A stretch of 64,000 nucleotides of DNA from Clostridiales bacterium (GCA_017617995.1 JAFZVE010000049.1:62001-126000), one strand, 5' to 3'; positions 1-64,000 are shown, counted from the first letter of the stretch. The notes: generated by a model not told the origin, from the letters alone. Translations and numbers: made by a program.

Positions 1-126
1 GACGTGCGCGAGGATCTTCTGGCTTCCTTTGAAGACTCGGATGAGATACTGCCGGAAGAACTTAATTACCACAGAGGCTGGAGTCTGTTTAGACTGATCC
101 TGCGTCTGGTCGCTCCGATCTTCTGA
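1..126 (+). CDS. C-terminal end of a protein, possibly cardiolipin synthase
   Basis: An open frame enters from the left edge and stops at TGA 124-126, giving 41 residues. The tail has an acidic stretch followed by a basic/aromatic segment and ends in LRLVAPIF. Many Firmicute cardiolipin synthases of the phospholipase D family end with a similar R-rich segment and a terminal RL(F/A)(S/A)PLL motif, which is the only reason for the suggestion. No catalytic HKD motif is present in this fragment, so the name is inference. A hairpin at 151-220 follows and probably ends its transcript. Confidence 0.4.
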   Translation, partial: DVREDLLASFEDSDEILPEELNYHRGWSLFRLILRLVAPIF

Positions 127-150
127 CCGGGTCCTGTTCCATTATTCAGC

Positions 151-220
151 GCATAAAGAATAACCGATCTTCCGCTCAAACAGTTTGCATCGTAAAACTC
201 GTGGCCGAGCGGTTTTCTTT
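151..220 (+). terminator. hairpin terminator carrying a repeated core
   Basis: The inner stem CCGCTC (172-177) pairs with GAGCGG (207-212). The flanks ATAAAGAA and TTTTCTTTAT extend the stem and give a T-rich 3' side. The loop holds the 26-nt core (176-201) that recurs at 40923-40948. Confidence 0.55.
176..201 (+). repeat. 26-nt hairpin-core repeat, copy 1
   Basis: The core begins TCAAACAGTTTGC and ends AAAACTCG. It matches the copy at 40923-40948 at 24 of 26 positions. It contains its own small inverted repeat around TTTGC and GTAAA. Both copies sit in the loop of an otherwise unrelated terminator stem. Confidence 0.7.
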
Positions 221-358
221 ATGTGCTTGTATGATCTGAAAACCCCGGTCAGAAGATCAGAATCGGCGAGGACCGGTTCGGAAAATGACTCCTCGCGGCA
301 CATCCAAACGTGGTAAAATTGAATCATCAACAATCTTGATTTGAAGGAGGCGGTGACT

Positions 359-1831
359 GTGCTGAAGAACGCATATCTGAACGAGAAGCCCGAGAAGGAC
401 ATCCTTAAAGCTCGACTGAAAGAACAGGAAGATCTTCTGTTCGTAAATCAGAATAAAATCAAGGAAAACAAACTTCCTGTTGTCGTGCTGGTCGAAGGCT
501 GGGGCACCGCCGGTAAGGGCACTTTGATCGGCAACGTGATCAACAACATCGACCCGCGTTTCTATAAGGTCGCGACCTTCGATATGCCGACGGATCTCGA
601 GAAGAGAAAACCGTTCCTGTGCCGCTATTTCGAAGCGCTTCCGGAAGCAGGCAAATTCCGTTTCTATAACACCGGCTGGATGAATGAGATCGTGATGGGA
701 AGACTCGATGGCTCGATGTCCGATTCGCAGTATGAGAAGCGTATCGCGAGTATCAGAAGATTTGAGCGACAGCTCACAGATAACGGATATCTGGTGCTCA
801 AGTTCTTCATGCATATTTCGGAAGACGAGCAGAAGAAGAGAATCGATAATCTCAAGGGAGACATCGATACGAAGTGGCGCGTGAGCGAGGGTGATCTCTG
901 GCAGAACAAGCACTATAAGGCATGTGAGAAGATCTTCGAGAAGTATCTCGAGGATACGGATACCTCTTCCGCTCCGTGGTACATCGTGGATGCGAAGTCC
1001 GAAAAGTGGACCGAGCTTCAGGTCCTCGAGCGCATGAACGAAGGTATCGACATCGCACTTCAGAATCACTCACTGGCGGTACCGCTTCTGCAGAATACTT
1101 TCCCGCTCGTGAAGATGCCGAAGTTGGCCGATATTCCTCTCGAGGGGAAGGAACTCTCCGACGAGGAGTATAAGGAAAAACTCAATAACCTGCAGGACCG
1201 TCTGTCCGAGCTTCATAACCGCCTGTACAGAAAGAGAGTGCCGCTCATTATCGCATACGAAGGATGGGATGCGGCAGGAAAGGGCGGCAACATCAAGCGT
1301 ATCGCCGAGGCACTCGATCCTCGTGGTTATGAGGTGCATCCGATCGCAAGTCCGGAGCCGCACGAGAAGTCCCGTCACTATCTGTGGCGTTTCTGGACAC
1401 GTCTTCCGAAGGACGGTCATGTCGCGATCTTTGACCGTACTTGGTACGGCCGCGTGATGGTTGAGCGTATCGAGGGATTCTGCTCGGAGAATGACTGGAA
1501 GCGTGCATATAACGAGATCAACGAATTTGAAAAGGAACTCGACGACTGGGGTGCCGTCATTATCAAGTTCTGGGTACAGATCGATAAGGACACGCAGCTA
1601 CAGCGTTTTACGGACCGTCAGAATACGCCGGAGAAGCAGTGGAAGATTACGGACGAAGACTGGCGTAACCGTGAGAAGTGGGACATCTACGAAGATGCGA
1701 TCAACGAGATGATCCAGAAGACTTCGACCAAGTTCGCACCGTGGTATGTGCTCGAGTCTGTCGATAAGAAGTATGCACGTATCAAGGCCCTGGAGATCGT
1801 GATCAGGGAACTCGAGAAGAAGCTCAAGTAA
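359..1831 (+). CDS. ppk2: Polyphosphate kinase 2, two-domain (polyphosphate:AMP phosphotransferase type)
   Basis: This cytosolic enzyme transfers phosphate between polyphosphate and nucleotides. The two-domain PPK2 class is known mainly for making ADP from AMP. The protein is 490 residues with two tandem PPK2 domains. The second has an intact P-loop GWDAAGKG at about residue 302 and the FDRTWYGRVMVER motif. The first has GWGTAGKG at about 47, lacking the usual Asp, and a degenerate FYNTGW in place of FDRxWY, so it is probably structural as in known two-domain enzymes. I chose GTG 359 because AAGGAGG (344-350) lies 8 nt upstream; TTG 341 in frame would overlap that site. An extended -10 (TGGTAAAAT, 311-319) precedes it. 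The next gene starts 1 nt after the stop. Confidence 0.9.
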   Translation: MLKNAYLNEKPEKDILKARLKEQEDLLFVNQNKIKENKLPVVVLVEGWGTAGKGTLIGNVINNIDPRFYKVATFDMPTDLEKRKPFLCRYFEALPEAGKFRFYNTGWMNEIVMGRLDGSMSDSQYEKRIASIRRFERQLTDNGYLVLKFFMHISEDEQKKRIDNLKGDIDTKWRVSEGDLWQNKHYKACEKIFEKYLEDTDTSSAPWYIVDAKSEKWTELQVLERMNEGIDIALQNHSLAVPLLQNTFPLVKMPKLADIPLEGKELSDEEYKEKLNNLQDRLSELHNRLYRKRVPLIIAYEGWDAAGKGGNIKRIAEALDPRGYEVHPIASPEPHEKSRHYLWRFWTRLPKDGHVAIFDRTWYGRVMVERIEGFCSENDWKRAYNEINEFEKELDDWGAVIIKFWVQIDKDTQLQRFTDRQNTPEKQWKITDEDWRNREKWDIYEDAINEMIQKTSTKFAPWYVLESVDKKYARIKALEIVIRELEKKLK

Positions 1832-1832
1832 C

Positions 1833-2450
1833 ATGCGCAAGAAGAGCATCTTTATCTTAAATATCCTGATCGTCGTCTGCACACTTGCAGGCGTGGTCAT
1901 GATGTTCCTCGGCACGGGGAAAGACGGTCTTCTGGTGACGAATGGTTTTGAGAATCTCCGGTACTATACCGTGCTTTCGAACCTCTTTAGCGGATGCGTC
2001 GCAGTCGCATATCTCTTGACGCGTACCAAGCGAAAAGCACTTCTCCTTTGGAAGTATATGTCATCGACATGCGTGGCGCTGACCTTTCTCATGATCGCAC
2101 TCTTTTTCGGGCCGCTGTACGGATGGCTCAATCTCTATCACGGATCGAATTTCATGTTCCATCTGGTCGTTCCGGTCCTGGCGGTCGTCGAACTCTTCCT
2201 CATGGAAGGGGAACTCACGTTTAAGATGTCCGTGCAGTCAGCGATCCCGACGTTCCTTTATGGTACGGGGTACTTCGTGAACCTGCTTATCAACGGCATC
2301 GGGCAATGGCCGGATACCAATGACTGGTACGGCTTCGTGAACTGGGGCTGGGGCGTCGCGATCGGGATCTTCTTCGGTGTTATCCTGAGTAGCTGGGGCA
2401 TCGCCTGTCTACTGAGATGGACCCGTCAGAAAGTGACCACAAGAAAATGA
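1833..2450 (+). CDS. Six-pass membrane protein, Pr6Pr/FAR-17a-like
   Basis: A 205-residue integral membrane protein with about six hydrophobic segments and a basic C-terminus. The motif YYTVLSNLF after the first segment and a conserved His near FHLVVPVL resemble the Pr6Pr/FAR-17a family of small six-pass proteins. That family's role in bacteria is not established. It starts 1 nt after the polyphosphate kinase stop and ends at the hairpin at 2456, so the two are very likely co-transcribed. A functional link to polyphosphate is inference only. Confidence 0.55.
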   Translation: MRKKSIFILNILIVVCTLAGVVMMFLGTGKDGLLVTNGFENLRYYTVLSNLFSGCVAVAYLLTRTKRKALLLWKYMSSTCVALTFLMIALFFGPLYGWLNLYHGSNFMFHLVVPVLAVVELFLMEGELTFKMSVQSAIPTFLYGTGYFVNLLINGIGQWPDTNDWYGFVNWGWGVAIGIFFGVILSSWGIACLLRWTRQKVTTRK

Positions 2451-2455
2451 AAACA

Positions 2456-2498
2456 CAGCCCTGATTGCTTAAGAATCAGGGCTGCGTGCTTTCTTATT
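2456..2498 (+). terminator. Rho-independent terminator
   Basis: A perfect 11-bp stem, CAGCCCTGATT (2456-2466) with AATCAGGGCTG (2474-2484), has a 7-nt loop and an imperfect T-rich tail. It lies between convergent genes and may serve both strands. Confidence 0.8.
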
Positions 2499-2539
2499 TC
2501 GTCCGTTTTTTCTTGTTCTCTGTCATGCACCATGTATGG

Positions 2540-4504
2540 TCAAGCGCGACCTGCTTTGTGCATCTTCTTTTCTTCGTACATCTTGGCGTCGGCGATGCGC
2601 AGATATTCTTCGGAGTAGGTGCGGATGGCCTCTTCGTCTACGGTTCCGTCGCCGTTGACATCGGTGTTGTTGTCGAGCTCAGGCGGAATCTTGATGCAGC
2701 TTCCGATACTGACACGAAGCGGGTATTTCTTCCGGTCGCGTTTGACGTGTTTCTCGATGTATTCACATAGTGTCCTTGCGTAGGTGGTGGCTTTGGCCTC
2801 GGAATAGTCCTTGGCCAGAACGACAAACTCGTCACCGCCGGTCCGCAGACACACTTCACCATTTGTTGCGGCGAAGCGCATGCCATCTGCGATTGTACAG
2901 AGACTGTAGTCGCCCTCGGTATGTCCGTAGTTATCGTTGATGAGCTTTAAGTCATCCATGTCGATCATCATGACTCCGATGGGGATCCGCTTCTGCTGGC
3001 ATTCCTTGAAGATCTCGGAGAAGAACATCTCGTAACCGTGACGATTGAACAGGTTGGTCAGCATATCCCGGTTATACAGGTTCTCGAGCCTCTGGACAGC
3101 GAGATTCATATTCTGACGGATCCTCCAGTTCTCGAGCATCGAGCCGAGGTTCACGATCCAGGACTTCATATGCAGGGATTCATGTGCTTCGTTCTGAGGA
3201 GAGACGATCAGATATCCCATATAGTACTGGAGGTGATGGATCGAGAAGATGTAATAAGGATTGGGATCGGCGAGCAGTGCAGGAGGGAGGAGGTCCTTCT
3301 TTCGGAAGGTCTCCTTTTTTGCCGGATTGGCTCCGATAAAGCCGGCTACGACAGTCATCTCTTCGTCGATCTCGGAGAAGTGATCATTGATGACACGCTG
3401 GGTATCCCAGCCGGGCGCGAGGCACAGAAGCATATCCGTAAAGCCCGAATCAATGGCTGAGTTCTTCGTGATCTCGACGAAGCACTCCTCGAGCGAAGAG
3501 GCGTTGGAGACACTCAGGATCAGGTTGGTCTGAGACTGGACCAGTTCGGAAACGCGGTCAAGTCTTCGGATATACATACTTCGGATATCATCGATGTTAT
3601 ATGTCGTCATGGGCTTACAGCCGCAGGACTGGTTACATACGAGTTCACCGAGGATCAGGCGGTTCTTACCGACATCGACGCCTTCCCACATCTGAAGAAG
3701 TGCATAGATGCTCTCATAGCCGGACTTGAAGAAAGGCTGCGCTCCGGTCGTCAGGGACGGATAGCCCTGATAGGCCTCGTCCAGTCCGTCGTATCCGGTC
3801 ACGAGAAAATCGCCCGGGATCTCGATCCCCCGCCTGTGACAGGCATCGATCAGACCGGTGGCCGAGTAGTCATTCGCACATACTACCGCATCCGGATACT
3901 TCTTGCCGTGCTTCCTGCAGTCTTCGAGGATATAGTCGAGAGCAGGGTCTCCACAGTCGTGCCAGAGCGTGCCGTAGTAGACTTTGGATGCGTCATACAC
4001 GATGCCGTTCTTCTCCAGTCCCGAGCGGTACGCGTCGATACGTGTCTGGGTGAAGTTTCGTTCCGGGATACCGGCCACATGGTAGATGTCCCGGCAGCCA
4101 TGTACGTTGATGAGATGATCCACGATACTCTCGAAGGTCTTGAGCTCGTCGTTGACGACGTTATAATACCTTTCGTCGTAGCCGCCGACGTTGATGATCG
4201 GGATCGTCACCTCGGAGAGACGGTCGTCGAGGTGCTTCAGGGTATAAGGACCGTAAGTCAGATCGATGCGGATGATACCGTCGAAATCATCGAGGTCCGG
4301 AAGTTCGAAGGAGACGATATCTCCCTCGTCGTAGTGATTGTACTGTTCGTAGATTTTGTTGCTGAAGTTGTCGCTGAAAGAAGCGAAGTAGATGACCTTG
4401 ATGCCAAGCTCGACCGCGGCTTTACTGATGCCTTCCTGGATGGAGTGCGTCATCGGTTCATAGATATTCGGCGAAAAGACTGCTACTTTTTTTCTCGTGC
4501 CCAT
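2540..4504 (-). CDS. Diguanylate cyclase with LacI-type periplasmic-binding-like sensor domain
   Basis: A soluble 654-residue protein. Residues about 5-290 resemble the ligand-binding core of LacI/GalR regulators (VAVFSPNIYE at the start; DAVVCANDYSATGLIDA and IPGDFLVTGYDG later), but no helix-turn-helix precedes it. A linker region of about 150 residues follows. The C-terminal GGDEF domain has the intact GGDEF signature at 556-560 and YGHTEGD upstream, so it should make cyclic di-GMP. There is no signal peptide, so the sensor is cytoplasmic and probably binds a small metabolite or sugar. The start has GAGGAAT upstream. It is transcribed divergently from the hydratase gene. Confidence 0.88.
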   Translation of the reverse strand: MGTRKKVAVFSPNIYEPMTHSIQEGISKAAVELGIKVIYFASFSDNFSNKIYEQYNHYDEGDIVSFELPDLDDFDGIIRIDLTYGPYTLKHLDDRLSEVTIPIINVGGYDERYYNVVNDELKTFESIVDHLINVHGCRDIYHVAGIPERNFTQTRIDAYRSGLEKNGIVYDASKVYYGTLWHDCGDPALDYILEDCRKHGKKYPDAVVCANDYSATGLIDACHRRGIEIPGDFLVTGYDGLDEAYQGYPSLTTGAQPFFKSGYESIYALLQMWEGVDVGKNRLILGELVCNQSCGCKPMTTYNIDDIRSMYIRRLDRVSELVQSQTNLILSVSNASSLEECFVEITKNSAIDSGFTDMLLCLAPGWDTQRVINDHFSEIDEEMTVVAGFIGANPAKKETFRKKDLLPPALLADPNPYYIFSIHHLQYYMGYLIVSPQNEAHESLHMKSWIVNLGSMLENWRIRQNMNLAVQRLENLYNRDMLTNLFNRHGYEMFFSEIFKECQQKRIPIGVMMIDMDDLKLINDNYGHTEGDYSLCTIADGMRFAATNGEVCLRTGGDEFVVLAKDYSEAKATTYARTLCEYIEKHVKRDRKKYPLRVSIGSCIKIPPELDNNTDVNGDGTVDEEAIRTYSEEYLRIADAKMYEEKKMHKAGRA

Positions 4505-4601
4505 ATGCTTATTCCTCAGGTTTCTGATGCTTCCGCGTGAAAAACAGTTCCAAACATAATACCATCATACACGGGAAGTGTTTCAAAGTTGTGAACAGTT
4601 C

Positions 4602-4629
4602 TTGCAAGTTCACGGGATTCCCTTATAAT
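4602..4629 (+). promoter_or_regulatory. Sigma-A promoter of the hydratase-GH127 operon
   Basis: TTGCAA (4602-4607), a 16-bp spacer and a consensus TATAAT (4624-4629). The resulting leader of about 75 nt contains an inverted repeat at 4649-4679: TGCTTTTT/AAAAAGCA flanked by GGCC on both sides. Confidence 0.75.
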
Positions 4630-4711
4630 AGGAGTGTTCGAAACAGAGGGCCGGGTGCTTTTTGAAAAAGCATAGGCCTTGGGCGATATACAAACACTTA
4701 GGAGGAGCACT

Positions 4712-7000
4712 ATGATTTCTTTACTTGATTCCGGCGCGTATCTTCTGCGCGGAAGTGAAATTATCCCGGATAACCAGGAGGCGGCAGCAGCGATCCTTGC
4801 CAAGACCGGTAAGTCCATCAGCAAAGAGGATGCGAAGAAGGAGACCATCGCGTATGGCATCTTAAGAGACCATAACACCTCCGATAACATGGAGAAACTG
4901 AAGATCAAGTTCGATAAGCTGACTTCTCACGATATCACTTTTGTCGGTATCATCCAGACCGCACGTGCTTCGGGTCTTACGAAGTTCCCGGTTCCGTATG
5001 TTCTGACGAACTGCCACAACTCCCTCTGTGCCGTTGGTGGTACGATCAACGAGGATGACCACATGTTCGGTCTTTCCTGCGCAAAGAAGTACGGCGGCGT
5101 ATATGTACCGCCGCATCAGGCTGTTATCCACCAGTTCGCACGTGAGATGCTCGCCGGCGGCGGAAGGATGATCCTCGGTTCGGACTCCCACACACGTTAT
5201 GGTGCTCTCGGTACCATGGCTATGGGTGAGGGTGGACCGGAGCTCGTTAAGCAGCTCCTCAACCAGACCTATGACATCAACATGCCGGGCGTTGTCGCGA
5301 TCTACCTCAAGGGTGCACCGGTCAAGGGTGTCGGTCCGCAGGACGTGGCTCTGGCCATCATCGGTGCGGTTTTCGCAAACGGCTACGTAAAGAACAAGGT
5401 CATGGAGTTCGTCGGACCTGGTGTTGCCTCCCTGTCCACGGACTTCCGTATCGGTGTCGACGTTATGACAACAGAAACTACCTGCCTTTCTTCCATCTGG
5501 CAGACCGACGACGAGGTCAAGGAATTCTATGAGATCCATGGCCGCGGCGGCGACTATAAGGAACTGAATCCGGGCGAGGTCGCTTACTACGATGGCGTCG
5601 TAGAGATCGATCTTTCCACGATCAAGCCGATGATCGCGATGCCGTTCCATCCGAGTAACACATACACGATCGAAGACCTCAAGGCGAACCTCGACGATAT
5701 CCTCGAGGATGTCGAGAAGCGTGCGAAGGTCTCCCTCGGTGATAAGGTAGACTTCTCCTTGAGAAGCAAGGTCGTAAACGGCAAGTTCATGGTCGATCAG
5801 GGAATCATCGCAGGCTGCGCCGGCGGTGGATTTGAGAACATCTGCGCCGCAGCCGATATCCTGAAGGGCAACTACATCGGCTCCGATAAGTTCACGCTCT
5901 CCGTATATCCGGCTTCCATGCCTGTTTACATGGAACTCGTCAGAAACGGCTGTGCCGCGACCATCATGGAGACCGGTGCGATCATCAAGACCGCGTTCTG
6001 CGGACCGTGCTTCGGTGCCGGTGATACACCTGCAAACAATGCATTCAGTATCCGTCACTCGACGAGAAACTTCCCGAACCGTGAAGGCTCTAAGCTTCAG
6101 AACGGTCAGATCTCTTCCGTTGCTCTTATGGATGCCCGCTCGATCGCCGCGACAGCCGCGAATAAGGGTGAACTCACGGCAGCGACCGAGTTCGACGGTG
6201 AGTTCGGCAAGTATAAGTACTTCTTCGATCAGAAGATCTACGCGAACCGTGTATTCGACAGCAAGGGCGTTGCTGATCCGGATCAGGAGATCCACTTCGG
6301 TCCGAACATCAAGGACTGGCCGGCTATGGTCGCTCTTACCGATAACCTCGTTCTGCGCTGCGTATCTGAGATCCACGATCCGGTTACCACGACAGACGAG
6401 TTGATCCCGTCCGGTGAAACTTCTTCCTTCCGTTCCAACCCGCTGGGTCTTGCTGAGTTCACACTGAGCCGTAAGGATCCGGAGTACGTCGGACGTGCCA
6501 AGGAGATCCAGAAGGTCGAGAAGGCAAGAGAAGACGGCGAGAAGCTCTGCGAGCTCTTCCCGGAGATCCATACCGTCATGCAGACCATCAAGAAGGACTT
6601 CCCGGATGTCCATAAGACAAACACGGGTTTTGGTTCCACGATCTTTGCCGTGAAGCCGGGTGACGGTTCTGCCCGTGAGCAGGCGGCTTCCTGCCAGAAG
6701 GTACTCGGCGGCTGGGCGAACATCGCAAACGAATACGCGACCAAGCGCTATAGATCAAACCTCATCAACTGGGGTATGCTCCCGTTCCTGATCAAAGAGG
6801 GTGAGCTTCCGTTTAAGAATCTCGATTACATTTTCATCCCGGGCATCAAGGCCGCAGTAGAGAATAAGACAGAGGTCATCAAGGCCTACACCGTATGTGA
6901 AGATGGCCTTAAGGAGTTCGACCTGAGACTGGGCGACCTGACCGATGAAGAACGTCAGATCATCCTGAAGGGATGCCTCATCAACTACAATCGCGTATAA
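4712..7000 (+). CDS. Aconitase-family hydratase (YbhJ-like)
   Basis: A 762-residue cytosolic iron-sulfur hydro-lyase of the aconitase superfamily. Candidate 4Fe-4S ligands are Cys369 (GCAGGG) and the pair Cys430/Cys433 (CGPC), spaced as in aconitases. The usual CTNSS context of the first Cys is replaced by [18 protein letters not shown] is the conserved N-terminal motif. Its overall form resembles the hydratase subgroup that includes E. coli YbhJ rather than citrate-cycle AcnA or AcnB, so the substrate is unknown. Start ATG 4712 follows GGAGGA. Codon use is strongly biased, as in highly expressed genes. The GH127 gene starts 1 nt after its stop. Confidence 0.85.
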
Positions 7001-7001
7001 C

Positions 7002-8879
7002 ATGGATAAAGTCAGGCTCAACAAGGTTAGTGTTCAGGATCCTCTTTGGAGGGAAGCGATGGAGAAGAATCTCCACTTCCTTCTGGAGATGGATACCGAG
7101 CGCGTCCTTGCGGGCTTTCGGAGAACAGCCGGTATTCCTACGGAATCGGAGACTTATGGCGGCTGGGAAGACAGCCTGATCGCAGGTCACGGTGTCGGTC
7201 ACTATTTCTCGGCGTTGGCGATGGCGATCTTGGTCCTTCGAGGGGAAGAGAGAGATTGTGCAGAACTGGAAAGCCGGGCAGATGCGATCGTCGCAGGTCT
7301 TCGTGAATGCCAGGAGAAATATGGTTCGGGCTTTCTAAGTGCGGCGACGGTTCTGGATCCCGATAACGTGGAGGTCCAGTTCGATGCACTCGAAGGCAAG
7401 GCTGATGTACAGACATGGGTCCCTTGGTATGCTCTCCACAAGGTGTTCCAGGGGCTGATCGACCTTTGGGTATACAGCAGCATAGAAGGTGCGAAGGAAG
7501 CCGCACTGGCCCTGGCGGACTGGGCTTCCGACCGTGCACTTTCCTGGGATGAGCCGACACGTAAGAAAGTCCTCTCCGTCGAGTATGGCGGCATGAACGA
7601 TTCTTTCTACCAGCTTTATTCACTGACTGAAGACAGTAAGTACTTAAAGGCCGCACAGGTCTTCGATGAACCGGCACTTTACAGGGAGTTTCTCAGTTTC
7701 AGAAACCGCCTCAAGAGCGTGCATGCCAATGCTACGATCCCGAAGTTTCTGGGGTATCTTCGAGGGTACGAATATGATCCGGAGGGACAGGAGGAGCGGC
7801 TCGCCATGGTGGATAGATTCTGGGATCTGGTCGCCATAGAGCAGTCTTACGATACCGGCGGAATCGGAGATATGGAGCACTTCTTCCTGGATGGGAAACT
7901 TGACCAATCCCGTACGCAGTGTAATGCCGAGAGCTGTTGCTGCTATAACATGATGAAGCTCTCCCAGCTTCTCTTCCTCATTACCGGCGAAGTTCAGTAT
8001 CTCTTCTATATCGAGGCGGCACTCTGGAACGCCAGACTCGGCTCCATTGGCCCAAAGGGCGGCTACACTTACTTCAATCCGATGGCGACCGGCTACTACC
8101 GGCTCTATTCTCCATCACATCCGAAGGACAATCCATTCTGGTGCTGTGTCGGCACGGGATTGGAGGACTTCGCAAAGGTCGGTGACCAGATCTTCTATCT
8201 GCATGAGGATACCATCACGATCGCCCAGTGGATCTCTTCGGATCTGAAACTTTCGGATGGATCTAAACTTGTATTTCGCGCCGACTACGAGAACGGGCGG
8301 GTCACGGTGGCCCTGAAGGACAGTTCTTCACAAAGCCGGAATATTCGTCTTCGCATCCCGATCTGGATCAAGAACAGAGAAGAGATCCTTCCTTGGGACG
8401 AGCACTTCATCTCCTTTACACTCCGGCCCGGTGAAGAAATGATGATCGATTTTACTATGGATATCTATTCGCTCGAACTTCCGGACAACAAAGACGTATT
8501 CGGACTGGCTTATGGTCCGTTCGTACTCGGTGCGCCACTCGGCGAAGAAAAGTGGGGGATCACGACCGGAGCCGGCATCGAGGTCTATGCCCCGGCATGG
8601 AAGGTCGTCTTTGATGCGGCGGTTCGAAGTGACATCGAATACAGAAGAACGAATAAAGCGATTCTCGATAGAGAGTATCTGACCCTTCCGGAAGACGAGA
8701 CACTTTCCGGCTTTCGCGACAACCTCGAGAAGTATATCCGTCCGCTCGGAGATATGTGCTTCCGCCTAGAGGGATTCTCAGACAGTAAGGGAGATCCGAT
8801 CCGGCTTGATTTCGAACCCTATTACCGGATGGGAAACCGACGCTACGGTATCTACTGGTACACTCAGGAGAAATCGTAA
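7002..8879 (+). CDS. Glycoside hydrolase family 127 (beta-L-arabinofuranosidase type)
   Basis: A 625-residue protein without signal peptide, so probably a cytoplasmic hydrolase acting on imported arabino-oligosaccharides. GH127 hallmarks are visible: GMNDSFYQLY, TGGIGDMEHF, CNAESCCCYN and FWCCVGTGLE. Glu310, Cys312 and the Cys381-Cys382 pair match the family's zinc site, in which one Cys acts as nucleophile (known for the bifidobacterial HypBA1 enzyme). The ATG lies 1 nt after the hydratase stop, without its own clear ribosome site, which suggests translational coupling. Pairing with an aconitase-like hydratase is unusual and could reflect a shared sugar-acid pathway, though that is speculative. 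Confidence 0.9.
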   Translation: MDKVRLNKVSVQDPLWREAMEKNLHFLLEMDTERVLAGFRRTAGIPTESETYGGWEDSLIAGHGVGHYFSALAMAILVLRGEERDCAELESRADAIVAGLRECQEKYGSGFLSAATVLDPDNVEVQFDALEGKADVQTWVPWYALHKVFQGLIDLWVYSSIEGAKEAALALADWASDRALSWDEPTRKKVLSVEYGGMNDSFYQLYSLTEDSKYLKAAQVFDEPALYREFLSFRNRLKSVHANATIPKFLGYLRGYEYDPEGQEERLAMVDRFWDLVAIEQSYDTGGIGDMEHFFLDGKLDQSRTQCNAESCCCYNMMKLSQLLFLITGEVQYLFYIEAALWNARLGSIGPKGGYTYFNPMATGYYRLYSPSHPKDNPFWCCVGTGLEDFAKVGDQIFYLHEDTITIAQWISSDLKLSDGSKLVFRADYENGRVTVALKDSSSQSRNIRLRIPIWIKNREEILPWDEHFISFTLRPGEEMMIDFTMDIYSLELPDNKDVFGLAYGPFVLGAPLGEEKWGITTGAGIEVYAPAWKVVFDAAVRSDIEYRRTNKAILDREYLTLPEDETLSGFRDNLEKYIRPLGDMCFRLEGFSDSKGDPIRLDFEPYYRMGNRRYGIYWYTQEKS

Positions 8880-8948
8880 AAACGGTCTGTGACGTATCTT
8901 CTTCTGTTTATTTCTTCTTGCCCGGCCGGCGTTTCCTGATGATCCCGA

Positions 8949-10268
8949 TCAGATTTCTGCGCAGGTTCCGAGGAATACCGGAAGACCGGTGTCCAGATCG
9001 ACGATGGCGTAGATGAACGGACGGTTACAGTTTACATAGTATTCGGCTCCCATGGCACAATTCTTATCCATGACCACGGCAGTGGCGGCGGCCGCTGTGG
9101 TGCCCTCACGATTGACGTCGATATGTGTCTGATGGATCACATTTCCGATGAAAACACCACCGGATGTCATGAGACTGAAGTCGGCAGTCGCGCCATCGAA
9201 GGGTGCGACCATGCCCATGTCTTTCAGTGCGTCGGGAAGTTCGACGCGGTAGTCTGATGCAAACTCCGGGAAGCGTACGTCGACATCGGTGCGGCTCCGG
9301 TTGTTCCACAGATCCCAATATGCTTCGGGCGTCATGCTCGCGATATACTCGTTGATACCGATGTTCTCGTCATCGGGAAGAATGGCCATAAACCCGTATT
9401 TGCCGTCTTCGTATGGCTTGATGAATCCGGTCGCGCCTGCACCTTCGAGATAGATATTCTCTGTACTGCTGAGGAAAGACACACTACTTTCACTTCCACC
9501 GGAAGTGGTGAAGATTCCTTCGCTGATATCATCTTCGGAGAAGGCTTCTTTCCAGTTGCCCTCGAAGGTGATGGCGTTGATCAGGACCATGATGGAGGTG
9601 GGGTCGAGATCTGAAGGCTTCAGAAGATCGGAGATCATACCGTCAGTTTTCTCTTCGACCCACTCGTTGATCACATTCACTGCATTGGCGTTGAAGGGGA
9701 GGATACTTATTCTTGCGTCAAAGTGACGGGTGACGAAATCGGAAAAATCACTGTAGATCGAGTCAGCATCCGCTTCATTGATCCAGACGGAGTTGGCAAG
9801 TGTCAATGACTCGTTCTGAAGACTGTTCATACGCTCAACAGCGAACTGGAATCCTTCGGAGTTTCCCACACCGGGCATCAGCGTCTGAAGCATCTGGTCG
9901 AGTGTGTCTCCGGCGGCTCCGGATGCCGTCATATCCAGTGCCAGGAGGATCGAATCGGGAGAGAGAAGCACATTGCTCTCGTTTGCAGCTGTTGCGCAAC
10001 GCCCGATCAGTCCGAAGATGAACCGGGTATAGGCTTCGCGGAGTTCTTCTTCCGAGGCGGAAGGTCCGGCGGCTCCGGCCGGCTCGAGGTTGTAGATCGC
10101 CGTTCCGCTGCCATTATAAGGGATCTGAGGGGCCTCTTCGTACTCAGGCGTGGCCTCTGTGTGGCCGGGACGACGCGAATGGGAAGTGGTTGTCGTCTTT
10201 TTACTGCATCCTGCAGTAAGGGAAAGTAGAACGGACATACTAAGAAGAATACTTACCAGTTTTTTCAT
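8949..10268 (-). CDS. Serpin-family protease inhibitor, lipoprotein
   Basis: A 439-residue exported serpin. The start at about 10268 (M-K-K-L-V) follows CAGGAG and opens a lipoprotein signal ending in LTAGC. A short Thr/Ser/Pro-rich linker precedes the serpin fold. The C-terminal reactive-centre hinge reads EGTTAAAATAVV, which fits an inhibitory serpin. Counting 17 residues from the hinge Glu puts Cys-Ala at P1-P1', so the protease target cannot be guessed. The family-typical NRPFIYAIVDLDTGLPVFLG follows. In gut bacteria serpins are thought to neutralise host or competitor proteases. A hairpin containing nine G (10349-10385) lies about 90 nt upstream. Confidence 0.92.
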   Translation of the reverse strand: MKKLVSILLSMSVLLSLTAGCSKKTTTTSHSRRPGHTEATPEYEEAPQIPYNGSGTAIYNLEPAGAAGPSASEEELREAYTRFIFGLIGRCATAANESNVLLSPDSILLALDMTASGAAGDTLDQMLQTLMPGVGNSEGFQFAVERMNSLQNESLTLANSVWINEADADSIYSDFSDFVTRHFDARISILPFNANAVNVINEWVEEKTDGMISDLLKPSDLDPTSIMVLINAITFEGNWKEAFSEDDISEGIFTTSGGSESSVSFLSSTENIYLEGAGATGFIKPYEDGKYGFMAILPDDENIGINEYIASMTPEAYWDLWNNRSRTDVDVRFPEFASDYRVELPDALKDMGMVAPFDGATADFSLMTSGGVFIGNVIHQTHIDVNREGTTAAAATAVVMDKNCAMGAEYYVNCNRPFIYAIVDLDTGLPVFLGTCAEI

Positions 10269-10348
10269 GTTTCTATACTCCTGTATTTTCTGGAGGAAAG
10301 CCTGCTGTTTGCGGCGAAGCCTCCTGGTGATCATCTATAGAAGTGCCT

Positions 10349-10385
10349 GGACCCGTGCTTCTTTGGAGGGGGGGGGAGCCGGGTC
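10349..10385. repeat. Inverted repeat with G9 tract in the loop
   Basis: GGACCCG (10349-10355) pairs with CGGGTCC (10379-10385). The loop contains nine consecutive G (10368-10376). It lies between the divergent serpin and ASCH genes, inside the probable serpin leader. Confidence 0.55.
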
Positions 10386-10450
10386 CAAGCGCCTCCTGAG
10401 AATAAGACGAGGGTTACGGAGGTTCTGTTGCATATGCTTCGTAGAAAGAA

Positions 10451-10479
10451 TTGACGCAATGGGAATCTTGCTCGATAAT
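10451..10479 (+). promoter_or_regulatory. Sigma-A promoter of the ASCH-domain gene
   Basis: TTGACG (10451-10456), a 17-bp spacer and GATAAT (10474-10479), about 48 nt before the start codon. Confidence 0.75.
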
Positions 10480-10526
10480 CAATAGGGGATAACAAAGAAA
10501 AAGGGACCTTTTGAAGGAGTTCGGGT

Positions 10527-11012
10527 ATGATCGAGTACGATAAGGAAGAGCTTTTCCAGTGGCATTATGGCGAGACGGAAGAAGAGGCGGACCGCATCGC
10601 GTCGGAGATCATGGACGGGAAACGGCACGCCATCATCCGGTATTTCGACTGGGCGCTCGGCGGCGGCGGTAATCTCACTACCGCAGAGTGCAATAATCTC
10701 AGTAACGATCGCCTGCAGGAACTTCTGGCGGGTTGCCGCGAGATCTATCCGAAGGCAGGCGATATCAATATCCTGACAAACTGGAACGGCGAACCCCAGT
10801 GTGTCATAAGGACCAAGGGCTTCGGGCTTATGCATCTCGGCGATATTCCGATCGAGGTGGCGGAGCTTGAGTGCGGGGACACGGATCTAAGCGTATGGCA
10901 GCAGAAGAAGCACGAGGAACTCCTCGAATTTCTTCCGGCTATGTCGGTTAATCTGAAAACGATCATGTCCATCGAGATCATCGAGGTGCTCGAAAAACTG
11001 TACAGAAAGTAA
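10527..11012 (+). CDS. ASCH-domain protein
   Basis: A 161-residue soluble protein. The N-terminal FQWHYGETEEEADRIASEIM, the central GDINILTNWNGEPQCVIRTK and the C-terminal LECGDTDLSVWQQKKHEELL follow the ASCH pattern (aromatic-GxxxxxAD, then PxxGxxxxxxxGxPxCxI, then EGDxSxxxWxxxH). ASCH domains are PUA-like and proposed to bind RNA or modified nucleosides; some have amidohydrolase activity. The usual K-T/R signature after the first helix reads GKRHAIIRY here, so activity is uncertain. It follows a good promoter and GAAGGAG. A weak hairpin (CCCTTC/GAAGGG, 11017-11030) follows. Confidence 0.75.
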   Translation: MIEYDKEELFQWHYGETEEEADRIASEIMDGKRHAIIRYFDWALGGGGNLTTAECNNLSNDRLQELLAGCREIYPKAGDINILTNWNGEPQCVIRTKGFGLMHLGDIPIEVAELECGDTDLSVWQQKKHEELLEFLPAMSVNLKTIMSIEIIEVLEKLYRK

Positions 11013-11107
11013 TATTCCCTTCCTGAAGGGGATGATCCTCCTTTGTTTTCTTTAGCCTCTGTTTCCCCTATCAATCCGTCGAAGAAGAATTTTTTGCGAT
11101 GAGAGAA

Positions 11108-12052
11108 TCATTCGGAAGTGCTTTTTCTAACGAAATTATCAAATAGATAAGCAGCGTAGCGCTGATATACGGCGTCTCTTCCGATCTCGTTATGCGGTTC
11201 GTGGCGCATCCCGTGACGGATATCGATCGTGACCTTTTCCTGACCGCTCGTGACGAGCCGGTTGTAGATCTCCTGCGGTCCTTCGCCGTAATCGCCGACC
11301 GGGTCCTCGTCTCCCGCGATCAGAAGGATCGGCTTGTCCTTCGGGATGGATTCGTACCACGAATCGGTGTTGCAGTCTGAAAGAAGCTTGAAAAGATCTA
11401 TATATGCAGAGTGGGTGAAGGTGAACGTGCAGAACGGATCACCGGTGTATCTTCTCACGACGTCAGTATCGTTCGAGATCCAGTCCACGTTGGTGAGCGG
11501 GTCAGAGACCTTCTTCAGATATTTGCGGTTGATGGCCTTGGCGATCATCTTGGCCGGCTTTTTGTCACCGAGGAAGAATCTCTGGATCTTCGCAACTACG
11601 GTGAGAGGACCGGCGAATGGGTTGGCTCTAGCCGTGCCCGACAATATGAGCCCGGAACAGTCATTGCCGTACTGGGCATACCAGTTTCTGGCGATGAAGG
11701 AGCCCATGGAATGCCCGAAGAGGATATAGGGCTTGCCGGGATAGCTCTCTTTCATGATGCGATGCAGTTTCTCGACGTCCTCGATGAGGTGCTGGGCGCC
11801 GTCATATCGCCCGAAGTACCCGAAGGTGTCATTATCTCCGACGCTCTGTCCGTGTCCCATGTGATCGTGGCCGCAGACGACATACCCCTTATCGGCAAGA
11901 TATTCGGCGAGGTCATTATACCGTCCCATGTATTCACACATCCCGTGAACGATCTGGATGACACCGCGGGCCGGAACAGAAGGAGACCAGATGAAATAGG
12001 CGATTTCCGCCTCTCCGCTGGTGCCGGTAAATGACGCTTTCTGAAATGACAT
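11108..12052 (-). CDS. Alpha/beta hydrolase, monoacylglycerol lipase/lysophospholipase type
   Basis: A 314-residue cytosolic hydrolase of the Hydrolase_4 family. Visible elements are the oxyanion HGMCEYMGRY near the N-terminus, the nucleophile elbow GHSMGS, the acid region AGDEDPVGDYGEGP and the catalytic His in HGMRHEPHNE. The family hydrolyses monoacylglycerols or lysophospholipids; the true substrate cannot be read from sequence. ATG 12052 is preceded by AAGGAAT. A much longer open frame upstream has no ribosome site and would cross the promoter region of the next gene. The gene is monocistronic and divergent from the polymerase-like gene. Confidence 0.88.
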   Translation of the reverse strand: MSFQKASFTGTSGEAEIAYFIWSPSVPARGVIQIVHGMCEYMGRYNDLAEYLADKGYVVCGHDHMGHGQSVGDNDTFGYFGRYDGAQHLIEDVEKLHRIMKESYPGKPYILFGHSMGSFIARNWYAQYGNDCSGLILSGTARANPFAGPLTVVAKIQRFFLGDKKPAKMIAKAINRKYLKKVSDPLTNVDWISNDTDVVRRYTGDPFCTFTFTHSAYIDLFKLLSDCNTDSWYESIPKDKPILLIAGDEDPVGDYGEGPQEIYNRLVTSGQEKVTIDIRHGMRHEPHNEIGRDAVYQRYAAYLFDNFVRKSTSE

Positions 12053-12180
12053 GGTGATGATTCCTTTCGAGATTGTCGGTTTTGTGATTCCTACACTATT
12101 ATACATGATACTGTGATATGATAAACATAAGAATCTTATGGGGATGGCAGGCTCTGCCTGGGAGAGCCGGACAGGCTGGT

Positions 12181-13419
12181 ATGAGGATAGAAGAGTCAAT
12201 CGGAGGAAGGAGTACCGTCTCCCATGACCGGAAAGACGCGGGAAGTGTACTGTTCTTCCTCTGTTTTGTTCCGCTTCTTTTGTCCCTGACGATAAGGACG
12301 ACTGTACTTCCTTATGCGCAGTCCGATGCCCTCTGGACATTCAACTATATTCTGACCATCGTGGTGTGCGTCGCCATGACGTTCAAAGTTCTTTTCCTGG
12401 ATACCTATCGGGAGACGACGAAGCTCGCTGTCGTACTTATGCTCGTGCTTGTCTTCTGCCAGTCGACATTTTTGGCCCTTTCGTGGGAATTATCTGCGGC
12501 TCTGGCCCTCTGTGTCGGATCTTTCGGAGTCGATCTTAGGAAGATCTATAACGTATATCTCGTCGAGTCTTTCGCGATCCTTCTTGTTGCACTGATCCTC
12601 TCGCTTGCGGGAGTGATCCCGAATCTTCCCTTCGAGAAGTTCGGCCGGATCCGGTATGCCCTGGGCACGATCTACTGCACGGATTTCTCGGCCCGTGTAT
12701 TTTACCTGCTTCTTCTGTTTCTTCTTCTCTTTTATACGAGACTTAGGATCCCGTATATTCTGGGCTTTGTCGGACTCTCTGTGGCTGTGTTTATCCCGAC
12801 CTTCGGAAAACTCGGCTTCGCCTGCTCGCTCCTCGTACTTCTGATCTTCGGGATCCATATGTACGTGGAACGTCACGAAAAAAGTCCTGCGGCCGCCTGG
12901 TGGAAGAAGGCCTGGGCGAAGATCGGTCTTCTGTCTATGCCGGTGGCCGCGGTGGTGATGATTCTTCTGTCCTATTTCTATTCCCCGGACAACCGTTTCA
13001 CGAGTCTTGTCGACAAAGTGATCACAGGAAGGCTGGCCCTTGGCAGGAACGGTTTTGCTGAGTTTGGCGTAACGGTGTTTGGACAGTCTGTGGTGTATCG
13101 TGGCGCGTATGTCACGGAGAACTATAACGTCGTGGATTGTTCCTATCTTCATATGCTTTTTAAAGAAGGCGTGATCGCGGTACTGGCCGTGATCGTTATC
13201 TATGTACTGATCGCAAAGAAGTATAAGGATCATCTGCCGGTGATGTATATCGTGACGATGGTCTCTCTGAACTGTATGCTCGAACCCCACCTCATCGATA
13301 TTGTCTATAATCCCTTTATGCTGCTGCTTCTTGCTGATCCCGCGATGTTGAAGGAGAAGAATTCACATCGCGAAGCTGAATCACCAGATGACAAAATAAG
13401 TTCACAAGAACACACTTGA
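12181..13419 (+). CDS. Polysaccharide polymerase/O-antigen ligase-like membrane protein
   Basis: A 412-residue integral membrane protein with about ten hydrophobic segments, a large loop after segment eight and the motif NVVDCSYLHMLFKEGVIA near the C-terminus. That motif is typical of Wzy-like polymerases of Gram-positive capsule or exopolysaccharide clusters. No glycosyltransferases lie beside it, so it stands alone. ATG 12181 is chosen because the extra 21 residues from ATG 12118 are not hydrophobic and look like leader sequence; 12118 remains possible. Function is inferred from topology and one motif. Confidence 0.6.
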   Translation: MRIEESIGGRSTVSHDRKDAGSVLFFLCFVPLLLSLTIRTTVLPYAQSDALWTFNYILTIVVCVAMTFKVLFLDTYRETTKLAVVLMLVLVFCQSTFLALSWELSAALALCVGSFGVDLRKIYNVYLVESFAILLVALILSLAGVIPNLPFEKFGRIRYALGTIYCTDFSARVFYLLLLFLLLFYTRLRIPYILGFVGLSVAVFIPTFGKLGFACSLLVLLIFGIHMYVERHEKSPAAAWWKKAWAKIGLLSMPVAAVVMILLSYFYSPDNRFTSLVDKVITGRLALGRNGFAEFGVTVFGQSVVYRGAYVTENYNVVDCSYLHMLFKEGVIAVLAVIVIYVLIAKKYKDHLPVMYIVTMVSLNCMLEPHLIDIVYNPFMLLLLADPAMLKEKNSHREAESPDDKISSQEHT

Positions 13420-13444
13420 CAGTCACGTGACCGTGTGATATCAT
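13416..13444 (+). promoter_or_regulatory. Sigma-A promoter with 10-bp palindrome in the spacer
   Basis: TTGACA (13416-13421), a 17-bp spacer and TATCAT (13439-13444). The spacer begins with the perfect palindrome GTCACGTGAC (13422-13431), a position where a bound dimer would block RNA polymerase. It drives the DUF1836-NfeD-flotillin operon. Confidence 0.8.
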
Positions 13445-13450
13445 AACGGC

Positions 13451-13547
13451 AATCAGGGGAGATCCCGGGATCGCCGGATGCTTCCCGAGGCCGCCGTCCG
13501 AGAAGGACCGGCGAGGAAGGAAACCCTGATGAATCAGCGAAAGGAGG
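13451..13547 (+). ncRNA. Candidate structured 5' leader (three-way junction)
   Basis: Transcription should start near 13451. ATCAGGG (13452-13458) pairs with CCCTGAT (13524-13530) and closes two arms. One arm is GATCCCGGGATC (13461-13472). The other has CTTCC (13481-13485) pairing with GGAAG (13515-13519) around an 8-bp GC stem with one bulged C and a GAGAA loop. A second ATCAG (13533-13537) can pair with CTGAT (13554-13558), enclosing the ribosome site AAAGGAGG and reaching the start codon. The sequence therefore offers two competing folds. I could not match it to a known riboswitch class. Confidence 0.5.
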
Positions 13548-13556
13548 CATCTTCTG

Positions 13557-14084
13557 ATGACGAATGATTATCTTCCCGGAACCTTGATCTCGGTTACGAA
13601 AGAGCATCTTCAGAATATCGACGGGATCCTGGATCCGATGTTCCTGATGGATGGGATGCAGCTTCGGCAGGTCACACAGCTTCTCGGGATCGAGGCCCAT
13701 ACCGTACAGAACTGGGTCAAGCGCGGATTCGTAGACTCGCCGGTCAGGAAGCTATATAACAGAGACCGTTTCGTGCGGCTCGCGATCCTCAACTACTTTA
13801 AAGATGTCTTCTCGCTCGAAGGGATACTTTCCCTGCTTCGGATGGCGAACCAGGACAATATCGTGTACAGTGCATTTTGCGCATTAATATCTGTCGCGCC
13901 GGTCGATCCGATCCGGTCGGAGACGAAACTTGCTGACATCGTGGATAAGACCATCGACGCACAGAAGTTCGATTACCAGAAGACAAGCAGAGAGCAGGTA
14001 AAGAGACTGCTGTCGATCCTATACACCGCACATCTCTCCATACTTCTTAAGAAAGAAGCGGAGAGACAACTCTCGGAAATATAA
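13557..14084 (+). CDS. DUF1836-family regulator with MerR-like helix-turn-helix
   Basis: A 175-residue cytosolic protein. Residues about 35-75 (RQVTQLLGIEAHTVQNWVKRGFVDSPVRKLY) form the MerR-like winged helix typical of DUF1836. A helical part with LAILNYFKDVFSLEGILSLL follows. DUF1836 proteins are presumed transcription factors of Firmicutes, with unknown ligands. It heads an operon with NfeD and flotillin genes 15 nt and about 100 nt of spacing apart respectively. It could be the protein that binds the palindrome at 13422-13431. The ATG follows AAAGGAGG after the structured leader. Confidence 0.8.
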   Translation: MTNDYLPGTLISVTKEHLQNIDGILDPMFLMDGMQLRQVTQLLGIEAHTVQNWVKRGFVDSPVRKLYNRDRFVRLAILNYFKDVFSLEGILSLLRMANQDNIVYSAFCALISVAPVDPIRSETKLADIVDKTIDAQKFDYQKTSREQVKRLLSILYTAHLSILLKKEAERQLSEI

Positions 14085-14099
14085 GAAAGGAGAAACAAG

Positions 14100-15164
14100 A
14101 TGGAATTTCTAATGAATTGGTTTGAAGAGATGAATCTGCCGGAGCAGATCTTCGCATGTATCGCGATCGTCTTTACCGTACTTCTGATCTTCCAGTTTAT
14201 TCTTCTGCTGATCGGTGCCGCCTCTCATGCGGCCGGCGATCTGAACGGTCACGACATCGGAGGTCACGATCACGATTTCGGTCACGGGCACGACATGGAT
14301 GTCGGCCACGACGGCGATATCGGAGGACACGACTTCGGTCATGTCGGACATGATCTCGGAGGCCACGGTGCAGACTTCGGTCACGATATCGGCGGCCATG
14401 TACATGGTGATTTCGGCCACAGCTTCGGTCATGGAGACATCGGCGGACTTCACGGAGATGTCGGACACGATGTCAGTGTGGACGGTCACTCAGACTTCCC
14501 GGCAGACGGCCAGCCCGACGGAACCTTTGATTACGACCACGATATGCAGGCGGGTCACACCCACGTCGGACAGATGGCACACGATTTTGCCGAGGTGCAG
14601 GGCGGTGTGGTCGTCGATGTCCATACCGGTGATATCTATCTGGCAGATGCAGTGCCGCACGAAGTCGTGCATCCGGGTCCGGACGTAGGGATCCCGGATC
14701 AGGATCTGCCGGACGGAAGAACATATGTCGACCGCGCGGACAAAGTCCACGGCTCCGGTTTCCGTCTGTTCTCGATGCAGAGCATCATCGCATTCTTCTG
14801 TCTATATGGCTGGACCGGCCTGATCTTCACGAAGGCAGGGCTTCCGGTCTGGGGCGCAGCGATCCTGGCATTTACCTGTGGTTTCATCGGAATGTTCCTT
14901 ATGGCTCTTGCCATGTGGGGCATGCTCAAGATACAATCAGATGGTACGATGAATGTCAGAAATGCGCTTGGCATGGCTGGCGAAGTATACATCCCGATCC
15001 CCGGCAGACGTGAGACGCCGGGCAAAGTCATGGTAAAGGTCCAGGACCAGCTTACGGAATTTGAAGCGGTTACGGACGACGAAGAGAAGCTCGTCACCGG
15101 CACACAGGTTACGGTGATCGGTATTACAAAGGGTACAACACTGATTGTGACCAAACATAACTAA
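14100..15164 (+). CDS. NfeD-like membrane protein with long His/Asp/Gly-rich insert
   Basis: A 354-residue protein. A first membrane segment (about 18-40) is followed by a low-complexity stretch (about 48-160) with roughly 22 His and many Asp and Gly in repeats of the GHD(I/F/V)GGHDFGH type. A mixed region, two membrane segments (about 225-285) and a C-terminal beta-rich OB-fold like NfeD (AGEVYIPIPGRRETPGKVMV) follow. NfeD proteins work with flotillins in membrane organisation. The insert is not usual in the family and looks able to bind divalent metals; this is inferred from composition. RBS AAGGAG precedes the ATG. Confidence 0.75.
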   Translation: MEFLMNWFEEMNLPEQIFACIAIVFTVLLIFQFILLLIGAASHAAGDLNGHDIGGHDHDFGHGHDMDVGHDGDIGGHDFGHVGHDLGGHGADFGHDIGGHVHGDFGHSFGHGDIGGLHGDVGHDVSVDGHSDFPADGQPDGTFDYDHDMQAGHTHVGQMAHDFAEVQGGVVVDVHTGDIYLADAVPHEVVHPGPDVGIPDQDLPDGRTYVDRADKVHGSGFRLFSMQSIIAFFCLYGWTGLIFTKAGLPVWGAAILAFTCGFIGMFLMALAMWGMLKIQSDGTMNVRNALGMAGEVYIPIPGRRETPGKVMVKVQDQLTEFEAVTDDEEKLVTGTQVTVIGITKGTTLIVTKHN

Positions 15165-15187
15165 ACAAGAAGTAGGAGGATTTGAAA

Positions 15188-16756
15188 ATGCCATTTGAAG
15201 TTATTTGTCTTTTAGTAGTCATTGTTCTGTTGGTATTCACACTGTTTTTGATTTTCTTGTCGAGGTACAGAAAATGTCCGTCTGACCGCATCATGGTCAT
15301 CTACGGTAAAGTCGGCAAGAATGCGGACGGATCCGCCCGTTCATCCAAATGTATCCATGGTGGTGCAGCGTTTGTTTGGCCGGTCATTCAGTCGTATCAA
15401 TATCTCGACCTGACACCGATCTCGATCGCAGTTGACCTTCGTTCGGCTCTGTCCCGTCAGAACATCCGTATCGACGTACCGTCTATCTTTACCGTCGGTA
15501 TCTCCACAGAGCAGGGCGTTATGCAGAATGCAGCCGAGCGTCTGCTCGGACTGAAGCTCTCCGAGATCCAGGAACTCGCAAAGGATATCATCTTCGGTCA
15601 GCTCCGTCTCGTTATTGCGACGATGGACATCGAGGAGATCAACACCGACCGTGATAAGTTCCTCGAGCAGGTTTCCAGAAACGTGGAGACAGAACTTAAG
15701 AAGATCGGTCTTAGACTGATCAACGTTAACGTAACGGATATTTCCGATGAGTCCGGCTACATCAGCGCTCTTGGTAAAGAGGCAGCTGCGAAGGCGATCA
15801 ACGACGCGAAGAAGAACGTTGCTGAGAAGGAAAGAGACGGTTCTATCGGTGAGGCTCTGGCTCAGAAAGATCAGAGAATCCAGGTCGCATCTGCGAACTC
15901 TGCCGCTATCCAGGGTGAGAACGCAGCGAAGATCGAAGTGGCTAATTCCGAGGCTGTACGCCGTGAGAAAGCCGCTGAGGCGATGAGACTCGCGATCGCA
16001 GCTGAGAAGGTTCAGGCCGCAAAGGCACTCGAAGAAGCGTACGCTGCTGAAAAAGAAGCTGAGCTTTCCCGTTCCGCTCGTGAAAAAGCAACCCTCGAAG
16101 CCGACGTTATCGTTAAGGCTGAGATCAATAAGAGAGAAATCGAGCTCGCTGCAGAAGCTGAAGCGGAGAAGATCAGAAGACAGGCAGCCGGTGAAGCGGA
16201 CGCTATCTACGCGAAGATGGAAGCGCAGGCTCGTGGTATGCAGGAGATCCTCTCTAAGCAGGCTGCAGGTTTCGAGAAGATCGTAGCCGCAGCAGGCGGA
16301 GACGCCAAGAACGCGATGATGCTCATGCTCGCCGATAAGATGGAAGACCTCATGAAGATCCAGGTAGAAGCGATCCGCGACCTGAAGATCGACAAGGTAA
16401 CTGTCTGGGACAGCGGCAACGGCGGCGCAGGTGCCGACGGCAAGAGCTCTACGGCTAACTTCATTTCGGGCCTCATGAAGAGTGTCCCGCCGATGAACGA
16501 GATCTTCGAGATGGCTGGCATGAATCTGCCTGAGTTCCTCGGTAAGAAGATGGATAAGCCGGAGAACGCTGACGGCGAAGTTGTATCGGCAAATGAGGCC
16601 GAGAGTGTCGCAGTCAATGCGAAAGAAGTAAAGGCGGTTGAGGCCCCGAAGGCTGAGCCGGTCGTGAAGGAAGAAGCGCCGAAGGCCGAGCCGGAAGCAC
16701 CGGCAGATCCGGAAGATCCGACTGCCCCGGCAGGAAAGCCGAGCTGGTCGAAGTAA
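15188..16756 (+). CDS. Flotillin (SPFH/band 7 protein)
   Basis: A 522-residue membrane scaffold. An N-terminal membrane hairpin (about 5-25) is followed by an SPFH domain (VDLRSALSRQNIRIDVPSIFTVGIS). A long Ala/Glu/Lys coiled coil (about 190-360) with the flotillin AEAEAEKIRRQAAGEADAIYAKMEAQARGM pattern comes next. The tail is Pro/Ala/Glu-rich. Flotillins organise membrane microdomains and partner with NfeD proteins, here encoded immediately upstream. ATG 15188 follows TAGGAGGA; TTG 15182 would leave no spacing. The operon ends at the hairpin at 16786. Confidence 0.93.
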   Translation: MPFEVICLLVVIVLLVFTLFLIFLSRYRKCPSDRIMVIYGKVGKNADGSARSSKCIHGGAAFVWPVIQSYQYLDLTPISIAVDLRSALSRQNIRIDVPSIFTVGISTEQGVMQNAAERLLGLKLSEIQELAKDIIFGQLRLVIATMDIEEINTDRDKFLEQVSRNVETELKKIGLRLINVNVTDISDESGYISALGKEAAAKAINDAKKNVAEKERDGSIGEALAQKDQRIQVASANSAAIQGENAAKIEVANSEAVRREKAAEAMRLAIAAEKVQAAKALEEAYAAEKEAELSRSAREKATLEADVIVKAEINKREIELAAEAEAEKIRRQAAGEADAIYAKMEAQARGMQEILSKQAAGFEKIVAAAGGDAKNAMMLMLADKMEDLMKIQVEAIRDLKIDKVTVWDSGNGGAGADGKSSTANFISGLMKSVPPMNEIFEMAGMNLPEFLGKKMDKPENADGEVVSANEAESVAVNAKEVKAVEAPKAEPVVKEEAPKAEPEAPADPEDPTAPAGKPSWSK

Positions 16757-16785
16757 TCGGACAGCACGAATAAGCTAAGTACAGG

Positions 16786-16826
16786 GAACTGCCCGGAAGC
16801 GAGAGCTGACGGGCAGTTCTTTTTTG
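16786..16826 (+). terminator. Rho-independent terminator
   Basis: A 10-bp stem, GAACTGCCCG (16786-16795) with CGGGCAGTTC (16810-16819), is followed by TTTTTT. It ends the flotillin operon. Confidence 0.9.
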
Positions 16827-16893
16827 CAGGTGGAAACGACAATTCCTAGCTGCTTGCGTCATTTGGGGAGAACTCAGATCGGGGTCTAAAAGA

Positions 16894-17997
16894 CTACTTC
16901 TTCTGCTGGAACGAGAACAGGACGAGGAGCCGCAGCGTCTCGATGATGCGGGCTCTGGACTTGCTGTCTACGGCTCTCGTGGCGTCGATGATGTGCGACA
17001 TTTTTACGGACCAGCTGCTGTCCGGGCGGAAGATGTTGCTCGCGCCGGAGGAGGTCGCGATGTGATAGAGCATCTCTGTGAAGCTCTCACGATCTTCGTA
17101 GGACTGGTCTTTGAGCCAACTGTGAACAGCACCGATGCGAACCTGTGCGTTCTTATCCCAGCCGGGCGCATAAGTGAAATCATTGGTTCCGATTTCCCAG
17201 GTAAAAGGGCTGTGCTGCATGAGCCACAGTGCTTTGTTCTCGATAAAGCGTGTACCCGGAGCGCTCTCGAGGAGCATACCTACGAAAGAAGACGAGGGGA
17301 CAAGGTGATTCACGTGTTCGCTGATCTTCTTATATTGTTCCGTCTCGTGCAGTTTAAATGCAAAACCGGGACCGTCAAAAGAATAGATGCTCCGGATCCG
17401 GTTCTTGATCGACTCGGCACATGATGTCGCTGCGTAGATCGACAGATTGCCGCCCTTGGAGTGGCCGCCGATGACGAGACCGATCTTCGGATCGAGTTCC
17501 CGCAACAGGTAATTGAGGTAACGGGCGGCTTCTTCCTGCGCCGGGATGGGGTACTGATATGCCAGCTGGAAATCTTCCTTCCAGCCGACAAGCGTACCGT
17601 CGGTGCCGCGGTATCCGATGAAGCAGAGGTCGCCCGGGATGTGGAAGCACAAAGAAGCGAACTGGATCTCTTCTTTGTTGTCTGTATGCGCGCAGAGATG
17701 CGAAACCGAGACTTCCTTATAGCGCGGGCTCTTGCGAAGGATGTCGATCATCTTGAGATTGTTGGGCGTGTCCGCGGCGTACTGCCCGAACAGTGGCATC
17801 TCCGCGGCCGTGGGCATCTCGGAAAAAAGCATGGAATCAGAGATCTGGTATGGCCATTCCCGTGTCCAGATGTTGTGGAGGAGATACTCCCACTGAAAAT
17901 ACATCGCCTCCGCGAAAACGAGCGCATCGATGGGGTTGAAAGGGAACTCCTCGAATGTGCGTTTTTCTTTCTCAACATAGTTCAGTATGGTAGCCAA
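16894..17997 (-). CDS. DUF2974 (Mbeg1-like) alpha/beta hydrolase
   Basis: A 367-residue protein. The lipase-like elbow GGHSKGGNLSIYAA, the preceding FIGYRGTDGTLVGWKEDF and the following SFDGPGF identify the DUF2974/Mbeg1-like family common in Clostridia. Members are presumed serine hydrolases; substrates are unknown. No signal peptide is seen. The TTG start at 17997 is supported by GGAGGT 8 nt upstream; no ATG start fits better. It is divergent from the GGDEF-EAL gene. Confidence 0.85.
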   Translation of the reverse strand: MATILNYVEKEKRTFEEFPFNPIDALVFAEAMYFQWEYLLHNIWTREWPYQISDSMLFSEMPTAAEMPLFGQYAADTPNNLKMIDILRKSPRYKEVSVSHLCAHTDNKEEIQFASLCFHIPGDLCFIGYRGTDGTLVGWKEDFQLAYQYPIPAQEEAARYLNYLLRELDPKIGLVIGGHSKGGNLSIYAATSCAESIKNRIRSIYSFDGPGFAFKLHETEQYKKISEHVNHLVPSSSFVGMLLESAPGTRFIENKALWLMQHSPFTWEIGTNDFTYAPGWDKNAQVRIGAVHSWLKDQSYEDRESFTEMLYHIATSSGASNIFRPDSSWSVKMSHIIDATRAVDSKSRARIIETLRLLVLFSFQQKK

Positions 17998-18164
17998 GTC
18001 TTATGACCTCCGGATATATATCTGAATCATTGTACCATTTTTCGAAGGCCCGGAAGTGACAGTATGTTCAGATTCGGCGGAACGTTTCGACGGGGCAGCG
18101 TCCATTCGCCGCGGCTTCCGTGGAGTGGAACTTCATCCTCCATGACTCCCGCGCAGGGGCGTCC

Positions 18165-18175
18165 TGTGCTAAAAT
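18165..18175 (+). promoter_or_regulatory. Extended -10 promoter element
   Basis: TGTGCTAAAAT (18165-18175) upstream of the GGDEF-EAL gene. I see no clear -35. Confidence 0.4.
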
Positions 18176-18205
18176 AGAAGGCAAGAATGTAAGGAGGTAA
18201 GAGAC

Positions 18206-20227
18206 ATGAACGGCGCGTTGACTTTCTCATATGCCTATCCGATCTGCGCGCTTCTGTTCCTTTTGGTGATCCTTCTGCATTTCTTTAGTAAACGCCAGCT
18301 TCCCGTGATCCGGAACCGCATGTTCACAGTGGCCATTCTTCTGTCCTGCACCTATTCAGTATTTGAAGTCTTTGCCACCATGCTGACGAGGCACGCGGAG
18401 AGTATCCCGAAGGTCCTGGGATATATGGTCCTGACGATCTTCTATCTCCTGCGCATCTCTTTTCCGGTTCTGATGATCCTGCATACGATCTCGATTACAC
18501 AGGATCTTAAGAAACGTAACTTATGGGCAATCGCGATCATGATGATCCCATCTGCTTTCTGTGCGACGGTCATACTTACCAGCCCGATTACGGAACAGTT
18601 CTTCTATGCGGAGAACGGCATATTCTATCGGGGCAATCTTTTCTCCGGAATCTATCTGGTCAGTGTACTGGCCATACTCGCCTGTTTGGTCTGTTCCATC
18701 CTTAGATGGAACATGTTCGACCGCAGTAAGTTCCTGACTGTGGCGGCCTATGTGATTCTGGCGAGTACGGACGCGGTGATCGAGTTTTTCCGCCCGAGTG
18801 CCAATGTCTCTTCCGTGGCGGTGGCTTCGGCGATGCTCGTGGCGTTCCTGTCCCTTCCGGATGAGAAATCCATGACCGACCATCTGACCGGGCTTCTGAA
18901 TCTTGATGCGATGATGAATTATATCGATGAGCTGATCGCCCGCGAGACACGCTACTATGTCATCGTCATGAAAGTCGAGAACATCAGGAGGATCAACTCG
19001 ATTTTCGGATATACGATCGGCAGCTTGACGCTCAAGAGTGTGGCAGAATTCCTGTCGACGTTCTCGCCGGACCTTAAAGAGAGAAATGGCGGTGCGGCTG
19101 ATGCAAGGAGACTGCAGAGAAATCTCCCGCCGGCTTGGGCATTCCGCCTCATGAGTAACCAGTTCGCGGTGGTCAGTACAGAAGAGAAGACGCATGAGAA
19201 GCTCCTGGCGTATCTGCAGAAACGCTTCGATGAACCGTGGATGATACGTGGTCTGGAGCTGAATCTCACACTGACATCTGCAGAGATGAAGGACGTCAGT
19301 GCGCTGGGCTCGGGACAGGAGCTCTATAAGGTCGTTGAGATCATGCTCCCGTCGGTCCCGAAGGGGGACACCGTGACGCTCAGCGAAAGGGAACTCGAAC
19401 GCGTCGAGATGCATATCCGACTGGAAGCGTCACTGGAGCGTGCGCTGGAGACAGGAGCCCTGGACATCCGGTTCCAGCCGGTGCTGTCTCTGGCAACAGG
19501 GCGCTTCACACGGGCCGAGGCACTCGTGCGGTTCGACTCGGAGGAGTGGGGAGATGTGCCTCCCTCGGAGTTTATCCCGATTGCTGAGAAGAGAGGACTG
19601 GGCGCTAAGGTCGATGAATTCGTGCTCCGGAAGACCTGTGAGTGGATCCGGGATGCAAAGGATCTGGACCTGGACTATGTCAGCATCAACGTCTCGGTGA
19701 CGGACTTCATCAGTGAGGCTTTTCCGGGGAAACTCTGCTCGATCCTGAAGGAATATGGCGTTCCGTATAAGAGAATCATGCTCGAGATCCCGGATGCGGC
19801 GGTGAAGACTACGATGGTACTGATGCTTCAGAATATGAGTTTTCTTGCGGCGATGGGTGTCGGATTTACGATGGACGGGGTCCCGCTGAGTACAGGAGAT
19901 CTGGCGCAGCTGGCGATCTTGCCGATCTCGGTTCTGAAACTCGACAGAAGTGTGGTCGAGGAGGCCGAGGCATCACCGAAGTCGAGGATACTCTTCGAGA
20001 ATATGATCGACCTTCTTCGGAAGATGGAGATCCAGTCTGTGGTAGTCGGCGCCGAGACGGCGTCCTCTGCGACATGGGTCGAGGGCTGTCGTCCGGATAT
20101 GGTTCAGGGCTTCTACTATGCGCGGCCGATGGATGGGAAGACCTGCATGGATTTTATCCGCAGATCCAACTCCCAGGCTCCGAGAAAGCCGGGGATCGAT
20201 AATGTGATCACAGTGTCTGACGAATAA
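18206..20227 (+). CDS. Membrane GGDEF-EAL protein with degenerate catalytic sites
   Basis: A 673-residue protein. About seven N-terminal membrane segments (10-230) form a putative sensor, followed by a GGDEF-like domain (about 235-400) and an EAL domain (about 405-655). The GGDEF signature is replaced by MSNQF, so no cyclase activity is expected. In the EAL domain, EALVRF, LKLDRS and VQGFYYARP are kept, but the DDFGTG metal loop reads MDGVPL. Phosphodiesterase activity is therefore doubtful, and it may be a cyclic-di-GMP-binding or protein-binding effector. RBS AAGGAGG precedes the ATG. Confidence 0.9.
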   Translation: MNGALTFSYAYPICALLFLLVILLHFFSKRQLPVIRNRMFTVAILLSCTYSVFEVFATMLTRHAESIPKVLGYMVLTIFYLLRISFPVLMILHTISITQDLKKRNLWAIAIMMIPSAFCATVILTSPITEQFFYAENGIFYRGNLFSGIYLVSVLAILACLVCSILRWNMFDRSKFLTVAAYVILASTDAVIEFFRPSANVSSVAVASAMLVAFLSLPDEKSMTDHLTGLLNLDAMMNYIDELIARETRYYVIVMKVENIRRINSIFGYTIGSLTLKSVAEFLSTFSPDLKERNGGAADARRLQRNLPPAWAFRLMSNQFAVVSTEEKTHEKLLAYLQKRFDEPWMIRGLELNLTLTSAEMKDVSALGSGQELYKVVEIMLPSVPKGDTVTLSERELERVEMHIRLEASLERALETGALDIRFQPVLSLATGRFTRAEALVRFDSEEWGDVPPSEFIPIAEKRGLGAKVDEFVLRKTCEWIRDAKDLDLDYVSINVSVTDFISEAFPGKLCSILKEYGVPYKRIMLEIPDAAVKTTMVLMLQNMSFLAAMGVGFTMDGVPLSTGDLAQLAILPISVLKLDRSVVEEAEASPKSRILFENMIDLLRKMEIQSVVVGAETASSATWVEGCRPDMVQGFYYARPMDGKTCMDFIRRSNSQAPRKPGIDNVITVSDE

Positions 20228-20253
20228 GAAAGTAGTACAGAAGAACAATAAAA

Positions 20254-20310
20254 CGCCCCGCCGGTCATGCGCTTGTGAAGCACGACGAAGCGGGGCGGTT
20301 TTGTTTTTTT
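20254..20310. terminator. Bidirectional terminator
   Basis: CGCCCCGC (20254-20261) pairs with GCGGGGCG (20290-20297). A-rich sequence on the left and TTTTGTTTTTTT on the right let it serve the convergent GGDEF-EAL and aquaporin genes. Confidence 0.85.
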
Positions 20311-20369
20311 CTAGTTGAACAGGACTTGCGCATGTCCTGTCCGATCATGTCGGGAAGTCCGGAGAAAGA

Positions 20370-21074
20370 TTACTTCTTCTCTTCGACTTTCTTCGCAGGC
20401 TCAGCCTTCGTTACCGAAGCCGGATCGAGGAAACGGTAGATGAGAGCAGCCAGTGCACCACCGAAGAGCGGTCCGACGATGAATACCCATACATTCTGGA
20501 GTGCGTCGCCGCCGGCAAAGATCGCGGGGCCGATGCTTCTTGCAGGGTTGACAGATGTGCCGGTAAAGGCAATGCCGAGGATGTGTACCAGTGTCAGTGT
20601 CAGGCCGATGACCAGTCCGGCGATGTTGCCGTTTTCGATCTTCGAGGTGACGCCCAGGATCGCTAAGATGAATACAAATGTCAGAATCACTTCGATACCG
20701 AGAGATTTGACGACACTCTCATCATAGAGACCGTTGGCACCGAAACCACAGTCCTTGCCGAGGAATGCAAAGAGTGCGAAAGCACCGGCAGTCGCGCCGA
20801 CTACCTGAGAGCACATGTAAAGGAGCATATCCTGAAGCGAGAGCTTGCCGTTGATAAACATGGCCAGTGAAACAGCCGGGTTGATGTGGCAACCGGAGAT
20901 GTTTCCGATCGAGTAAGCCATAGCTACGATGACCAGACCGAATGCCAGTGCGGTCAGGATATATCCGCCGCCCAGTTTGTATTCGCATCCGACCACGCAT
21001 GCAGTGCCGCAGCCGAAGAAAACCAGTACGAAAGTACCGATGATCTCAGCGATGTACTTCTTTAAAGATTCCAT
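20370..21074 (-). CDS. aqpZ: Aquaporin Z-type water channel
   Basis: A 234-residue six-pass MIP channel. Both NPA boxes are present (HINPAVS and SVNPARS). Before the second box, LVHILGIAFTGTSVNPARS keeps the His, Thr and Arg expected for the narrow water-selective filter of AqpZ rather than the glycerol facilitators. The C-terminus carries a Lys/Glu-rich tail (PAKKVEEKK). RBS GGAGG precedes the ATG. It is monocistronic. Confidence 0.93.
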   Translation of the reverse strand: MESLKKYIAEIIGTFVLVFFGCGTACVVGCEYKLGGGYILTALAFGLVIVAMAYSIGNISGCHINPAVSLAMFINGKLSLQDMLLYMCSQVVGATAGAFALFAFLGKDCGFGANGLYDESVVKSLGIEVILTFVFILAILGVTSKIENGNIAGLVIGLTLTLVHILGIAFTGTSVNPARSIGPAIFAGGDALQNVWVFIVGPLFGGALAALIYRFLDPASVTKAEPAKKVEEKK

Positions 21075-21191
21075 ATTACAACCTCCTATCGTTTAATTCT
21101 ATTTACCTATGGTATAAGTTTAGCACGCCTGAAGTGGAAATGACATGATATAATCAAAATGTAAAATTATTTCAAAGTGAGGGAAAAAGAA

Positions 21192-21836
21192 ATGCTCGAT
21201 CAAGTCACGATCAATACCCATAGCAGTATTAAGATCACAGAGGGAAAAGCACTGTACTTCGATCCTTTCCGTATCACGGAAGTATCCCGCGATGCGGACA
21301 TTATCTTCGTGACGCATGATCACTACGATCATTTCTCGCCGGAAGATATCGCGAAGGTCATGAAGGATGATACGGTCTTCGTCGCACCGGCCTCCACCGC
21401 ATCTCTGATCCGCGAAAAGTATGGCATCCCCTCCGAGCGGGTCGTGGTCGTTGCACCCGGGGACAGCCTCGAGGTACTGGGAATCCCGGTAGAGGTCATC
21501 GCCTCGTATAACCCCGCCAAACCGTTTCATCCGAAGGCGAACGGCTGGGTCGGATTCGTGGTGACGGTAGGTGGTCTTCGCTACTACATCTGCGGCGATA
21601 TGGACATCACCCCCGAAGGAAAAGAAGTAAAGTGTGATGTGCTGCTGGTACCCTGCGGCGGTACGTACACTCTGGACTATAAAGAAGCGGCCGAGTTCAC
21701 GGCGATCCTTCAGCCGAAGTACGTCATCCCGATGCACTACGGCGATCCCGTCGGAAAAAAAGAAGACGGAAGAGCTTTTGAAAAAGAAGCAAAGAAGCTC
21801 GCTCCGGAAACTGAGGTCGTCATTAAGCTCGGATGA
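21192..21836 (+). CDS. Metallo-beta-lactamase-fold hydrolase
   Basis: A 214-residue cytosolic protein. The metal motif HDHYDH (about residue 45) and the later GDMDITPEGK and PMHYG resemble the UlaG/UPF0173 group of metallo-beta-lactamase-fold hydrolases. No specific substrate can be named. ATG 21192 is preferred over GTG 21177, because GAGGG (about 21180) then sits at normal spacing. The MATE gene follows after about 90 nt. Confidence 0.82.
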   Translation: MLDQVTINTHSSIKITEGKALYFDPFRITEVSRDADIIFVTHDHYDHFSPEDIAKVMKDDTVFVAPASTASLIREKYGIPSERVVVVAPGDSLEVLGIPVEVIASYNPAKPFHPKANGWVGFVVTVGGLRYYICGDMDITPEGKEVKCDVLLVPCGGTYTLDYKEAAEFTAILQPKYVIPMHYGDPVGKKEDGRAFEKEAKKLAPETEVVIKLG

Positions 21837-21929
21837 AGGAAGATCCGTTTCAGGAAGAAAAGCACCCCGGGTAGAGAATGTCCGGAATCAATCAAGGAAA
21901 GAGATGCGGGTGACCCCGCAGATATACAC

Positions 21930-23309
21930 ATGAGAAACGAAAGCACATTTCCGGATCTCGACAACCGCAAGGCCTTCTACAAGGCCCTGATGGTTCTTGT
22001 CGGTCCGATCATATTCCAGTACTTCATGGCGTCGCTGGTCACGGCATCCGATGCTTTTATGCTCGGATTTCTCGACCAGTCTTCGCTGTCCGCTGTCTCG
22101 CTCGCGGGACAGGTGGCCTTCGTATTCTACCTGTTTATTAACACGTTTATCACAGGTGCGACTGTCATCGGTGCGCAGTACTGGGGAAAGAAAGATTACA
22201 TGGCGATGGAGGATGTCGTGGCGATCACACTCCGATACTCGATGATCGCCGGTCTGACATTTACATTGGCGGCCTTGATCTGCCCGCAGTTCCTGATGCG
22301 CGTCTTTACGAACGATCCGGAACTGATCGCAGGCGGGGTCAAATACCTTCGCGTCGTTGCGCTCTCATACTTTCTGATGAGCTATTGTGATCCGTATCTG
22401 TGCATCATGAAGATCTGCGAGAGAACGACATTAAGCTCGATGATCTCCTCGGCGAGCGTCGTCATCAACATCATCCTGAATGCCATCTTCATTTTCGGTC
22501 TCGGACCGGCACCGAAAATGGGTATCGAGGGGGCGGCGCTGGCCACGTTACTGTCGAGATTCATCGGATGTGTGATGGTATACATCGCGGTCAAGACTAC
22601 GGAGGTCACACCGTTGCGGCTAAGTAAGCTCTTCAACATTGGAAAAAAGTTCCTCCACAAGGACTTCTGGAAGTACACGATCCCGATCCTGATCAACCAG
22701 TTCGGCTGGGGCGGCGGTGTCACGATGTACTCGGTCATCATGGGCCACCTCGGCAACGATGCAACGGCGGCAAACTCGATCGCCGGGATCGTCAGGGGCA
22801 TGATCGCCAGTGTCTGCTGGGCATTGGCGACGGCGGCGGGTATCATCATTGGTAAGATGCTCGGAGCAGGAGAACTCGAGAAGGCGAAGCGGTGCGGCGG
22901 CAGATTCGTAAGGCTCTCCCTCGCGATCGGCGCGGGCTGTGGTGTCATCATCCTGGCCCTGACCCCGGTCGCGCTGATGATCCCGACGGACATGACACCC
23001 GTGGCGCACGGATACCTCAAGTGGATGCTCCTGATGGGGGCGTACTACATCATCGGAAACTCCCTGAATTCTACTGTCATCGGCGGTATCTTCCCGGCAG
23101 GCGGAGACACGAAGTTCGGCATGATCTGCGACTGCGTCACGCTCTGGTGCGTGGTCGTCCCGCTCGGCCTTCTGGCGGCATTTGTATGGAGGCTCCCGGT
23201 CGTCGCGGTTGCCGCTGTCCTGACACTCGACGAGTTCGTCAAGATCCCGGCGGTGTATCTGCACTATATCAAGTATAAATGGGTGAAGAATATCACTCGA
23301 GATGAATAG
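21930..23309 (+). CDS. MATE-family efflux transporter
   Basis: A 459-residue, 12-segment membrane protein with two related halves. The N-terminal half contains VTASDAFMLGFLDQSSLSAV and GATVIGAQYWG, and the second half contains GATAAN-like and AAGIIIGKMLG motifs, all typical of MATE. It should export cationic drugs or metabolites with Na+ or H+. The ribosome site is weak. It may be co-transcribed with the preceding hydrolase gene. Confidence 0.88.
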   Translation: MRNESTFPDLDNRKAFYKALMVLVGPIIFQYFMASLVTASDAFMLGFLDQSSLSAVSLAGQVAFVFYLFINTFITGATVIGAQYWGKKDYMAMEDVVAITLRYSMIAGLTFTLAALICPQFLMRVFTNDPELIAGGVKYLRVVALSYFLMSYCDPYLCIMKICERTTLSSMISSASVVINIILNAIFIFGLGPAPKMGIEGAALATLLSRFIGCVMVYIAVKTTEVTPLRLSKLFNIGKKFLHKDFWKYTIPILINQFGWGGGVTMYSVIMGHLGNDATAANSIAGIVRGMIASVCWALATAAGIIIGKMLGAGELEKAKRCGGRFVRLSLAIGAGCGVIILALTPVALMIPTDMTPVAHGYLKWMLLMGAYYIIGNSLNSTVIGGIFPAGGDTKFGMICDCVTLWCVVVPLGLLAAFVWRLPVVAVAAVLTLDEFVKIPAVYLHYIKYKWVKNITRDE

Positions 23310-23326
23310 CGCACGTAGTTATTTTT

Positions 23327-23340
23327 CTTTATCGTTTACG
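23327..23340. promoter_or_regulatory. Possible LacI-family/CcpA-type operator before scrA
   Basis: On the minus strand the sequence reads CGTAAACGATAAAG, which partly fits cre or sucrose-repressor operators. No promoter hexamers stand out clearly between here and scrA. Confidence 0.25.
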
Positions 23341-23432
23341 TTTTGTTTCCTTTATTTTGCCCCTTGCCCCATGTTAGAATAAGAACAGAGGTGTAAAACC
23401 ATTTTTATATTTTTTTAGAAGGAGGCGACGGT

Positions 23433-25397
23433 ATGGATTACAGACAAAGTGCGAAAGAGATCCTCGATGCGATCGGCGGTTCGGGCAATCTGGTCAGCGC
23501 GGCACACTGTGCGACACGATTGAGATTGGTCATTGCCGATAATGCGAAGGTCAAGAAAGAAACACTGGAAAATGTCGATGGAGTCAAGGGCGTTTTTGAA
23601 GCGCAGGGACAACTCCAGATCATCATCGGAACGGGAACGGTAAACAAGGTATATGATGAATTCATTGCGCTTGCGGGCGTGGCCGCCGCTTCCAAAGATG
23701 ATGTGAAAGCGGCAGCCGCATCCCAGGCACCATGGTATAAGCGAATGATCAAAACACTGGGTGATATCTTCGTGCCGATCATCCCAGCCATCGTAGCCAC
23801 CGGTCTTCTGAACGGTCTTCTCGGCGGTCTTTCGAAGGCGTTCCCGAGTCTTTCGGATTCGTACTTCTTCGGGCTTCTGAATCTCTTCTCCAACGCGGCA
23901 CTGGTATTCCTGCCGATCCTGATCGCAGTTAGCGCAGCGAAAATCTTCAAAGGAAATATCTACCTCGGTGCGGTCATCGGTATGATCATGATCCACACCG
24001 ATCTTGTCAATGCATGGGCAGTCGGCGGCGGTGCCGAGACACAGACGCTGTGGTCTTGGTTCGGACTTTGGAACATCAAGAATACAGGTTATCAGGGACA
24101 TGTGATTCCTGTCGTGATCGCCGTATTCATCATGTGCAAACTCGAGAACTGGCTGCATAAGAAAGTGCCGGAGGTCATCGACCTTTTCGTCACGCCTCTG
24201 GTTACTGTTCTTTGTACCGGCTTCCTGACCATGACGGTTATCGGTCCTGTATTCGCGCAGGTCGAGTCGTGGGTACTCTCCGGAGCGAAATGGCTCATCG
24301 CGATCCCGTTCGGTATAGGTGCTTTTCTCATGGGTGGTGCATATGCGCCAACGGTCGTTGCCGGCGTACACCACATGTACAATGCGATCGAGTTGTCGAT
24401 GCTTGCCGATAACGGGCAGAATATCTGGATGCCGATCGCGACTGCAGCGAATGTAGCACAGGGCGCAGCGGCGCTGGCTGTGGCGCTGAAGACGAAGCAG
24501 CAGAAACTCAAGTCCATGGCGCTTCCTTCTTCGCTCTCTGCATTCCTCGGTATCACGGAGCCTGCGATCTTCGGTGTCAACCTGAGATTTGTCAAACCGC
24601 TCATCGCCGGTATGGTCGGCGGTGCCTGCGGTGCGGCCGTGGCATCCATCATGAACGTATATGCGACGGCAAACGGTGTAACCGGTGTATTCGGATTCCT
24701 CATCACGACCGAGAGCTTCCTCGGTTACCTGCTGACATTTGTCGTCGCGACAGCGGTGGCATTTGCCGTGTCCTGGATCATGTGGAAGGATCCGGTCGCG
24801 GAGGGCGCCGGCGAGACGTCGCCTCAAGCGGGATCATCCGGTGAGACAGTCTCGGCGGCAACAGTTCCGGCAGTAGCAGAGAAGGCTGCGGATGCAGCTT
24901 CTGAAAAAGCAGCAGAGACGACTGCGGCAAAAGACGATGTAAAAGAAATCATCGTTGCTTCTCCTCTTAAGGGGAATGCGATCGCACTGGCGGATGTTCC
25001 GGATGCGACATTTGCAGAGGGGATCCTCGGACAGGGCGCTGCGGTAGAACCCTCAGAAGGGAAAGTGGTCGCGCCGGCGGATGCGGAAGTGACGACACTC
25101 TTTGATACGAAACATGCGATCGGACTTGCGCTCGATAACGGAGCGGAACTTCTCATCCATATCGGCATCAACACGGTCGAGATGGAAGGTGCAGGCTTTG
25201 AAGCACATGTTAAGGAAGGCGATAAAGTCAAAAAGGGTGACGTTCTCGTGACGTTTGATATCGAGAAGATCAAGGAAGCAGGTCATCCGACAGTGACACC
25301 GGTCATCGTGACCAATACTGACGATTATTCTGAAGTGACACATGTGACCACAGGTGATATTGACCGGCTTTCCGATCTGGTCAAGATAGAAAAGTAA
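23433..25397 (+). CDS. scrA: PTS sucrose-type EIIBCA permease
   Basis: A 654-residue membrane permease that imports and phosphorylates a beta-glucoside-class sugar. The EIIB domain (1-90) has the phosphorylatable Cys in SAAHCATRLRL. The EIIC domain (about 105-460) has about ten membrane segments. An Ala/Glu-rich linker leads to an EIIA domain (about 505-650) with its active His in LLIHIGINTVEM. Sucrose is the likely substrate because a GH32 hydrolase and a fructokinase follow; the permease sequence alone does not prove it. RBS AAGGAGG. No dedicated repressor or antiterminator lies next to it. Confidence 0.92.
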   Translation: MDYRQSAKEILDAIGGSGNLVSAAHCATRLRLVIADNAKVKKETLENVDGVKGVFEAQGQLQIIIGTGTVNKVYDEFIALAGVAAASKDDVKAAAASQAPWYKRMIKTLGDIFVPIIPAIVATGLLNGLLGGLSKAFPSLSDSYFFGLLNLFSNAALVFLPILIAVSAAKIFKGNIYLGAVIGMIMIHTDLVNAWAVGGGAETQTLWSWFGLWNIKNTGYQGHVIPVVIAVFIMCKLENWLHKKVPEVIDLFVTPLVTVLCTGFLTMTVIGPVFAQVESWVLSGAKWLIAIPFGIGAFLMGGAYAPTVVAGVHHMYNAIELSMLADNGQNIWMPIATAANVAQGAAALAVALKTKQQKLKSMALPSSLSAFLGITEPAIFGVNLRFVKPLIAGMVGGACGAAVASIMNVYATANGVTGVFGFLITTESFLGYLLTFVVATAVAFAVSWIMWKDPVAEGAGETSPQAGSSGETVSAATVPAVAEKAADAASEKAAETTAAKDDVKEIIVASPLKGNAIALADVPDATFAEGILGQGAAVEPSEGKVVAPADAEVTTLFDTKHAIGLALDNGAELLIHIGINTVEMEGAGFEAHVKEGDKVKKGDVLVTFDIEKIKEAGHPTVTPVIVTNTDDYSEVTHVTTGDIDRLSDLVKIEK

Positions 25398-25441
25398 GAG
25401 GTCTATTAAAACTACAAATCAAATAATACGAGGTTTTCTAT

Positions 25442-26806
25442 ATGGCACAGAACTGGCGACAGAGTATCCATCTGGAACCGCAGGCAGGCTGGCTGAATGA
25501 CCCGAATGGTCTGTGCTTCTCTGACGGTAAGTATCACGTGTATTTCCAGTATTCCCCCGACTCTCCCAAGGGAGCCGGGAGGAAGTGCTGGGGACACTTC
25601 GAAAGTAGCGATGACGGGAAGTCCTGGGAATATACCGGCATCGTTATGGAGCCGGATACGCCGGAGGACAGAAGTGGCGTCTATTCGGGATGTGCAGTCG
25701 TGAAAGACGGGATCCTGCATATCTTCTACACGGGAAATGTGAAACTCCCCGGAGATCACGATTACGTTACTTCGGGACGGGAAGCAAATCAGATCTATGT
25801 CACTTCCAAGGATGGACGTACTGTAAGCTCCAAGAAGATCATCCTGCGCAACAGCGATTATCCGGAGTACTGTTCCTGCCACGTCCGCGACCCGAAGGTA
25901 TGGATCGAAAACGGCATCTGGAAAATGGTGCTCGGTGCCCGAACGCTGGAGAACAAAGGCTGCGTCCTCTACTATGAGGCGGACGATCCGGAGAACTGGC
26001 ACTACGTGCAGACGCTCTCCATCGAAGATTTCGGCTATATGTGGGAGTGCCCGGATCAGTTTACCGTGGGGGATAAGGTATTTCTCGGCATCTCTCCGCA
26101 AGGGCTCCCACATGAGGAGTTCCATCACCAGAATGTCTATAGTTCCGGATACTTTAAGAAAAGCGGCGACGCACTCTCGGATTTCGAGGAATTTGACTAT
26201 GGTTTTGACTTCTATGCTCCGCAGACTTTCCTCGACAGGAACGGGGAGCAGATCCTCATCGGTTGGATGGGGATCGGGGATATTCCGTATTCGAATCCGA
26301 CGACAGAGCTTGGATGGCAGCATTGCCTGACCGTGCCACGTAAGCTTTCCCTGTCAGAAGACGGGTTTATCAGACAGGAGCCAGTCATTCATCCAGATCT
26401 TCTCGGTATGTCGGAGGAAGTCGCGGAGGGAAAAGCGGCCGAAGTCGAACTGGCATGTGAGATCGAAAGTACGATCGGCGAAGGCCGTTATGAGATACAG
26501 ATCGGGGAGGGGAAAATCAGCTATGACGGTGAGATCCTGACACTCGACCTGAGTGCGGGACAGTCCGGATATGGAAGAACGATCCGTAAAGTGAAAACGG
26601 GACGGATCGGAGACATCAGGGTCATCGCGGACAGGTCCAGTCTGGAAGTGTTCGCAGATGGCGGAAGATACGTCATGAGCACGCGGTTCTACCCAGCCGA
26701 TACCCGTGTTAAGATAGTGAGTGAAGGCGGAGGGTTTATCTTCAGACCGATCAGGGAGATGGAGGTGCGAGGCTTTGAGCAAGAGAAAACTGGTTGCAAT
26801 CGGTGA
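25442..26806 (+). CDS. scrB: Sucrose-6-phosphate hydrolase (GH32)
   Basis: A 454-residue cytosolic GH32 enzyme that splits sucrose 6-phosphate into glucose 6-phosphate and fructose. The WLNDPNG nucleophile box is at about residues 18-24, RDPKVW in the centre, and the acid/base Glu in WECPDQF. The C-terminal beta-sandwich ends with DRSSLEVFADGG. It lies directly after the PTS permease. The following kinase gene overlaps its 3' end by about 32 nt. Confidence 0.93.
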   Translation: MAQNWRQSIHLEPQAGWLNDPNGLCFSDGKYHVYFQYSPDSPKGAGRKCWGHFESSDDGKSWEYTGIVMEPDTPEDRSGVYSGCAVVKDGILHIFYTGNVKLPGDHDYVTSGREANQIYVTSKDGRTVSSKKIILRNSDYPEYCSCHVRDPKVWIENGIWKMVLGARTLENKGCVLYYEADDPENWHYVQTLSIEDFGYMWECPDQFTVGDKVFLGISPQGLPHEEFHHQNVYSSGYFKKSGDALSDFEEFDYGFDFYAPQTFLDRNGEQILIGWMGIGDIPYSNPTTELGWQHCLTVPRKLSLSEDGFIRQEPVIHPDLLGMSEEVAEGKAAEVELACEIESTIGEGRYEIQIGEGKISYDGEILTLDLSAGQSGYGRTIRKVKTGRIGDIRVIADRSSLEVFADGGRYVMSTRFYPADTRVKIVSEGGGFIFRPIREMEVRGFEQEKTGCNR

Positions 26807-27749
26807 GGCTCTGATCGACTTTATCCCGGCTCGAAAAGGATGCGATTTCGATGATGTGGATTCGTTTTTTCCTGCAGTCGGAGGAGCACCGGCCAATGTT
26901 TGTGCGGCGTTTTCGAAGCTGGGAGGAGAATCCGTGTTCCTGTCACAGCTGGGAGACGACCCCTTCGGTCATAAGATCATCCACACGCTCGAGAAAACGG
27001 GCATTGATACGTCCTATGTCGTCATGACCGATGTGGCGAATACGGCACTCGCATTCGTGAGTCTGGCCGCAGACGGTAACCGGACATTCTCCTTCTACAG
27101 AAAACCGTCCGCCGATATGCTCTATACATCAGAACAGGTAGATCGAAGTGCTTTTGACGATGCCTTTGCGCTACACTTCTGCAGTGTCTCGCTGGGAGAT
27201 TTTCCCATGAAGGGCGCGCATGTGCGTGCCATCGGGTATGCGAAGGAAAAGGGCGCGCTCATAAGTTTCGACCCAAATCTGCGGTTCCCGCTCTGGGAGA
27301 GCCGGGAGGCACTGAATGAGGCGGTCCTGGAGTTCCTGCCGAAGGCGGATATCCTGAAGCTCTCTGATGAAGAACTTGCTTTTATCACGGGAAAAGAAAC
27401 AATCGAAGAAGCACTTCCGGAACTCTTTGCAAGTGGCGTGAAGCTAGTGCTCTTCACATGTGGGAAGGACGGCATGTACGGATTCACGGAAAAAGTAAGG
27501 GCGCATGTTTCCTCGCCGAAGGTGGATGTCGTCGATACGACCGGCGCGGGTGATGCGTCCATCGGGTCTTTCCTGTGGAAACTCATGACGCTCGGCGTCG
27601 ATCTTGATAACATCTCGGACATCACCGAGGAAAAGCTTACGGAGGCGCTTGCGTTCTCCACGAAATTCTGCACCATCAGTGTTCAGCGCAAAGGTGCGAT
27701 CCCCTCGTATCCGACCTTGGAACAGGTACAACAATATCAAACCCAATAA
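26775..27749 (+). CDS. scrK: Fructokinase, PfkB/ribokinase family
   Basis: A 324-residue sugar kinase that phosphorylates the fructose released by ScrB. It has the N-terminal GEALIDFIP, the GGAPANVCAAFSKLGG motif and the C-terminal DTTGAGDA anion hole with catalytic Asp. The usual DAFxGG continues as DASIGSF. TTG 26775 is chosen because GGAGGT (26761-26766) lies 8 nt upstream and the family N-terminus begins here. The gene overlaps scrB, which implies coupled translation. Confidence 0.9.
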   Translation: MSKRKLVAIGEALIDFIPARKGCDFDDVDSFFPAVGGAPANVCAAFSKLGGESVFLSQLGDDPFGHKIIHTLEKTGIDTSYVVMTDVANTALAFVSLAADGNRTFSFYRKPSADMLYTSEQVDRSAFDDAFALHFCSVSLGDFPMKGAHVRAIGYAKEKGALISFDPNLRFPLWESREALNEAVLEFLPKADILKLSDEELAFITGKETIEEALPELFASGVKLVLFTCGKDGMYGFTEKVRAHVSSPKVDVVDTTGAGDASIGSFLWKLMTLGVDLDNISDITEEKLTEALAFSTKFCTISVQRKGAIPSYPTLEQVQQYQTQ

Positions 27750-27764
27750 CAGGAGGTAAAGAAC

Positions 27765-28022
27765 ATGAAGACTTTTGAGTATGTGATCAAAGATGCAGTA
27801 GGTATCCATGCGAGACCGGCAGGACTTCTCGGGAAGAAGTGCAAAGAGTTCGCGAGCACCGTCACGATCGCCAAGGGCGATAAAGAAGCCGGTGCGACGA
27901 AACTGATGGCCCTTATGGGACTCGGAGTTAAGTGCGGTGATACCGTTACGGTCAAAGTTGAAGGAGATGACGAAGAGACCTGCGCGGCAGCTATCGAAGA
28001 GTTCCTTAACGCCAATCTCTGA
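27765..28022 (+). CDS. ptsH: Phosphocarrier protein HPr lacking the Ser46 site
   Basis: An 85-residue cytosolic phosphocarrier. His15 in GIHARPAG accepts phosphate from Enzyme I. At position 46, where Firmicute HPr normally has the Ser phosphorylated by HPr kinase (context KSIMGVMSLG), this protein has Lys (TKLMALMGLG). It should therefore transfer phosphate in the PTS but not act as the Ser-phosphorylated corepressor of CcpA. RBS AGGAGG; it sits between the fructokinase and Enzyme I genes. Confidence 0.93.
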   Translation: MKTFEYVIKDAVGIHARPAGLLGKKCKEFASTVTIAKGDKEAGATKLMALMGLGVKCGDTVTVKVEGDDEETCAAAIEEFLNANL

Positions 28023-28080
28023 GCAGAATAGACGTATCCGGCCGGAAGTCTCGGATCCCCCCTTAGAAGGAGGTACATGT

Positions 28081-29718
28081 ATGATTACGTATAACGGCAA
28101 AGGTGTCTATAGTGCTGTCGCGATCGGCCGCATCTCGATCTATAAGAGACAGGATGCCACGGTCGCACGCATCGAGATCACCGATAAAGAAGCGGAACTG
28201 AAACGCGTGGAAGAGGCGAAAGCAAAGGCCACGGAACAGCTCCAGGCTATTTACGACAAGGCACTGAAGGAGGTCGGAGAAGAGAATGCGGCCATCTTTG
28301 AGGTGCACATGATGATGCTCGAGGATGACGACTATAACGAGTCGATCCGGAACATCATCGAGACGCAATCCGTGAATGCGGAATATGCGGTCAGTATCAC
28401 TGCCGATAATTTCGCGGAGATGTTCGCCGGTATGGAGGACAGTTATTTTCAAGCGAGAGCAGCCGACATAAGAGACATCTCCAACCGTCTCATCGCGTGT
28501 CTGACGGATAGCGGTACGGACTCGGAACTCGGGGCGGAGAAGGTGATCATCTGTGCGGATGACCTCGCTCCATCGGAGACGGTGTCTCTTGATAAGGAGA
28601 AGGTCCTCGCATTTGTGACGGCGTTTGGTTCGTCCAATTCCCACACTGCGATCCTGGCCCGGAATATGAATATCCCAGCGATCATCGGGGTCGGTGAAGA
28701 GTTCCTCAACAGCGTCAAAGACGGAGATTTCGCAATCGTGGATGGCTTTACAGGGGAAGTATTCGTAGATCCGGATGAGGAAACGCTCGCGAAACTTACG
28801 AAGAAACGGGAAGAGGATGTCGCGAAGAAGAAACTGCTACAGGATCTGAAGGGCAAGGAGAACGTCACGCTCGACGGTACGAAGATCGATATCTTCGCCA
28901 ATATCGGCAGCGTGGACAATATCGGCGCGGTCCTCATGAACGATGCCGGAGGTATCGGCCTTTTCAGAAGTGAATTCCTCTATCTCGAGAATGATGACTA
29001 TCCGACGGAGGAACAGCAGTTCCAGGCGTATAAGAAAGTGCTGGAGAGTATGGCCGGTAAGAAGGTCATCATCCGGACGCTCGATATCGGTGCGGACAAG
29101 CAGGTCGATTACTTCCATCTCGATAAGGAAGAGAATCCGGCTATGGGCATCCGTGCCATCCGTATCTGCCTGACCAGACAGGATATCTTCCGCACGCAGC
29201 TTCGTGCACTCTACCGCGCCTCGGTCTACGGGCATCTCGGCATCATGTTCCCCATGATCACGAGTGTCTCGGAAGTCAAGAAGATCATGGAGATCTGCGA
29301 CAGTGTCAGAGCGGATCTGAAAGTGGAGGATATCCCGTTCTCCGACAGTGTTGAGCACGGCATCATGATCGAGACGCCGGCTGCGGCTGTGATCAGCGAT
29401 CAGCTGGCCCCGCTCGTCAATTTCTTCAGCGTAGGCACGAACGATCTGACGCAGTACACACTGGCCTGTGACAGACAGAACCCGAAGATCGAACAGTTCG
29501 TGGATACACACCACGAAGCCATCCTGCGGCTGATCAAGATGGCGGCAGAAAATGCGCATAAGTACGGAGCATGGATCGGTATCTGCGGCGAGCTTGGCGC
29601 GGATACGACACTTACCGAAACATTCCTGCGGATTGGCATAGACGAGCTTTCGGTCTCGCCGACATTCGTGCTGAAGGTGAGAGACGCAGTCCGAAAGATC
29701 GATCTGCGGAAAGAATAA
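28081..29718 (+). CDS. ptsI: PTS Enzyme I (phosphoenolpyruvate-protein phosphotransferase)
   Basis: A 545-residue cytosolic enzyme that passes phosphate from phosphoenolpyruvate to HPr. The active His lies in GSSNSHTAILAR. The barrel domain contains GIGLFRSEFLY, the EIIDERGADKQ-type RTLDIGADKQ and the C-terminal SVGTNDLTQYTLACDR. ATG 28081 follows AAGGAGGT; an open frame extends upstream into ptsH but has no ribosome site. Together with HPr it makes this locus a self-sufficient sucrose PTS. Confidence 0.95.
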   Translation: MITYNGKGVYSAVAIGRISIYKRQDATVARIEITDKEAELKRVEEAKAKATEQLQAIYDKALKEVGEENAAIFEVHMMMLEDDDYNESIRNIIETQSVNAEYAVSITADNFAEMFAGMEDSYFQARAADIRDISNRLIACLTDSGTDSELGAEKVIICADDLAPSETVSLDKEKVLAFVTAFGSSNSHTAILARNMNIPAIIGVGEEFLNSVKDGDFAIVDGFTGEVFVDPDEETLAKLTKKREEDVAKKKLLQDLKGKENVTLDGTKIDIFANIGSVDNIGAVLMNDAGGIGLFRSEFLYLENDDYPTEEQQFQAYKKVLESMAGKKVIIRTLDIGADKQVDYFHLDKEENPAMGIRAIRICLTRQDIFRTQLRALYRASVYGHLGIMFPMITSVSEVKKIMEICDSVRADLKVEDIPFSDSVEHGIMIETPAAAVISDQLAPLVNFFSVGTNDLTQYTLACDRQNPKIEQFVDTHHEAILRLIKMAAENAHKYGAWIGICGELGADTTLTETFLRIGIDELSVSPTFVLKVRDAVRKIDLRKE

Positions 29719-29749
29719 AAGTACTGAACCTGAAGGGTGAGAAGAAAGT

Positions 29750-30670
29750 ATGAATAGTGGTTTTCTGAAAGGCAGTAATATTTTCTCGGTGATCGCGATG
29801 ATCATTCTGCCGTTCATCTTTTTGCTGGCAAGCATAGAGAATCTCCTGCATTATTTCGGGAATTCCATATACGGGCTCGGATTTCTGCTTTTGTACTTTT
29901 TTCTCACCACGGTCGGTTACTGGGGACACATGATCCAGGGCATCCGTTCGATCGGAAACGGGAAGAAAAAGACCCTGATCTCTGCCGCCGTTTTTCAGAT
30001 TCTCATGCTCATCATGTACATGATCGCATCCGGATACCTATGCTACAGATTCAGAAATTCCAGTTCCGCATTCTGGCCTGGCATGATGAAGGTATTCCTG
30101 TTCTTGTTCGCGGCATTCCTTCTTCTTGCGGTCATAAGGATCCATCTGGCGAGAAAGTGCCCGGATGATAGCATGGCGTCGACCGCTTCGAAAGGGGCGG
30201 CGAAGAAGGTCTTTACGTTCTGTGTGGTGATCCCGGGAGGTTGCATCGCCTTTTTGGTTATCATGACAAAGCTCCTGCACGATAATCCTGTATTGCTCAA
30301 GGTCATCACTGCAATCGCCGCGATCTTAATGGGGCTCTTCTACCTGGTCGGTGCGCTTTTGCTGATCACGATCCTTTCTGCTCCGTTCATGGCTTTGGGC
30401 GCCGGAGCCGCAGGGGCTGTCGGAGCGGCTTCCTCGCTCGCCTCGAAAGCAACTTCCAGGTCCTCTTACGGAAATGATGCGAATGAAGAGAAGAAACAGA
30501 AGCTTCTTAAACAGAAGAATTACTTTCAAAAGGCATGGGATGCCTGTGAGAGAAGTAACTGGGATAATCTTACATGCGTCAATTACGGCGTTTCAGGGAA
30601 AGAATCCGGCAGGAAGCATTTCCGGAATGAGATTGACAAGATCGATTCGAAACTTCGGAAACTGAAATAG
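29750..30670 (+). CDS. Membrane protein of unknown function
   Basis: 306 residues with about six hydrophobic segments (roughly 12-30, 40-58, 80-100, 110-132, 155-175 and 185-225). A Gly/Ala-rich patch (GAGAAGAVGAASS) follows, then a charged soluble tail of about 75 residues (KKQKLLKQKNYFQKAWDAC onward). I do not recognise the family. It begins 31 nt after ptsI and may be the last gene of the operon, but nothing in it points to sugar metabolism. Confidence 0.65.
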   Translation: MNSGFLKGSNIFSVIAMIILPFIFLLASIENLLHYFGNSIYGLGFLLLYFFLTTVGYWGHMIQGIRSIGNGKKKTLISAAVFQILMLIMYMIASGYLCYRFRNSSSAFWPGMMKVFLFLFAAFLLLAVIRIHLARKCPDDSMASTASKGAAKKVFTFCVVIPGGCIAFLVIMTKLLHDNPVLLKVITAIAAILMGLFYLVGALLLITILSAPFMALGAGAAGAVGAASSLASKATSRSSYGNDANEEKKQKLLKQKNYFQKAWDACERSNWDNLTCVNYGVSGKESGRKHFRNEIDKIDSKLRKLK

Positions 30671-30793
30671 CAGATTCCTGCCCTTCGGATGTGTCCTCGG
30701 ACGTGCTTCGGATATATGAAAATCATTTCACCGTGCATTTGCACGAAAATCGAATTATTCACAGTTTTTTCGTCTTTTCGCGCTGAAATTTGA

Positions 30794-30822
30794 TTGTAAT
30801 AAAAGGGATTCTGTTGTAGAAT
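30794..30822 (+). promoter_or_regulatory. Sigma-A promoter of gap
   Basis: TTGTAA (30794-30799), a 17-bp spacer and TAGAAT (30817-30822), with a leader of about 65 nt. Upstream, CGTGC/GCACG (30732-30745) forms a small hairpin of unclear role. Confidence 0.65.
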
Positions 30823-30894
30823 TCTAATCGGTGCGAATATGTGCACAATCTCATTAATAATCCCCGGATGGGGAAAATATAGGAGGATTTTAAC

Positions 30895-31896
30895 ATGGCA
30901 GTTAAAGTTGCAATCAATGGTTTTGGTCGTATCGGCCGTCTCGCTTTCCGTCAGATGTTCGGCGCAGAAGGTTACGAAGTAGTTGCTATCAACGACCTCA
31001 CATCCCCGAAGATGCTGGCTCATCTTCTGAAGTATGACTCCGCTCAGGGTTCCTACGCTCTGAAGGACACCGTTTTCGCTGGTGAAGATTCCATCACAGT
31101 TGACGGTAAGACCCTGAAGATCTACAAAGAGCCGGATGCTAACAATTGCCCTTGGGGTGAGCTCGGTGTAGACGTTGTTCTCGAGTGCTCCGGTTTCTAC
31201 ACATCTAAGGAAAAGGCTCAGGCTCATATCAACGCTGGCGCTAAGAAGGTTGTTATCTCCGCTCCGGCTGGCAATGACCTCCCGACAATCGTATTCAACG
31301 TTAACCACACAACACTGACACCGGATGACAAGATCATCTCCGCTGCTTCCTGCACAACAAACTGCCTCGCTCCTATGGCTAAGGCTCTCAATGATCTGGC
31401 TACAATCAAGTCCGGTATCATGAGCACCATCCACGCTTACACAGGCGACCAGATGCCTCTCGATGGCCCGCAGCGTAAGGGTGACCTCAGAAGATCCCGT
31501 GCTTGCGCAGTGAACATCGTTCCGAACTCCACAGGTGCTGCTAAGGCTATCGGCCTGGTTATCCCGGAGCTCAACGGGAAGCTCATCGGTTCCGCTCAGC
31601 GTGTTCCGACACCGACAGGTTCTACAACAATCCTCGTAGCTACAGTTGAAAAGTCCGTTACTAAGGAAGAGATCAACGCTGCTATGAAGGCTGCTGCTAA
31701 CGAGTCCTTCGGTTACAACGAGGACGAGATCGTTTCCTCTGATATCGTTGGTTCTACATTCGGTTCTATCTTCGATGCTACACAGACCATGGTTGGCGCT
31801 GACAACCTCGTTCAGGTAGTTTCCTGGTATGACAACGAGAACTCCTACACCTCTCAGATGGTTCGTACAATCAAGTACTTCGCTGAGCTCGGCTAA
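30895..31896 (+). CDS. gap: Glyceraldehyde-3-phosphate dehydrogenase
   Basis: A 333-residue cytosolic glycolytic enzyme that converts glyceraldehyde 3-phosphate to 1,3-bisphosphoglycerate with NAD. It has the N-terminal [12 protein letters not shown] dinucleotide fold and the catalytic Cys in [19 protein letters not shown] and [15 protein letters not shown] are also present. Codon use (GCT, GTT, TCC, ACA) differs sharply from neighbours that prefer GCG and GTC, as expected for a very highly expressed gene. RBS AGGAGG; monocistronic, with a strong terminator. Confidence 0.98.
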
Positions 31897-31925
31897 TAGT
31901 TACTCGATCAATCGAAAAACAATGA

Positions 31926-31956
31926 GGACCGTTCCTTCGGGAACGGTCCTTTTTTG
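31926..31956 (+). terminator. Rho-independent terminator of gap
   Basis: GGACCGTTCC (31926-31935), TTCG tetraloop, GGAACGGTCC (31940-31949), then TTTTTTG. Confidence 0.95.
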
Positions 31957-32052
31957 TTTCTTTGCGAAATGCACTGAAAGATAACGATTGGCGGATCAGC
32001 TGCGGTGGAAAGTGCATTTCGAGAAGAAATGCGAAGCCGGATAAGTGGCTCC

Positions 32053-32367
32053 TCAGATATGTGTGACCTGGTCGTTGTCGGGATTCTTGACGGAGCGGGA
32101 CATCATCTCGTGGTAGCCGGGATTCGAGATAAGCTCGCGCATACCGTTGGTGATGTGATAGTCGAAGACGTCATCCCTGTGCTTGATCCGATCCTCCTTG
32201 GCGATGATGACGAGGTTACAGTTCCGCGGGTCGTCACGGGCGACCTTGGCACCGAATACGTTCGAATTCTTGAGGATCAGGGTGAAGATGAAGAATCCGA
32301 TGGATAAACCGATTGCGAAACCGAACAGAAGACTGAAGAAAACTACTAAGATTACTCTCACTATCAT
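32053..32367 (-). CDS. Small single-pass membrane protein, partner of zinc-ribbon protein (copy B)
   Basis: 104 residues. One membrane segment (about 3-32), a Lys/Asn turn (LKNSNVFGAK) and a soluble tail. The N-terminal layout and LKKSNSIGDSK-like turn match the protein at 33697-34530. Its start lies 4 nt after the stop of the zinc-ribbon gene, and the same order recurs next door. I infer that the pair works as a unit. Function unknown. Confidence 0.65.
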   Translation of the reverse strand: MIVRVILVVFFSLLFGFAIGLSIGFFIFTLILKNSNVFGAKVARDDPRNCNLVIIAKEDRIKHRDDVFDYHITNGMRELISNPGYHEMMSRSVKNPDNDQVTHI

Positions 32368-32371
32368 ACGA

Positions 32372-33619
32372 TCACCCCTGTCTCTTCTTCGTGAAGTTAA
32401 ATGTGTCTTCGGCCTGTGTCAGCTCGATCTGGCGGGTAACGTTCTTATAGAAGATGAACCCGATCAGGGCGAAGGCGCCCGTGATGACGAGTACCGGCGC
32501 GATCAACGGGATCATTGCCGTGAGAACCGTGGCCACGCCGAATCCTCCGAAGGCAAGTCCGCTTGTAAATAGCAGTCCGACGATCGTAAACAGAAGTGCA
32601 GCCAGGATGCCGATGATACTCCCGACGAGTGCGACCATGCCCTTAAACTTCTTCTTGCTCCACGGGACGGCGCAGACGAGCTTGCCTGTCTGGCCGTTTA
32701 CAAGGATCGTGTGAGGCTTTCCTTCGTACAGGGTAGTGACGAACCAGACGGGGAGAAGCGCATACTTCAGATCCCTATCGATGAGTGTCGCGGACTGGCG
32801 CTTCTCGAGGCGGCAGCTGGAAGCATTTACTCGATTAAAGACCTCCCACTTGAAGCGATCCGAGGACCGCTCGTCCGCGATACGGCGAAGTTCACCGAAG
32901 GTGATATCCGACGCATCGGAATAAAAACCGAGCATGTACTCCTCGTCGAAAGGTCTGAGCATGCGAAGATCGTATGGCTCGAGGAGACGGCTGCTCGAGT
33001 CGTTCAGCTCCATCGAGGCTTCGACGAGAAGATTATTCATCTTCATGCGGCCGGTGCGGGCGTAGTAGTGTCTGGGCGCAGAATCGCCGGATCCGGACTC
33101 GCCGCTGACGATGACAGACTCGGCGTGATATACGTCGATGAGCCAGTAGGGGAGGTAGATCCCGCGGATCGAGTCGACCTGCAGATTCTTAAACTCATCC
33201 GGGACGAACATGCCGTTACTGAAGCGCTGGCGGATGATGTCCGTCGCCTGCTGCTTCGTGACCTGGAACGGCAGGATGAAGTCCGGTCTCTTCTCTTTAC
33301 TGATACGACTGAAGATTACGCTCGGGCTTCCGCAGTAGATACATGTCGTGGACGCCTCGCTTCCTGAAAGGAAGATCTCACCGCCGCAGGAACTGCAGGT
33401 ATAGACGTTACACTCGAAGAACTCCTGTACAGCGGGATTGCTGATCGGTTCCCCGGTAACGGGATCCACGGGGCGAGGTGCATTTCCTTCTTCAAAAGCC
33501 TTGCCGTAAGCCTCGATCTGTTCCGCTGCGAAAGAACTGCCACACGCATCACAGACTATCCTTCGGGTCTCCGGATCGTAGACGAGCGGATTGCCACAGT
33601 TTCTGCATAGTGTTGCCAT
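32372..33619 (-). CDS. TFIIB-type zinc-ribbon membrane protein (copy B)
   Basis: 415 residues. Two N-terminal zinc ribbons are visible: CRNCGNPL...CDACGSS (about 5-30) and CSSCGGE...CIYCGS (about 75-100). A soluble domain contains YLPYWLIDVYHAESVIVSGESG and DRDLKYALLPVWF. Two or three membrane segments (about 325-390) lie before a charged C-terminus ending FNFTKKRQG. It is paralogous to 34538-35776 along its whole length. The family is annotated only as TFIIB-type zinc-ribbon proteins in Clostridia; role unknown. Confidence 0.8.
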   Translation of the reverse strand: MATLCRNCGNPLVYDPETRRIVCDACGSSFAAEQIEAYGKAFEEGNAPRPVDPVTGEPISNPAVQEFFECNVYTCSSCGGEIFLSGSEASTTCIYCGSPSVIFSRISKEKRPDFILPFQVTKQQATDIIRQRFSNGMFVPDEFKNLQVDSIRGIYLPYWLIDVYHAESVIVSGESGSGDSAPRHYYARTGRMKMNNLLVEASMELNDSSSRLLEPYDLRMLRPFDEEYMLGFYSDASDITFGELRRIADERSSDRFKWEVFNRVNASSCRLEKRQSATLIDRDLKYALLPVWFVTTLYEGKPHTILVNGQTGKLVCAVPWSKKKFKGMVALVGSIIGILAALLFTIVGLLFTSGLAFGGFGVATVLTAMIPLIAPVLVITGAFALIGFIFYKNVTRQIELTQAEDTFNFTKKRQG

Positions 33620-33696
33620 CTCCGGTACCTGCCTTCCTTATTTCGTTTCCGATACCCGATCTCTTTATGGGTACTTATCTATTATAGTATAAGAGC

Positions 33697-34530
33697 TTAC
33701 ATATCTTCAAAATCACTGAAGTCGTCGTCCGGGTTCGAGTTCAGCCACAGCGGACGATGTGCGGTCGGGGCTTCATAGATCGGTTCGTCGACCGGAGATG
33801 CTTCCGATGTGGTGTCAGGAGAGATATCAGGTGTGGCGCTGTCCGTCGAGACGCCGGCAGAAGGTGCTTCCGAAGACGTCTTCTTGGCAGGTGTTCCCCA
33901 GAACGCATCGATCTGTGCTTGCGAATCACGCTTGATCTTCACCCCGCTTGCGGTGACAATCTCATCTCCGGAAGCCGGAGATGCAGCCTGGCCAATCGGT
34001 GAAGCGCTGCTTCCGGATGAGGCAACTGCTCCATTCCCGATCCCGGTTGTCAGTACAATACTTCCCGGCGCGGCGCCCGTGCGTACATCCCGGTTGGCTG
34101 CGGCGAGAAAGCTGCTGCTTCTAAGAAGCGGGGAGAAAGAGGGAATAACTCCCATCTTGGAATTGACACCTATTACTCCACTCATTTCATTCGGATCGCT
34201 GACTTCTTCGTCCTCCGCACCGGGGATGTAACGTTCGACGAGTTTCTTCGGATTGCCCCGAAGCGCGCTCTCGAGGCGTGTAGCATATTCCCGGCTGCTC
34301 ATCATTGCCTCGAGATTTGATTCCACGAAGTTGGTGAAGAGCTGCTGGTTATGACTGATGTTGTTTTCCTGAGCCAGATAAGCGATGCCGGAGCTAAACT
34401 CGTTGTCGTCGGTCTTGCTATCACCGATGCTGTTTGATTTTTTAAGAAGAGCGGCCATGACGAAGAAAGCGATTCCGATGCCGGTGGAGGCTCCCATGAG
34501 AATACCGATTGTCCAATACAATACTTCCAT
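33697..34530 (-). CDS. Single-pass membrane protein with Ser/Ala/Pro-rich tail, partner of zinc-ribbon protein (copy A)
   Basis: 277 residues. One membrane segment (about 3-30) followed by LKKSNSIGDSKTDD. A soluble domain contains YATRLESALRGNPKKLVERYIPGAEDEE, and a long low-complexity tail (about 130-277) is rich in Ser, Ala, Pro and Asp. The first 100 residues align with the 104-residue copy B partner; the tail is extra. It starts 7 nt after the zinc-ribbon gene. Function unknown. Confidence 0.65.
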   Translation of the reverse strand: MEVLYWTIGILMGASTGIGIAFFVMAALLKKSNSIGDSKTDDNEFSSGIAYLAQENNISHNQQLFTNFVESNLEAMMSSREYATRLESALRGNPKKLVERYIPGAEDEEVSDPNEMSGVIGVNSKMGVIPSFSPLLRSSSFLAAANRDVRTGAAPGSIVLTTGIGNGAVASSGSSASPIGQAASPASGDEIVTASGVKIKRDSQAQIDAFWGTPAKKTSSEAPSAGVSTDSATPDISPDTTSEASPVDEPIYEAPTAHRPLWLNSNPDDDFSDFEDM

Positions 34531-34537
34531 GATTTGT

Positions 34538-35776
34538 TCACTCCTGTCTCTTCTTCATGAAGTTGAAAATCGATGCAGATTGCGATAACTGCAAGTGCTT
34601 CTTAACATTCTTGTAGAATGCCGCACCGATGGCGAAGACGCCTAAGCCAAAGGTAATGATGATTACGATCACACTTATCGGATTGTTCCTGGAACCGGAT
34701 CTCCTATGTGCCTGACTATAGAGGATCGGCGGTACGACATACTTGGCGAAAATGGTAGTATTGATCGCAGTCAGTATCGTGGCCAGTATCGCACAGATTG
34801 TCGAGAATAACTTTTGATTCCACGGCACACCGCAGACGACCTTGCCGGTCTGGCCATTGACCATGATCGTGTTATGCCGCCCCTCATAGTCGTAGGTGAC
34901 AAACCAGACGGGAAGCATCGCATACTTCACATCTCGGTCGACGATCGTCTGGGAACGGGTATCGATGAGCGTGATGCTGTGCGCGTTCTTGATGGATTTC
35001 TTGGCCTCTGTCTGAAAGGCGTTTCGCGTGCGTTTGAAAACGACTTCTGTGAGGTCCTGATTCTTGATGTCGGATACATTTGAATAGAAGCCCAGAAGAT
35101 AATCCTCATCGAAATACTTGAGTGCGCTGAAATCAAATGGTTCGAGGCATTGTGAGCTCTCGTCCGAGAGCATCATAGAGGCATCGACAGGTATATTCGT
35201 CATAGTCATCCTTCCGGAACGGGCATAGTAATGGACTCTGCGATTCTTGCCGCTTCCGGTCTCGCCACGGAAGATATCGGCCTCGGTGTGATAGGCATTG
35301 GCGATCCAGTAAGGGATATAGATGCCGCGCACTGCTTCCGGCTTAAAGGTCTTGATCTCTTTCGGGATGAACATACCGTGCTTAAATGCTTTCTCGATAT
35401 GTGCGATGGCCTGCTCCTTGGAAATAGCAAACGGAATGATGAACTCTGGTGCTTTTTCCTTCGCGATCCGATCGAAGACGACACTTGAGCTTCCACAGTA
35501 GATGCACTTGGTGGAGGATTCGGTTCCGTTGATGATGATCTCACCGCCGCACGAGCTACAGAGATAGACATAGCAGTCGAGAAATTCGCGCGCTGCCGCC
35601 TCTTCCTCGCCATAAACATCCACCGCAGATTCGGCGTGCTTCTCACGAAGTAATTCCTTCTCTCTTGATTCAACTTCTTCTGCGTCCCAGGAGCTTCCGC
35701 AGGAACGGCATACTACCTTCTGCGTGAGCGGGTCGAAGACCAGTGGTGCCGCGCAGTTCTTACATAAAGTGGCCAT
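34538..35776 (-). CDS. TFIIB-type zinc-ribbon membrane protein (copy A)
   Basis: 412 residues. The zinc ribbons are CKNCAAPL...CRSCGSS and CSSCGGE...CIYCGSS. The soluble core has YIPYWIANAYHTEADIFRGETG and DRDVKYAMLPVWF, and C-terminal membrane segments precede a tail ending FNFMKKRQE. It is clearly homologous to the gene at 32372-33619 in motif order, length and ending. Each copy is followed by a single-pass protein gene, so a two-gene module was duplicated in tandem. The cytosolic ribbons suggest nucleic-acid or protein contacts, but this is inference. Confidence 0.8.
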   Translation of the reverse strand: MATLCKNCAAPLVFDPLTQKVVCRSCGSSWDAEEVESREKELLREKHAESAVDVYGEEEAAAREFLDCYVYLCSSCGGEIIINGTESSTKCIYCGSSSVVFDRIAKEKAPEFIIPFAISKEQAIAHIEKAFKHGMFIPKEIKTFKPEAVRGIYIPYWIANAYHTEADIFRGETGSGKNRRVHYYARSGRMTMTNIPVDASMMLSDESSQCLEPFDFSALKYFDEDYLLGFYSNVSDIKNQDLTEVVFKRTRNAFQTEAKKSIKNAHSITLIDTRSQTIVDRDVKYAMLPVWFVTYDYEGRHNTIMVNGQTGKVVCGVPWNQKLFSTICAILATILTAINTTIFAKYVVPPILYSQAHRRSGSRNNPISVIVIIITFGLGVFAIGAAFYKNVKKHLQLSQSASIFNFMKKRQE

Positions 35777-36039
35777 GTCAGTATTTTCCTTTGAGTAGAT
35801 TTATTCCTATTATACGTCAAATATCTATTATGTCATGGTCTGCTGTACGGATATACCTCCCGGTATTCTGTGTTTCCATCGGCAAAAGCACTTAAATTCT
35901 CATAGCTTACAGTACCTTTCACGTTCCTTACAAAAGTGTAAGTCCCCCGTAAGTCCCATCGATGGGACGGGGAGGCCGTTCGCGGGAAAATGAAATCACA
36001 AAGAAACAAACGAACTTCACGGAAACGAGGTACAGGAAA

Positions 36040-36447
36040 ATGAGAAGAACGATCAAGGTTATGGCAGTAGTTGGAATCGCAGTAGTAATCATGTCAAAGT
36101 GCGGAGTCACCAAGATGAAGAAGGCAAACTTCGTAGATCACCAGCAGATCAAGACCATGAACATCGGCATCGATGAGATCGCACTCGATAAGGACGCTTG
36201 CAAAGATGCAGCAGAAGAAATCTCCGAGAATCACCTGATCGAGGGTATGTCCGAGAAGGCCATGGCAAAAGAGATCTACGCCCACATTTTCATCCACGAT
36301 GTCGTCGAAGCAATGCCGTCGTTCCTGCAGAACAACAAGATCGTTTCCCGCATCTATAACAGCACCGCCAACGGCATCGACCTCGAGGACTTCGGCGACA
36401 CATATGTACGTCAGATCATGTACGATGTAATCTGGCTCCTGGGCTAA
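36040..36447 (+). CDS. Small exported protein of unknown function
   Basis: 135 residues. ATG 36040 follows ACAGGA and opens a basic N-terminus and hydrophobic stretch (VMAVVGIAVVIMSKCG). This could be a signal anchor or an imperfect lipoprotein signal. The rest is mildly acidic and helical, with EISENHLIEGMSEKAMAKEIYAH and YVRQIMYDVIWLLG at the end. I recognise no family. It stands alone before a strong terminator. Confidence 0.6.
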   Translation: MRRTIKVMAVVGIAVVIMSKCGVTKMKKANFVDHQQIKTMNIGIDEIALDKDACKDAAEEISENHLIEGMSEKAMAKEIYAHIFIHDVVEAMPSFLQNNKIVSRIYNSTANGIDLEDFGDTYVRQIMYDVIWLLG

Positions 36448-36513
36448 GATAGAAAAAGCAGAATTGTTTAGAAAGATAGAACCGAAGAATAATAGTGAAG
36501 ATTAATATAGATA

Positions 36514-36548
36514 GAGCGGGTCGCCGGTTCCGGTGATCCGCTCTTTTG
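36514..36548 (+). terminator. Rho-independent terminator
   Basis: GAGCGG and CCGCTC close a stem with an inner CCGG/CCGG-type pairing and TTC loop (36514-36543), followed by TTTT. Confidence 0.75.
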
Positions 36549-36567
36549 ATGTTTTCTAAGGGTGGCC

Positions 36568-37491
36568 TCAGGCAGATCCTGCGACCCGCTCGGCTTTGCT
36601 GATATCTATCCACTGCTTTCTGTAGTCGCGCGGGGTGCTTCCGAAGAACTTCTTAAAGGTCTCACTCATGTAGCTGACACCGGTAAAGCCCGAAAGAGAA
36701 GCGATCTCCGTCATGCTCAGAGAACTCGAGCGCAGATACTCCGCCACCTTTCTCGCACGGAAATGCATGAGATAACTGATCGGCGATTCACTTACGTACT
36801 GCTTGAAGAGAAGGTTGCAGAGAGACTTACTGATGTTGGCGGAACCTGCGATCTCCTCGAGTGTCAGCGGACGCTGGTATTCGTTACTGATGAAGCCCAT
36901 CATGGTCTTAAAGGTCTGCATGCGCGCATCCGGTGTTTCTTCCGGAGCGAGTGCACCGATGATCTCCGATCTCTTGATCACGTTATCCCAGATCTGGAAG
37001 TACTGCTTCGTCAGTTCAAAGGCACAGTGCCGGATCGGAAGCAGAGACCGCATCAGACGCTCCACCGTCTCGGTCATCTCGTCGATGTCGCGGAAACGAA
37101 GATAGGGGAGATCCTTATTCTCCGTGATCGGGCGGATCGCCTGCATCTCTACCGCGACCGAAGAATTGAGGATGTCGGGGTGGAAGATGGCAATGACGTA
37201 TCTCGCACCTTCGTCGTCGATGCTCATGCTATAATGAATCTGGTTGGAGTTGATGAAGATCGTATCGCCCTCGTGGAGCATGATCGTCTTTCCGTTTACG
37301 GAGTAGGCCATCTTGCCCTTCGTTACAGTACACATCTCGATGTCCTCGTGAAAGTGCGGGACGCGCTCCCAGGTGACCTTCGGCTTCACCCAGCCCTCAA
37401 ATACATAGGAAGGAAACTGCGGATCATCGTAGTTGACGATCTCCGATCCGTCATCTCGTTTTATGATAAGTCCCATGATGTCACGGTTCAT
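36568..37491 (-). CDS. AraC-family transcriptional regulator with cupin sensor
   Basis: 307 residues. The N-terminal cupin (about 30-115: VPHFHEDIEMCTVTKG, LHEGDTIFINSNQIHYS) probably binds a sugar. Two AraC helix-turn-helix motifs occupy about 205-300 (LTLEEIAGSANISKSLCNLLFKQY and MTEIASLSGFTGVSYMSETF). No obvious target gene lies beside it; the nearest neighbours are an exported protein and a GNAT enzyme. RBS GAGGT before ATG 37491. Confidence 0.9.
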   Translation of the reverse strand: MNRDIMGLIIKRDDGSEIVNYDDPQFPSYVFEGWVKPKVTWERVPHFHEDIEMCTVTKGKMAYSVNGKTIMLHEGDTIFINSNQIHYSMSIDDEGARYVIAIFHPDILNSSVAVEMQAIRPITENKDLPYLRFRDIDEMTETVERLMRSLLPIRHCAFELTKQYFQIWDNVIKRSEIIGALAPEETPDARMQTFKTMMGFISNEYQRPLTLEEIAGSANISKSLCNLLFKQYVSESPISYLMHFRARKVAEYLRSSSLSMTEIASLSGFTGVSYMSETFKKFFGSTPRDYRKQWIDISKAERVAGSA

Positions 37492-37725
37492 AGATTTACC
37501 TCGTCTTTCAGTCGATATTCCACAGAATTATAACTATATTCCAAAGCGGTAGAAGATTGTTATAAAATTAGCGCATATTTCGTCTATAAAAGCACTTCTA
37601 CATACAATATACTTGCAAATGTAAAGAAAAGCAAGACCGGATTTGAGTTCACCGCAACGGCGCCGGAGCGGAAGAAATAATAAGGGGACAGTGCTTTTCG
37701 AGTATGAAAAGAAAGGAGAAGAAAC

Positions 37726-38211
37726 ATGATCCGACCGATTACAAAAGAAGATATTAAAGAGAGCGTAAATGTCATCCGAACAAGCTTCCTGACCGTTGCC
37801 GAGGAATTCGGACTCACGGAAGAAAACGCGCCGCGCTTCACAGCTTTTGCTACAACGGAAGAGCGCCTGATGTATCAGATGAAAGTCGAAAAACGCCCGA
37901 TGTATGCTTTCTTCTCCGACGAAGGAAAGATGCTGGGATACTATTCCCTGGCAAAACTGAGCGATACCGAGTGGGAACTCAATAACCTCTGCGTCCTCCC
38001 TGAGCACCGACACGAAGGGATCGGAGACAAGCTTCTGATAGATGCTTTTGCCAGAGCGAAAGAGCTGGGCGCAAAAAAACTGCATATCGGGATCGTGGAA
38101 GAGAATGTACGTCTTCGTAAATGGTACGAGTCAGAAGGCTTTATTCATCTCGGCGCGAAGAAATTTGACTTCTTCCCGTTCACATGCGGCTATATGGAAA
38201 AAGAGCTGTAA
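37726..38211 (+). CDS. GNAT-family N-acetyltransferase
   Basis: 161 residues. The acetyl-CoA loop is visible as LCVLPEHRHEGIGDKLL, followed by ARAKELGAKKLHIGIVEENVRLRKWYESEGF, a typical GNAT pattern. Substrate unknown. RBS AAAGGAG precedes the ATG. It is upstream of, but separated by about 100 nt from, the ABC exporter operon. Confidence 0.88.
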   Translation: MIRPITKEDIKESVNVIRTSFLTVAEEFGLTEENAPRFTAFATTEERLMYQMKVEKRPMYAFFSDEGKMLGYYSLAKLSDTEWELNNLCVLPEHRHEGIGDKLLIDAFARAKELGAKKLHIGIVEENVRLRKWYESEGFIHLGAKKFDFFPFTCGYMEKEL

Positions 38212-38311
38212 CGTAGACACTTAACTGGTGGCCGCGTTATGCGGTCACTACTTTTTTAGAGGGAAAACCATCAGAAAAACACATATGGAAAAGAATAAGA
38301 GAGGGAATGAA

Positions 38312-39247
38312 ATGGAAAACGCAATTACGATGAAAAACGTTTGTAAGGACTTTAAGATCCTGAACCGTCACGAGGGACTCCGGGGTAGCATCCGCGACCT
38401 GTTCTCACGTGACTATAAGACGATCTCCGCGGTCAAAGATGTGACCCTTGAGATCGGAAAAGGGGAGATCATCGGCTACCTCGGACCGAACGGCGCGGGG
38501 AAGTCGACGACCATCAAGATGATGACCGGCGTGCTCGAGCCGACATCCGGTGAGATCCTCGTCAACGGTGTCGTACCGTATAAGGAGCGCACGAAAAACT
38601 CCGAACATATCGGCGTCGTATTCGGACAGAGAAGCCAGCTGTGGTGGTCGCTCCCGCTGATCGAATCTTTCCGTCTTCTCCGCGACATCTACATGGTGCC
38701 GAATAAGGAATACGAAGACATGATCGAGCTTTACCGTTCGCTCGTAGATATCGAGCCGATCCTCCACAAGCCGGTTCGTCAGATGTCGCTCGGACAAAGG
38801 ACACTGAGCGATATCCTGGCGGCCTTCCTCCACAACCCCGCGATCGTATTCCTCGATGAGCCGACCATCGGCCTCGACGTTTCGATGAAGTCGAAGATCC
38901 GTGACCTCATCAAGGGCTTGAACCAGGAGAAGGGGACGACCGTTATCCTGACGACACACGATATGGGTGACGTCGACGCACTCTGTAAGAGGATCGTCAT
39001 CATCGACGAAGGAAAGAAGATCTACGACAACGACATCGAACACTTGAAGTCCTACTTCGGCTCTTACCGGACACTGCGTATGCGTTTAAGTGATGACACC
39101 TGGGAAGAGCGCGTGATCGACGAGTCGAAGGAAGACGTCATGGAGGTCATCCTGAGAAAGCAGAAGGAGCAGAAGATCAAGGACATCCAGCTCCAGGAGA
39201 TCTCGACCGAAGAGGTCATCAAGAAGATCTACGAAGGAGGCAACTGA
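38312..39247 (+). CDS. ABC-2 exporter ATP-binding protein
   Basis: A 311-residue ATPase. Walker A is GPNGAGKST, the signature is MSLGQR (a common variant in this exporter class), Walker B is IVFLDEPTIGLD, and the switch His is in LTTHDMGD. ATG 38312 follows GAGGG by 6 nt; ATG 38285 in frame is possible. It is followed within 1 nt steps by two permease genes, forming a complete exporter. Cargo is unknown. Confidence 0.93.
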   Translation: MENAITMKNVCKDFKILNRHEGLRGSIRDLFSRDYKTISAVKDVTLEIGKGEIIGYLGPNGAGKSTTIKMMTGVLEPTSGEILVNGVVPYKERTKNSEHIGVVFGQRSQLWWSLPLIESFRLLRDIYMVPNKEYEDMIELYRSLVDIEPILHKPVRQMSLGQRTLSDILAAFLHNPAIVFLDEPTIGLDVSMKSKIRDLIKGLNQEKGTTVILTTHDMGDVDALCKRIVIIDEGKKIYDNDIEHLKSYFGSYRTLRMRLSDDTWEERVIDESKEDVMEVILRKQKEQKIKDIQLQEISTEEVIKKIYEGGN

Positions 39248-39248
39248 C

Positions 39249-40058
39249 ATGAATTTGAGAAGACATCTGGCGCTGACCCGGGCGGGGATCATGGAGTCTC
39301 TCCAGTACCGTCTCGGCACCGCGGTCACGCTCTTTGCCAATCTGATCTATCTGGTTCTGGTGTACTTCCTGTGGAAGGCCATCTACGCTTCGGCGGGAAC
39401 CGATGTCGTAAACGGCATGACCTTTACCGATACCATGATCTACCTGATCCTGGCAACCGCACTTTTCAACTTCCTCGAGATGTTTGTCGTCTGGGATATG
39501 AGCCGGTCGATCCAGTCGGGAAAGATCATACTGGATCTACTGAAACCGATGAACTTCCGTGAGTACACTTTCTGGAGCTACTCCGGATCACACGTAGTGC
39601 TCTTTGCGCTGACATTCGTACCGACATTTATCGTCGTCCTGATCGTCACAAAAGGCGCGATCCCGATGGGCATCAACCTTCTGTGGTTCACACTCGCAAC
39701 AGTTCTGGCTCTGATCGTCAACTTCAGCATGGAGATGATCGTTGCCACGATCTGCCTCTACACCGAGTCGACATGGGGAATCAACATCGTGAAAGAGACC
39801 ATCGTACTGCTCCTTTCAGGTGCATCGATCCCGCTGGCATTCTTCCCGGAGACTTTCCGGAAGATCGTCGATTTCCTTCCGTTCCGTGCGGTCTACGACA
39901 TCCCGCTGACCATCCTTCTCGAGAAGAACGGCACGGATACCATTAATGGACTGCTTCCGATGTTCGGACTGCAGCTTCTATGGGCGCTGATCCTGACGGT
40001 CGCAGGCACACTGTTCTGGAACTATTCCGTCCGTAAGATTACTGTTAACGGAGGCTGA
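39249..40058 (+). CDS. ABC-2 family permease (DUF990-like), first subunit
   Basis: A 269-residue protein with six hydrophobic segments. The N-terminal LTRAGIMESLQYRLG and the central NFLEMFVVWDMSRSIQSGKIILDLLKPMNF are typical of the ABC2_membrane_6/DUF990 permeases, which come as two unequal subunits with one ATPase. It begins 1 nt after the ATPase stop. Confidence 0.85.
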   Translation: MNLRRHLALTRAGIMESLQYRLGTAVTLFANLIYLVLVYFLWKAIYASAGTDVVNGMTFTDTMIYLILATALFNFLEMFVVWDMSRSIQSGKIILDLLKPMNFREYTFWSYSGSHVVLFALTFVPTFIVVLIVTKGAIPMGINLLWFTLATVLALIVNFSMEMIVATICLYTESTWGINIVKETIVLLLSGASIPLAFFPETFRKIVDFLPFRAVYDIPLTILLEKNGTDTINGLLPMFGLQLLWALILTVAGTLFWNYSVRKITVNGG

Positions 40059-40059
40059 T

Positions 40060-40887
40060 ATGGAAAACGTAATGACAAAACCGAAGCACAGAAGAGGCTT
40101 CCGCTTCTATGCGAGCATATACAGGAAGATCCTCGTGCAGGACCTAAAGAGCAAGATGAGCTATCGTGCGGACTTCATCATCTCCACGATCGGCATGATC
40201 ATGACAAATCTCTCGGGTTTCGTAACGTTCCTGATCCTGTTTAAGAACTTTCCCTCCATCAACGGATGGGATTACCACCACATGCTGTTCCTCTACGGGT
40301 TCTCGCTGATCGCACTCACCCCGGTGCAGTGCTTCTTCGACAACAACTGGAACCTGCGATTTCAGGTGCAGAGCGGTGACTTTATCAAGTACTGCTTCCG
40401 CCCCATCAACGTGTTCTTCTACTTCATGTCTGAAGTATTCGATGTAAAAGGACTGGGGCAGCTGGCATTCGGTGTCGGTACACTGGTCTACGCATGGGTC
40501 AACATCGGAATCCCGGTGACGCCTCTCGTGATCGCGAAACTGATCCTGTTCCTCCTGACAGCTTCGCTCTTCATGATCGCCATTATGAATGCCGCGGCCG
40601 CCACCTGTTTCTGGATCGTCGGTTCCGGATACGTCATGGTCATCATGTTCCGGTTCAAGGACTTCGCGAAGTATCCGTCGAGCATCTTTCACGGTATCTT
40701 CCGCATCCTCTTTACCTTCGTGATCCCGATCGCATTTGTCGCATACTATCCGAGCCTTGCGATCCTGGAATCGGAGAGTGTACCGGTCCTCACATGGTGC
40801 GCACCTGCACTCGGTGTACTGTTCTTTTACTTAAGTTATAAGTTCTGGATGCTGGGCGTAAGAAAGTACGATTTCACGGGATCCTAA
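40060..40887 (+). CDS. ABC-2 family permease (DUF990-like), second subunit
   Basis: A 275-residue six-pass protein with the same plan as its neighbour: MSYRADFIISTIGMIMTN at the start, QSGDFIKYCFRPINVFFYF in the middle and KFWMLGVRKYDFTGS at the end. The two subunits probably form the heterodimeric pore of one exporter. It starts 1 nt after the previous stop and ends at the hairpin at 40903. Confidence 0.87.
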   Translation: MENVMTKPKHRRGFRFYASIYRKILVQDLKSKMSYRADFIISTIGMIMTNLSGFVTFLILFKNFPSINGWDYHHMLFLYGFSLIALTPVQCFFDNNWNLRFQVQSGDFIKYCFRPINVFFYFMSEVFDVKGLGQLAFGVGTLVYAWVNIGIPVTPLVIAKLILFLLTASLFMIAIMNAAAATCFWIVGSGYVMVIMFRFKDFAKYPSSIFHGIFRILFTFVIPIAFVAYYPSLAILESESVPVLTWCAPALGVLFFYLSYKFWMLGVRKYDFTGS

Positions 40888-40902
40888 GTGTAGTGAAAAA
40901 AA

Positions 40903-40975
40903 GAATACATCTCTTTCCGGCTTCAAACAGTTTGCTTCGCAAAACTCGCCGTCGAGAGATGTATTCTTTCTTTTT
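40903..40975 (+). terminator. Long terminator hairpin carrying the repeated core
   Basis: A perfect 12-bp stem, GAATACATCTCT (40903-40914) with AGAGATGTATTC (40955-40966), is followed by TTTCTTTTTC. Its loop contains the 26-nt core also found at 176-201, itself flanked by CCGGC/GCCG pairing. Confidence 0.85.
40923..40948 (+). repeat. 26-nt hairpin-core repeat, copy 2
   Basis: It matches 176-201 at 24 of 26 positions. The inner AGTTTGC-TTC-GCAAAACT hairpin is better paired here than in copy 1. Confidence 0.7.
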
Positions 40976-41036
40976 CACAATCATCACATCCCGTGAAAAT
41001 CGTAGCTTCTAAAAAGAGAAACAGGTGTTCCTATGT

Positions 41037-41828
41037 TTAGAGATAGAGCTCGCTCATGTAGTACTGTTCCTGGAATTCGACGGTGCGGAGGATGGTGTCG
41101 CGGTCGATCGGATTGCCGTCTAATGAGACGATCCACTTGTCTTCACAATCGTTGAGACGGTGAATGACGCCGACGACTTTTCCTTCGAATTTGGAAAGGG
41201 TTTCTTCGGTTCCGAAGACATATACATCCTGTTCGTCACCGTCACCTGCGAAGATTCCGTCGACGTATCCGTAGTTGATCGGATAGATCATTTCCGGATG
41301 ATTCGGATGGGGTGTATGGATCGGACGATCGATCGTTCCGCTTACGGTTTTTCCGATGACATCACTGTAATCCATGTCGACGACAGGCATGCGATGTACG
41401 CGTGTTTCTTCGCCCCATTTATTCTTCATCATTTTCCAGAAAGTAAAGCCGTATTTCTCATAAAGACCTTCTTCTTCAGAAGAGATGTAGAGTGTCTGGA
41501 AACCATTCTTTTTCGCGATCGAATATGCATGTTCGAGAAGTTTTCCTACACGACGCATACCGCGGTATTCCGGAAAAGTATACACGAATCCGACCCATGG
41601 TGTGAGGGATGAGTCTTCGATCTCATCCTGGTCTGCATAGGTGCAGAATGACATCAGTTTCTCGCCCTCGACGAGGAGAAGAAGTTCGGTCGAATCACCA
41701 TATATTTCTTTCAGTTTTTCCTCGCGGAGAATGTCGACGAGAAAAGCGGCGGCGCGCCAATCACTCTTACTGATTTCTTTTAACCAGTGTTCTTTGTTTT
41801 CTGAAGAGAAAAAGGAAAGAATCTGCAT
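41037..41828 (-). CDS. GNAT acetyltransferase fused to inorganic pyrophosphatase-like domain
   Basis: 263 residues. Residues about 1-145 are a GNAT domain (VGFVYTFPEYRGMRRVGKLLEHAYSIAKKNGF, then YEKYGFTFW). Residues about 155-263 resemble a shortened soluble inorganic pyrophosphatase: YPINYGYVDGIFAGDGDEQDVYVFG matches the YPxNYGxIxxTxxxDGDxxDVL core, and NDCEDKWIVS the later DDK region. Stand-alone versions of this short domain occur in Clostridia; activity is unproven. The fusion suggests one protein acting on acetylation and a phosphate product, which is speculation. RBS AGAGG before ATG. Confidence 0.75.
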   Translation of the reverse strand: MQILSFFSSENKEHWLKEISKSDWRAAAFLVDILREEKLKEIYGDSTELLLLVEGEKLMSFCTYADQDEIEDSSLTPWVGFVYTFPEYRGMRRVGKLLEHAYSIAKKNGFQTLYISSEEEGLYEKYGFTFWKMMKNKWGEETRVHRMPVVDMDYSDVIGKTVSGTIDRPIHTPHPNHPEMIYPINYGYVDGIFAGDGDEQDVYVFGTEETLSKFEGKVVGVIHRLNDCEDKWIVSLDGNPIDRDTILRTVEFQEQYYMSELYL

Positions 41829-42139
41829 ACATACCTCTTTTGATTTGTAATCTGTATCTATCTTACCATGCGCGATGTATTTCCGATAGGTGATTCAACT
41901 TATGGTATAAACAATAATCTGTTCAAGTTTTCTTCATGCGTGCAGATGTATTTCTTTACAATCAGAATACATATTCACTCAGTGTGTTGCGCGTTAAAAA
42001 GGCGCATGTTACCCTATACATGAACAATCATTCAGTCAACGTGAGGACGAGGTGGAATCGCTGCAGGAAGCAGCACGGAAAAGATCGAAGAATAAGTCAT
42101 AGAACATCTCAATTCGCAGAGCAGAAGGAGGACAAGATC
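41829..42139. other. 311-nt intergenic region with TetR regulatory signals
   Basis: This gap separates the divergent GNAT-fusion and TetR genes. It holds -10-like TATAAA and TATACA elements and an imperfect inverted repeat TGAACAATCATTCA (about 42020-42033), which could be an autoregulatory TetR operator. No conserved gene is seen; an open frame crosses it but lacks a start site. Confidence 0.4.
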
Positions 42140-42715
42140 ATGCCGAGATCGAGAGAACAAAACGAGAAGATCAGAGAAGAATCGAAGAGGAATATCCTTC
42201 TGAAATCGGTTCCGTTTTTTGCCAGAAATGGAGTCGAGGGAACGACGATCGGAAATCTGACGAAAGGGATCAAGATCGCACAGGGTTCGATCTATGTTTA
42301 CTTTAATTCGAAGGAAGAGCTGTATCGTGAATCGAAGGAGTTTGCACAGAAAGTAGTGGCGAGTGAAGAGCTGCTGAAGATCAGCGAGATGGATGTGCCG
42401 GCGATCCGGAAACTCCGCTATGTTTCTGATCTGATCTTGAAGAAAATCGCGGAAGAAAAATCGTATGTTTACTACATGATTCTTGCGACTACGGATCTGG
42501 CAACAGGTCGCGCACGCGAGGGAGATGCGATGTTTGAGATGATGCGCGACATCATCAGAAAAGGCCAGAAAGACGGCTCTTTCGCAAGAGGTGATGCAGG
42601 CAAAATCGCAGAGTATTATTGGAGTGTCGTGTACATCCTCTGCGTGAAAAGATGTAATGATCCGAAGTGCGCGATGCTCAATTCATCCGAACTCGAACGT
42701 GTCGTGATAGGCTGA
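42140..42715 (+). CDS. TetR-family transcriptional regulator
   Basis: 191 residues. The N-terminal helix-turn-helix (about 18-60: NILLKSVPFFARNGVEGTTIGNLTKGIKIAQGSIYVYFNSKEELY) is typical of TetR; the rest is a helical ligand domain. ATG 42140 follows AAGGAGG. The open frame upstream of it is non-conserved leader. The nearest genes do not reveal its target; self-regulation is likely. Confidence 0.9.
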   Translation: MPRSREQNEKIREESKRNILLKSVPFFARNGVEGTTIGNLTKGIKIAQGSIYVYFNSKEELYRESKEFAQKVVASEELLKISEMDVPAIRKLRYVSDLILKKIAEEKSYVYYMILATTDLATGRAREGDAMFEMMRDIIRKGQKDGSFARGDAGKIAEYYWSVVYILCVKRCNDPKCAMLNSSELERVVIG

Positions 42716-42799
42716 TTTTGTAGTAGAAAATACTTCACGAATATGTCGAAAACCCCTTGAATAATCGGCATATTGTACATAGTTAAAAAAATATGACTG

Positions 42800-42808
42800 T
42801 GCTATAAT
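42800..42808 (+). promoter_or_regulatory. Extended -10 promoter of the DUF6465-like gene
   Basis: TGC-TATAAT (42800-42808), a consensus extended -10. The leader carries a hairpin, CGCATCAG/CTGGTGCG with a GGAA loop, at about 42814-42833. Confidence 0.65.
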
Positions 42809-42888
42809 AATCTCGCATCAGGGAACTGGTGCGAAATTATTTTGCGTGATTTTATATCATATAAAAACTTAAATGGAGGATTCTCGAA

Positions 42889-43278
42889 ATGGTTAAAGAG
42901 AGTGCAAACAAAGATGCAGTTAAAGCTGTTGCTGATGTAAAGCCGGTTGAGGCTGCTAAGAAGGAAGAAGTTAAGGCTGCTCCGAAGGCTGAGGCTAAGA
43001 AGGCTCCGGCAAAGAAGGCTGCTGCAAAGAAGGCTCCGGCTGCTAAGAAGGCTGCTGCTCCGAAGGCTGCTGCAAAGAAAGCACCGGCTAAGAAGGCTGT
43101 TGCTAAGAAGGCTCCGGCTGCTAAGAAGCTCGGCAAGATCATCTTCGAGATCGAAGGCCAGCAGATCGATTTCAAGGCAATCGAGAAGAAGGCTGCGAAG
43201 CTCGGTGGCGATGTTTATGTAGTAGCTGCTGAGAAGAAGATCTACGACACAAACGGAAACTCTGTAGAGCTCTTCTAA
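42889..43278 (+). CDS. Lys/Ala-rich histone H1-like protein (DUF6465-like)
   Basis: 129 residues. Residues about 1-83 are a basic repeat of Ala, Lys and Pro (units such as KKAPAKKAAA), like histone H1 tails. The C-terminal 45 residues form a small globular domain (GKIIFEIEGQQIDFKAIEKKA...GGDVYVVAAEKKIYD) like DUF6465 of Clostridia. The tail should bind DNA or RNA through charge. Codons are GCT and AAG almost throughout, as in the gap gene, which indicates very high expression and fits a nucleoid-associated protein; that role is inferred. Confidence 0.8.
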   Translation: MVKESANKDAVKAVADVKPVEAAKKEEVKAAPKAEAKKAPAKKAAAKKAPAAKKAAAPKAAAKKAPAKKAVAKKAPAAKKLGKIIFEIEGQQIDFKAIEKKAAKLGGDVYVVAAEKKIYDTNGNSVELF

Positions 43279-43305
43279 TTCGAAGTTTAGTATTTGATAC
43301 AAAAG

Positions 43306-43338
43306 AAAACGGCTGTCAGAAATGGCAGCCGTTTTTGT
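43306..43338 (+). terminator. Rho-independent terminator
   Basis: AAAACGGCTG (43306-43315) pairs with CAGCCGTTTT (43326-43335), extended inward by CA/TG, and is followed by a T tract. Confidence 0.88.
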
Positions 43339-43431
43339 ATTTCGTTTTGGTTATTCTTCGCGAGAAGCACTGTGTCTTTTTCCTGTGCGAAGAGGATTAC
43401 TCTGATAAGTGTGCGACAAAAAGAGCGACTC

Positions 43432-44037
43432 TTACCCGCGAAGTGCGCCGCGGATCGCCTCGAGGAATTCGTCGAATTCTTCATATGCAGGGAGATCCGG
43501 ATAGGCCTTCTTGATCTGCTCGGTCGAGCGGAACAGGAAGCCCGCGCGGCTTGCCTGGATCATGGCCAGATCATTGAAACTGTCGCCCGCAGCGATGGTA
43601 TCAAAACCCATCGACTGAAGTGCTTTTACCGTGGTAAGTTTACTGTTCTCGATACGCATCTTGAAGCCGGTGATCTCGCCGCTGTCTGCGACCTCGAGCG
43701 TATTGCAGAAGAGGGTCGGATATCCGAGTTTCTTCATGAGCGGCATCGCGAACTGTGTGAAAGTATCACTGAGGATGATGACCTGTGCTTCCGCACGAAG
43801 TGCATCGAGAAATTCCTTGGCACCCGGAAGCGGATCGATCGTAGCGATGACATCCTGAATCTCCTTAAGACCGAGGCCGTGCTCTTTCAGGATCCCGATC
43901 CTCCATCTCATGAGCTTATCGTAATCGGGCTCGTCGCGGGTCGTTCTTCGAAGCTCCGGTATTCCCGATGCCTCTGAAAAAGCGATCCATATCTCCGGGA
44001 CCAGTACGCCTTCCATATCCAGACAAACTACATCCAT
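43432..44037 (-). CDS. thrH: ThrH-type phosphoserine phosphatase/homoserine phosphotransferase (HAD)
   Basis: A 201-residue cytosolic HAD enzyme. The nucleophile motif is CLDMEGVLVPEIWIAF, motif II is VIILSDTF, and motif III/IV is AAGDSFNDLAMI. The wording LVPEIWIAF and TTRDEPDYDKLM is close to ThrH of Pseudomonas, which dephosphorylates phosphoserine and can move the phosphate to homoserine. ATG 44037 follows GAGGAG; an in-frame upstream start is less likely. No threonine or serine genes lie beside it. Confidence 0.88.
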   Translation of the reverse strand: MDVVCLDMEGVLVPEIWIAFSEASGIPELRRTTRDEPDYDKLMRWRIGILKEHGLGLKEIQDVIATIDPLPGAKEFLDALRAEAQVIILSDTFTQFAMPLMKKLGYPTLFCNTLEVADSGEITGFKMRIENSKLTTVKALQSMGFDTIAAGDSFNDLAMIQASRAGFLFRSTEQIKKAYPDLPAYEEFDEFLEAIRGALRG

Positions 44038-44243
44038 CGCTGTTCTCCTCATTTGCATAGCTAATCTTTGTGGCGGCATCTCATCCTGCAAACGTATTCA
44101 GAAATGAAGAGCCGTGCAGGAAATACTCACCGACAAAAGCCTATACGAAAACAGGAAGAAATGCAAGTTTTTTGATTCGAATATAGATCGTAATCAACGA
44201 AAAATGCATGAACTTCCCCGACGGTCAGAGGTCGTAAATGCGG

Positions 44244-45551
44244 TCAGAGCACGGTGACCCGGTTCCTGCCGTTCTGCTTCGAGGAATACATCGCCTTGTC
44301 CAGTCTGTCAAAGGCCTCGGTGAACCTGTCATCCGGCTTGAGCTCGGTGACACCGATGGAGCAGGTGATATGGCAGATATCCGGGAACAGATATTCTTCG
44401 ACACGTTTTCTCATGTTCTCGGCAAGAAGACTGGCCTCATCTGCGTTTTTGTCACGGCAGATGATGACGAATTCTTCGCCGCCCCAGCGGCCTACCAGAG
44501 ATTTCTCGCCCGCAGATACTTCCTTGAGGATCCTGGCGAAATGCTTCAGGGTCGTGTCCCCGACAGAGTGACCGTAGTTGTCGTTTACGGACTTGAACTT
44601 ATCAAGGTCGATCATCATCACGGAAACAGGATCATCGCTCTTCTTGCGATGGGAGAGGGCATTATTCAGTTGGGTCTCGGTCTCGCCGTGATTATATACA
44701 CCGGTAAGCGGATCCCGAATTGCTTTCTCCTCGTACTCCTGAAGGGTGGACAGCAGCTCCATGGATTCATCGTGGATATCCTGAACCATGAAGACATATC
44801 TGTAATCCGATTCATTTGTTGTCTGGGCACGGCTGAAGATCAGCTTGACCCATATGAAATTACCTTCGAGGTTACGCATCATGCAGTCGTAGGAAGAGGT
44901 GCGTCCGGGATGGAAATTCTTCTTGAGGTACTCAGGATCCGTACGGCGCAGGAACTGCTCCTGATCCTCCGGCCAGATCATGTTCACGATCATCATTCTC
45001 CAGTCGGAATACTTCAGGTTGTAGTTCACTACATCTGCGGAAATCTCCGCTACGTTGATGCTGCTGATCGTATCCTGGACCAGATCGATATACATCGAGA
45101 ACAGATAGGAGTTCTGGATCGTGCTGATCTTCTTGGTCGTGAGGGATTCCTGAAGAGATTCGTTGTCGATGAATTCGTCCATGACGAAGATATACTTGCC
45201 GGCATCCTCGAAAGGATAGACGGTCAGCTGGACAAGATGCGGCTTCTCTTCATTCTCGAGGAAGAGTCGCAGGCGGCGGCTGTATTTCTGCTTGAAGATT
45301 CCGGTACTGTCTGCGAAGATTTGGTATTCACCGGAGACTCTCTCGTTCGAATCATTGAAGTGGAACCACAGATCCAGGATAAGGTCGTGATAGATGCCGG
45401 ATTCTTTGAGGAAACTCTCGAACATGCCGCGCCGGACGATACTCTTATATGCGTCGATCGACGGATCGACGACAACGATAGCGTCCACGTTTTCCAAGAG
45501 CAATTCCGAAACATCGCTTATGGTGTAATCATACAAATCTTTCTTCATCAT
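44244..45551 (-). CDS. GGDEF diguanylate cyclase with PAS-like sensor
   Basis: A 435-residue cytosolic protein. The N-terminal part (about 1-270) contains two PAS-like regions (second near NYNLKYSDWRMMIVNMIWPEDQEQFL...SYDCMMRNLEGNFIWVKLIF). The C-terminal GGDEF domain has the intact GGEEF at 357-361 and DLDKFKSVNDNYGH, so it should synthesise cyclic di-GMP. ATG 45551 follows GGGAGGA by 7 nt. It is divergent from an HD-GYP phosphodiesterase gene across about 200 nt. Confidence 0.9.
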   Translation of the reverse strand: MMKKDLYDYTISDVSELLLENVDAIVVVDPSIDAYKSIVRRGMFESFLKESGIYHDLILDLWFHFNDSNERVSGEYQIFADSTGIFKQKYSRRLRLFLENEEKPHLVQLTVYPFEDAGKYIFVMDEFIDNESLQESLTTKKISTIQNSYLFSMYIDLVQDTISSINVAEISADVVNYNLKYSDWRMMIVNMIWPEDQEQFLRRTDPEYLKKNFHPGRTSSYDCMMRNLEGNFIWVKLIFSRAQTTNESDYRYVFMVQDIHDESMELLSTLQEYEEKAIRDPLTGVYNHGETETQLNNALSHRKKSDDPVSVMMIDLDKFKSVNDNYGHSVGDTTLKHFARILKEVSAGEKSLVGRWGGEEFVIICRDKNADEASLLAENMRKRVEEYLFPDICHITCSIGVTELKPDDRFTEAFDRLDKAMYSSKQNGRNRVTVL

Positions 45552-45716
45552 CTGTGTATCCTCCCAGATCCAATTCTGCACTCTCGTGCGACAAACAAAA
45601 ACAACCCCTGATGCAAATTGCACATATTGATTATAGACCGTTGATTGGGGAAAATTGTTAACTGCGTGAAAACAAAACGTTTAAGATTTGGATATATCCT
45701 TTGCGCCAGAAAATAC

Positions 45717-45722
45717 TATAAT
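45717..45722 (+). promoter_or_regulatory. -10 element of the HD-GYP gene
   Basis: A consensus TATAAT (45717-45722) about 37 nt before the start; no clear -35. Confidence 0.5.
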
Positions 45723-45758
45723 AGAAAAAGAGATTGTTAAGGGGAAGGGATTTGCGGT

Positions 45759-48146
45759 ATGTATGAGATTCTCAAGAGTGTCCAGCTAGATGTGATGCTG
45801 ATCCTCAGTGGTCTGGCTCTGGCTACGGTACTCTTCATGACCTTCTCCAAATCGTTCGACAGGAAGCGGAAGTTCTATCTGATCATGACGAACATTTTCG
45901 CCGTTCTGATTCTGATGTTCGATCGGGCTGCATATATATACAGAGGAGATACGAGCACATTAGGATACTGGATGGTCCGGATCAGTAACTTTGTGGTGTT
46001 TGGCATGGTCCTGACGATCGTCTGGGGCTTCAACCATTACGTGATGGATATCGTTCTGGATGATACGGTTATAAAGAGAGTCCCGCTCAGACTGAAAGTA
46101 ATCGATTATCTGGTATGCCTCGGTCTCATCCTGCTGATCATCTCGCAGTTCACCGGTCTGTATTATACCTTTGATGATTCGAACCGTTATCAGAGAGCAC
46201 CCGGATTCTTCATCGGGATGCTCATCCCCATGATTGTCCTTGTGATCCAGCTGACGGTGGTCGTGCAGTGCCGCCGATCCATCAGCAGGAGATTGTTCCT
46301 GTCGCTTGTCCTGTTCACGACGCTGCCGATCCTCGCGGGGATCTTGCAGCTGAAGTTTTATGGTTTGTCGCTCATCAATATCACTACGGGATTCCTGACA
46401 TCGATGCTCTATCTCTTCGCGCTCAATGATATTAACACAGAGGTGGCGCGTGCCCGTATGCTTGAGGTCACGCTTCTGAAGGAAGAAGGCGAGAGGATCA
46501 GGAGACTTTTCGATCAGACTGCTCAGGCCCTGGCCAGCGCGATCGATGCCAAAGACCCGTATACGAAAGGTCACTCTTCCCGTGTGGCCGAGTACTCCAG
46601 AAAGATTGCGGAACTGGCCGGAAAGAGCCAGAAAGAGTGTGAAGAAGTTTACTATGCGGCACTTCTCCACGATGTAGGCAAGATCGGCGTGCCGAGGACG
46701 ATCCTCAACAAAAAGGGGAGACTGGATGATGAGGAGTTCAAAGCGATCAAGCAGCACCCGAGTATCGGAGATCAGATCCTCTCGAGTATCAGCGAATCTC
46801 CGTACTTAAGTATCGGCGCCAAGTCGCACCACGAGAGGTACGACGGACGAGGGTATCCCGAAGGTCTTAAGGGAGAAGATATTCCCGAGATCGCCAGGAT
46901 CATTGCCGTGGCCGACGCCTATGATGCCATGACATCGAACCGAAGCTACCGTGATACGATCCCGCAGCAGCTGGTCAGGGAAGAGTTCGTGAAGTGTCTC
47001 GGCACACAGTTTGACCCGGTCTTTGGTAAGATCATGCTCCACCTGATCGATATCGACAGTGAATACCAGATGAAAGAAAAAGAAGACGTCAAGGAGCTCG
47101 CAGGTAAGAACGAACTGTCCTGTGATGACTACAGAACATCTGTGTCAGAGGGTATCATCATCACAAGAGAAATGGCGAGGATCCGTCTTATCAGTGCGCC
47201 GAAAGAGGGATATTCCAATCAGAACGGTCTTCCCTCTATCGTCCTCTTCGATTCACTCGACGCCAGGATCCACGAAGATGAGCAGAATATCGAGAAGCTC
47301 CTTTACTTCGAATACGGCGAGATAAGATTTGATGGGCAGACTGTCTGTAAGGGAGCCCGAAAGATGGAGACCCAAATAACAGAACGTGGCAGGGAAGCCA
47401 TACCGAAGAAAGGCACAGCTTATACGGTAGAGGCCGTAAAGGTGAGAGATCATATATTCATCCGGATCTCTTCTGATGAGAAAACCATGGAGATTACCAT
47501 AGCGCTCCCTGATAGCGCAAGATGGGCGTATATCGGACTTACCGGAGAACACTGCATGATAACAGAAGTAAGCATCGATCGTGATGAGGAGGCCGTTCCG
47601 GAAGATTATATTCCCAGGATCGCCGAAGAAGTCAGTTATATCAAAGTCCCTGCCGGTGATGTCCCGAATATCCAGGTGGACGGGTATCGTTCGGCAGCAA
47701 CGGATGGCATCCTTCTATCCGATAAGCTCACGATTTCCTTCCATACGATGAGCCTTCCGACGGCCAGACTTATCTGGCATTGTCCGTATTTCAGTATCTT
47801 CTCATCTGAAGACGGCAAAGTGAACGGACCGGATTTCCGTGAGTACAGCCTGATCCGCCTCGATGGGGAGAACTGGGCATCAAACGAATTCGGAACAAAC
47901 AAGATCTGTGCAAACAAGACTCCCGAATTTACAAACTGGGAGAAGTGGAAGGAACAAAACAGATCCGGCTTTGATGTGACGGTCACAGTTGAGCGCGCAG
48001 GAGACACCATCACGCTTACCACGAAGAACAACGGAATTGAAATCACGAACATCACAAGTATCAAAGAAGAACCGGAGAAGGTCTACATCGCGCTGACAGG
48101 AGACCAGTGTGCGATCACGAATATCCGGATCTCCCAAGGTAAGTAA
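45759..48146 (+). CDS. Membrane HD-GYP cyclic-di-GMP phosphodiesterase with duplicated C-terminal domain
   Basis: 795 residues. About seven N-terminal membrane segments (10-225) form a sensor. A HD-GYP domain (about 250-435) has H304-D305 in LLHDVGKIGV and HHERYDGRGYPEG at 357-369, so it should degrade cyclic di-GMP. A unique C-terminal half (about 460-795) has two related beta-rich units. Their ends read YIGLTGEHCMITEVSI and YIALTGDQCAITNIRI, with ASNEF- and TISF-like features as in concanavalin-type sugar-binding domains. I infer a ligand-binding sandwich, but its side of the membrane is unclear. Divergent from a diguanylate cyclase. Confidence 0.88.
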   Translation: MYEILKSVQLDVMLILSGLALATVLFMTFSKSFDRKRKFYLIMTNIFAVLILMFDRAAYIYRGDTSTLGYWMVRISNFVVFGMVLTIVWGFNHYVMDIVLDDTVIKRVPLRLKVIDYLVCLGLILLIISQFTGLYYTFDDSNRYQRAPGFFIGMLIPMIVLVIQLTVVVQCRRSISRRLFLSLVLFTTLPILAGILQLKFYGLSLINITTGFLTSMLYLFALNDINTEVARARMLEVTLLKEEGERIRRLFDQTAQALASAIDAKDPYTKGHSSRVAEYSRKIAELAGKSQKECEEVYYAALLHDVGKIGVPRTILNKKGRLDDEEFKAIKQHPSIGDQILSSISESPYLSIGAKSHHERYDGRGYPEGLKGEDIPEIARIIAVADAYDAMTSNRSYRDTIPQQLVREEFVKCLGTQFDPVFGKIMLHLIDIDSEYQMKEKEDVKELAGKNELSCDDYRTSVSEGIIITREMARIRLISAPKEGYSNQNGLPSIVLFDSLDARIHEDEQNIEKLLYFEYGEIRFDGQTVCKGARKMETQITERGREAIPKKGTAYTVEAVKVRDHIFIRISSDEKTMEITIALPDSARWAYIGLTGEHCMITEVSIDRDEEAVPEDYIPRIAEEVSYIKVPAGDVPNIQVDGYRSAATDGILLSDKLTISFHTMSLPTARLIWHCPYFSIFSSEDGKVNGPDFREYSLIRLDGENWASNEFGTNKICANKTPEFTNWEKWKEQNRSGFDVTVTVERAGDTITLTTKNNGIEITNITSIKEEPEKVYIALTGDQCAITNIRISQGK

Positions 48147-48288
48147 CGTTCAAGGAAGGAATGAAATCGTCCTTTTGTCGTTCAATGTTGCGGTGAAGTT
48201 CTGACATGCCCTGCCCTTGCTTTTCCCCCCGAAATATATTAGCATCTTTTTCAAAAGAAAAAAGGAAACAAGGGTTACGAAAAAAGAA

Positions 48289-49203
48289 ATGGCGTATCAC
48301 ATAAACAGATCTATACGTGTAGCGATTGCTGTATTACTTGGTACGGCAGTGCTTCTGGCAGGCTGTTCTCATTTGACGGAACAGACAACGACTTCCTTGA
48401 CAACGTCTGAATATACCACCACTACGAGCGAAACTGAGCTAACGACCGTGATAGAAGAAACCGAGCCCACCACATCTGAGACGGCACCGCTTCCGACAGG
48501 CACGCCCGTTCCGCTGGAAGCTTTCGCGAATATCAACGAAGAATACTCTTTGGAAGATATCGTCAATGAAGTCGGCCCTTATGCAAGACAGGAATGCCCG
48601 AATGTATATATTTGGACAATTGACGATGGCTCTGAGGTCTGGGTGTTCGATATTAAGCCCCAGGAAACAACAAACAAATTGCACGAAGCCATTTTATCTC
48701 AGGAAGGTATTGCTGTTGCTCATATCAACGGACTCGAGGAAACACTGCTGTTCAGCTCACTCGATTCGATTACTATAGGCCATACAACCAAATTTGATAA
48801 GTATGAAGTTTCCAATTTAGTTACCAGAGAATTCGGACCTGAATTAGAGGCCGGTTATTACATACTGGAAGAAAACGGATATGTTTATTTTATTTTTTGC
48901 GCCGGTCCCCAGGAAGCCAGAGGCAAACTTATTCACATAAAAGAAGTCCGTATCACAAAGATAGATTATGATCATAACGGGTTAATGATTCAGGTCGAGA
49001 TGTTGACATATGATGATGTTGACTTGCCGGATATCGGAAGACCGGCATGGCCTTGCTGCATCTTTAGATTTGATCAGATGCCGGAAAATTTCGTGGTGGT
49101 AAATGAATATAGAGTGGATGTCCCGTTTATGGGGTATATCAAGGATTCAGAGACATGGGAAGTGATCCTGCCTGAAACCGATGTAACGGATAATGCGGGC
49201 TGA
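48289..49203 (+). CDS. Lipoprotein with Thr-rich linker, unknown function
   Basis: 304 residues. ATG 48289 opens a signal peptide (SIRVAIAVLLGTAVLLAGC) with lipobox LAGC. A linker of about 45 residues rich in Thr, Ser and Glu follows, then a globular domain of about 230 residues containing EEYSLEDIVNEVGPYARQ and YILEENGYVYFIFCAGP. I recognise no family for the domain. It lies downstream of the HD-GYP gene with a 142-nt gap. Confidence 0.65.
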   Translation: MAYHINRSIRVAIAVLLGTAVLLAGCSHLTEQTTTSLTTSEYTTTTSETELTTVIEETEPTTSETAPLPTGTPVPLEAFANINEEYSLEDIVNEVGPYARQECPNVYIWTIDDGSEVWVFDIKPQETTNKLHEAILSQEGIAVAHINGLEETLLFSSLDSITIGHTTKFDKYEVSNLVTREFGPELEAGYYILEENGYVYFIFCAGPQEARGKLIHIKEVRITKIDYDHNGLMIQVEMLTYDDVDLPDIGRPAWPCCIFRFDQMPENFVVVNEYRVDVPFMGYIKDSETWEVILPETDVTDNAG

Positions 49204-49234
49204 TACATCCGAGCGAAATGAAGAAAGAGAACGA

Positions 49235-49768
49235 TTAGATCTTGCCGGAAATCTTCAAGATCAGATAAATTACGCCGAGAAGAATCGCGAACCTTACGAG
49301 CATATAGATAAGGACGCGTAAACAACTTGCGGACTTGGTCTGCGAATTCAGATAATACAGGGAACAGTTCTGATTCGGATCAGAAGGGTCATAACAGATC
49401 GTCTGGGTCTTTCTTCCCATAAATGATGCAGAGGCTTCACCTTTACCTCGATAGGTCTGCCCATCGGCTTCAAATTCGTACGTGATAATGAAATAGGAAT
49501 CGACATCGTCTTTTCCCGTCTCCGGATCACGTCTGCCGGAACTGACATGGACCCAGTGATGCTCCAGGATCCGTCCCTCGGCTCGACCGGTATAGTTCTT
49601 ATACTTTTCCAGAGCGCGTGCCTTGGCTTTCTTTTCGGTAGATCGGCTCCACCAGATCAGAAGAACAAAGAAGGCTAGCAGGATGCCGAGCTCGAGCAGT
49701 GCTCCGGGTACCTTATCCGGGTTTATATTCGTACTTAGATTCGAGAGTAGATCCATAATCAGATTCAT
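49235..49768 (-). CDS. DUF3592-like membrane protein
   Basis: 177 residues. Membrane segments lie at about 20-40 and 150-175, around a beta-rich soluble part (GRAEGRILEHHWVHVSSGRR, YFIITYEFEADGQTYRGKGE, TICYDPSDPNQNCSLYY). The pattern resembles DUF3592 proteins, whose role is unknown. ATG 49768 follows GGAGG by 5 nt. It directly follows the zinc-ribbon gene upstream on the same strand and is probably co-transcribed. Confidence 0.6.
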   Translation of the reverse strand: MNLIMDLLSNLSTNINPDKVPGALLELGILLAFFVLLIWWSRSTEKKAKARALEKYKNYTGRAEGRILEHHWVHVSSGRRDPETGKDDVDSYFIITYEFEADGQTYRGKGEASASFMGRKTQTICYDPSDPNQNCSLYYLNSQTKSASCLRVLIYMLVRFAILLGVIYLILKISGKI

Positions 49769-49798
49769 AGGAACCTCCGGCACTACACGCTATGTCTA

Positions 49799-51283
49799 TC
49801 AGATGTAACCGAAGTTGGAAAGCTCCGCCAGCACGATGAGCGCAAGGATCGCAAACGTGATGATCAGGGGCTTAATCAGATACGTTTGTCCTATATTCCG
49901 GATCTCATAGATCACCCAGTCTTCGCTTTCCACTTCGCTCTTCGAACCACAATACGGACAGTTCCTGGTCTTAAATGCATTGAAACTCGCGCCGCAGGTC
50001 CGGCACTGGATCTTCGCGATCGAAAAGTTAGATGTGATTGGCACGTCGGTTCTGCGTCCTGCCTTGATCCGGTAGGCTTCGCGTCCCGATTTGATCTTAT
50101 CACCCAGATCACGCGTGTTCTCCACGAAAAGATCGCCCGTGACATAGACGTGATTGCCTTCCTCTTTGACCTTCTTACAGGACATCCATCCGCTGAAAGA
50201 GCAGTCGATCACGTTATCAAATTCCGAACTGACATCGCCGCCCTCATAGAACGGAAGGTTTTCACGGCTGTCGGAAAATACTACGAGTTTGAAAAGGGAA
50301 GTGATCCTCGAAGAGAATTTCTCGAAGGTATATTCCGAACTGATCTTGGCCATCTTCGCGGCGAATCTTTTCCGGGAATTTCCTACGGAGAATGCCGGTG
50401 CGCCCGAGCTCATCTGGCGTCCGGCGGCTCCGAAAATCGAGAGGATCCAGATGAAATATCCGAAGATGGGACTGACGATGACCATGCCGATAATGTAGAA
50501 GACGAGCCATTGAGGAGTGATCTGGAATTTGCCTCCTGGAATCGCACCGAAGCGGGCTTGCAGCACGGAGAAAAGAAGAAACAGTGGGATCGTCACGGGA
50601 AGGGCATATAGACCGAACTTAATGATCGTCTTCCAGATCGGATCTTTCCTTCCGGAGGGATCGTAGGAAAAGAAGTAATTCGATACCTTCGGATACAGTT
50701 CCGACATCTTAAAAGAGGTACCGCACTGGCTGCATCCTTCCTGGAGTTCCCTGATCGTGGAGACCGCGCCGCAGTTCGGACAGCAGTAGGTGTCCGAACT
50801 GACATCTTCGCCCGCGCGCACATCGACGACCGTCTCGTAAATGGCCTGCGGTTCTCTATGCTTATATGTCTTCATGTTGGATCGGGAAAACTTCTTCTTG
50901 TGATCGACGAAGCCGACGGACCACGAGGTCTCATACTGACCATCGGTCCAGGAACGGACTTTATTGAATCCTTCCTTAAAGTTTGCCCCCGGGATCATCT
51001 CTTCCTCGAGGGTGAGGCCTCTGTTCGCGATACGGTCTCTCTGCAGTTCCAGACAATACCGAAGTTCACGGTCGGCCGACATCACCTTTGCACCCGGCTC
51101 GCCGGCGTGTTTTAATTCCTCGCGAAATGCGGCTGCCACCGCAGCTCTTTCTTTCGACCGGTCTTCCGCAGTGCCACCCGCGATCATCGCCGCCGCTTCT
51201 TCCACGCTTACGCCTGATGCCAGAGCGATCGCTTCTTCTTCCGTACGCCAATTCTGATTTGGATTCGTATTATTCTCACTCAT
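49799..51283 (-). CDS. Zinc-ribbon membrane protein, Tim44-like region possible
   Basis: 494 residues. A central zinc ribbon (CCPNCGAVSTIRELQEGCSQCG, about 170-200) and a second near the C-terminus (CRTCGASFNAFKTRNCPYCGS, about 430-455) flank membrane segments (about 225-290) and a soluble domain. A final membrane segment (about 470-490) ends the protein. Parts resemble Tim44-like zinc-ribbon proteins of Firmicutes, but the match is weak. It differs from the pair at 32-36 kb. ATG 51283 is chosen over GTG 51292 because GGAG lies 8 nt before it. Confidence 0.6.
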   Translation of the reverse strand: MSENNTNPNQNWRTEEEAIALASGVSVEEAAAMIAGGTAEDRSKERAAVAAAFREELKHAGEPGAKVMSADRELRYCLELQRDRIANRGLTLEEEMIPGANFKEGFNKVRSWTDGQYETSWSVGFVDHKKKFSRSNMKTYKHREPQAIYETVVDVRAGEDVSSDTYCCPNCGAVSTIRELQEGCSQCGTSFKMSELYPKVSNYFFSYDPSGRKDPIWKTIIKFGLYALPVTIPLFLLFSVLQARFGAIPGGKFQITPQWLVFYIIGMVIVSPIFGYFIWILSIFGAAGRQMSSGAPAFSVGNSRKRFAAKMAKISSEYTFEKFSSRITSLFKLVVFSDSRENLPFYEGGDVSSEFDNVIDCSFSGWMSCKKVKEEGNHVYVTGDLFVENTRDLGDKIKSGREAYRIKAGRRTDVPITSNFSIAKIQCRTCGASFNAFKTRNCPYCGSKSEVESEDWVIYEIRNIGQTYLIKPLIITFAILALIVLAELSNFGYI

Positions 51284-51372
51284 ACACGCCACTCCAATAT
51301 CCCCATGCCCAAGTTTACTCTATCTCTATCATACCATGTCAGACTCAATCGACAAAATGATATGTTCAGACT

Positions 51373-52128
51373 TTAGTTGACGATATGATGTGCCTCTTCG
51401 ATGAAAAGTTCGTCGTATCCGGCTCTGTAATGTACGATGCGTGCATGGGCAAACATGCCGTCTTCCGATGTTAGTCTGAAATCGAACCAGTCATCAAAAT
51501 CATCCTTCATGTTACGGATCTCGGCTTTCGGATACATAGCGGCATACTGTTCTTTGAAATACTCATACAGCTCCTCGCCACGGCCGTTTGTGATTCTCAG
51601 CGTTACCGTGGTTTGGCGGTCCATATATCCGGCGGTATCTTCGGGCTGCAGGTTCGTAACGATATCTTTTTCATAGTCCCAATTGCAGCAGAAGGATACT
51701 TCCGTCATGCAGATTCCCGAATCGAGGGGGTAACCGTATCCGAAATTAAGACTGGCGTCCATGCTAACGGTGTAAGGATGCTTGCCCATCTCTACGATAG
51801 AAGGAAGTCTGGCTTCGAGTTCCTCGGAGCTCTCACCGTCAATCAGCTCCAGAGTAAGGTTCCTGTGGCAGAATTCGAAGATCTCCTGATCCGACATATC
51901 ATCTAACGGAACTTCGACCTTAGCCATAGGGTCATCACTATCTGTCGTAGTTTCTTTTTCGACCTCTTCATCGGAAACGATTGCTTCGATATCTTTATCT
52001 TCCGTTTTCGCCTTTTTCTTCGTTTCTTCCGGATCACTCTTCTTGCTCGCGCAGGCGGTGGTGGAGCCGATAATCGATACTACTGTGAATGTAACTGCGA
52101 TGATTCTGATAATTGCTTTCGTTTTCAT
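51373..52128 (-). CDS. Lipoprotein related to the ECF fusion ectodomain (distant copy)
   Basis: 252 residues minus the stop. The signal peptide MKTKAIIRIIAVTFTVVSIIGS with lipobox TTAC is nearly identical to that of the gene at 52201-52911. A charged linker leads to a domain beginning PLDDMSDQEIFEFCHRNLTLE, which echoes the DxMTxxE start of the ECF-fusion ectodomain but diverges afterwards. DNA upstream of the start, read in frame, gives AIRKGTGI, matching AVKKGTGI inside the sigma gene. I infer descent from that gene. Function unknown. Confidence 0.65.
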   Translation of the reverse strand: MKTKAIIRIIAVTFTVVSIIGSTTACASKKSDPEETKKKAKTEDKDIEAIVSDEEVEKETTTDSDDPMAKVEVPLDDMSDQEIFEFCHRNLTLELIDGESSEELEARLPSIVEMGKHPYTVSMDASLNFGYGYPLDSGICMTEVSFCCNWDYEKDIVTNLQPEDTAGYMDRQTTVTLRITNGRGEELYEYFKEQYAAMYPKAEIRNMKDDFDDWFDFRLTSEDGMFAHARIVHYRAGYDELFIEEAHHIVN

Positions 52129-52160
52129 AATTCCTGTTCCTTTCCTGATCGCATGTGGTG
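52083..52160 (-). repeat. Duplicated leader/signal-peptide segment, copy 1
   Basis: About 78 nt covering the first codons and upstream leader of the lipoprotein gene, nearly identical to 52864-52943. It includes TTTCCTGATCGCATGT upstream of the start. Confidence 0.7.
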
Positions 52161-52200
52161 CGAAGGGCAAACTGTTAGCAGAATGGTTTTGGCTCTTCGA

Positions 52201-52911
52201 TTAACCATTGAGCGGGAAATCGAAGGAGATCACATAGTCTCCCACTTGATTCACTTGCAACGTGCAGGTTTTTCTGTCGCATTGAAATCCTACGTACCAG
52301 GAGTTTTCGTGTTTTATGTCTGCGTTGATCTCGAAACCTTCCGACTGGATCTTTGTTACGATTGCTTCCGCTACCTCGAAGGCATAATCCTTATCTTCGA
52401 TATGCACCTCTAAGGCTATGTGTCCGGTCCCGTCAAAAGTCGGATCACATTTCATGCCGGAGAAGATAGAGATCCTGCTGATATAGCATGTGGTGTCAGA
52501 AGAGGATCCGTAGAAGAACCAGCTGAATTCGTCATCTTTACTCTTGAAAAGTGTGCAGCCATCCGTGATGATGTTCTCGTAATAATCTTTGCTGTACATA
52601 CCGGACTCTACACGGGTCGTTCTCCAGAGATCTTCGACGATCTCATCTGTTGTCATTCCGTCCAGACGGAGAATGATCGAGTCTTCAGTGATCGGTCTGG
52701 TCTCCGAAAGAACCTCGGTCGACTCTGTCAGCAGAGGAAGCTCTGAGTTGTCTGAATCTCCGGCTTTTTTGGTAGATTCTTCGATCTGGGTATGCTTTTC
52801 CTTGCTCGATTCCGTATCATTCTTCTTGATGGTGCAGGCAGTGGTTGCACCGATGATCGATACTGCTGTGAATGTAACTGCGATGATTCTGATGATAGCT
52901 TTCGTTTTCAT
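52201..52911 (-). CDS. Lipoprotein homologous to the ECF fusion ectodomain
   Basis: 236 residues. The signal peptide ends in lipobox TTAC, followed by a charged Ser/Thr linker and a domain from about residue 80. That domain aligns with the C-terminal part of the sigma-fusion protein: LDGMTTDEIVEDLWRTTRVE against MDDMTPEECVENLWNTTNVH, and later FSWFFYGSS against FSWIFGRND, CDPTFDGTG against CDPTYKGND. Both end in YVI(S/D)F(D/I). It has its own copy of the ECF-type promoter at 53035-53067. It is probably an extracytoplasmic competitor, partner or sensor for the membrane sigma factor. Confidence 0.75.
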   Translation of the reverse strand: MKTKAIIRIIAVTFTAVSIIGATTACTIKKNDTESSKEKHTQIEESTKKAGDSDNSELPLLTESTEVLSETRPITEDSIILRLDGMTTDEIVEDLWRTTRVESGMYSKDYYENIITDGCTLFKSKDDEFSWFFYGSSSDTTCYISRISIFSGMKCDPTFDGTGHIALEVHIEDKDYAFEVAEAIVTKIQSEGFEINADIKHENSWYVGFQCDRKTCTLQVNQVGDYVISFDFPLNG

Positions 52912-52943
52912 AATCCATATTCCTTTCCTGATCGCATGTAGCG
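52864..52943 (-). repeat. Duplicated leader/signal-peptide segment, copy 2
   Basis: The partner of 52083-52160. The two leaders are more alike than the mature domains they precede. Confidence 0.7.
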
Positions 52944-53034
52944 TTAAGGGCTTTCCTGCTTTCCGAAGAAACAGCCTGTATCGATGCGGGTAACAGGCTG
53001 CGTTTTTGCCGCCTGTGTATCCGCATCTGCCCTA

Positions 53035-53067
53035 TAGACGAATAACAGATGTGAAATATTGGGTGGT
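53035..53067 (-). promoter_or_regulatory. ECF-type promoter of the lipoprotein gene
   Basis: On the minus strand: ACCACCCAATA (53067-53057), 16 nt, CGTCTATA (from 53040). The same two boxes with the same spacing precede the sigma-fusion gene, and the 27 nt around the -10 box are identical. CGTC is a typical ECF -10. Confidence 0.7.
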
Positions 53068-53156
53068 TTTGAAAAATTTTCGGACAGACTTTACTACGAG
53101 GTAGAATACTGCCTGAAACAGATCATTTTCCGAAATGGAATAATATCTGAATTAGT

Positions 53157-54566
53157 CTATTTCCCGATGAGCGGAATGATGAAGTCGATGACATAATCAG
53201 TAAGGAAATATGCCCGCGCGTCAAAGACTCTTCCATTTCCCTTAAACCGCACGGTTCTCTGGGTAGAGACTTTTCCGTCATCACTTTTGACTTCGTAGCC
53301 TTCTGCCTCGAGACGATCGATGATCAGTTCGAGTACTTCTTCTGAATAAGCCTCGTCACCAAGATAGACCAGCAGATGGACATAGGAATAGTCATCGTTT
53401 CCTTTATAAGTCGGATCACACTCGTCTTGCGAGTACACTTCCAATGTAGAGATGAAGCGCTTGGCGTCGTTTCTTCCGAAGATCCAGGAAAACTTGTCAT
53501 AATTCAGCAGGGTGAGATCACCTGATAATACGATCTTCTCGCAATACTCCTCGCGTGTCATGCCTGTATGTACATTAGTGGTGTTCCAGAGGTTCTCGAC
53601 GCACTCCTCCGGGGTCATATCATCCATGTAGACATAGATTGAGCCGTCCGTGGACGAGCCGTAGATGTCTTCACTATGCGTTCCCGAGCTGATCGGTGCG
53701 GATGAGGATCCGTCATCCGGATCGATCGATCTGCGCCTGTCTTGGTTCGTTATGATCGCATTTTTATCATTCTTTTTAGAAGAGGATTTCTGTGTAAATC
53801 CTATTGTAATGCCTATTAAAGCACCGACGACAACGACTGCCGCGATTGATCCGATAATTGCTTTTTTCATCATGATACCTGTCCCTTTCTTTACTGCTTC
53901 TGCAGTACTTGACGCGGCTTCCCCTGCGGAAGCCTCAGCAGATGCGGACAGGTGGCTGAGTAACGAAGCGGGCATGGGCTTAAAGGGTACCTGCTCGGCT
54001 TCTTTGATAAACAGACTACTTAAGAACGGCACGACCATAAACAGCTTGGTGTCATTATCTTTTTCATATTTCTCTACCTCCTTCTTGATTTTCTTCTTGG
54101 CGAAGCTCAGACGCCACAGAATTGTTCCCAGGGGAACACCAAGAACTTCGGAGATCTCTTTCGTCGTCATCTCGTCGAAATAGTAGAGGATGAGCGTTCT
54201 TCGGATGTCTTCCGACAGAGAATTCTCGATGATGTCCATGATCACCTTTCTCATCTCGGCCGACTCGACGAGCGAGTCCGGCAAGAAATCCTCAGGCACA
54301 TCCTCTACGTTTTCGAAGAATTCATCTTCTACATTGATGGTCTTCGTCAGTTTGATCCGATCGAGACACTTGTTGGCCGCCGTCTTCTTCAGCCAGGCGT
54401 GGACCTTGCTTTTATCCTGGATCGAGTCGTAGGACTTGATCAGGGAAAGGAAAGTCTCCTGGACGATGTCCTCTGCATCGGCCTCGTTCTTAAGAAGAGA
54501 CATGGCCGTCCAGTACACCGCACGGTATGAGTCGTTGTAGATCTTTTCGAGTTCCTGGTTTGTCAC
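53157..54566 (-). CDS. ECF sigma factor fused to membrane anchor and extracytoplasmic domain
   Basis: 469 residues. Sigma region 2 (about 10-80: AEDIVQETFLSLIKSYDSI and VHAWLKKTAANKCLDRIK) and region 4 (about 115-165: LYYFDEMTTKEISEVLGVPLGTILWRLSFAKKKIKKE) form a normal ECF sigma factor. A linker of about 60 residues leads to one membrane segment (about 236-258). A Ser/Asp-rich stretch and a domain (about 300-469) related to the lipoproteins downstream follow. GTG start with AGGAGG. Its promoter box recurs before the first lipoprotein gene, which suggests autoregulation. An internal MM (232-233) with an upstream purine-rich stretch might start a separate anchor protein. Confidence 0.85.
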   Translation of the reverse strand: MTNQELEKIYNDSYRAVYWTAMSLLKNEADAEDIVQETFLSLIKSYDSIQDKSKVHAWLKKTAANKCLDRIKLTKTINVEDEFFENVEDVPEDFLPDSLVESAEMRKVIMDIIENSLSEDIRRTLILYYFDEMTTKEISEVLGVPLGTILWRLSFAKKKIKKEVEKYEKDNDTKLFMVVPFLSSLFIKEAEQVPFKPMPASLLSHLSASAEASAGEAASSTAEAVKKGTGIMMKKAIIGSIAAVVVVGALIGITIGFTQKSSSKKNDKNAIITNQDRRRSIDPDDGSSSAPISSGTHSEDIYGSSTDGSIYVYMDDMTPEECVENLWNTTNVHTGMTREEYCEKIVLSGDLTLLNYDKFSWIFGRNDAKRFISTLEVYSQDECDPTYKGNDDYSYVHLLVYLGDEAYSEEVLELIIDRLEAEGYEVKSDDGKVSTQRTVRFKGNGRVFDARAYFLTDYVIDFIIPLIGK

Positions 54567-54600
54567 TTTCTTTCGCCTCCTGTTATCCGCATCTGCCCTA

Positions 54601-54633
54601 TAGACGAATAGCGGAAGAGGTTTATTGGGTGGT
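54601..54633 (-). promoter_or_regulatory. ECF-type autoregulatory promoter of the sigma-fusion gene
   Basis: On the minus strand: ACCACCCAATA (54633-54623), 16 nt, CGTCTATA (from 54606), about 35 nt upstream of the GTG start. Boxes and spacing match 53035-53067. Confidence 0.72.
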
Positions 54634-54805
54634 AAGAGAAATTTTCTGCCTTTCTCATTTTATATCTATTTGAGGCTAAATGCTAACTGAGTTAACTAAA
54701 GTTTTGAGATAGTAGACGAAGACATAAACGCTTGCATTTAATATTTCGGGTCGCTAAACTGAAAAGAAGAAGACACTTCGTTATTCGTGAAAGGGGGATA
54801 AGAAC

Positions 54806-55177
54806 ATGTACGAGAATAGTCAATACAGCCCGCCTATGATCGTGAACTCCCGTGCCGGTCAGGAAGTGGCGGAGGCCAACATCAAGATCGGCGATATGAC
54901 CGGCAAGCTCGCAGAGCTGGAAATCAAACTGCAGGCCATGTATAGCGTGATGATCGAGCAGGGAATCGACCCGAAACTCTTTGACGCGAAGATCGAAGAG
55001 ATCGTGAATAACCGTTCTGCAAAAACTCCGACTTCCCAATCCCGGGCACAGAAGAAGGCGAAACAATGTCCGGAATGCGGGGTGGCTGTCAAACAGTCCA
55101 CCGAGGATCCGTTGGTCGGAAGATGCCTGTATTGCGGGGCAAAAGTGACATTCTATCCGTCGTTCACGGATAGTTAA
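54806..55177 (+). CDS. Small protein with C-terminal zinc ribbon
   Basis: 123 residues, soluble. A helical N-terminal part (EVAEANIKIGDMTGKLAELEIKLQAMYSVMIEQG) that could form a coiled coil, a short basic linker, and a C-terminal zinc ribbon CPECGVAV...CLYCGAK (about 88-113). I know no function. RBS AAAGGGGG before ATG. Its stop overlaps the stop of the convergent HD-GYP gene by 4 nt. Confidence 0.68.
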   Translation: MYENSQYSPPMIVNSRAGQEVAEANIKIGDMTGKLAELEIKLQAMYSVMIEQGIDPKLFDAKIEEIVNNRSAKTPTSQSRAQKKAKQCPECGVAVKQSTEDPLVGRCLYCGAKVTFYPSFTDS

Positions 55178-56763
55178 GATTTAAAATCGTTTTCATCTTT
55201 GTCGGGTTCGTACCCCGGATTTAACCGTATCAGTATTTCCTCGACTTCCGGTAATGCTTCGATAAAGACTTCTACGCACTTGGGATCGAACTGTGTTCCT
55301 TTTCCCTCTTCAATAATCTGTACGGATTTGGAAAAAGGAAGGGCCGGCTTGTACACGCGGGGAGAGGTCAGCGCGTCAAATACATCCGCCACTGCCATGA
55401 TTCGTGCGGACAGAGGTATAGCTTCACCTTGCAGTCCTTCCGGATAGCCTTTGCCGTCCCAGCGCTCGTGATGCGATGCTGCCATATTGCGCGCTTCAAG
55501 TAGAAACCCGTCGTCTTCGATGTCCTGACTGGCTTTGTCTATAATTGCCCTGCCGAGCGTCGTGTGTGTTTTCATTGTCTCAAACTCGTCGGAAGTTAGT
55601 TTTCCGGGTTTGTTCAGTATCACATCGGAGATCTTGATTTTCCCGATGTCGTGAAGCGGCGCCGATTTTACCACATCTTCAATATACTTCGGCGTCAATA
55701 TATCAGTATAGTAGCCCTTACGTGCTAATCCTTCCAGAATGATCTTTACGTATGCGGCGGTCTTCTGGATATGTTCCCCTGTGTCTGAATCACGAACCTC
55801 TACCATGTCTGCCATCAGGATCATGAGTCCGTCTTTCATCTTTAACGTGTTTTCGGCGTACTGCATGATGTCGTGCAGTTGCTTGGCCATCGCAGTTTCC
55901 ATCTTGCTGACGGATGTATATAGTTCTCCTACTTCATTCCTGGCACGGATGTTCTTTTGCTCTAGTTTTTTCGCACTTTCGCCCATGGCGGGATAGTCAT
56001 CTATTTTGGTGACAAAATCATTCGCGGCATTCGTGATACTGGTGATCGGATAGATGAGAAAATACTCGATAATGGCTATGTAGATCCCGGTTATGACGAC
56101 AGCAAAGAGCGTGACAACAATTGCAATCGTGCGGAGATATTTGTTAGTTTCTTTGCTGATGTCATTTTTGATATCGATCTCGACGCAGAGAAGACCTGCG
56201 GGATTTCCTTCGCTGTCAAAGATGACCTTATAACCGTTCAGCATATGGCCGTATTCTTCAGAATACCCATCGAGCACAGAACTCTCCTGCCGGCGGCTTT
56301 TCACGGCGTCCTGCAAGGCATATAAGGTTTCATCCTCGAAACTTCCTTCTTCACAAGTCGTACCGAGATAAGTATAGAGCCCGCCATTTGCCAGTTCTTC
56401 TGACGTCTTTGTGTTGATCGCATATGTGAGACTGTGGATATCGTCGATGTCTTCGAAATAGACGGCATACAGATATGAAATGTCGGAATTTTCCTTTATC
56501 CTGTTGAGACGTTCGCGCATCTCTTCGTATTCAGGCGTCATGTCGCGGGCAGAAATCAGGTCTCCGAAAGAGTAATCCGTTGTGATCGTATATGCATTCT
56601 CAAGTACGGTTTTCGTGTATTTCTCATAGCTTGCCATTACACTTTCTTTATACAAGTGATAGCCGATATACGCTACCACTACTGTCAGAACGGTAATGGT
56701 AATGAAAGAAAACAAAGCTGCAAAGATCTTGATGCTTAAACCCCTGTGTTGTCTGTTATTCAA
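55174..56763 (-). CDS. Cache/HAMP/HD-GYP cyclic-di-GMP phosphodiesterase
   Basis: 529 residues. Membrane segments at about 13-35 and 215-237 enclose an extracytoplasmic sensor domain (about 40-212, Cache-like). A HAMP linker (about 240-300) and an HD-GYP domain (about 310-515) follow. H371-D372 in LHDIGKIK and HHERWDGKGYPEG from 431 are intact, so hydrolysis of cyclic di-GMP is expected. TTG 56763 is my start choice because GGGGTG lies about 8 nt upstream; TTG 56778 is an alternative. Confidence 0.88.
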   Translation of the reverse strand: MNNRQHRGLSIKIFAALFSFITITVLTVVVAYIGYHLYKESVMASYEKYTKTVLENAYTITTDYSFGDLISARDMTPEYEEMRERLNRIKENSDISYLYAVYFEDIDDIHSLTYAINTKTSEELANGGLYTYLGTTCEEGSFEDETLYALQDAVKSRRQESSVLDGYSEEYGHMLNGYKVIFDSEGNPAGLLCVEIDIKNDISKETNKYLRTIAIVVTLFAVVITGIYIAIIEYFLIYPITSITNAANDFVTKIDDYPAMGESAKKLEQKNIRARNEVGELYTSVSKMETAMAKQLHDIMQYAENTLKMKDGLMILMADMVEVRDSDTGEHIQKTAAYVKIILEGLARKGYYTDILTPKYIEDVVKSAPLHDIGKIKISDVILNKPGKLTSDEFETMKTHTTLGRAIIDKASQDIEDDGFLLEARNMAASHHERWDGKGYPEGLQGEAIPLSARIMAVADVFDALTSPRVYKPALPFSKSVQIIEEGKGTQFDPKCVEVFIEALPEVEEILIRLNPGYEPDKDENDFKS

Positions 56764-56970
56764 TTTTCTACACCCCAAAGAAGACGCGGTGAAAAACTGC
56801 GCATATGTTTTTGCTCTGCGTCACGCTGAAACTATTATCCCCATGTGAGTGAATCCTCACGATTTTTATTATATCATGTAATATGACTTCCGAAATGTTG
56901 TTTATCATAGTGAGAGCCTTCAGACAAGAAGAGCATTATCTATGAAAGACCATCCGGTCATGACTGTGGA

Positions 56971-57855
56971 TCAATTGTTCCTGTTTCCGCCGGCGTGCTC
57001 ACCGCAGTTTATATCCAGTACCATTCTCAGCGGGTCGACAAGCGAATCCTCGTATTGGACCGCCCATTGCGGAGTGGTCTGTATCCTTCCGTTTTCGTCG
57101 ATGCTGTCGATGGTGTCACCGCTCTTCATGGGGAAGTCATTATCGAACTGATAACTTGCGATGTTATATACATAGTTCACGACATGGTTCGGGTCCATAT
57201 CCTTGAAATGCACCTGGACGTCTGCTCCGCCGAAGACGTGAAATCCCAAGGTGTCGACGAGCATCTCACCGGATTCAGGTATATTGAAGAATCGGGCATT
57301 CACAAAGAGTTGGATGAAGCGTTCTGACAGGCTGAATTTTCTTTGCGCACGAAACATTTCCGGTGTGATCAGTTTGCCGCTTTGAAATACATATAACCCG
57401 GTGCAATCCGGATAACACTCCAGTGCCGCATCTACCTGGGCCAGGAGAATCTCTGCCTGCTCCTGATACGGAAGTGCAGCACCAAGCACCGTATTGACCA
57501 GAACCGTATGCGTGCATTCGTCGATTATGTCATTTCCATTCGGGACGTCCCAGAATTGCTGCCTTTTCATATCATCGATCTGGATTCCGGACTCGGGCAT
57601 CGCCGACAGAAAAGCGGCAATAACCGGAACGCCTTCCGGCTTATCCTCCAAGATTACTTTATGGTTCGGAAGGGGAAACATAAACATATCTCCGGTACTA
57701 TCTTTGGAGGGCTCCACGTATGGCGCATCGCCAAGGTCCCCGAAATACTTTGTCATCGCATCCCGGAATTGTTCTGCTGTCGGTGTCGGCGGTTTTGTAC
57801 GGAACAGTAATTGAACCATCATCAACTCGATTTTGTTTTCTTTCTGATTCTCCAT
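56971..57855 (-). CDS. DUF4261-like protein
   Basis: 294 residues, soluble, acidic. The central ECYPDCTGLYVFQSGKLITPEMFRAQ and the later MLVDTLGFHVFGGADVQVHF resemble the DUF4261 pattern (amino-acid stretch before a conserved T-x-G-x-x-x-F-G motif). The family has no known function and sometimes accompanies suppressor-of-fused-like immunity proteins. GGAAGGG precedes ATG. No toxin-like gene is next to it. Confidence 0.6.
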   Translation of the reverse strand: MENQKENKIELMMVQLLFRTKPPTPTAEQFRDAMTKYFGDLGDAPYVEPSKDSTGDMFMFPLPNHKVILEDKPEGVPVIAAFLSAMPESGIQIDDMKRQQFWDVPNGNDIIDECTHTVLVNTVLGAALPYQEQAEILLAQVDAALECYPDCTGLYVFQSGKLITPEMFRAQRKFSLSERFIQLFVNARFFNIPESGEMLVDTLGFHVFGGADVQVHFKDMDPNHVVNYVYNIASYQFDNDFPMKSGDTIDSIDENGRIQTTPQWAVQYEDSLVDPLRMVLDINCGEHAGGNRNN

Positions 57856-57985
57856 AGTGACCCTTCCATTCCTTTACTTCATTCATAAGCTATGGGCAAA
57901 TACTTCTTGATGCTTTCCACTACAGTATATCAGAGGATGTTTCGAAAGGTTTCGTGTTTTTTTTTTCGTTTTTTCAATATGGCAA

Positions 57986-58015
57986 TTGCTTTTCGGATAA
58001 CGCCGTGTCTATAAT
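57986..58015 (+). promoter_or_regulatory. Promoter of the solute-binding lipoprotein gene
   Basis: TTGCTT (57986-57991), 18-bp spacer, TATAAT (58010-58015). Confidence 0.6.
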
Positions 58016-58071
58016 GGAATCGGGTATGGACGATACGGTTTCGAAAGGAGAATGGGTGGTACTGTTTTTCT

Positions 58072-60507
58072 ATGAGAAAAATGAAAAGAATCATTGCGTT
58101 CGTACTTGCAACAATGATGTTTTCTGCAGTCTGTGTGACTGCGTCTTCCTGTAAGAAAAAGGGAGCGGAAAAGAAAACAGTCCTCGAAACAGATCCCTTT
58201 TATACTACAAAAAGACTGGCGTTAGATCCCAAGTTCAAAGCAGAAGAGAATTTTGCTGTTAGACCGCTTGGCTTGTGGATGTGTAATGACAGGTTCGTGA
58301 CACTATATGACGTAGAAAAAAGGCTCGAAGACGACAATATATATTATTATGACGCGATGTGTATCTTCGATATGGAAGGGAACCTTCTTCAGGCGGTCGA
58401 TCTCTACGAGGTAATGTATTCAGTAAGGGGGACGGGTGCAGTAGCGCTTACTCTCTGTGAAGGTGAGCAGGGCATCCGCTTTTATTTTGAAAACTTTGCG
58501 ACGACTAAACCGTTTGATGGAACGATCCAATCGGAGGGCCAGCTTATGGATATGACGCTCAAAGAGTTCGTATACTATTGTGAGTTCGATCCGAATAGCG
58601 GAGAATTGATCGTGCCGCCAACTGAGGTCCGAACCGATCCGGATGGTGTGATTTTCCATAGCCTGCAGTTTATTGAAGGCTATGAAGTGGGCGTGGTCAC
58701 AGGCTATGTCGATGGCAAGCTCGGTTGGTTTGCGGTCCATGTTTCCAAGGATGGAGAACCGCTCTACAATATCGAATTCGATAAAGTGTTCGGCCCCGGA
58801 GTCGTTAAATTTGTGGAGGGCCTTTATGGGGCAGGTAATGGTACGGTCCTGATCGATTGCATCGGGAAAGGTTCGTTACTTGTCAAACTTGAGCTGGCAA
58901 CGGGAAGGATGACTAAGGTCACAGAAGCAAAACCGATCAGCAGTAACCAGAAGATCTCCTCGACCAGAGAAGGAAAAGGATATCTGACCAAGGCAACCGG
59001 GATCTATGAATTTGATCCGACAAATGCGGACGATGTTTGTGTGCTGAACTACGACCACTGCAATATCAACCGCTATGAGAGCCAGTCGGCAGATGTACTT
59101 TCCCTTGATGAAAACAGGATCATCCTCGGCTGCAGTCCGGTGACGGAAGGTGAGTTTTTGCTTCCGGAGCCTGCGGTCGTCTATGTCCTTGAGAAGGCCG
59201 AGAAGAACCCGAATGCCGGGAAGACTGTGCTTACGGTGGCCAGTCTCAGCGACTCCGTCTCCTATTACGAGGGTGAGGCGCTGAAGGCCTTTAACGAGCA
59301 GAATCCGGATTACTATGTGCAGCTGGTGCTATACGAGCAGAACGCGTATCAGAAGACCGGTGACGTGACAGATGATATCGACACGAGTGACCGTCAGATG
59401 TACGATGCCATGGCGATGGTCAGCGGGAGCCTCGCCATGGATATCCGTTCCGGAGACGGGCCGGATGTAGTCCTTGGCGCGGCGCAATCGCTCGACCTGC
59501 TGGACAGCCAGTATCTAATGGATCTGACATCGTACCTGGAGGGGCAGTCGTACGATGCTTCCAAATACTATTCGAAAATCATCGATGCCTCGAAGATCGA
59601 TGGGAAGATGTTTTTTATCCCGACGTCATTCACGATCACGGGCATGATTATGGATGGATCTCAACTGGATGAGAATCAGGTCGGCTTTACCTACGACCAA
59701 TACATTTCCTTTGTGGAGAATCAGCGCAACGGCAGCGAGCCGGTTACGGAATATATCAGCCGGATGCACTTCCTGAATCTCTGTTTCGAGAGGAATTACA
59801 CACAGTGGGTAAAAGATAAGAAGATGCATATCGACCAGGAAGACTTCCGGGAGATGGTTGGATTTTTCAAAGAAAAGATTCCGCAGGGCGTTTCCATAGC
59901 TCCACTGGATGTGACCGAACTCTTCGATCCTGAGGAGGAAGAAGTGCTCAAGGATATAGTATTCGTCGAGAACATCAGCGGCACCGCGGACCTGGGGCAT
60001 GCCAACTACTATTTCGATGATAATCTTCGTATCCTCGGGCTCCCGTCCCAAGATGGCACCGGCCCGTCCGCAAATATCGTGAATTCTTTCTCGATCACGG
60101 AAGGGTCCGCGGTGAAAGACGGCGCGTATGCACTTCTTGATATCCTGCTCAGTGAAGAGATCCAGAAAAAAGCGATCGATACGATCCCGATCAACCGGGC
60201 GGCAGTTTCGTATCGGTTGGAAAGACAGACAGAAAATAACCGGAACGGATATTCGTGTTTGTTCTATCCGTATTCAATTAACACTATGGCAATCGCCCGC
60301 AATCTTTCTGTTTATCCGCCAGAAGCGAAGTTCTCGGAAATACTCCTTAAGACGTTCGAATCCGTCGATACGATCTTCCTGTCCGACAATGCGATCATGA
60401 TGATCCTGGACGAGGAGATCCCCGCGTATCTTCTCGGCCAGAAAGATCTCGACAGCGTGATCGCGACGATCAACAACCGCTCGCAGAATGTCTTTAATGA
60501 GAGGTAG
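58072..60507 (+). CDS. Large lipoprotein: propeller-like domain plus ABC solute-binding domain
   Basis: 811 residues. The lipoprotein signal ends TASSC. Residues about 50-380 are beta-rich with repeating strands (VYVLEKAEK at the end), like a propeller. Residues about 390-800 resemble family 1 solute-binding proteins: VLTVASLSDSVSYYEGEALKAFNEQNPDYYVQLVLY, DGPDVVLG, YLMDLTSYLEG and GKMFFIPTSF. No ABC permease genes adjoin it. The ribosome site (AAAGGAG, 58044-58050) is 21 nt before ATG 58072. A 7-codon frame from 58052 ends in TGA overlapping this ATG, so coupled translation is possible. Confidence 0.78.
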   Translation: MRKMKRIIAFVLATMMFSAVCVTASSCKKKGAEKKTVLETDPFYTTKRLALDPKFKAEENFAVRPLGLWMCNDRFVTLYDVEKRLEDDNIYYYDAMCIFDMEGNLLQAVDLYEVMYSVRGTGAVALTLCEGEQGIRFYFENFATTKPFDGTIQSEGQLMDMTLKEFVYYCEFDPNSGELIVPPTEVRTDPDGVIFHSLQFIEGYEVGVVTGYVDGKLGWFAVHVSKDGEPLYNIEFDKVFGPGVVKFVEGLYGAGNGTVLIDCIGKGSLLVKLELATGRMTKVTEAKPISSNQKISSTREGKGYLTKATGIYEFDPTNADDVCVLNYDHCNINRYESQSADVLSLDENRIILGCSPVTEGEFLLPEPAVVYVLEKAEKNPNAGKTVLTVASLSDSVSYYEGEALKAFNEQNPDYYVQLVLYEQNAYQKTGDVTDDIDTSDRQMYDAMAMVSGSLAMDIRSGDGPDVVLGAAQSLDLLDSQYLMDLTSYLEGQSYDASKYYSKIIDASKIDGKMFFIPTSFTITGMIMDGSQLDENQVGFTYDQYISFVENQRNGSEPVTEYISRMHFLNLCFERNYTQWVKDKKMHIDQEDFREMVGFFKEKIPQGVSIAPLDVTELFDPEEEEVLKDIVFVENISGTADLGHANYYFDDNLRILGLPSQDGTGPSANIVNSFSITEGSAVKDGAYALLDILLSEEIQKKAIDTIPINRAAVSYRLERQTENNRNGYSCLFYPYSINTMAIARNLSVYPPEAKFSEILLKTFESVDTIFLSDNAIMMILDEEIPAYLLGQKDLDSVIATINNRSQNVFNER

Positions 60508-60705
60508 GATCTGAGGAAGGTCATCGAGTACATGGATGAACATGAGGACTATTTTGGATCGGCTGCAGAGTTCTGCAAGATTATCGGAGCACAGAAGAAA
60601 CCTCAATCGCTCAGCTGCAAACTCTTCAATCGTCAGAGACAGCTGGAAAAGAAAGGAATCTACTTTGACAGAACCAAAGTCACGTTCTCTCCGACGTTTG
60701 ACTGA
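60508..60705 (+). pseudogene. 3' remnant of a mobile-element-type gene
   Basis: Immediately after the lipoprotein stop, and in the same frame, 65 codons read through to TGA 60703-60705, including ATG 60532. The product DEHEDYFGSAAEFCKIIG...SLSCKLFNRQRQLEKKGIYF looks like the C-terminal winged-helix end of primase/helicase-type proteins of plasmids and integrative elements. No upstream part of such a gene exists here and no ribosome site is seen, so I call it a fragment. The family call is tentative. Confidence 0.45.
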
Positions 60706-60720
60706 CAGATGTAGGTCGGC

Positions 60721-61908
60721 TTACGAGAGTCCTTTTACCTCGTGAGTGCCTGAGTATTCCCATTCGTCGGCCTTGAAATTGAGTACGGCAGATCCGTCGG
60801 AAGGGGTGACAATATAGAGCTCTGTGCCTACAGGATAATTATCCCTCTCTTTTTCTTCGAGCATGAGACCCGTTCCGTTTGACAGCTCGATGGCTGGCAC
60901 ACCGTCAATATCATACGCAGCCGTGACCTTAACATATTCGATCGTATAATCAGAGGTTATGTATTTCGCAATGGTCTTATCGTCAAACTTGGCCTTAGAA
61001 AGAGTCGTCTGACCGCCCATTGTGTTCACGATAAAACCACCGTTGTCATTTACTTTGGGCACCATGCAGTAAAGGAATATACCTGCTGCAATGGCAATAA
61101 CGGATAGTATGATGACGAATATTTTTGCGCCTTTGTTCTTATGGTAGAAAACAGCATAAGGATCTTCGGGAAGGACACCCAGTTCGACGACATCACCAAC
61201 AAGAGGAGTTAATGCGCCTGTCCGCATATTGTCTTCTTGAAATGCCTTGTATTCTTTTCCGTGTATCTGGTATTCGAAAACAGGCGTTCCTGTAATGTAA
61301 AACCGCTGATAATGCGCATCTGAATGATCTCCCTTAATCATCTTTATATAGCCGATGCATTTGCCCATAACGGTATTCTTCGATGCTTTGGAATACCTCA
61401 TAAGTCCGTAGAGGATATAGATGATGAAGAATATTCCTCCGGCCACAAACCAGGTCCCGAACGAAATCACCATAGACTTTGTATATCCGATCGAAGGAGC
61501 CATGACAGCAGGGATAATGACGGCAAGGCCTATTATGATGGCCATCGCGGATAAGATGCCCTTAGGGATCCTGCCTTGATCCGGAAGTTCAACCTGATCA
61601 GTATTTTTCTCTCCCGGAAGAAGTGCCGCGATCCCGAAGAGTACGAAGATCCCGCCAAAGGTAAAAAAAATACCGGCAACCATCTTATTGAGCGAGAAAA
61701 CAAAGAGAAGGATCACAGCAATAACAAACAGGGCTATGGCGGAATACTTCTTGATGTTGCCACCGGCAGTATCCTCCGGCCCGAAAGTTGTTTTCGCGTA
61801 TTCCTTTATAAAGTTTTTGCTTTGCTCGATGATCTCTGAGCGTTCGTAAGCATCCGTATTCGATTGAGTACTGAAATAATAGGCATTGGTATCCTCGTGG
61901 AAGCGCAT
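60721..61908 (-). CDS. Multi-pass membrane protein, DUF3592-like middle
   Basis: 395 residues. Membrane segments at about 55-75, 78-98, 120-145, 150-175 and 285-305. The part after the fourth segment (FYITGTPVFEYQIHGKEYKAFQEDN) resembles DUF3592 soluble loops, and a beta-rich tail ends the protein. Function unknown. ATG 61908 is chosen because GTAGGA precedes it. The same frame stays open upstream through a run of ten G (61916-61925) lying 8-17 nt before the start, where slippage could change translation. Confidence 0.6.
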   Translation of the reverse strand: MRFHEDTNAYYFSTQSNTDAYERSEIIEQSKNFIKEYAKTTFGPEDTAGGNIKKYSAIALFVIAVILLFVFSLNKMVAGIFFTFGGIFVLFGIAALLPGEKNTDQVELPDQGRIPKGILSAMAIIIGLAVIIPAVMAPSIGYTKSMVISFGTWFVAGGIFFIIYILYGLMRYSKASKNTVMGKCIGYIKMIKGDHSDAHYQRFYITGTPVFEYQIHGKEYKAFQEDNMRTGALTPLVGDVVELGVLPEDPYAVFYHKNKGAKIFVIILSVIAIAAGIFLYCMVPKVNDNGGFIVNTMGGQTTLSKAKFDDKTIAKYITSDYTIEYVKVTAAYDIDGVPAIELSNGTGLMLEEKERDNYPVGTELYIVTPSDGSAVLNFKADEWEYSGTHEVKGLS

Positions 61909-61915
61909 GATCCTA

Positions 61916-61925
61916 CCCCCCCCCC
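61916..61925 (-). repeat. G10 homopolymer before a start codon
   Basis: Ten consecutive C on the plus strand (G on the coding strand) directly upstream of TAGGATC-ATG. Such tracts are prone to slippage. Confidence 0.8.
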
Positions 61926-62090
61926 GTTTTCTTGTTTCGGTCACTTTGTTTGCACGACGGACGAAAAATGTATACTAACAACAGTATAGCAAAGGTAGCT
62001 CATATTATTGCTATCCAATCCACGTGATTAGCATCTTTTAAACGGAGTGTAGAGCAGAATTAGTATGCATTTCCGGATCCTGATTCCATG

Positions 62091-62564
62091 TCAGCTTGCG
62101 ACATTCTCAGTGGGCGTGGTGCCGACAAATGCATTTGTTTCCGTGATGTGGAAATACGCATAGTAGATATTGGTACTATCGCCCAGGCCGCCGCAGGCGA
62201 TCCTGTAGTCGCCGGATTCGAGTTTCCCGAACGGAGTCAGATCGTAACTCAGTGAGAATCTCTGCTCTGGAGGCAGTTCATATGCCAGATCATGCACGGC
62301 ATACTCCTCGGCCGGAACGTAATACCAGGCCCCGTCGATCATGATCTCGAGTTTATAGTACTCGCCGAAGATCCAGATCTCTTTATCCCGGTTTTCAAAT
62401 TCCACGTTGACCTTCTGCGTATCGCCGGTCACATACATCGCGATGTTCATCGTTCCGACACCCTCGTCAACAGGAACATAATCCTTTTTCTTGGATTTGG
62501 AGCATGAACAAAGCACCAGACAACTTATCACAACCATGGATAAAACAAATACGGTTTTTCTCAT
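62091..62564 (-). CDS. Lipoprotein with bacterial Ig-like (Big_14-type) domain
   Basis: 157 residues. ATG 62564 follows GGAGCGGG and opens a lipoprotein signal ending LVLCSC. The mature part has FGEYYKLEIMIDGAWYYVPAEE, YELPPEQRFSLSYDLTPFGKLESGDYRIACG, which fits small Ig-like domains of Firmicute lipoproteins (immunoglobulin-like Big_14 pattern). It is probably attached to the outer face of the membrane. Role unknown. Confidence 0.72.
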   Translation of the reverse strand: MRKTVFVLSMVVISCLVLCSCSKSKKKDYVPVDEGVGTMNIAMYVTGDTQKVNVEFENRDKEIWIFGEYYKLEIMIDGAWYYVPAEEYAVHDLAYELPPEQRFSLSYDLTPFGKLESGDYRIACGGLGDSTNIYYAYFHITETNAFVGTTPTENVAS

Positions 62565-62785
62565 TTTGATCCCGCTCCTTTTATAATCTTGTCTTACTTT
62601 ATTAGACAATTTTCATGGCCCAATATTACATCGGAACGAAGAGATGTATATCGAATACGCCAACGGCGGATCTAAGACAAGTATAGATGTTACTTGTTCA
62701 GTTTAAGTATATCCCAATGTATATAATCCGCAATCTTCTGCATAAGGTTGTTTAATTGGCTGTAATAGTGTGCTTTTTGCTTCTG

Positions 62786-62806
62786 TTGGACGCTACTTGG
62801 ACGCTG
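62786..62806. repeat. Tandem 11-nt repeat left of the tRNA fragment
   Basis: TTGGACGCT occurs at 62786-62794 and 62797-62805, period 11. This resembles integrase arm sites, but the role is inferred. Confidence 0.45.
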
Positions 62807-62815
62807 TAAGAAATT

Positions 62816-62845
62816 AAAAACCCCGCAAACACATTGTTTGCGGGG
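62816..62845 (-). terminator. Terminator after the tRNA fragment
   Basis: CCCCGCAAACA (62821-62831) pairs with TGTTTGCGGGG (62835-62845). The adjoining AAAAA is a T tract on the minus strand. Confidence 0.85.
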
Positions 62846-62853
62846 TTCCCTCA

Positions 62854-62897
62854 TGGAGCCGATTGCGAGACTCGAACTCGCGACCTGCTGATTACAA
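62854..62897 (-). tRNA. 3' half of tRNA-Thr (UGU), truncated; probable attachment site
   Basis: Read on the minus strand, the sequence runs from the anticodon loop (TTGTAA, anticodon TGT) through a 3' anticodon stem strand and a perfect T arm (GCGAG TTCGAGT CTCGC) to the acceptor strand and an encoded CCA. The 5' half is absent: the sequence before TTGTAA cannot form the anticodon stem or D arm. This is the kind of 3' fragment left by integration into a tRNA gene. If so, the integrated DNA lies to the right and the intact tRNA beyond the window. Confidence 0.75.
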
Positions 62898-63014
62898 ATA
62901 GCGGAAGAGGTGTTTTTTATCGTTTTGTAAATGTGCCTTTGATGCCCGAAAACAGGGCGTTTGACAGATTTATCGTCGCTTATCGTTTTGCCTGTTTTTA
63001 TATGTTTATTTGTA

Positions 63015-63036
63015 AAATAAACACCAAATAAACACC
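63015..63036. repeat. Perfect tandem 11-nt repeat right of the tRNA fragment
   Basis: AAATAAACACC twice in tandem (63015-63025 and 63026-63036), in an AT-rich stretch next to the tRNA fragment. No gene is seen between 62898 and 63171. Confidence 0.6.
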
Positions 63037-63171
63037 AAAAATCGTTTCAGGATACTTGCTGGCATCTTTAGCTTTTTCTTTTTGAGAAGAGAGAAACGTG
63101 ATGACTTTTCAGAATTTTTCCCAATAGTGTAACCATATGTGAGAAAATGTCGCTAATAAGGGTGAATGCGC

Positions 63172-63756
63172 ATGAAAAAATCGGAGGAGAGTTTCTTGGA
63201 AGACGATAAGATCGTAGATTTATTCTTGTCCAGAGACGAACAGGCTATCACTGAGACGTCAAAGAAATACGGCAAGCGGCTTCGACGGATCGCATTTGAT
63301 ATCCTGTGCGACCACGAGGCGGCGGAAGAGTGCGAGAACGATGCGTACTTAAAGACATGGAACCTGATTCCGCCTCACGAACCGCGGACGTATTTCTTTG
63401 CATTTGTTGGTAGGATCGTCAGACACTGTGCGCTGGATATCTGCAAGGCCAATCGCCGGCAGAAGCGGTATGCCGTGTATAGTGAACTGACACAGGAGAT
63501 GCAGGAATGTATTCCGGCGCCCTATTCCACAGAAGCGGAGATGGACAGGCTTTGCCTCAAGGAACTCTTGGAGACCTTTCTGGATTCCTGCTCTGAAGAG
63601 CAGCAGAGAGTGTTTGTTAGAAGATACTGGTACTTCGAATCCGTCGAAAGTATTGCCAAAAGATATGGTATGACGCAAAGCAAAGTCAAGACAGTGCTTT
63701 TCCGGATGAGAAAGAAACTGAAAGAGAATCTGAAAAATGGAGGTTATTCTCTATGA
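63172..63756 (+). CDS. ECF-type RNA polymerase sigma factor
   Basis: 194 residues. Region 2 (about 20-90: AITETSKKYGKRLRRIAFDILCDHEAAEECENDAYLKTWNLIP) and region 4 (about 135-190: EEQQRVFVRRYWYFESVESIAKRYGMTQSKVKTVLFRMRKKLKE) are clear. ATG 63172 is chosen over 63166 because AAGGGTG then lies 7 nt upstream. The downstream anti-sigma gene overlaps its stop (ATGA), so both are translated together. It is unrelated in layout to the fused sigma factor at 53-54 kb. Confidence 0.9.
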   Translation: MKKSEESFLEDDKIVDLFLSRDEQAITETSKKYGKRLRRIAFDILCDHEAAEECENDAYLKTWNLIPPHEPRTYFFAFVGRIVRHCALDICKANRRQKRYAVYSELTQEMQECIPAPYSTEAEMDRLCLKELLETFLDSCSEEQQRVFVRRYWYFESVESIAKRYGMTQSKVKTVLFRMRKKLKENLKNGGYSL

Positions 63757-64000
63757 CGGGTCACGATTTATTGGATACTTTAGGCGATATTGATGCCCGA
63801 TTCCTTCGGAACGAGGCGGATATGCAGGCAAAGAACGACGGAAAATACATGTGGTTGGCTGTTGCTGCCGCGCTTCTGGTGATTGCAGGGGGCGTCTATG
63901 TCGTCTCGAGATTTGTTCTGCCAGGAAGGCAGGAGGCGAAAGCCACAGCTGCCGTCACGTATACTGCGCCATCAGAAACGACGAATACTGTCCCAACGTC
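63753..64000 (+). CDS. Anti-sigma factor, N-terminal part (runs off the window)
   Basis: The visible 82 residues have a cytosolic part (MTGHDLLDTLGDIDARFLRN...), one membrane segment (about 37-55: WLAVAAALLVIAGGVYVV) and the start of a Thr/Ser-rich outer region. The ATG overlaps the sigma stop as ATGA, with GGAGG upstream. Position and layout fit a single-pass anti-sigma factor of the DUF4179-like kind; the family cannot be fixed from this part. Confidence 0.75.
   Translation, partial: MTGHDLLDTLGDIDARFLRNEADMQAKNDGKYMWLAVAAALLVIAGGVYVVSRFVLPGRQEAKATAAVTYTAPSETTNTVPT

Follow-up and report, generated by a model that had tools for sequence, protein, structure and literature searches.

A membrane-tethered ECF sigma factor in Clostridia with a lipoprotein paralogue of its own ectodomain

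The window analysed here is a 64,000-nt stretch of DNA belonging to a 2.78-Mb MAG from a gut bacterium, the relatives of which are mostly rumen Clostridia MAGs, some of them named Saccharofermentans. Three genes in the window are at the centre of this study:

53157..54566, minus strand: gene F, a tethered sigma factor of 469 aa with a GTG start, one unbroken ORF
52201..52911, minus strand: gene L1, a lipoprotein and sigma-less paralogue of F
51373..52128, minus strand: gene L2, a lipoprotein with an L1-type signal module and a different mature domain

No anti-sigma gene was seen beside F. Upstream of F, on the same strand, an HD-domain protein (HD_5, c-di-GMP phosphodiesterase-like) with a membrane anchor apparent by eye is encoded at 55174-56778, and a small divergent zinc-ribbon gene sits between the two. 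The lipoprotein genes are followed, at 49235-51292, by genes for a 497-aa membrane protein with a zinc ribbon and for a DUF3592 protein. The zinc-ribbon gene likewise follows in the related loci L015, L016, L018, L020 and L028, and in L102 an L2-type lipoprotein is adjoined by a DUF3592-like protein.

F is ordered as ECF sigma regions 2 and 4, a cytoplasmic linker of about 45 residues, one transmembrane helix and an ectodomain of about 164 residues, with the following parts:

54078..54554, minus strand: ECF sigma domain, residues 5-163 (TIGR02937 sigma70-ECF, E 4e-29)
53937..54077, minus strand: conserved cytoplasmic linker, residues 164-210, PFLxxLFxKEAEQVxxKPMPASL, from conservation among paralogues
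53868..53891, minus strand: junction KKGTGIMM, its DNA similar to the ribosome-binding and start region of L2 and, to a lesser degree, to that of L1
53796..53864, minus strand: single transmembrane segment, about residues 235-257, from hydropathy
53160..53651, minus strand: ectodomain, residues 306-469, predicted alpha/beta fold (AF2 model), no Pfam family

Both Sigma70_r2 and Sigma70_r4_2 score above their Pfam gathering thresholds, and F has regions 2 and 4 without region 3, as is characteristic of ECF (group IV) sigma factors; the best-matching solved chain for its sigma part is SigW. Residues 229-260 are the sole strongly hydrophobic stretch of the protein by hydropathy. Pfam searches of F returned neither a zinc-finger nor an RsgI domain, nor an anti-sigma/FecR-type domain at E up to 1; the linker carries no Cys/His cluster, and region 4 is present. 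Among paralogues whose ectodomains are unrelated the linker nevertheless keeps 76% mean column identity, and the full-length model predicts helices within and just beyond it at residues 181-191 and 200-214. This model is poor overall (pTM 0.43), autoinhibition by the linker is not visible in it, and residues 209-305, which span the transmembrane region, form a long, flexible stretch of low confidence. A frameshift or mis-assembly behind the fusion was considered and rejected, as the roughly 90 tethered sigma ORFs found in relatives are single frames.

The ectodomain of F is predicted with better confidence (AF2 model, pLDDT 84, pTM 0.83) to be an alpha/beta domain. Its closest folds were DcrB (Z 6.7 over 86 residues, rmsd 3.1), SciW (Z 6.2) and LpqN (Z 4.9), with LppA also retrieved, all of them below the Z of 8 that is the caution level of the comparison tool. 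We take these four to be envelope-type proteins sharing a Mog1/PsbP/DcrB-like fold, and such a fold for the modelled ectodomain is only a lead. Searches of the ectodomain against Pfam and against the sequences of solved structures gave nothing significant, and a PDB fold search gave no match at E <= 0.001.

L1 aligns with everything in F from the membrane segment onwards (residues 232-468, reaching the C-terminus; 31%, 103 bits, E 9e-30; phmmer 2e-32), such that its signal peptide is the counterpart of the F transmembrane segment and its mature part that of the ectodomain; the first-pass motifs DxMTxxExVExLWxTT, FSWxF and CDPT can all be seen. By sequence and pattern reading, the lipobox Cys lies at residue 26, after GATTA in L1 and after GSTTA in L2, and orthologues have a Cys at nearly the same position. 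The resemblance of L2 to L1 is confined to the first ~100 residues (42%, E 1e-16), and the DNA of the two genes is 86% identical over 142 nt spanning the ribosome-binding site and signal peptide. Compared by hhalign, the L2 mature domain and the F ectodomain are not significantly related (probability 1.3%, E 0.04); the L2 mature domain comes from another lipoprotein family, of which free members exist in a different genus (L102, L104). L1-type and L2-type domains are joined as one protein in L017 and in L042 of genome G016. At the latter (4001-5257 and 6160-6600) the fusion ectodomain has an internal deletion and a frameshift disrupts the L2-type part of the joined lipoprotein, a locus decaying in one lineage. 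The first-pass annotation had described one gene encoding sigma regions 2 and 4, a membrane segment and an ectodomain, on which the 469-codon ORF, TIGR02937, Pfam and hydropathy agree, and its claim that the next gene encodes a lipoprotein matching that ectodomain is borne out by an alignment far above chance. It had also proposed a second, more distant lipoprotein homologue: L2 is indeed a lipoprotein, but the profile comparison did not show its mature domain to be homologous to F.

The similarity between F and L1 extends to the DNA in front of them:

54584..54632, minus strand: F promoter and leader, with CCACCCAATA (-35 side), CGTCTA (-10 side), then TAGGGCAGATGCGGATA; a motif common to the tethered-sigma paralogues
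53018..53066, minus strand: copy of this promoter and leader before L1, with a 25-nt identical element

The arrangement CCACCCAATA-N16-CGTCTA followed by TAGGGCAGATGCGGATA thus lies upstream of both genes, and their promoter/leader regions share 82% identity across 78 nt (E 7e-16). Versions of the element precede the paralogous tethered sigmas, GATGCGG occurs upstream in 79 of 88 tethered sigma genes, and the -35 and -10 before L1 are preserved in the seven orthologous loci shown. In the host genome the pattern GTCTN7AGATGCGG has seven matches: tethered sigma genes account for five, L1 for one, and the last is apparently a chance site. A search for a wider regulon by promoter pattern, allowing two mismatches, gave 10 matches versus 10 in the reversed control, with none callable beyond the family. 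As ECF sigma factors usually autoregulate (PMC6056542), we infer that the promoter is recognised by F itself. Within F, the Shine-Dalgarno sequence for an internal translation start at KKGTGIM is hardly above synonymous shuffles (mean z -0.45); its strength is -6.5 kcal/mol versus -10.9 at true starts and is comparable to that of L1 and L2 themselves. These values give such an internal start no support.

Directly after the -10, the leader CAGATGCGGATA (54584-54600 and 53018-53034, and in most tethered-sigma promoters) is conserved as strongly as the promoter; an operator, the initial transcribed region and an RNA leader are candidate roles. Four loci (L029, L030, L032 and L037) carry an inverted partner, CCGCATC or CGCATC, in the promoter spacer. 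The same promoter and leader also occur without a tethered sigma at G000:C21:24043-24074 (L189), some distance upstream of a DUF3592-type gene, possibly belonging to the regulon or left over from a locus that has decayed.

The first-pass annotation had presented a tethered ECF with a free homologue of its ectodomain; that picture stands, except that the fusion is no one-off. The host genome encodes five further tethered sigmas that have this sigma and linker in common (54-72% identity in the part that they share) and differ in their ectodomains, and a profile of the linker found about 107 matches in 40 of the 58 genomes of the host's family, in two of five genera. Across the class the profile matched in only 5 of 216 sampled genomes, one match being a clear tethered ECF of a distant family (L093, G254), in which the sigma-linker-transmembrane architecture is kept and the ectodomain is different, SH3-like by eye. 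The linker profile probably understates how widespread tethered ECFs are in Clostridia.

Sampling of the family gave 80 stretches and from these 91 unique tethered sigmas, in which one sigma and linker chassis is combined with 18 ectodomain clusters. Pfam recognises DUF6273, a DUF5640-like stretch, LRR_5, RHS repeats and C-type lectin among the ectodomains, and gave no match for several others, that of F among them. Conservation falls sharply at the membrane, from mostly 0.65-0.94 in sigma and linker blocks to mostly 0.2-0.3 in the ectodomain. One locus (L182, G031:C14) holds three tethered sigmas in tandem, one with a C-type lectin ectodomain (PF00059, E 3e-16).

Ninety tethered sigmas had room downstream, and in 38 the next gene encodes a lipoprotein; such a partner is not obligatory, since the other 52 have no adjoining lipoprotein. 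An ectodomain-type domain, resembling that of some tethered sigma, is found in 18 of these 38 next-gene lipoproteins (10 of the 18 matching the ectodomain of their own neighbour) versus 5 of the 67 remaining lipoproteins (Fisher P 4e-6) and 1 of the 740 remaining ORFs. The counts take in orthologous loci and lack phylogenetic independence. Tandems are also seen with other ectodomains, in L172, L173, L176 and L104, the sigma frame being broken in the last. Sequence comparison thus indicates that lipoproteins and tethered-sigma ectodomains exchange domains.

The fusion-lipoprotein order noted at first pass recurs in relatives: F and L1 stand together in all eight sampled genus genomes with a strongly matching F-type fusion, and L1 is intact in all eight. 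Sister-genus fusions with the same ectodomain lack L1, and the L1 lipoproteins form one clade (support 99/100 in a tree that is midpoint-rooted only). The DNA of the F linker-transmembrane junction matches the start region of L2 (77% over 48 nt) and, more weakly, that of L1. An independent sigma-less copy, a membrane-anchored protein without a lipobox, begins at the same junction in L172; the DNA upstream of its start codon can still be recognised as linker-coding sequence from the sigma gene, now out of frame, with ~80% identity over 197 nt across the junction. Because L172 keeps this linker-coding DNA, the sigma-less copies appear to have been born from the sigma gene. The direction was most likely from sigma gene to lipoprotein, and an origin of L1 by duplication of the sigma gene and loss of the sigma part is strongly indicated. 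By the Nei-Gojobori method, on three pairs, dN/dS was 0.04-0.06 for sigma, 0-0.14 for the linker and 0.14-0.24 for the ectodomain, and 0.10-0.22 for the L1 mature domain, with 0.33-1.04 for the stalks. These ratios indicate that both F and L1 are maintained by purifying selection.

The opposite direction, in which the lipoprotein domain came first and a sigma gene took it up to give a derived fusion, has in its favour a free lipoprotein with a related domain in another genus (L073/L186) and the unrelated signal peptides of some downstream lipoproteins (L104, L150), and for these same reasons exchange may in general run both ways. For F and L1, however, we consider such a capture quite unlikely: fusions occur in both genera and L1 in one only, the L1 leader resembles the promoter and start region of the sigma gene, and the linker-coding DNA fossil in L172 lies upstream of the copy. 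L1 and L2 could also be gene debris, sigma-less duplicates without a role, given that they originate by duplication, that L2-type sequence is frameshifted in G016 and that most tethered sigmas have no such neighbour. Yet L1 is intact in all eight genomes with the strongly matching fusion, its lipobox is kept, its promoter is conserved and the dN/dS of its mature domain is low, as given above; debris is already unlikely for L1, and for the pair we find it very hard to credit.

We propose, with a probability of roughly 0.55, that F is a one-protein transmembrane switch, proteolytically released and autoregulating, which additionally gives rise to a lipoprotein form of its sensor domain on the surface, either effector or decoy. 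At rest, the sigma domain would be held at the membrane by F's own helix and probably silenced by the conserved linker; that linker or tether keeps sigma inactive is suggested by the lack of an anti-sigma gene beside F and by a linker about as conserved as sigma. On contact of the ectodomain with its cue, F would be cut first on the outside and then within the membrane, freeing the sigma domain, a release argued by analogy with IutY (PMC8999054), and a site-2-protease (M50) gene is present in the genome. The freed sigma would transcribe from CCACCCAATA-N16-CGTCTA its own gene, as positive autoregulation, together with L1-L2. L1 would be the F sensor domain re-expressed on the surface as a lipoprotein, most likely binding the sensor's cue as a useful product (capture) or a signal-damping decoy, and L1 and F might compete for or share ligand. 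The initial reading of fusion and free homologue as a signalling circuit gains from the shared promoter element before F and L1, which makes the circuit plausibly autoregulatory.

One-component membrane regulators that work without cleavage exist, and a tethered sigma might likewise act at the membrane without proteolysis, a ligand shifting the grip of the linker and RNA polymerase being recruited to DNA near the membrane. The flexible, low-confidence residues 209-305 of the model could give the reach for this. However, Prc and RseP release IutY, the nearest tethered ECF to have been characterised (PMC8999054), and a site-2 protease is encoded here; we regard action without cleavage as unlikely. 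Alternatively, the downstream lipoprotein may be a receptor subunit, a co-receptor pairing with the ectodomain, and not an effector or decoy. In favour of a co-receptor are the shared domain, the shared promoter element and the constant gene order, but the partner is missing beside other-genus fusions of the same domain, which leaves this role improbable in our judgement. Going by sequence, L1 may be product, decoy or co-receptor.

For the family as a whole, we tentatively suggest, as a possibility that we would rate below even odds, that a constant sigma and linker chassis reads one promoter type under at least 18 ectodomain kinds and that its gene repeatedly spawns a sigma-less copy of the sensor, with KKGTGIM as start site and under the same promoter. 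If this is true, different outside cues converge on one promoter, and each response brings with it a form of its sensor that acts in capture or as a decoy. With the same sigma, the same linker, the same promoter type and 18 sensor clusters, the family is a simple natural set in which two questions, how a tethered sigma becomes active and how new signalling circuits originate, become directly testable in one system. A route by which receptors give rise to surface proteins is documented by the L172 DNA fossil, a sigma gene on its way to a free membrane-protein gene, and by the older pair F-L1; the modular chassis could serve as a ready-made, one-gene membrane biosensor.

A sensor domain related to the regulated product (beta-lactamase/PBP) is familiar from BlaR1/MecR1, a membrane protease receptor that acts on a repressor, with no sigma factor. 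IutY (ECF243, Pseudomonas putida) is closer to F in combining sigma and membrane sensor in one protein, a sigma fused to a membrane anti-sigma and released by Prc and RseP (PMC8999054). However, its C-terminal part is the anti-sigma of iron cell-surface signalling, whereas F has no recognisable anti-sigma domain and the ectodomains of its family vary freely. ECF52 (SCO4117, Streptomyces), which regulates its own gene, and also ECF48 and ECF53 share with F an ECF sigma, a transmembrane segment and an extracytoplasmic domain, including carbohydrate-binding ones, but ECF52, which is reported to be exclusive to Actinobacteria, has a zinc-finger domain and a proline-rich region (PMC5826349, PMC8999054). 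The mark of the ECF52/48/53 groups, a zinc-finger anti-sigma domain between sigma and transmembrane segment, was not found in F by Pfam. In the literature searched, no sensor-derived lipoprotein was mentioned for these sigmas.

The Sigma-I/RsgI systems of Clostridium thermocellum resemble the family in their many paralogous sensors, varied ectodomains, autoregulation and a sensor resembling a regulon product, the GH10-type sensor of RsgI6 going with xylanase genes regulated by sigma-I6, e.g., xyn10Z (PMC4711584, PMC6056542). L1, in sharing the sensor's domain and promoter element, recalls RsgI6/sigma-I6. Sigma-I and its anti-sigma RsgI are, in contrast, two proteins, sigma-I lacks region 4, and the regulated product is an enzyme rather than a duplicate derived from the sensor gene itself. 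In the openly accessible literature searched, no description was found of tethered sigmas in Clostridia, of this chassis or of sensor-derived lipoproteins. Tethered ECFs (ECF48/52/53, IutY) and the resemblance of sensor and product (RsgI6/sigma-I6) are already known; set against ECF52/48/53, ECF243 and Sigma-I/RsgI, the combination of a tethered ECF with a sensor-derived lipoprotein looks new.
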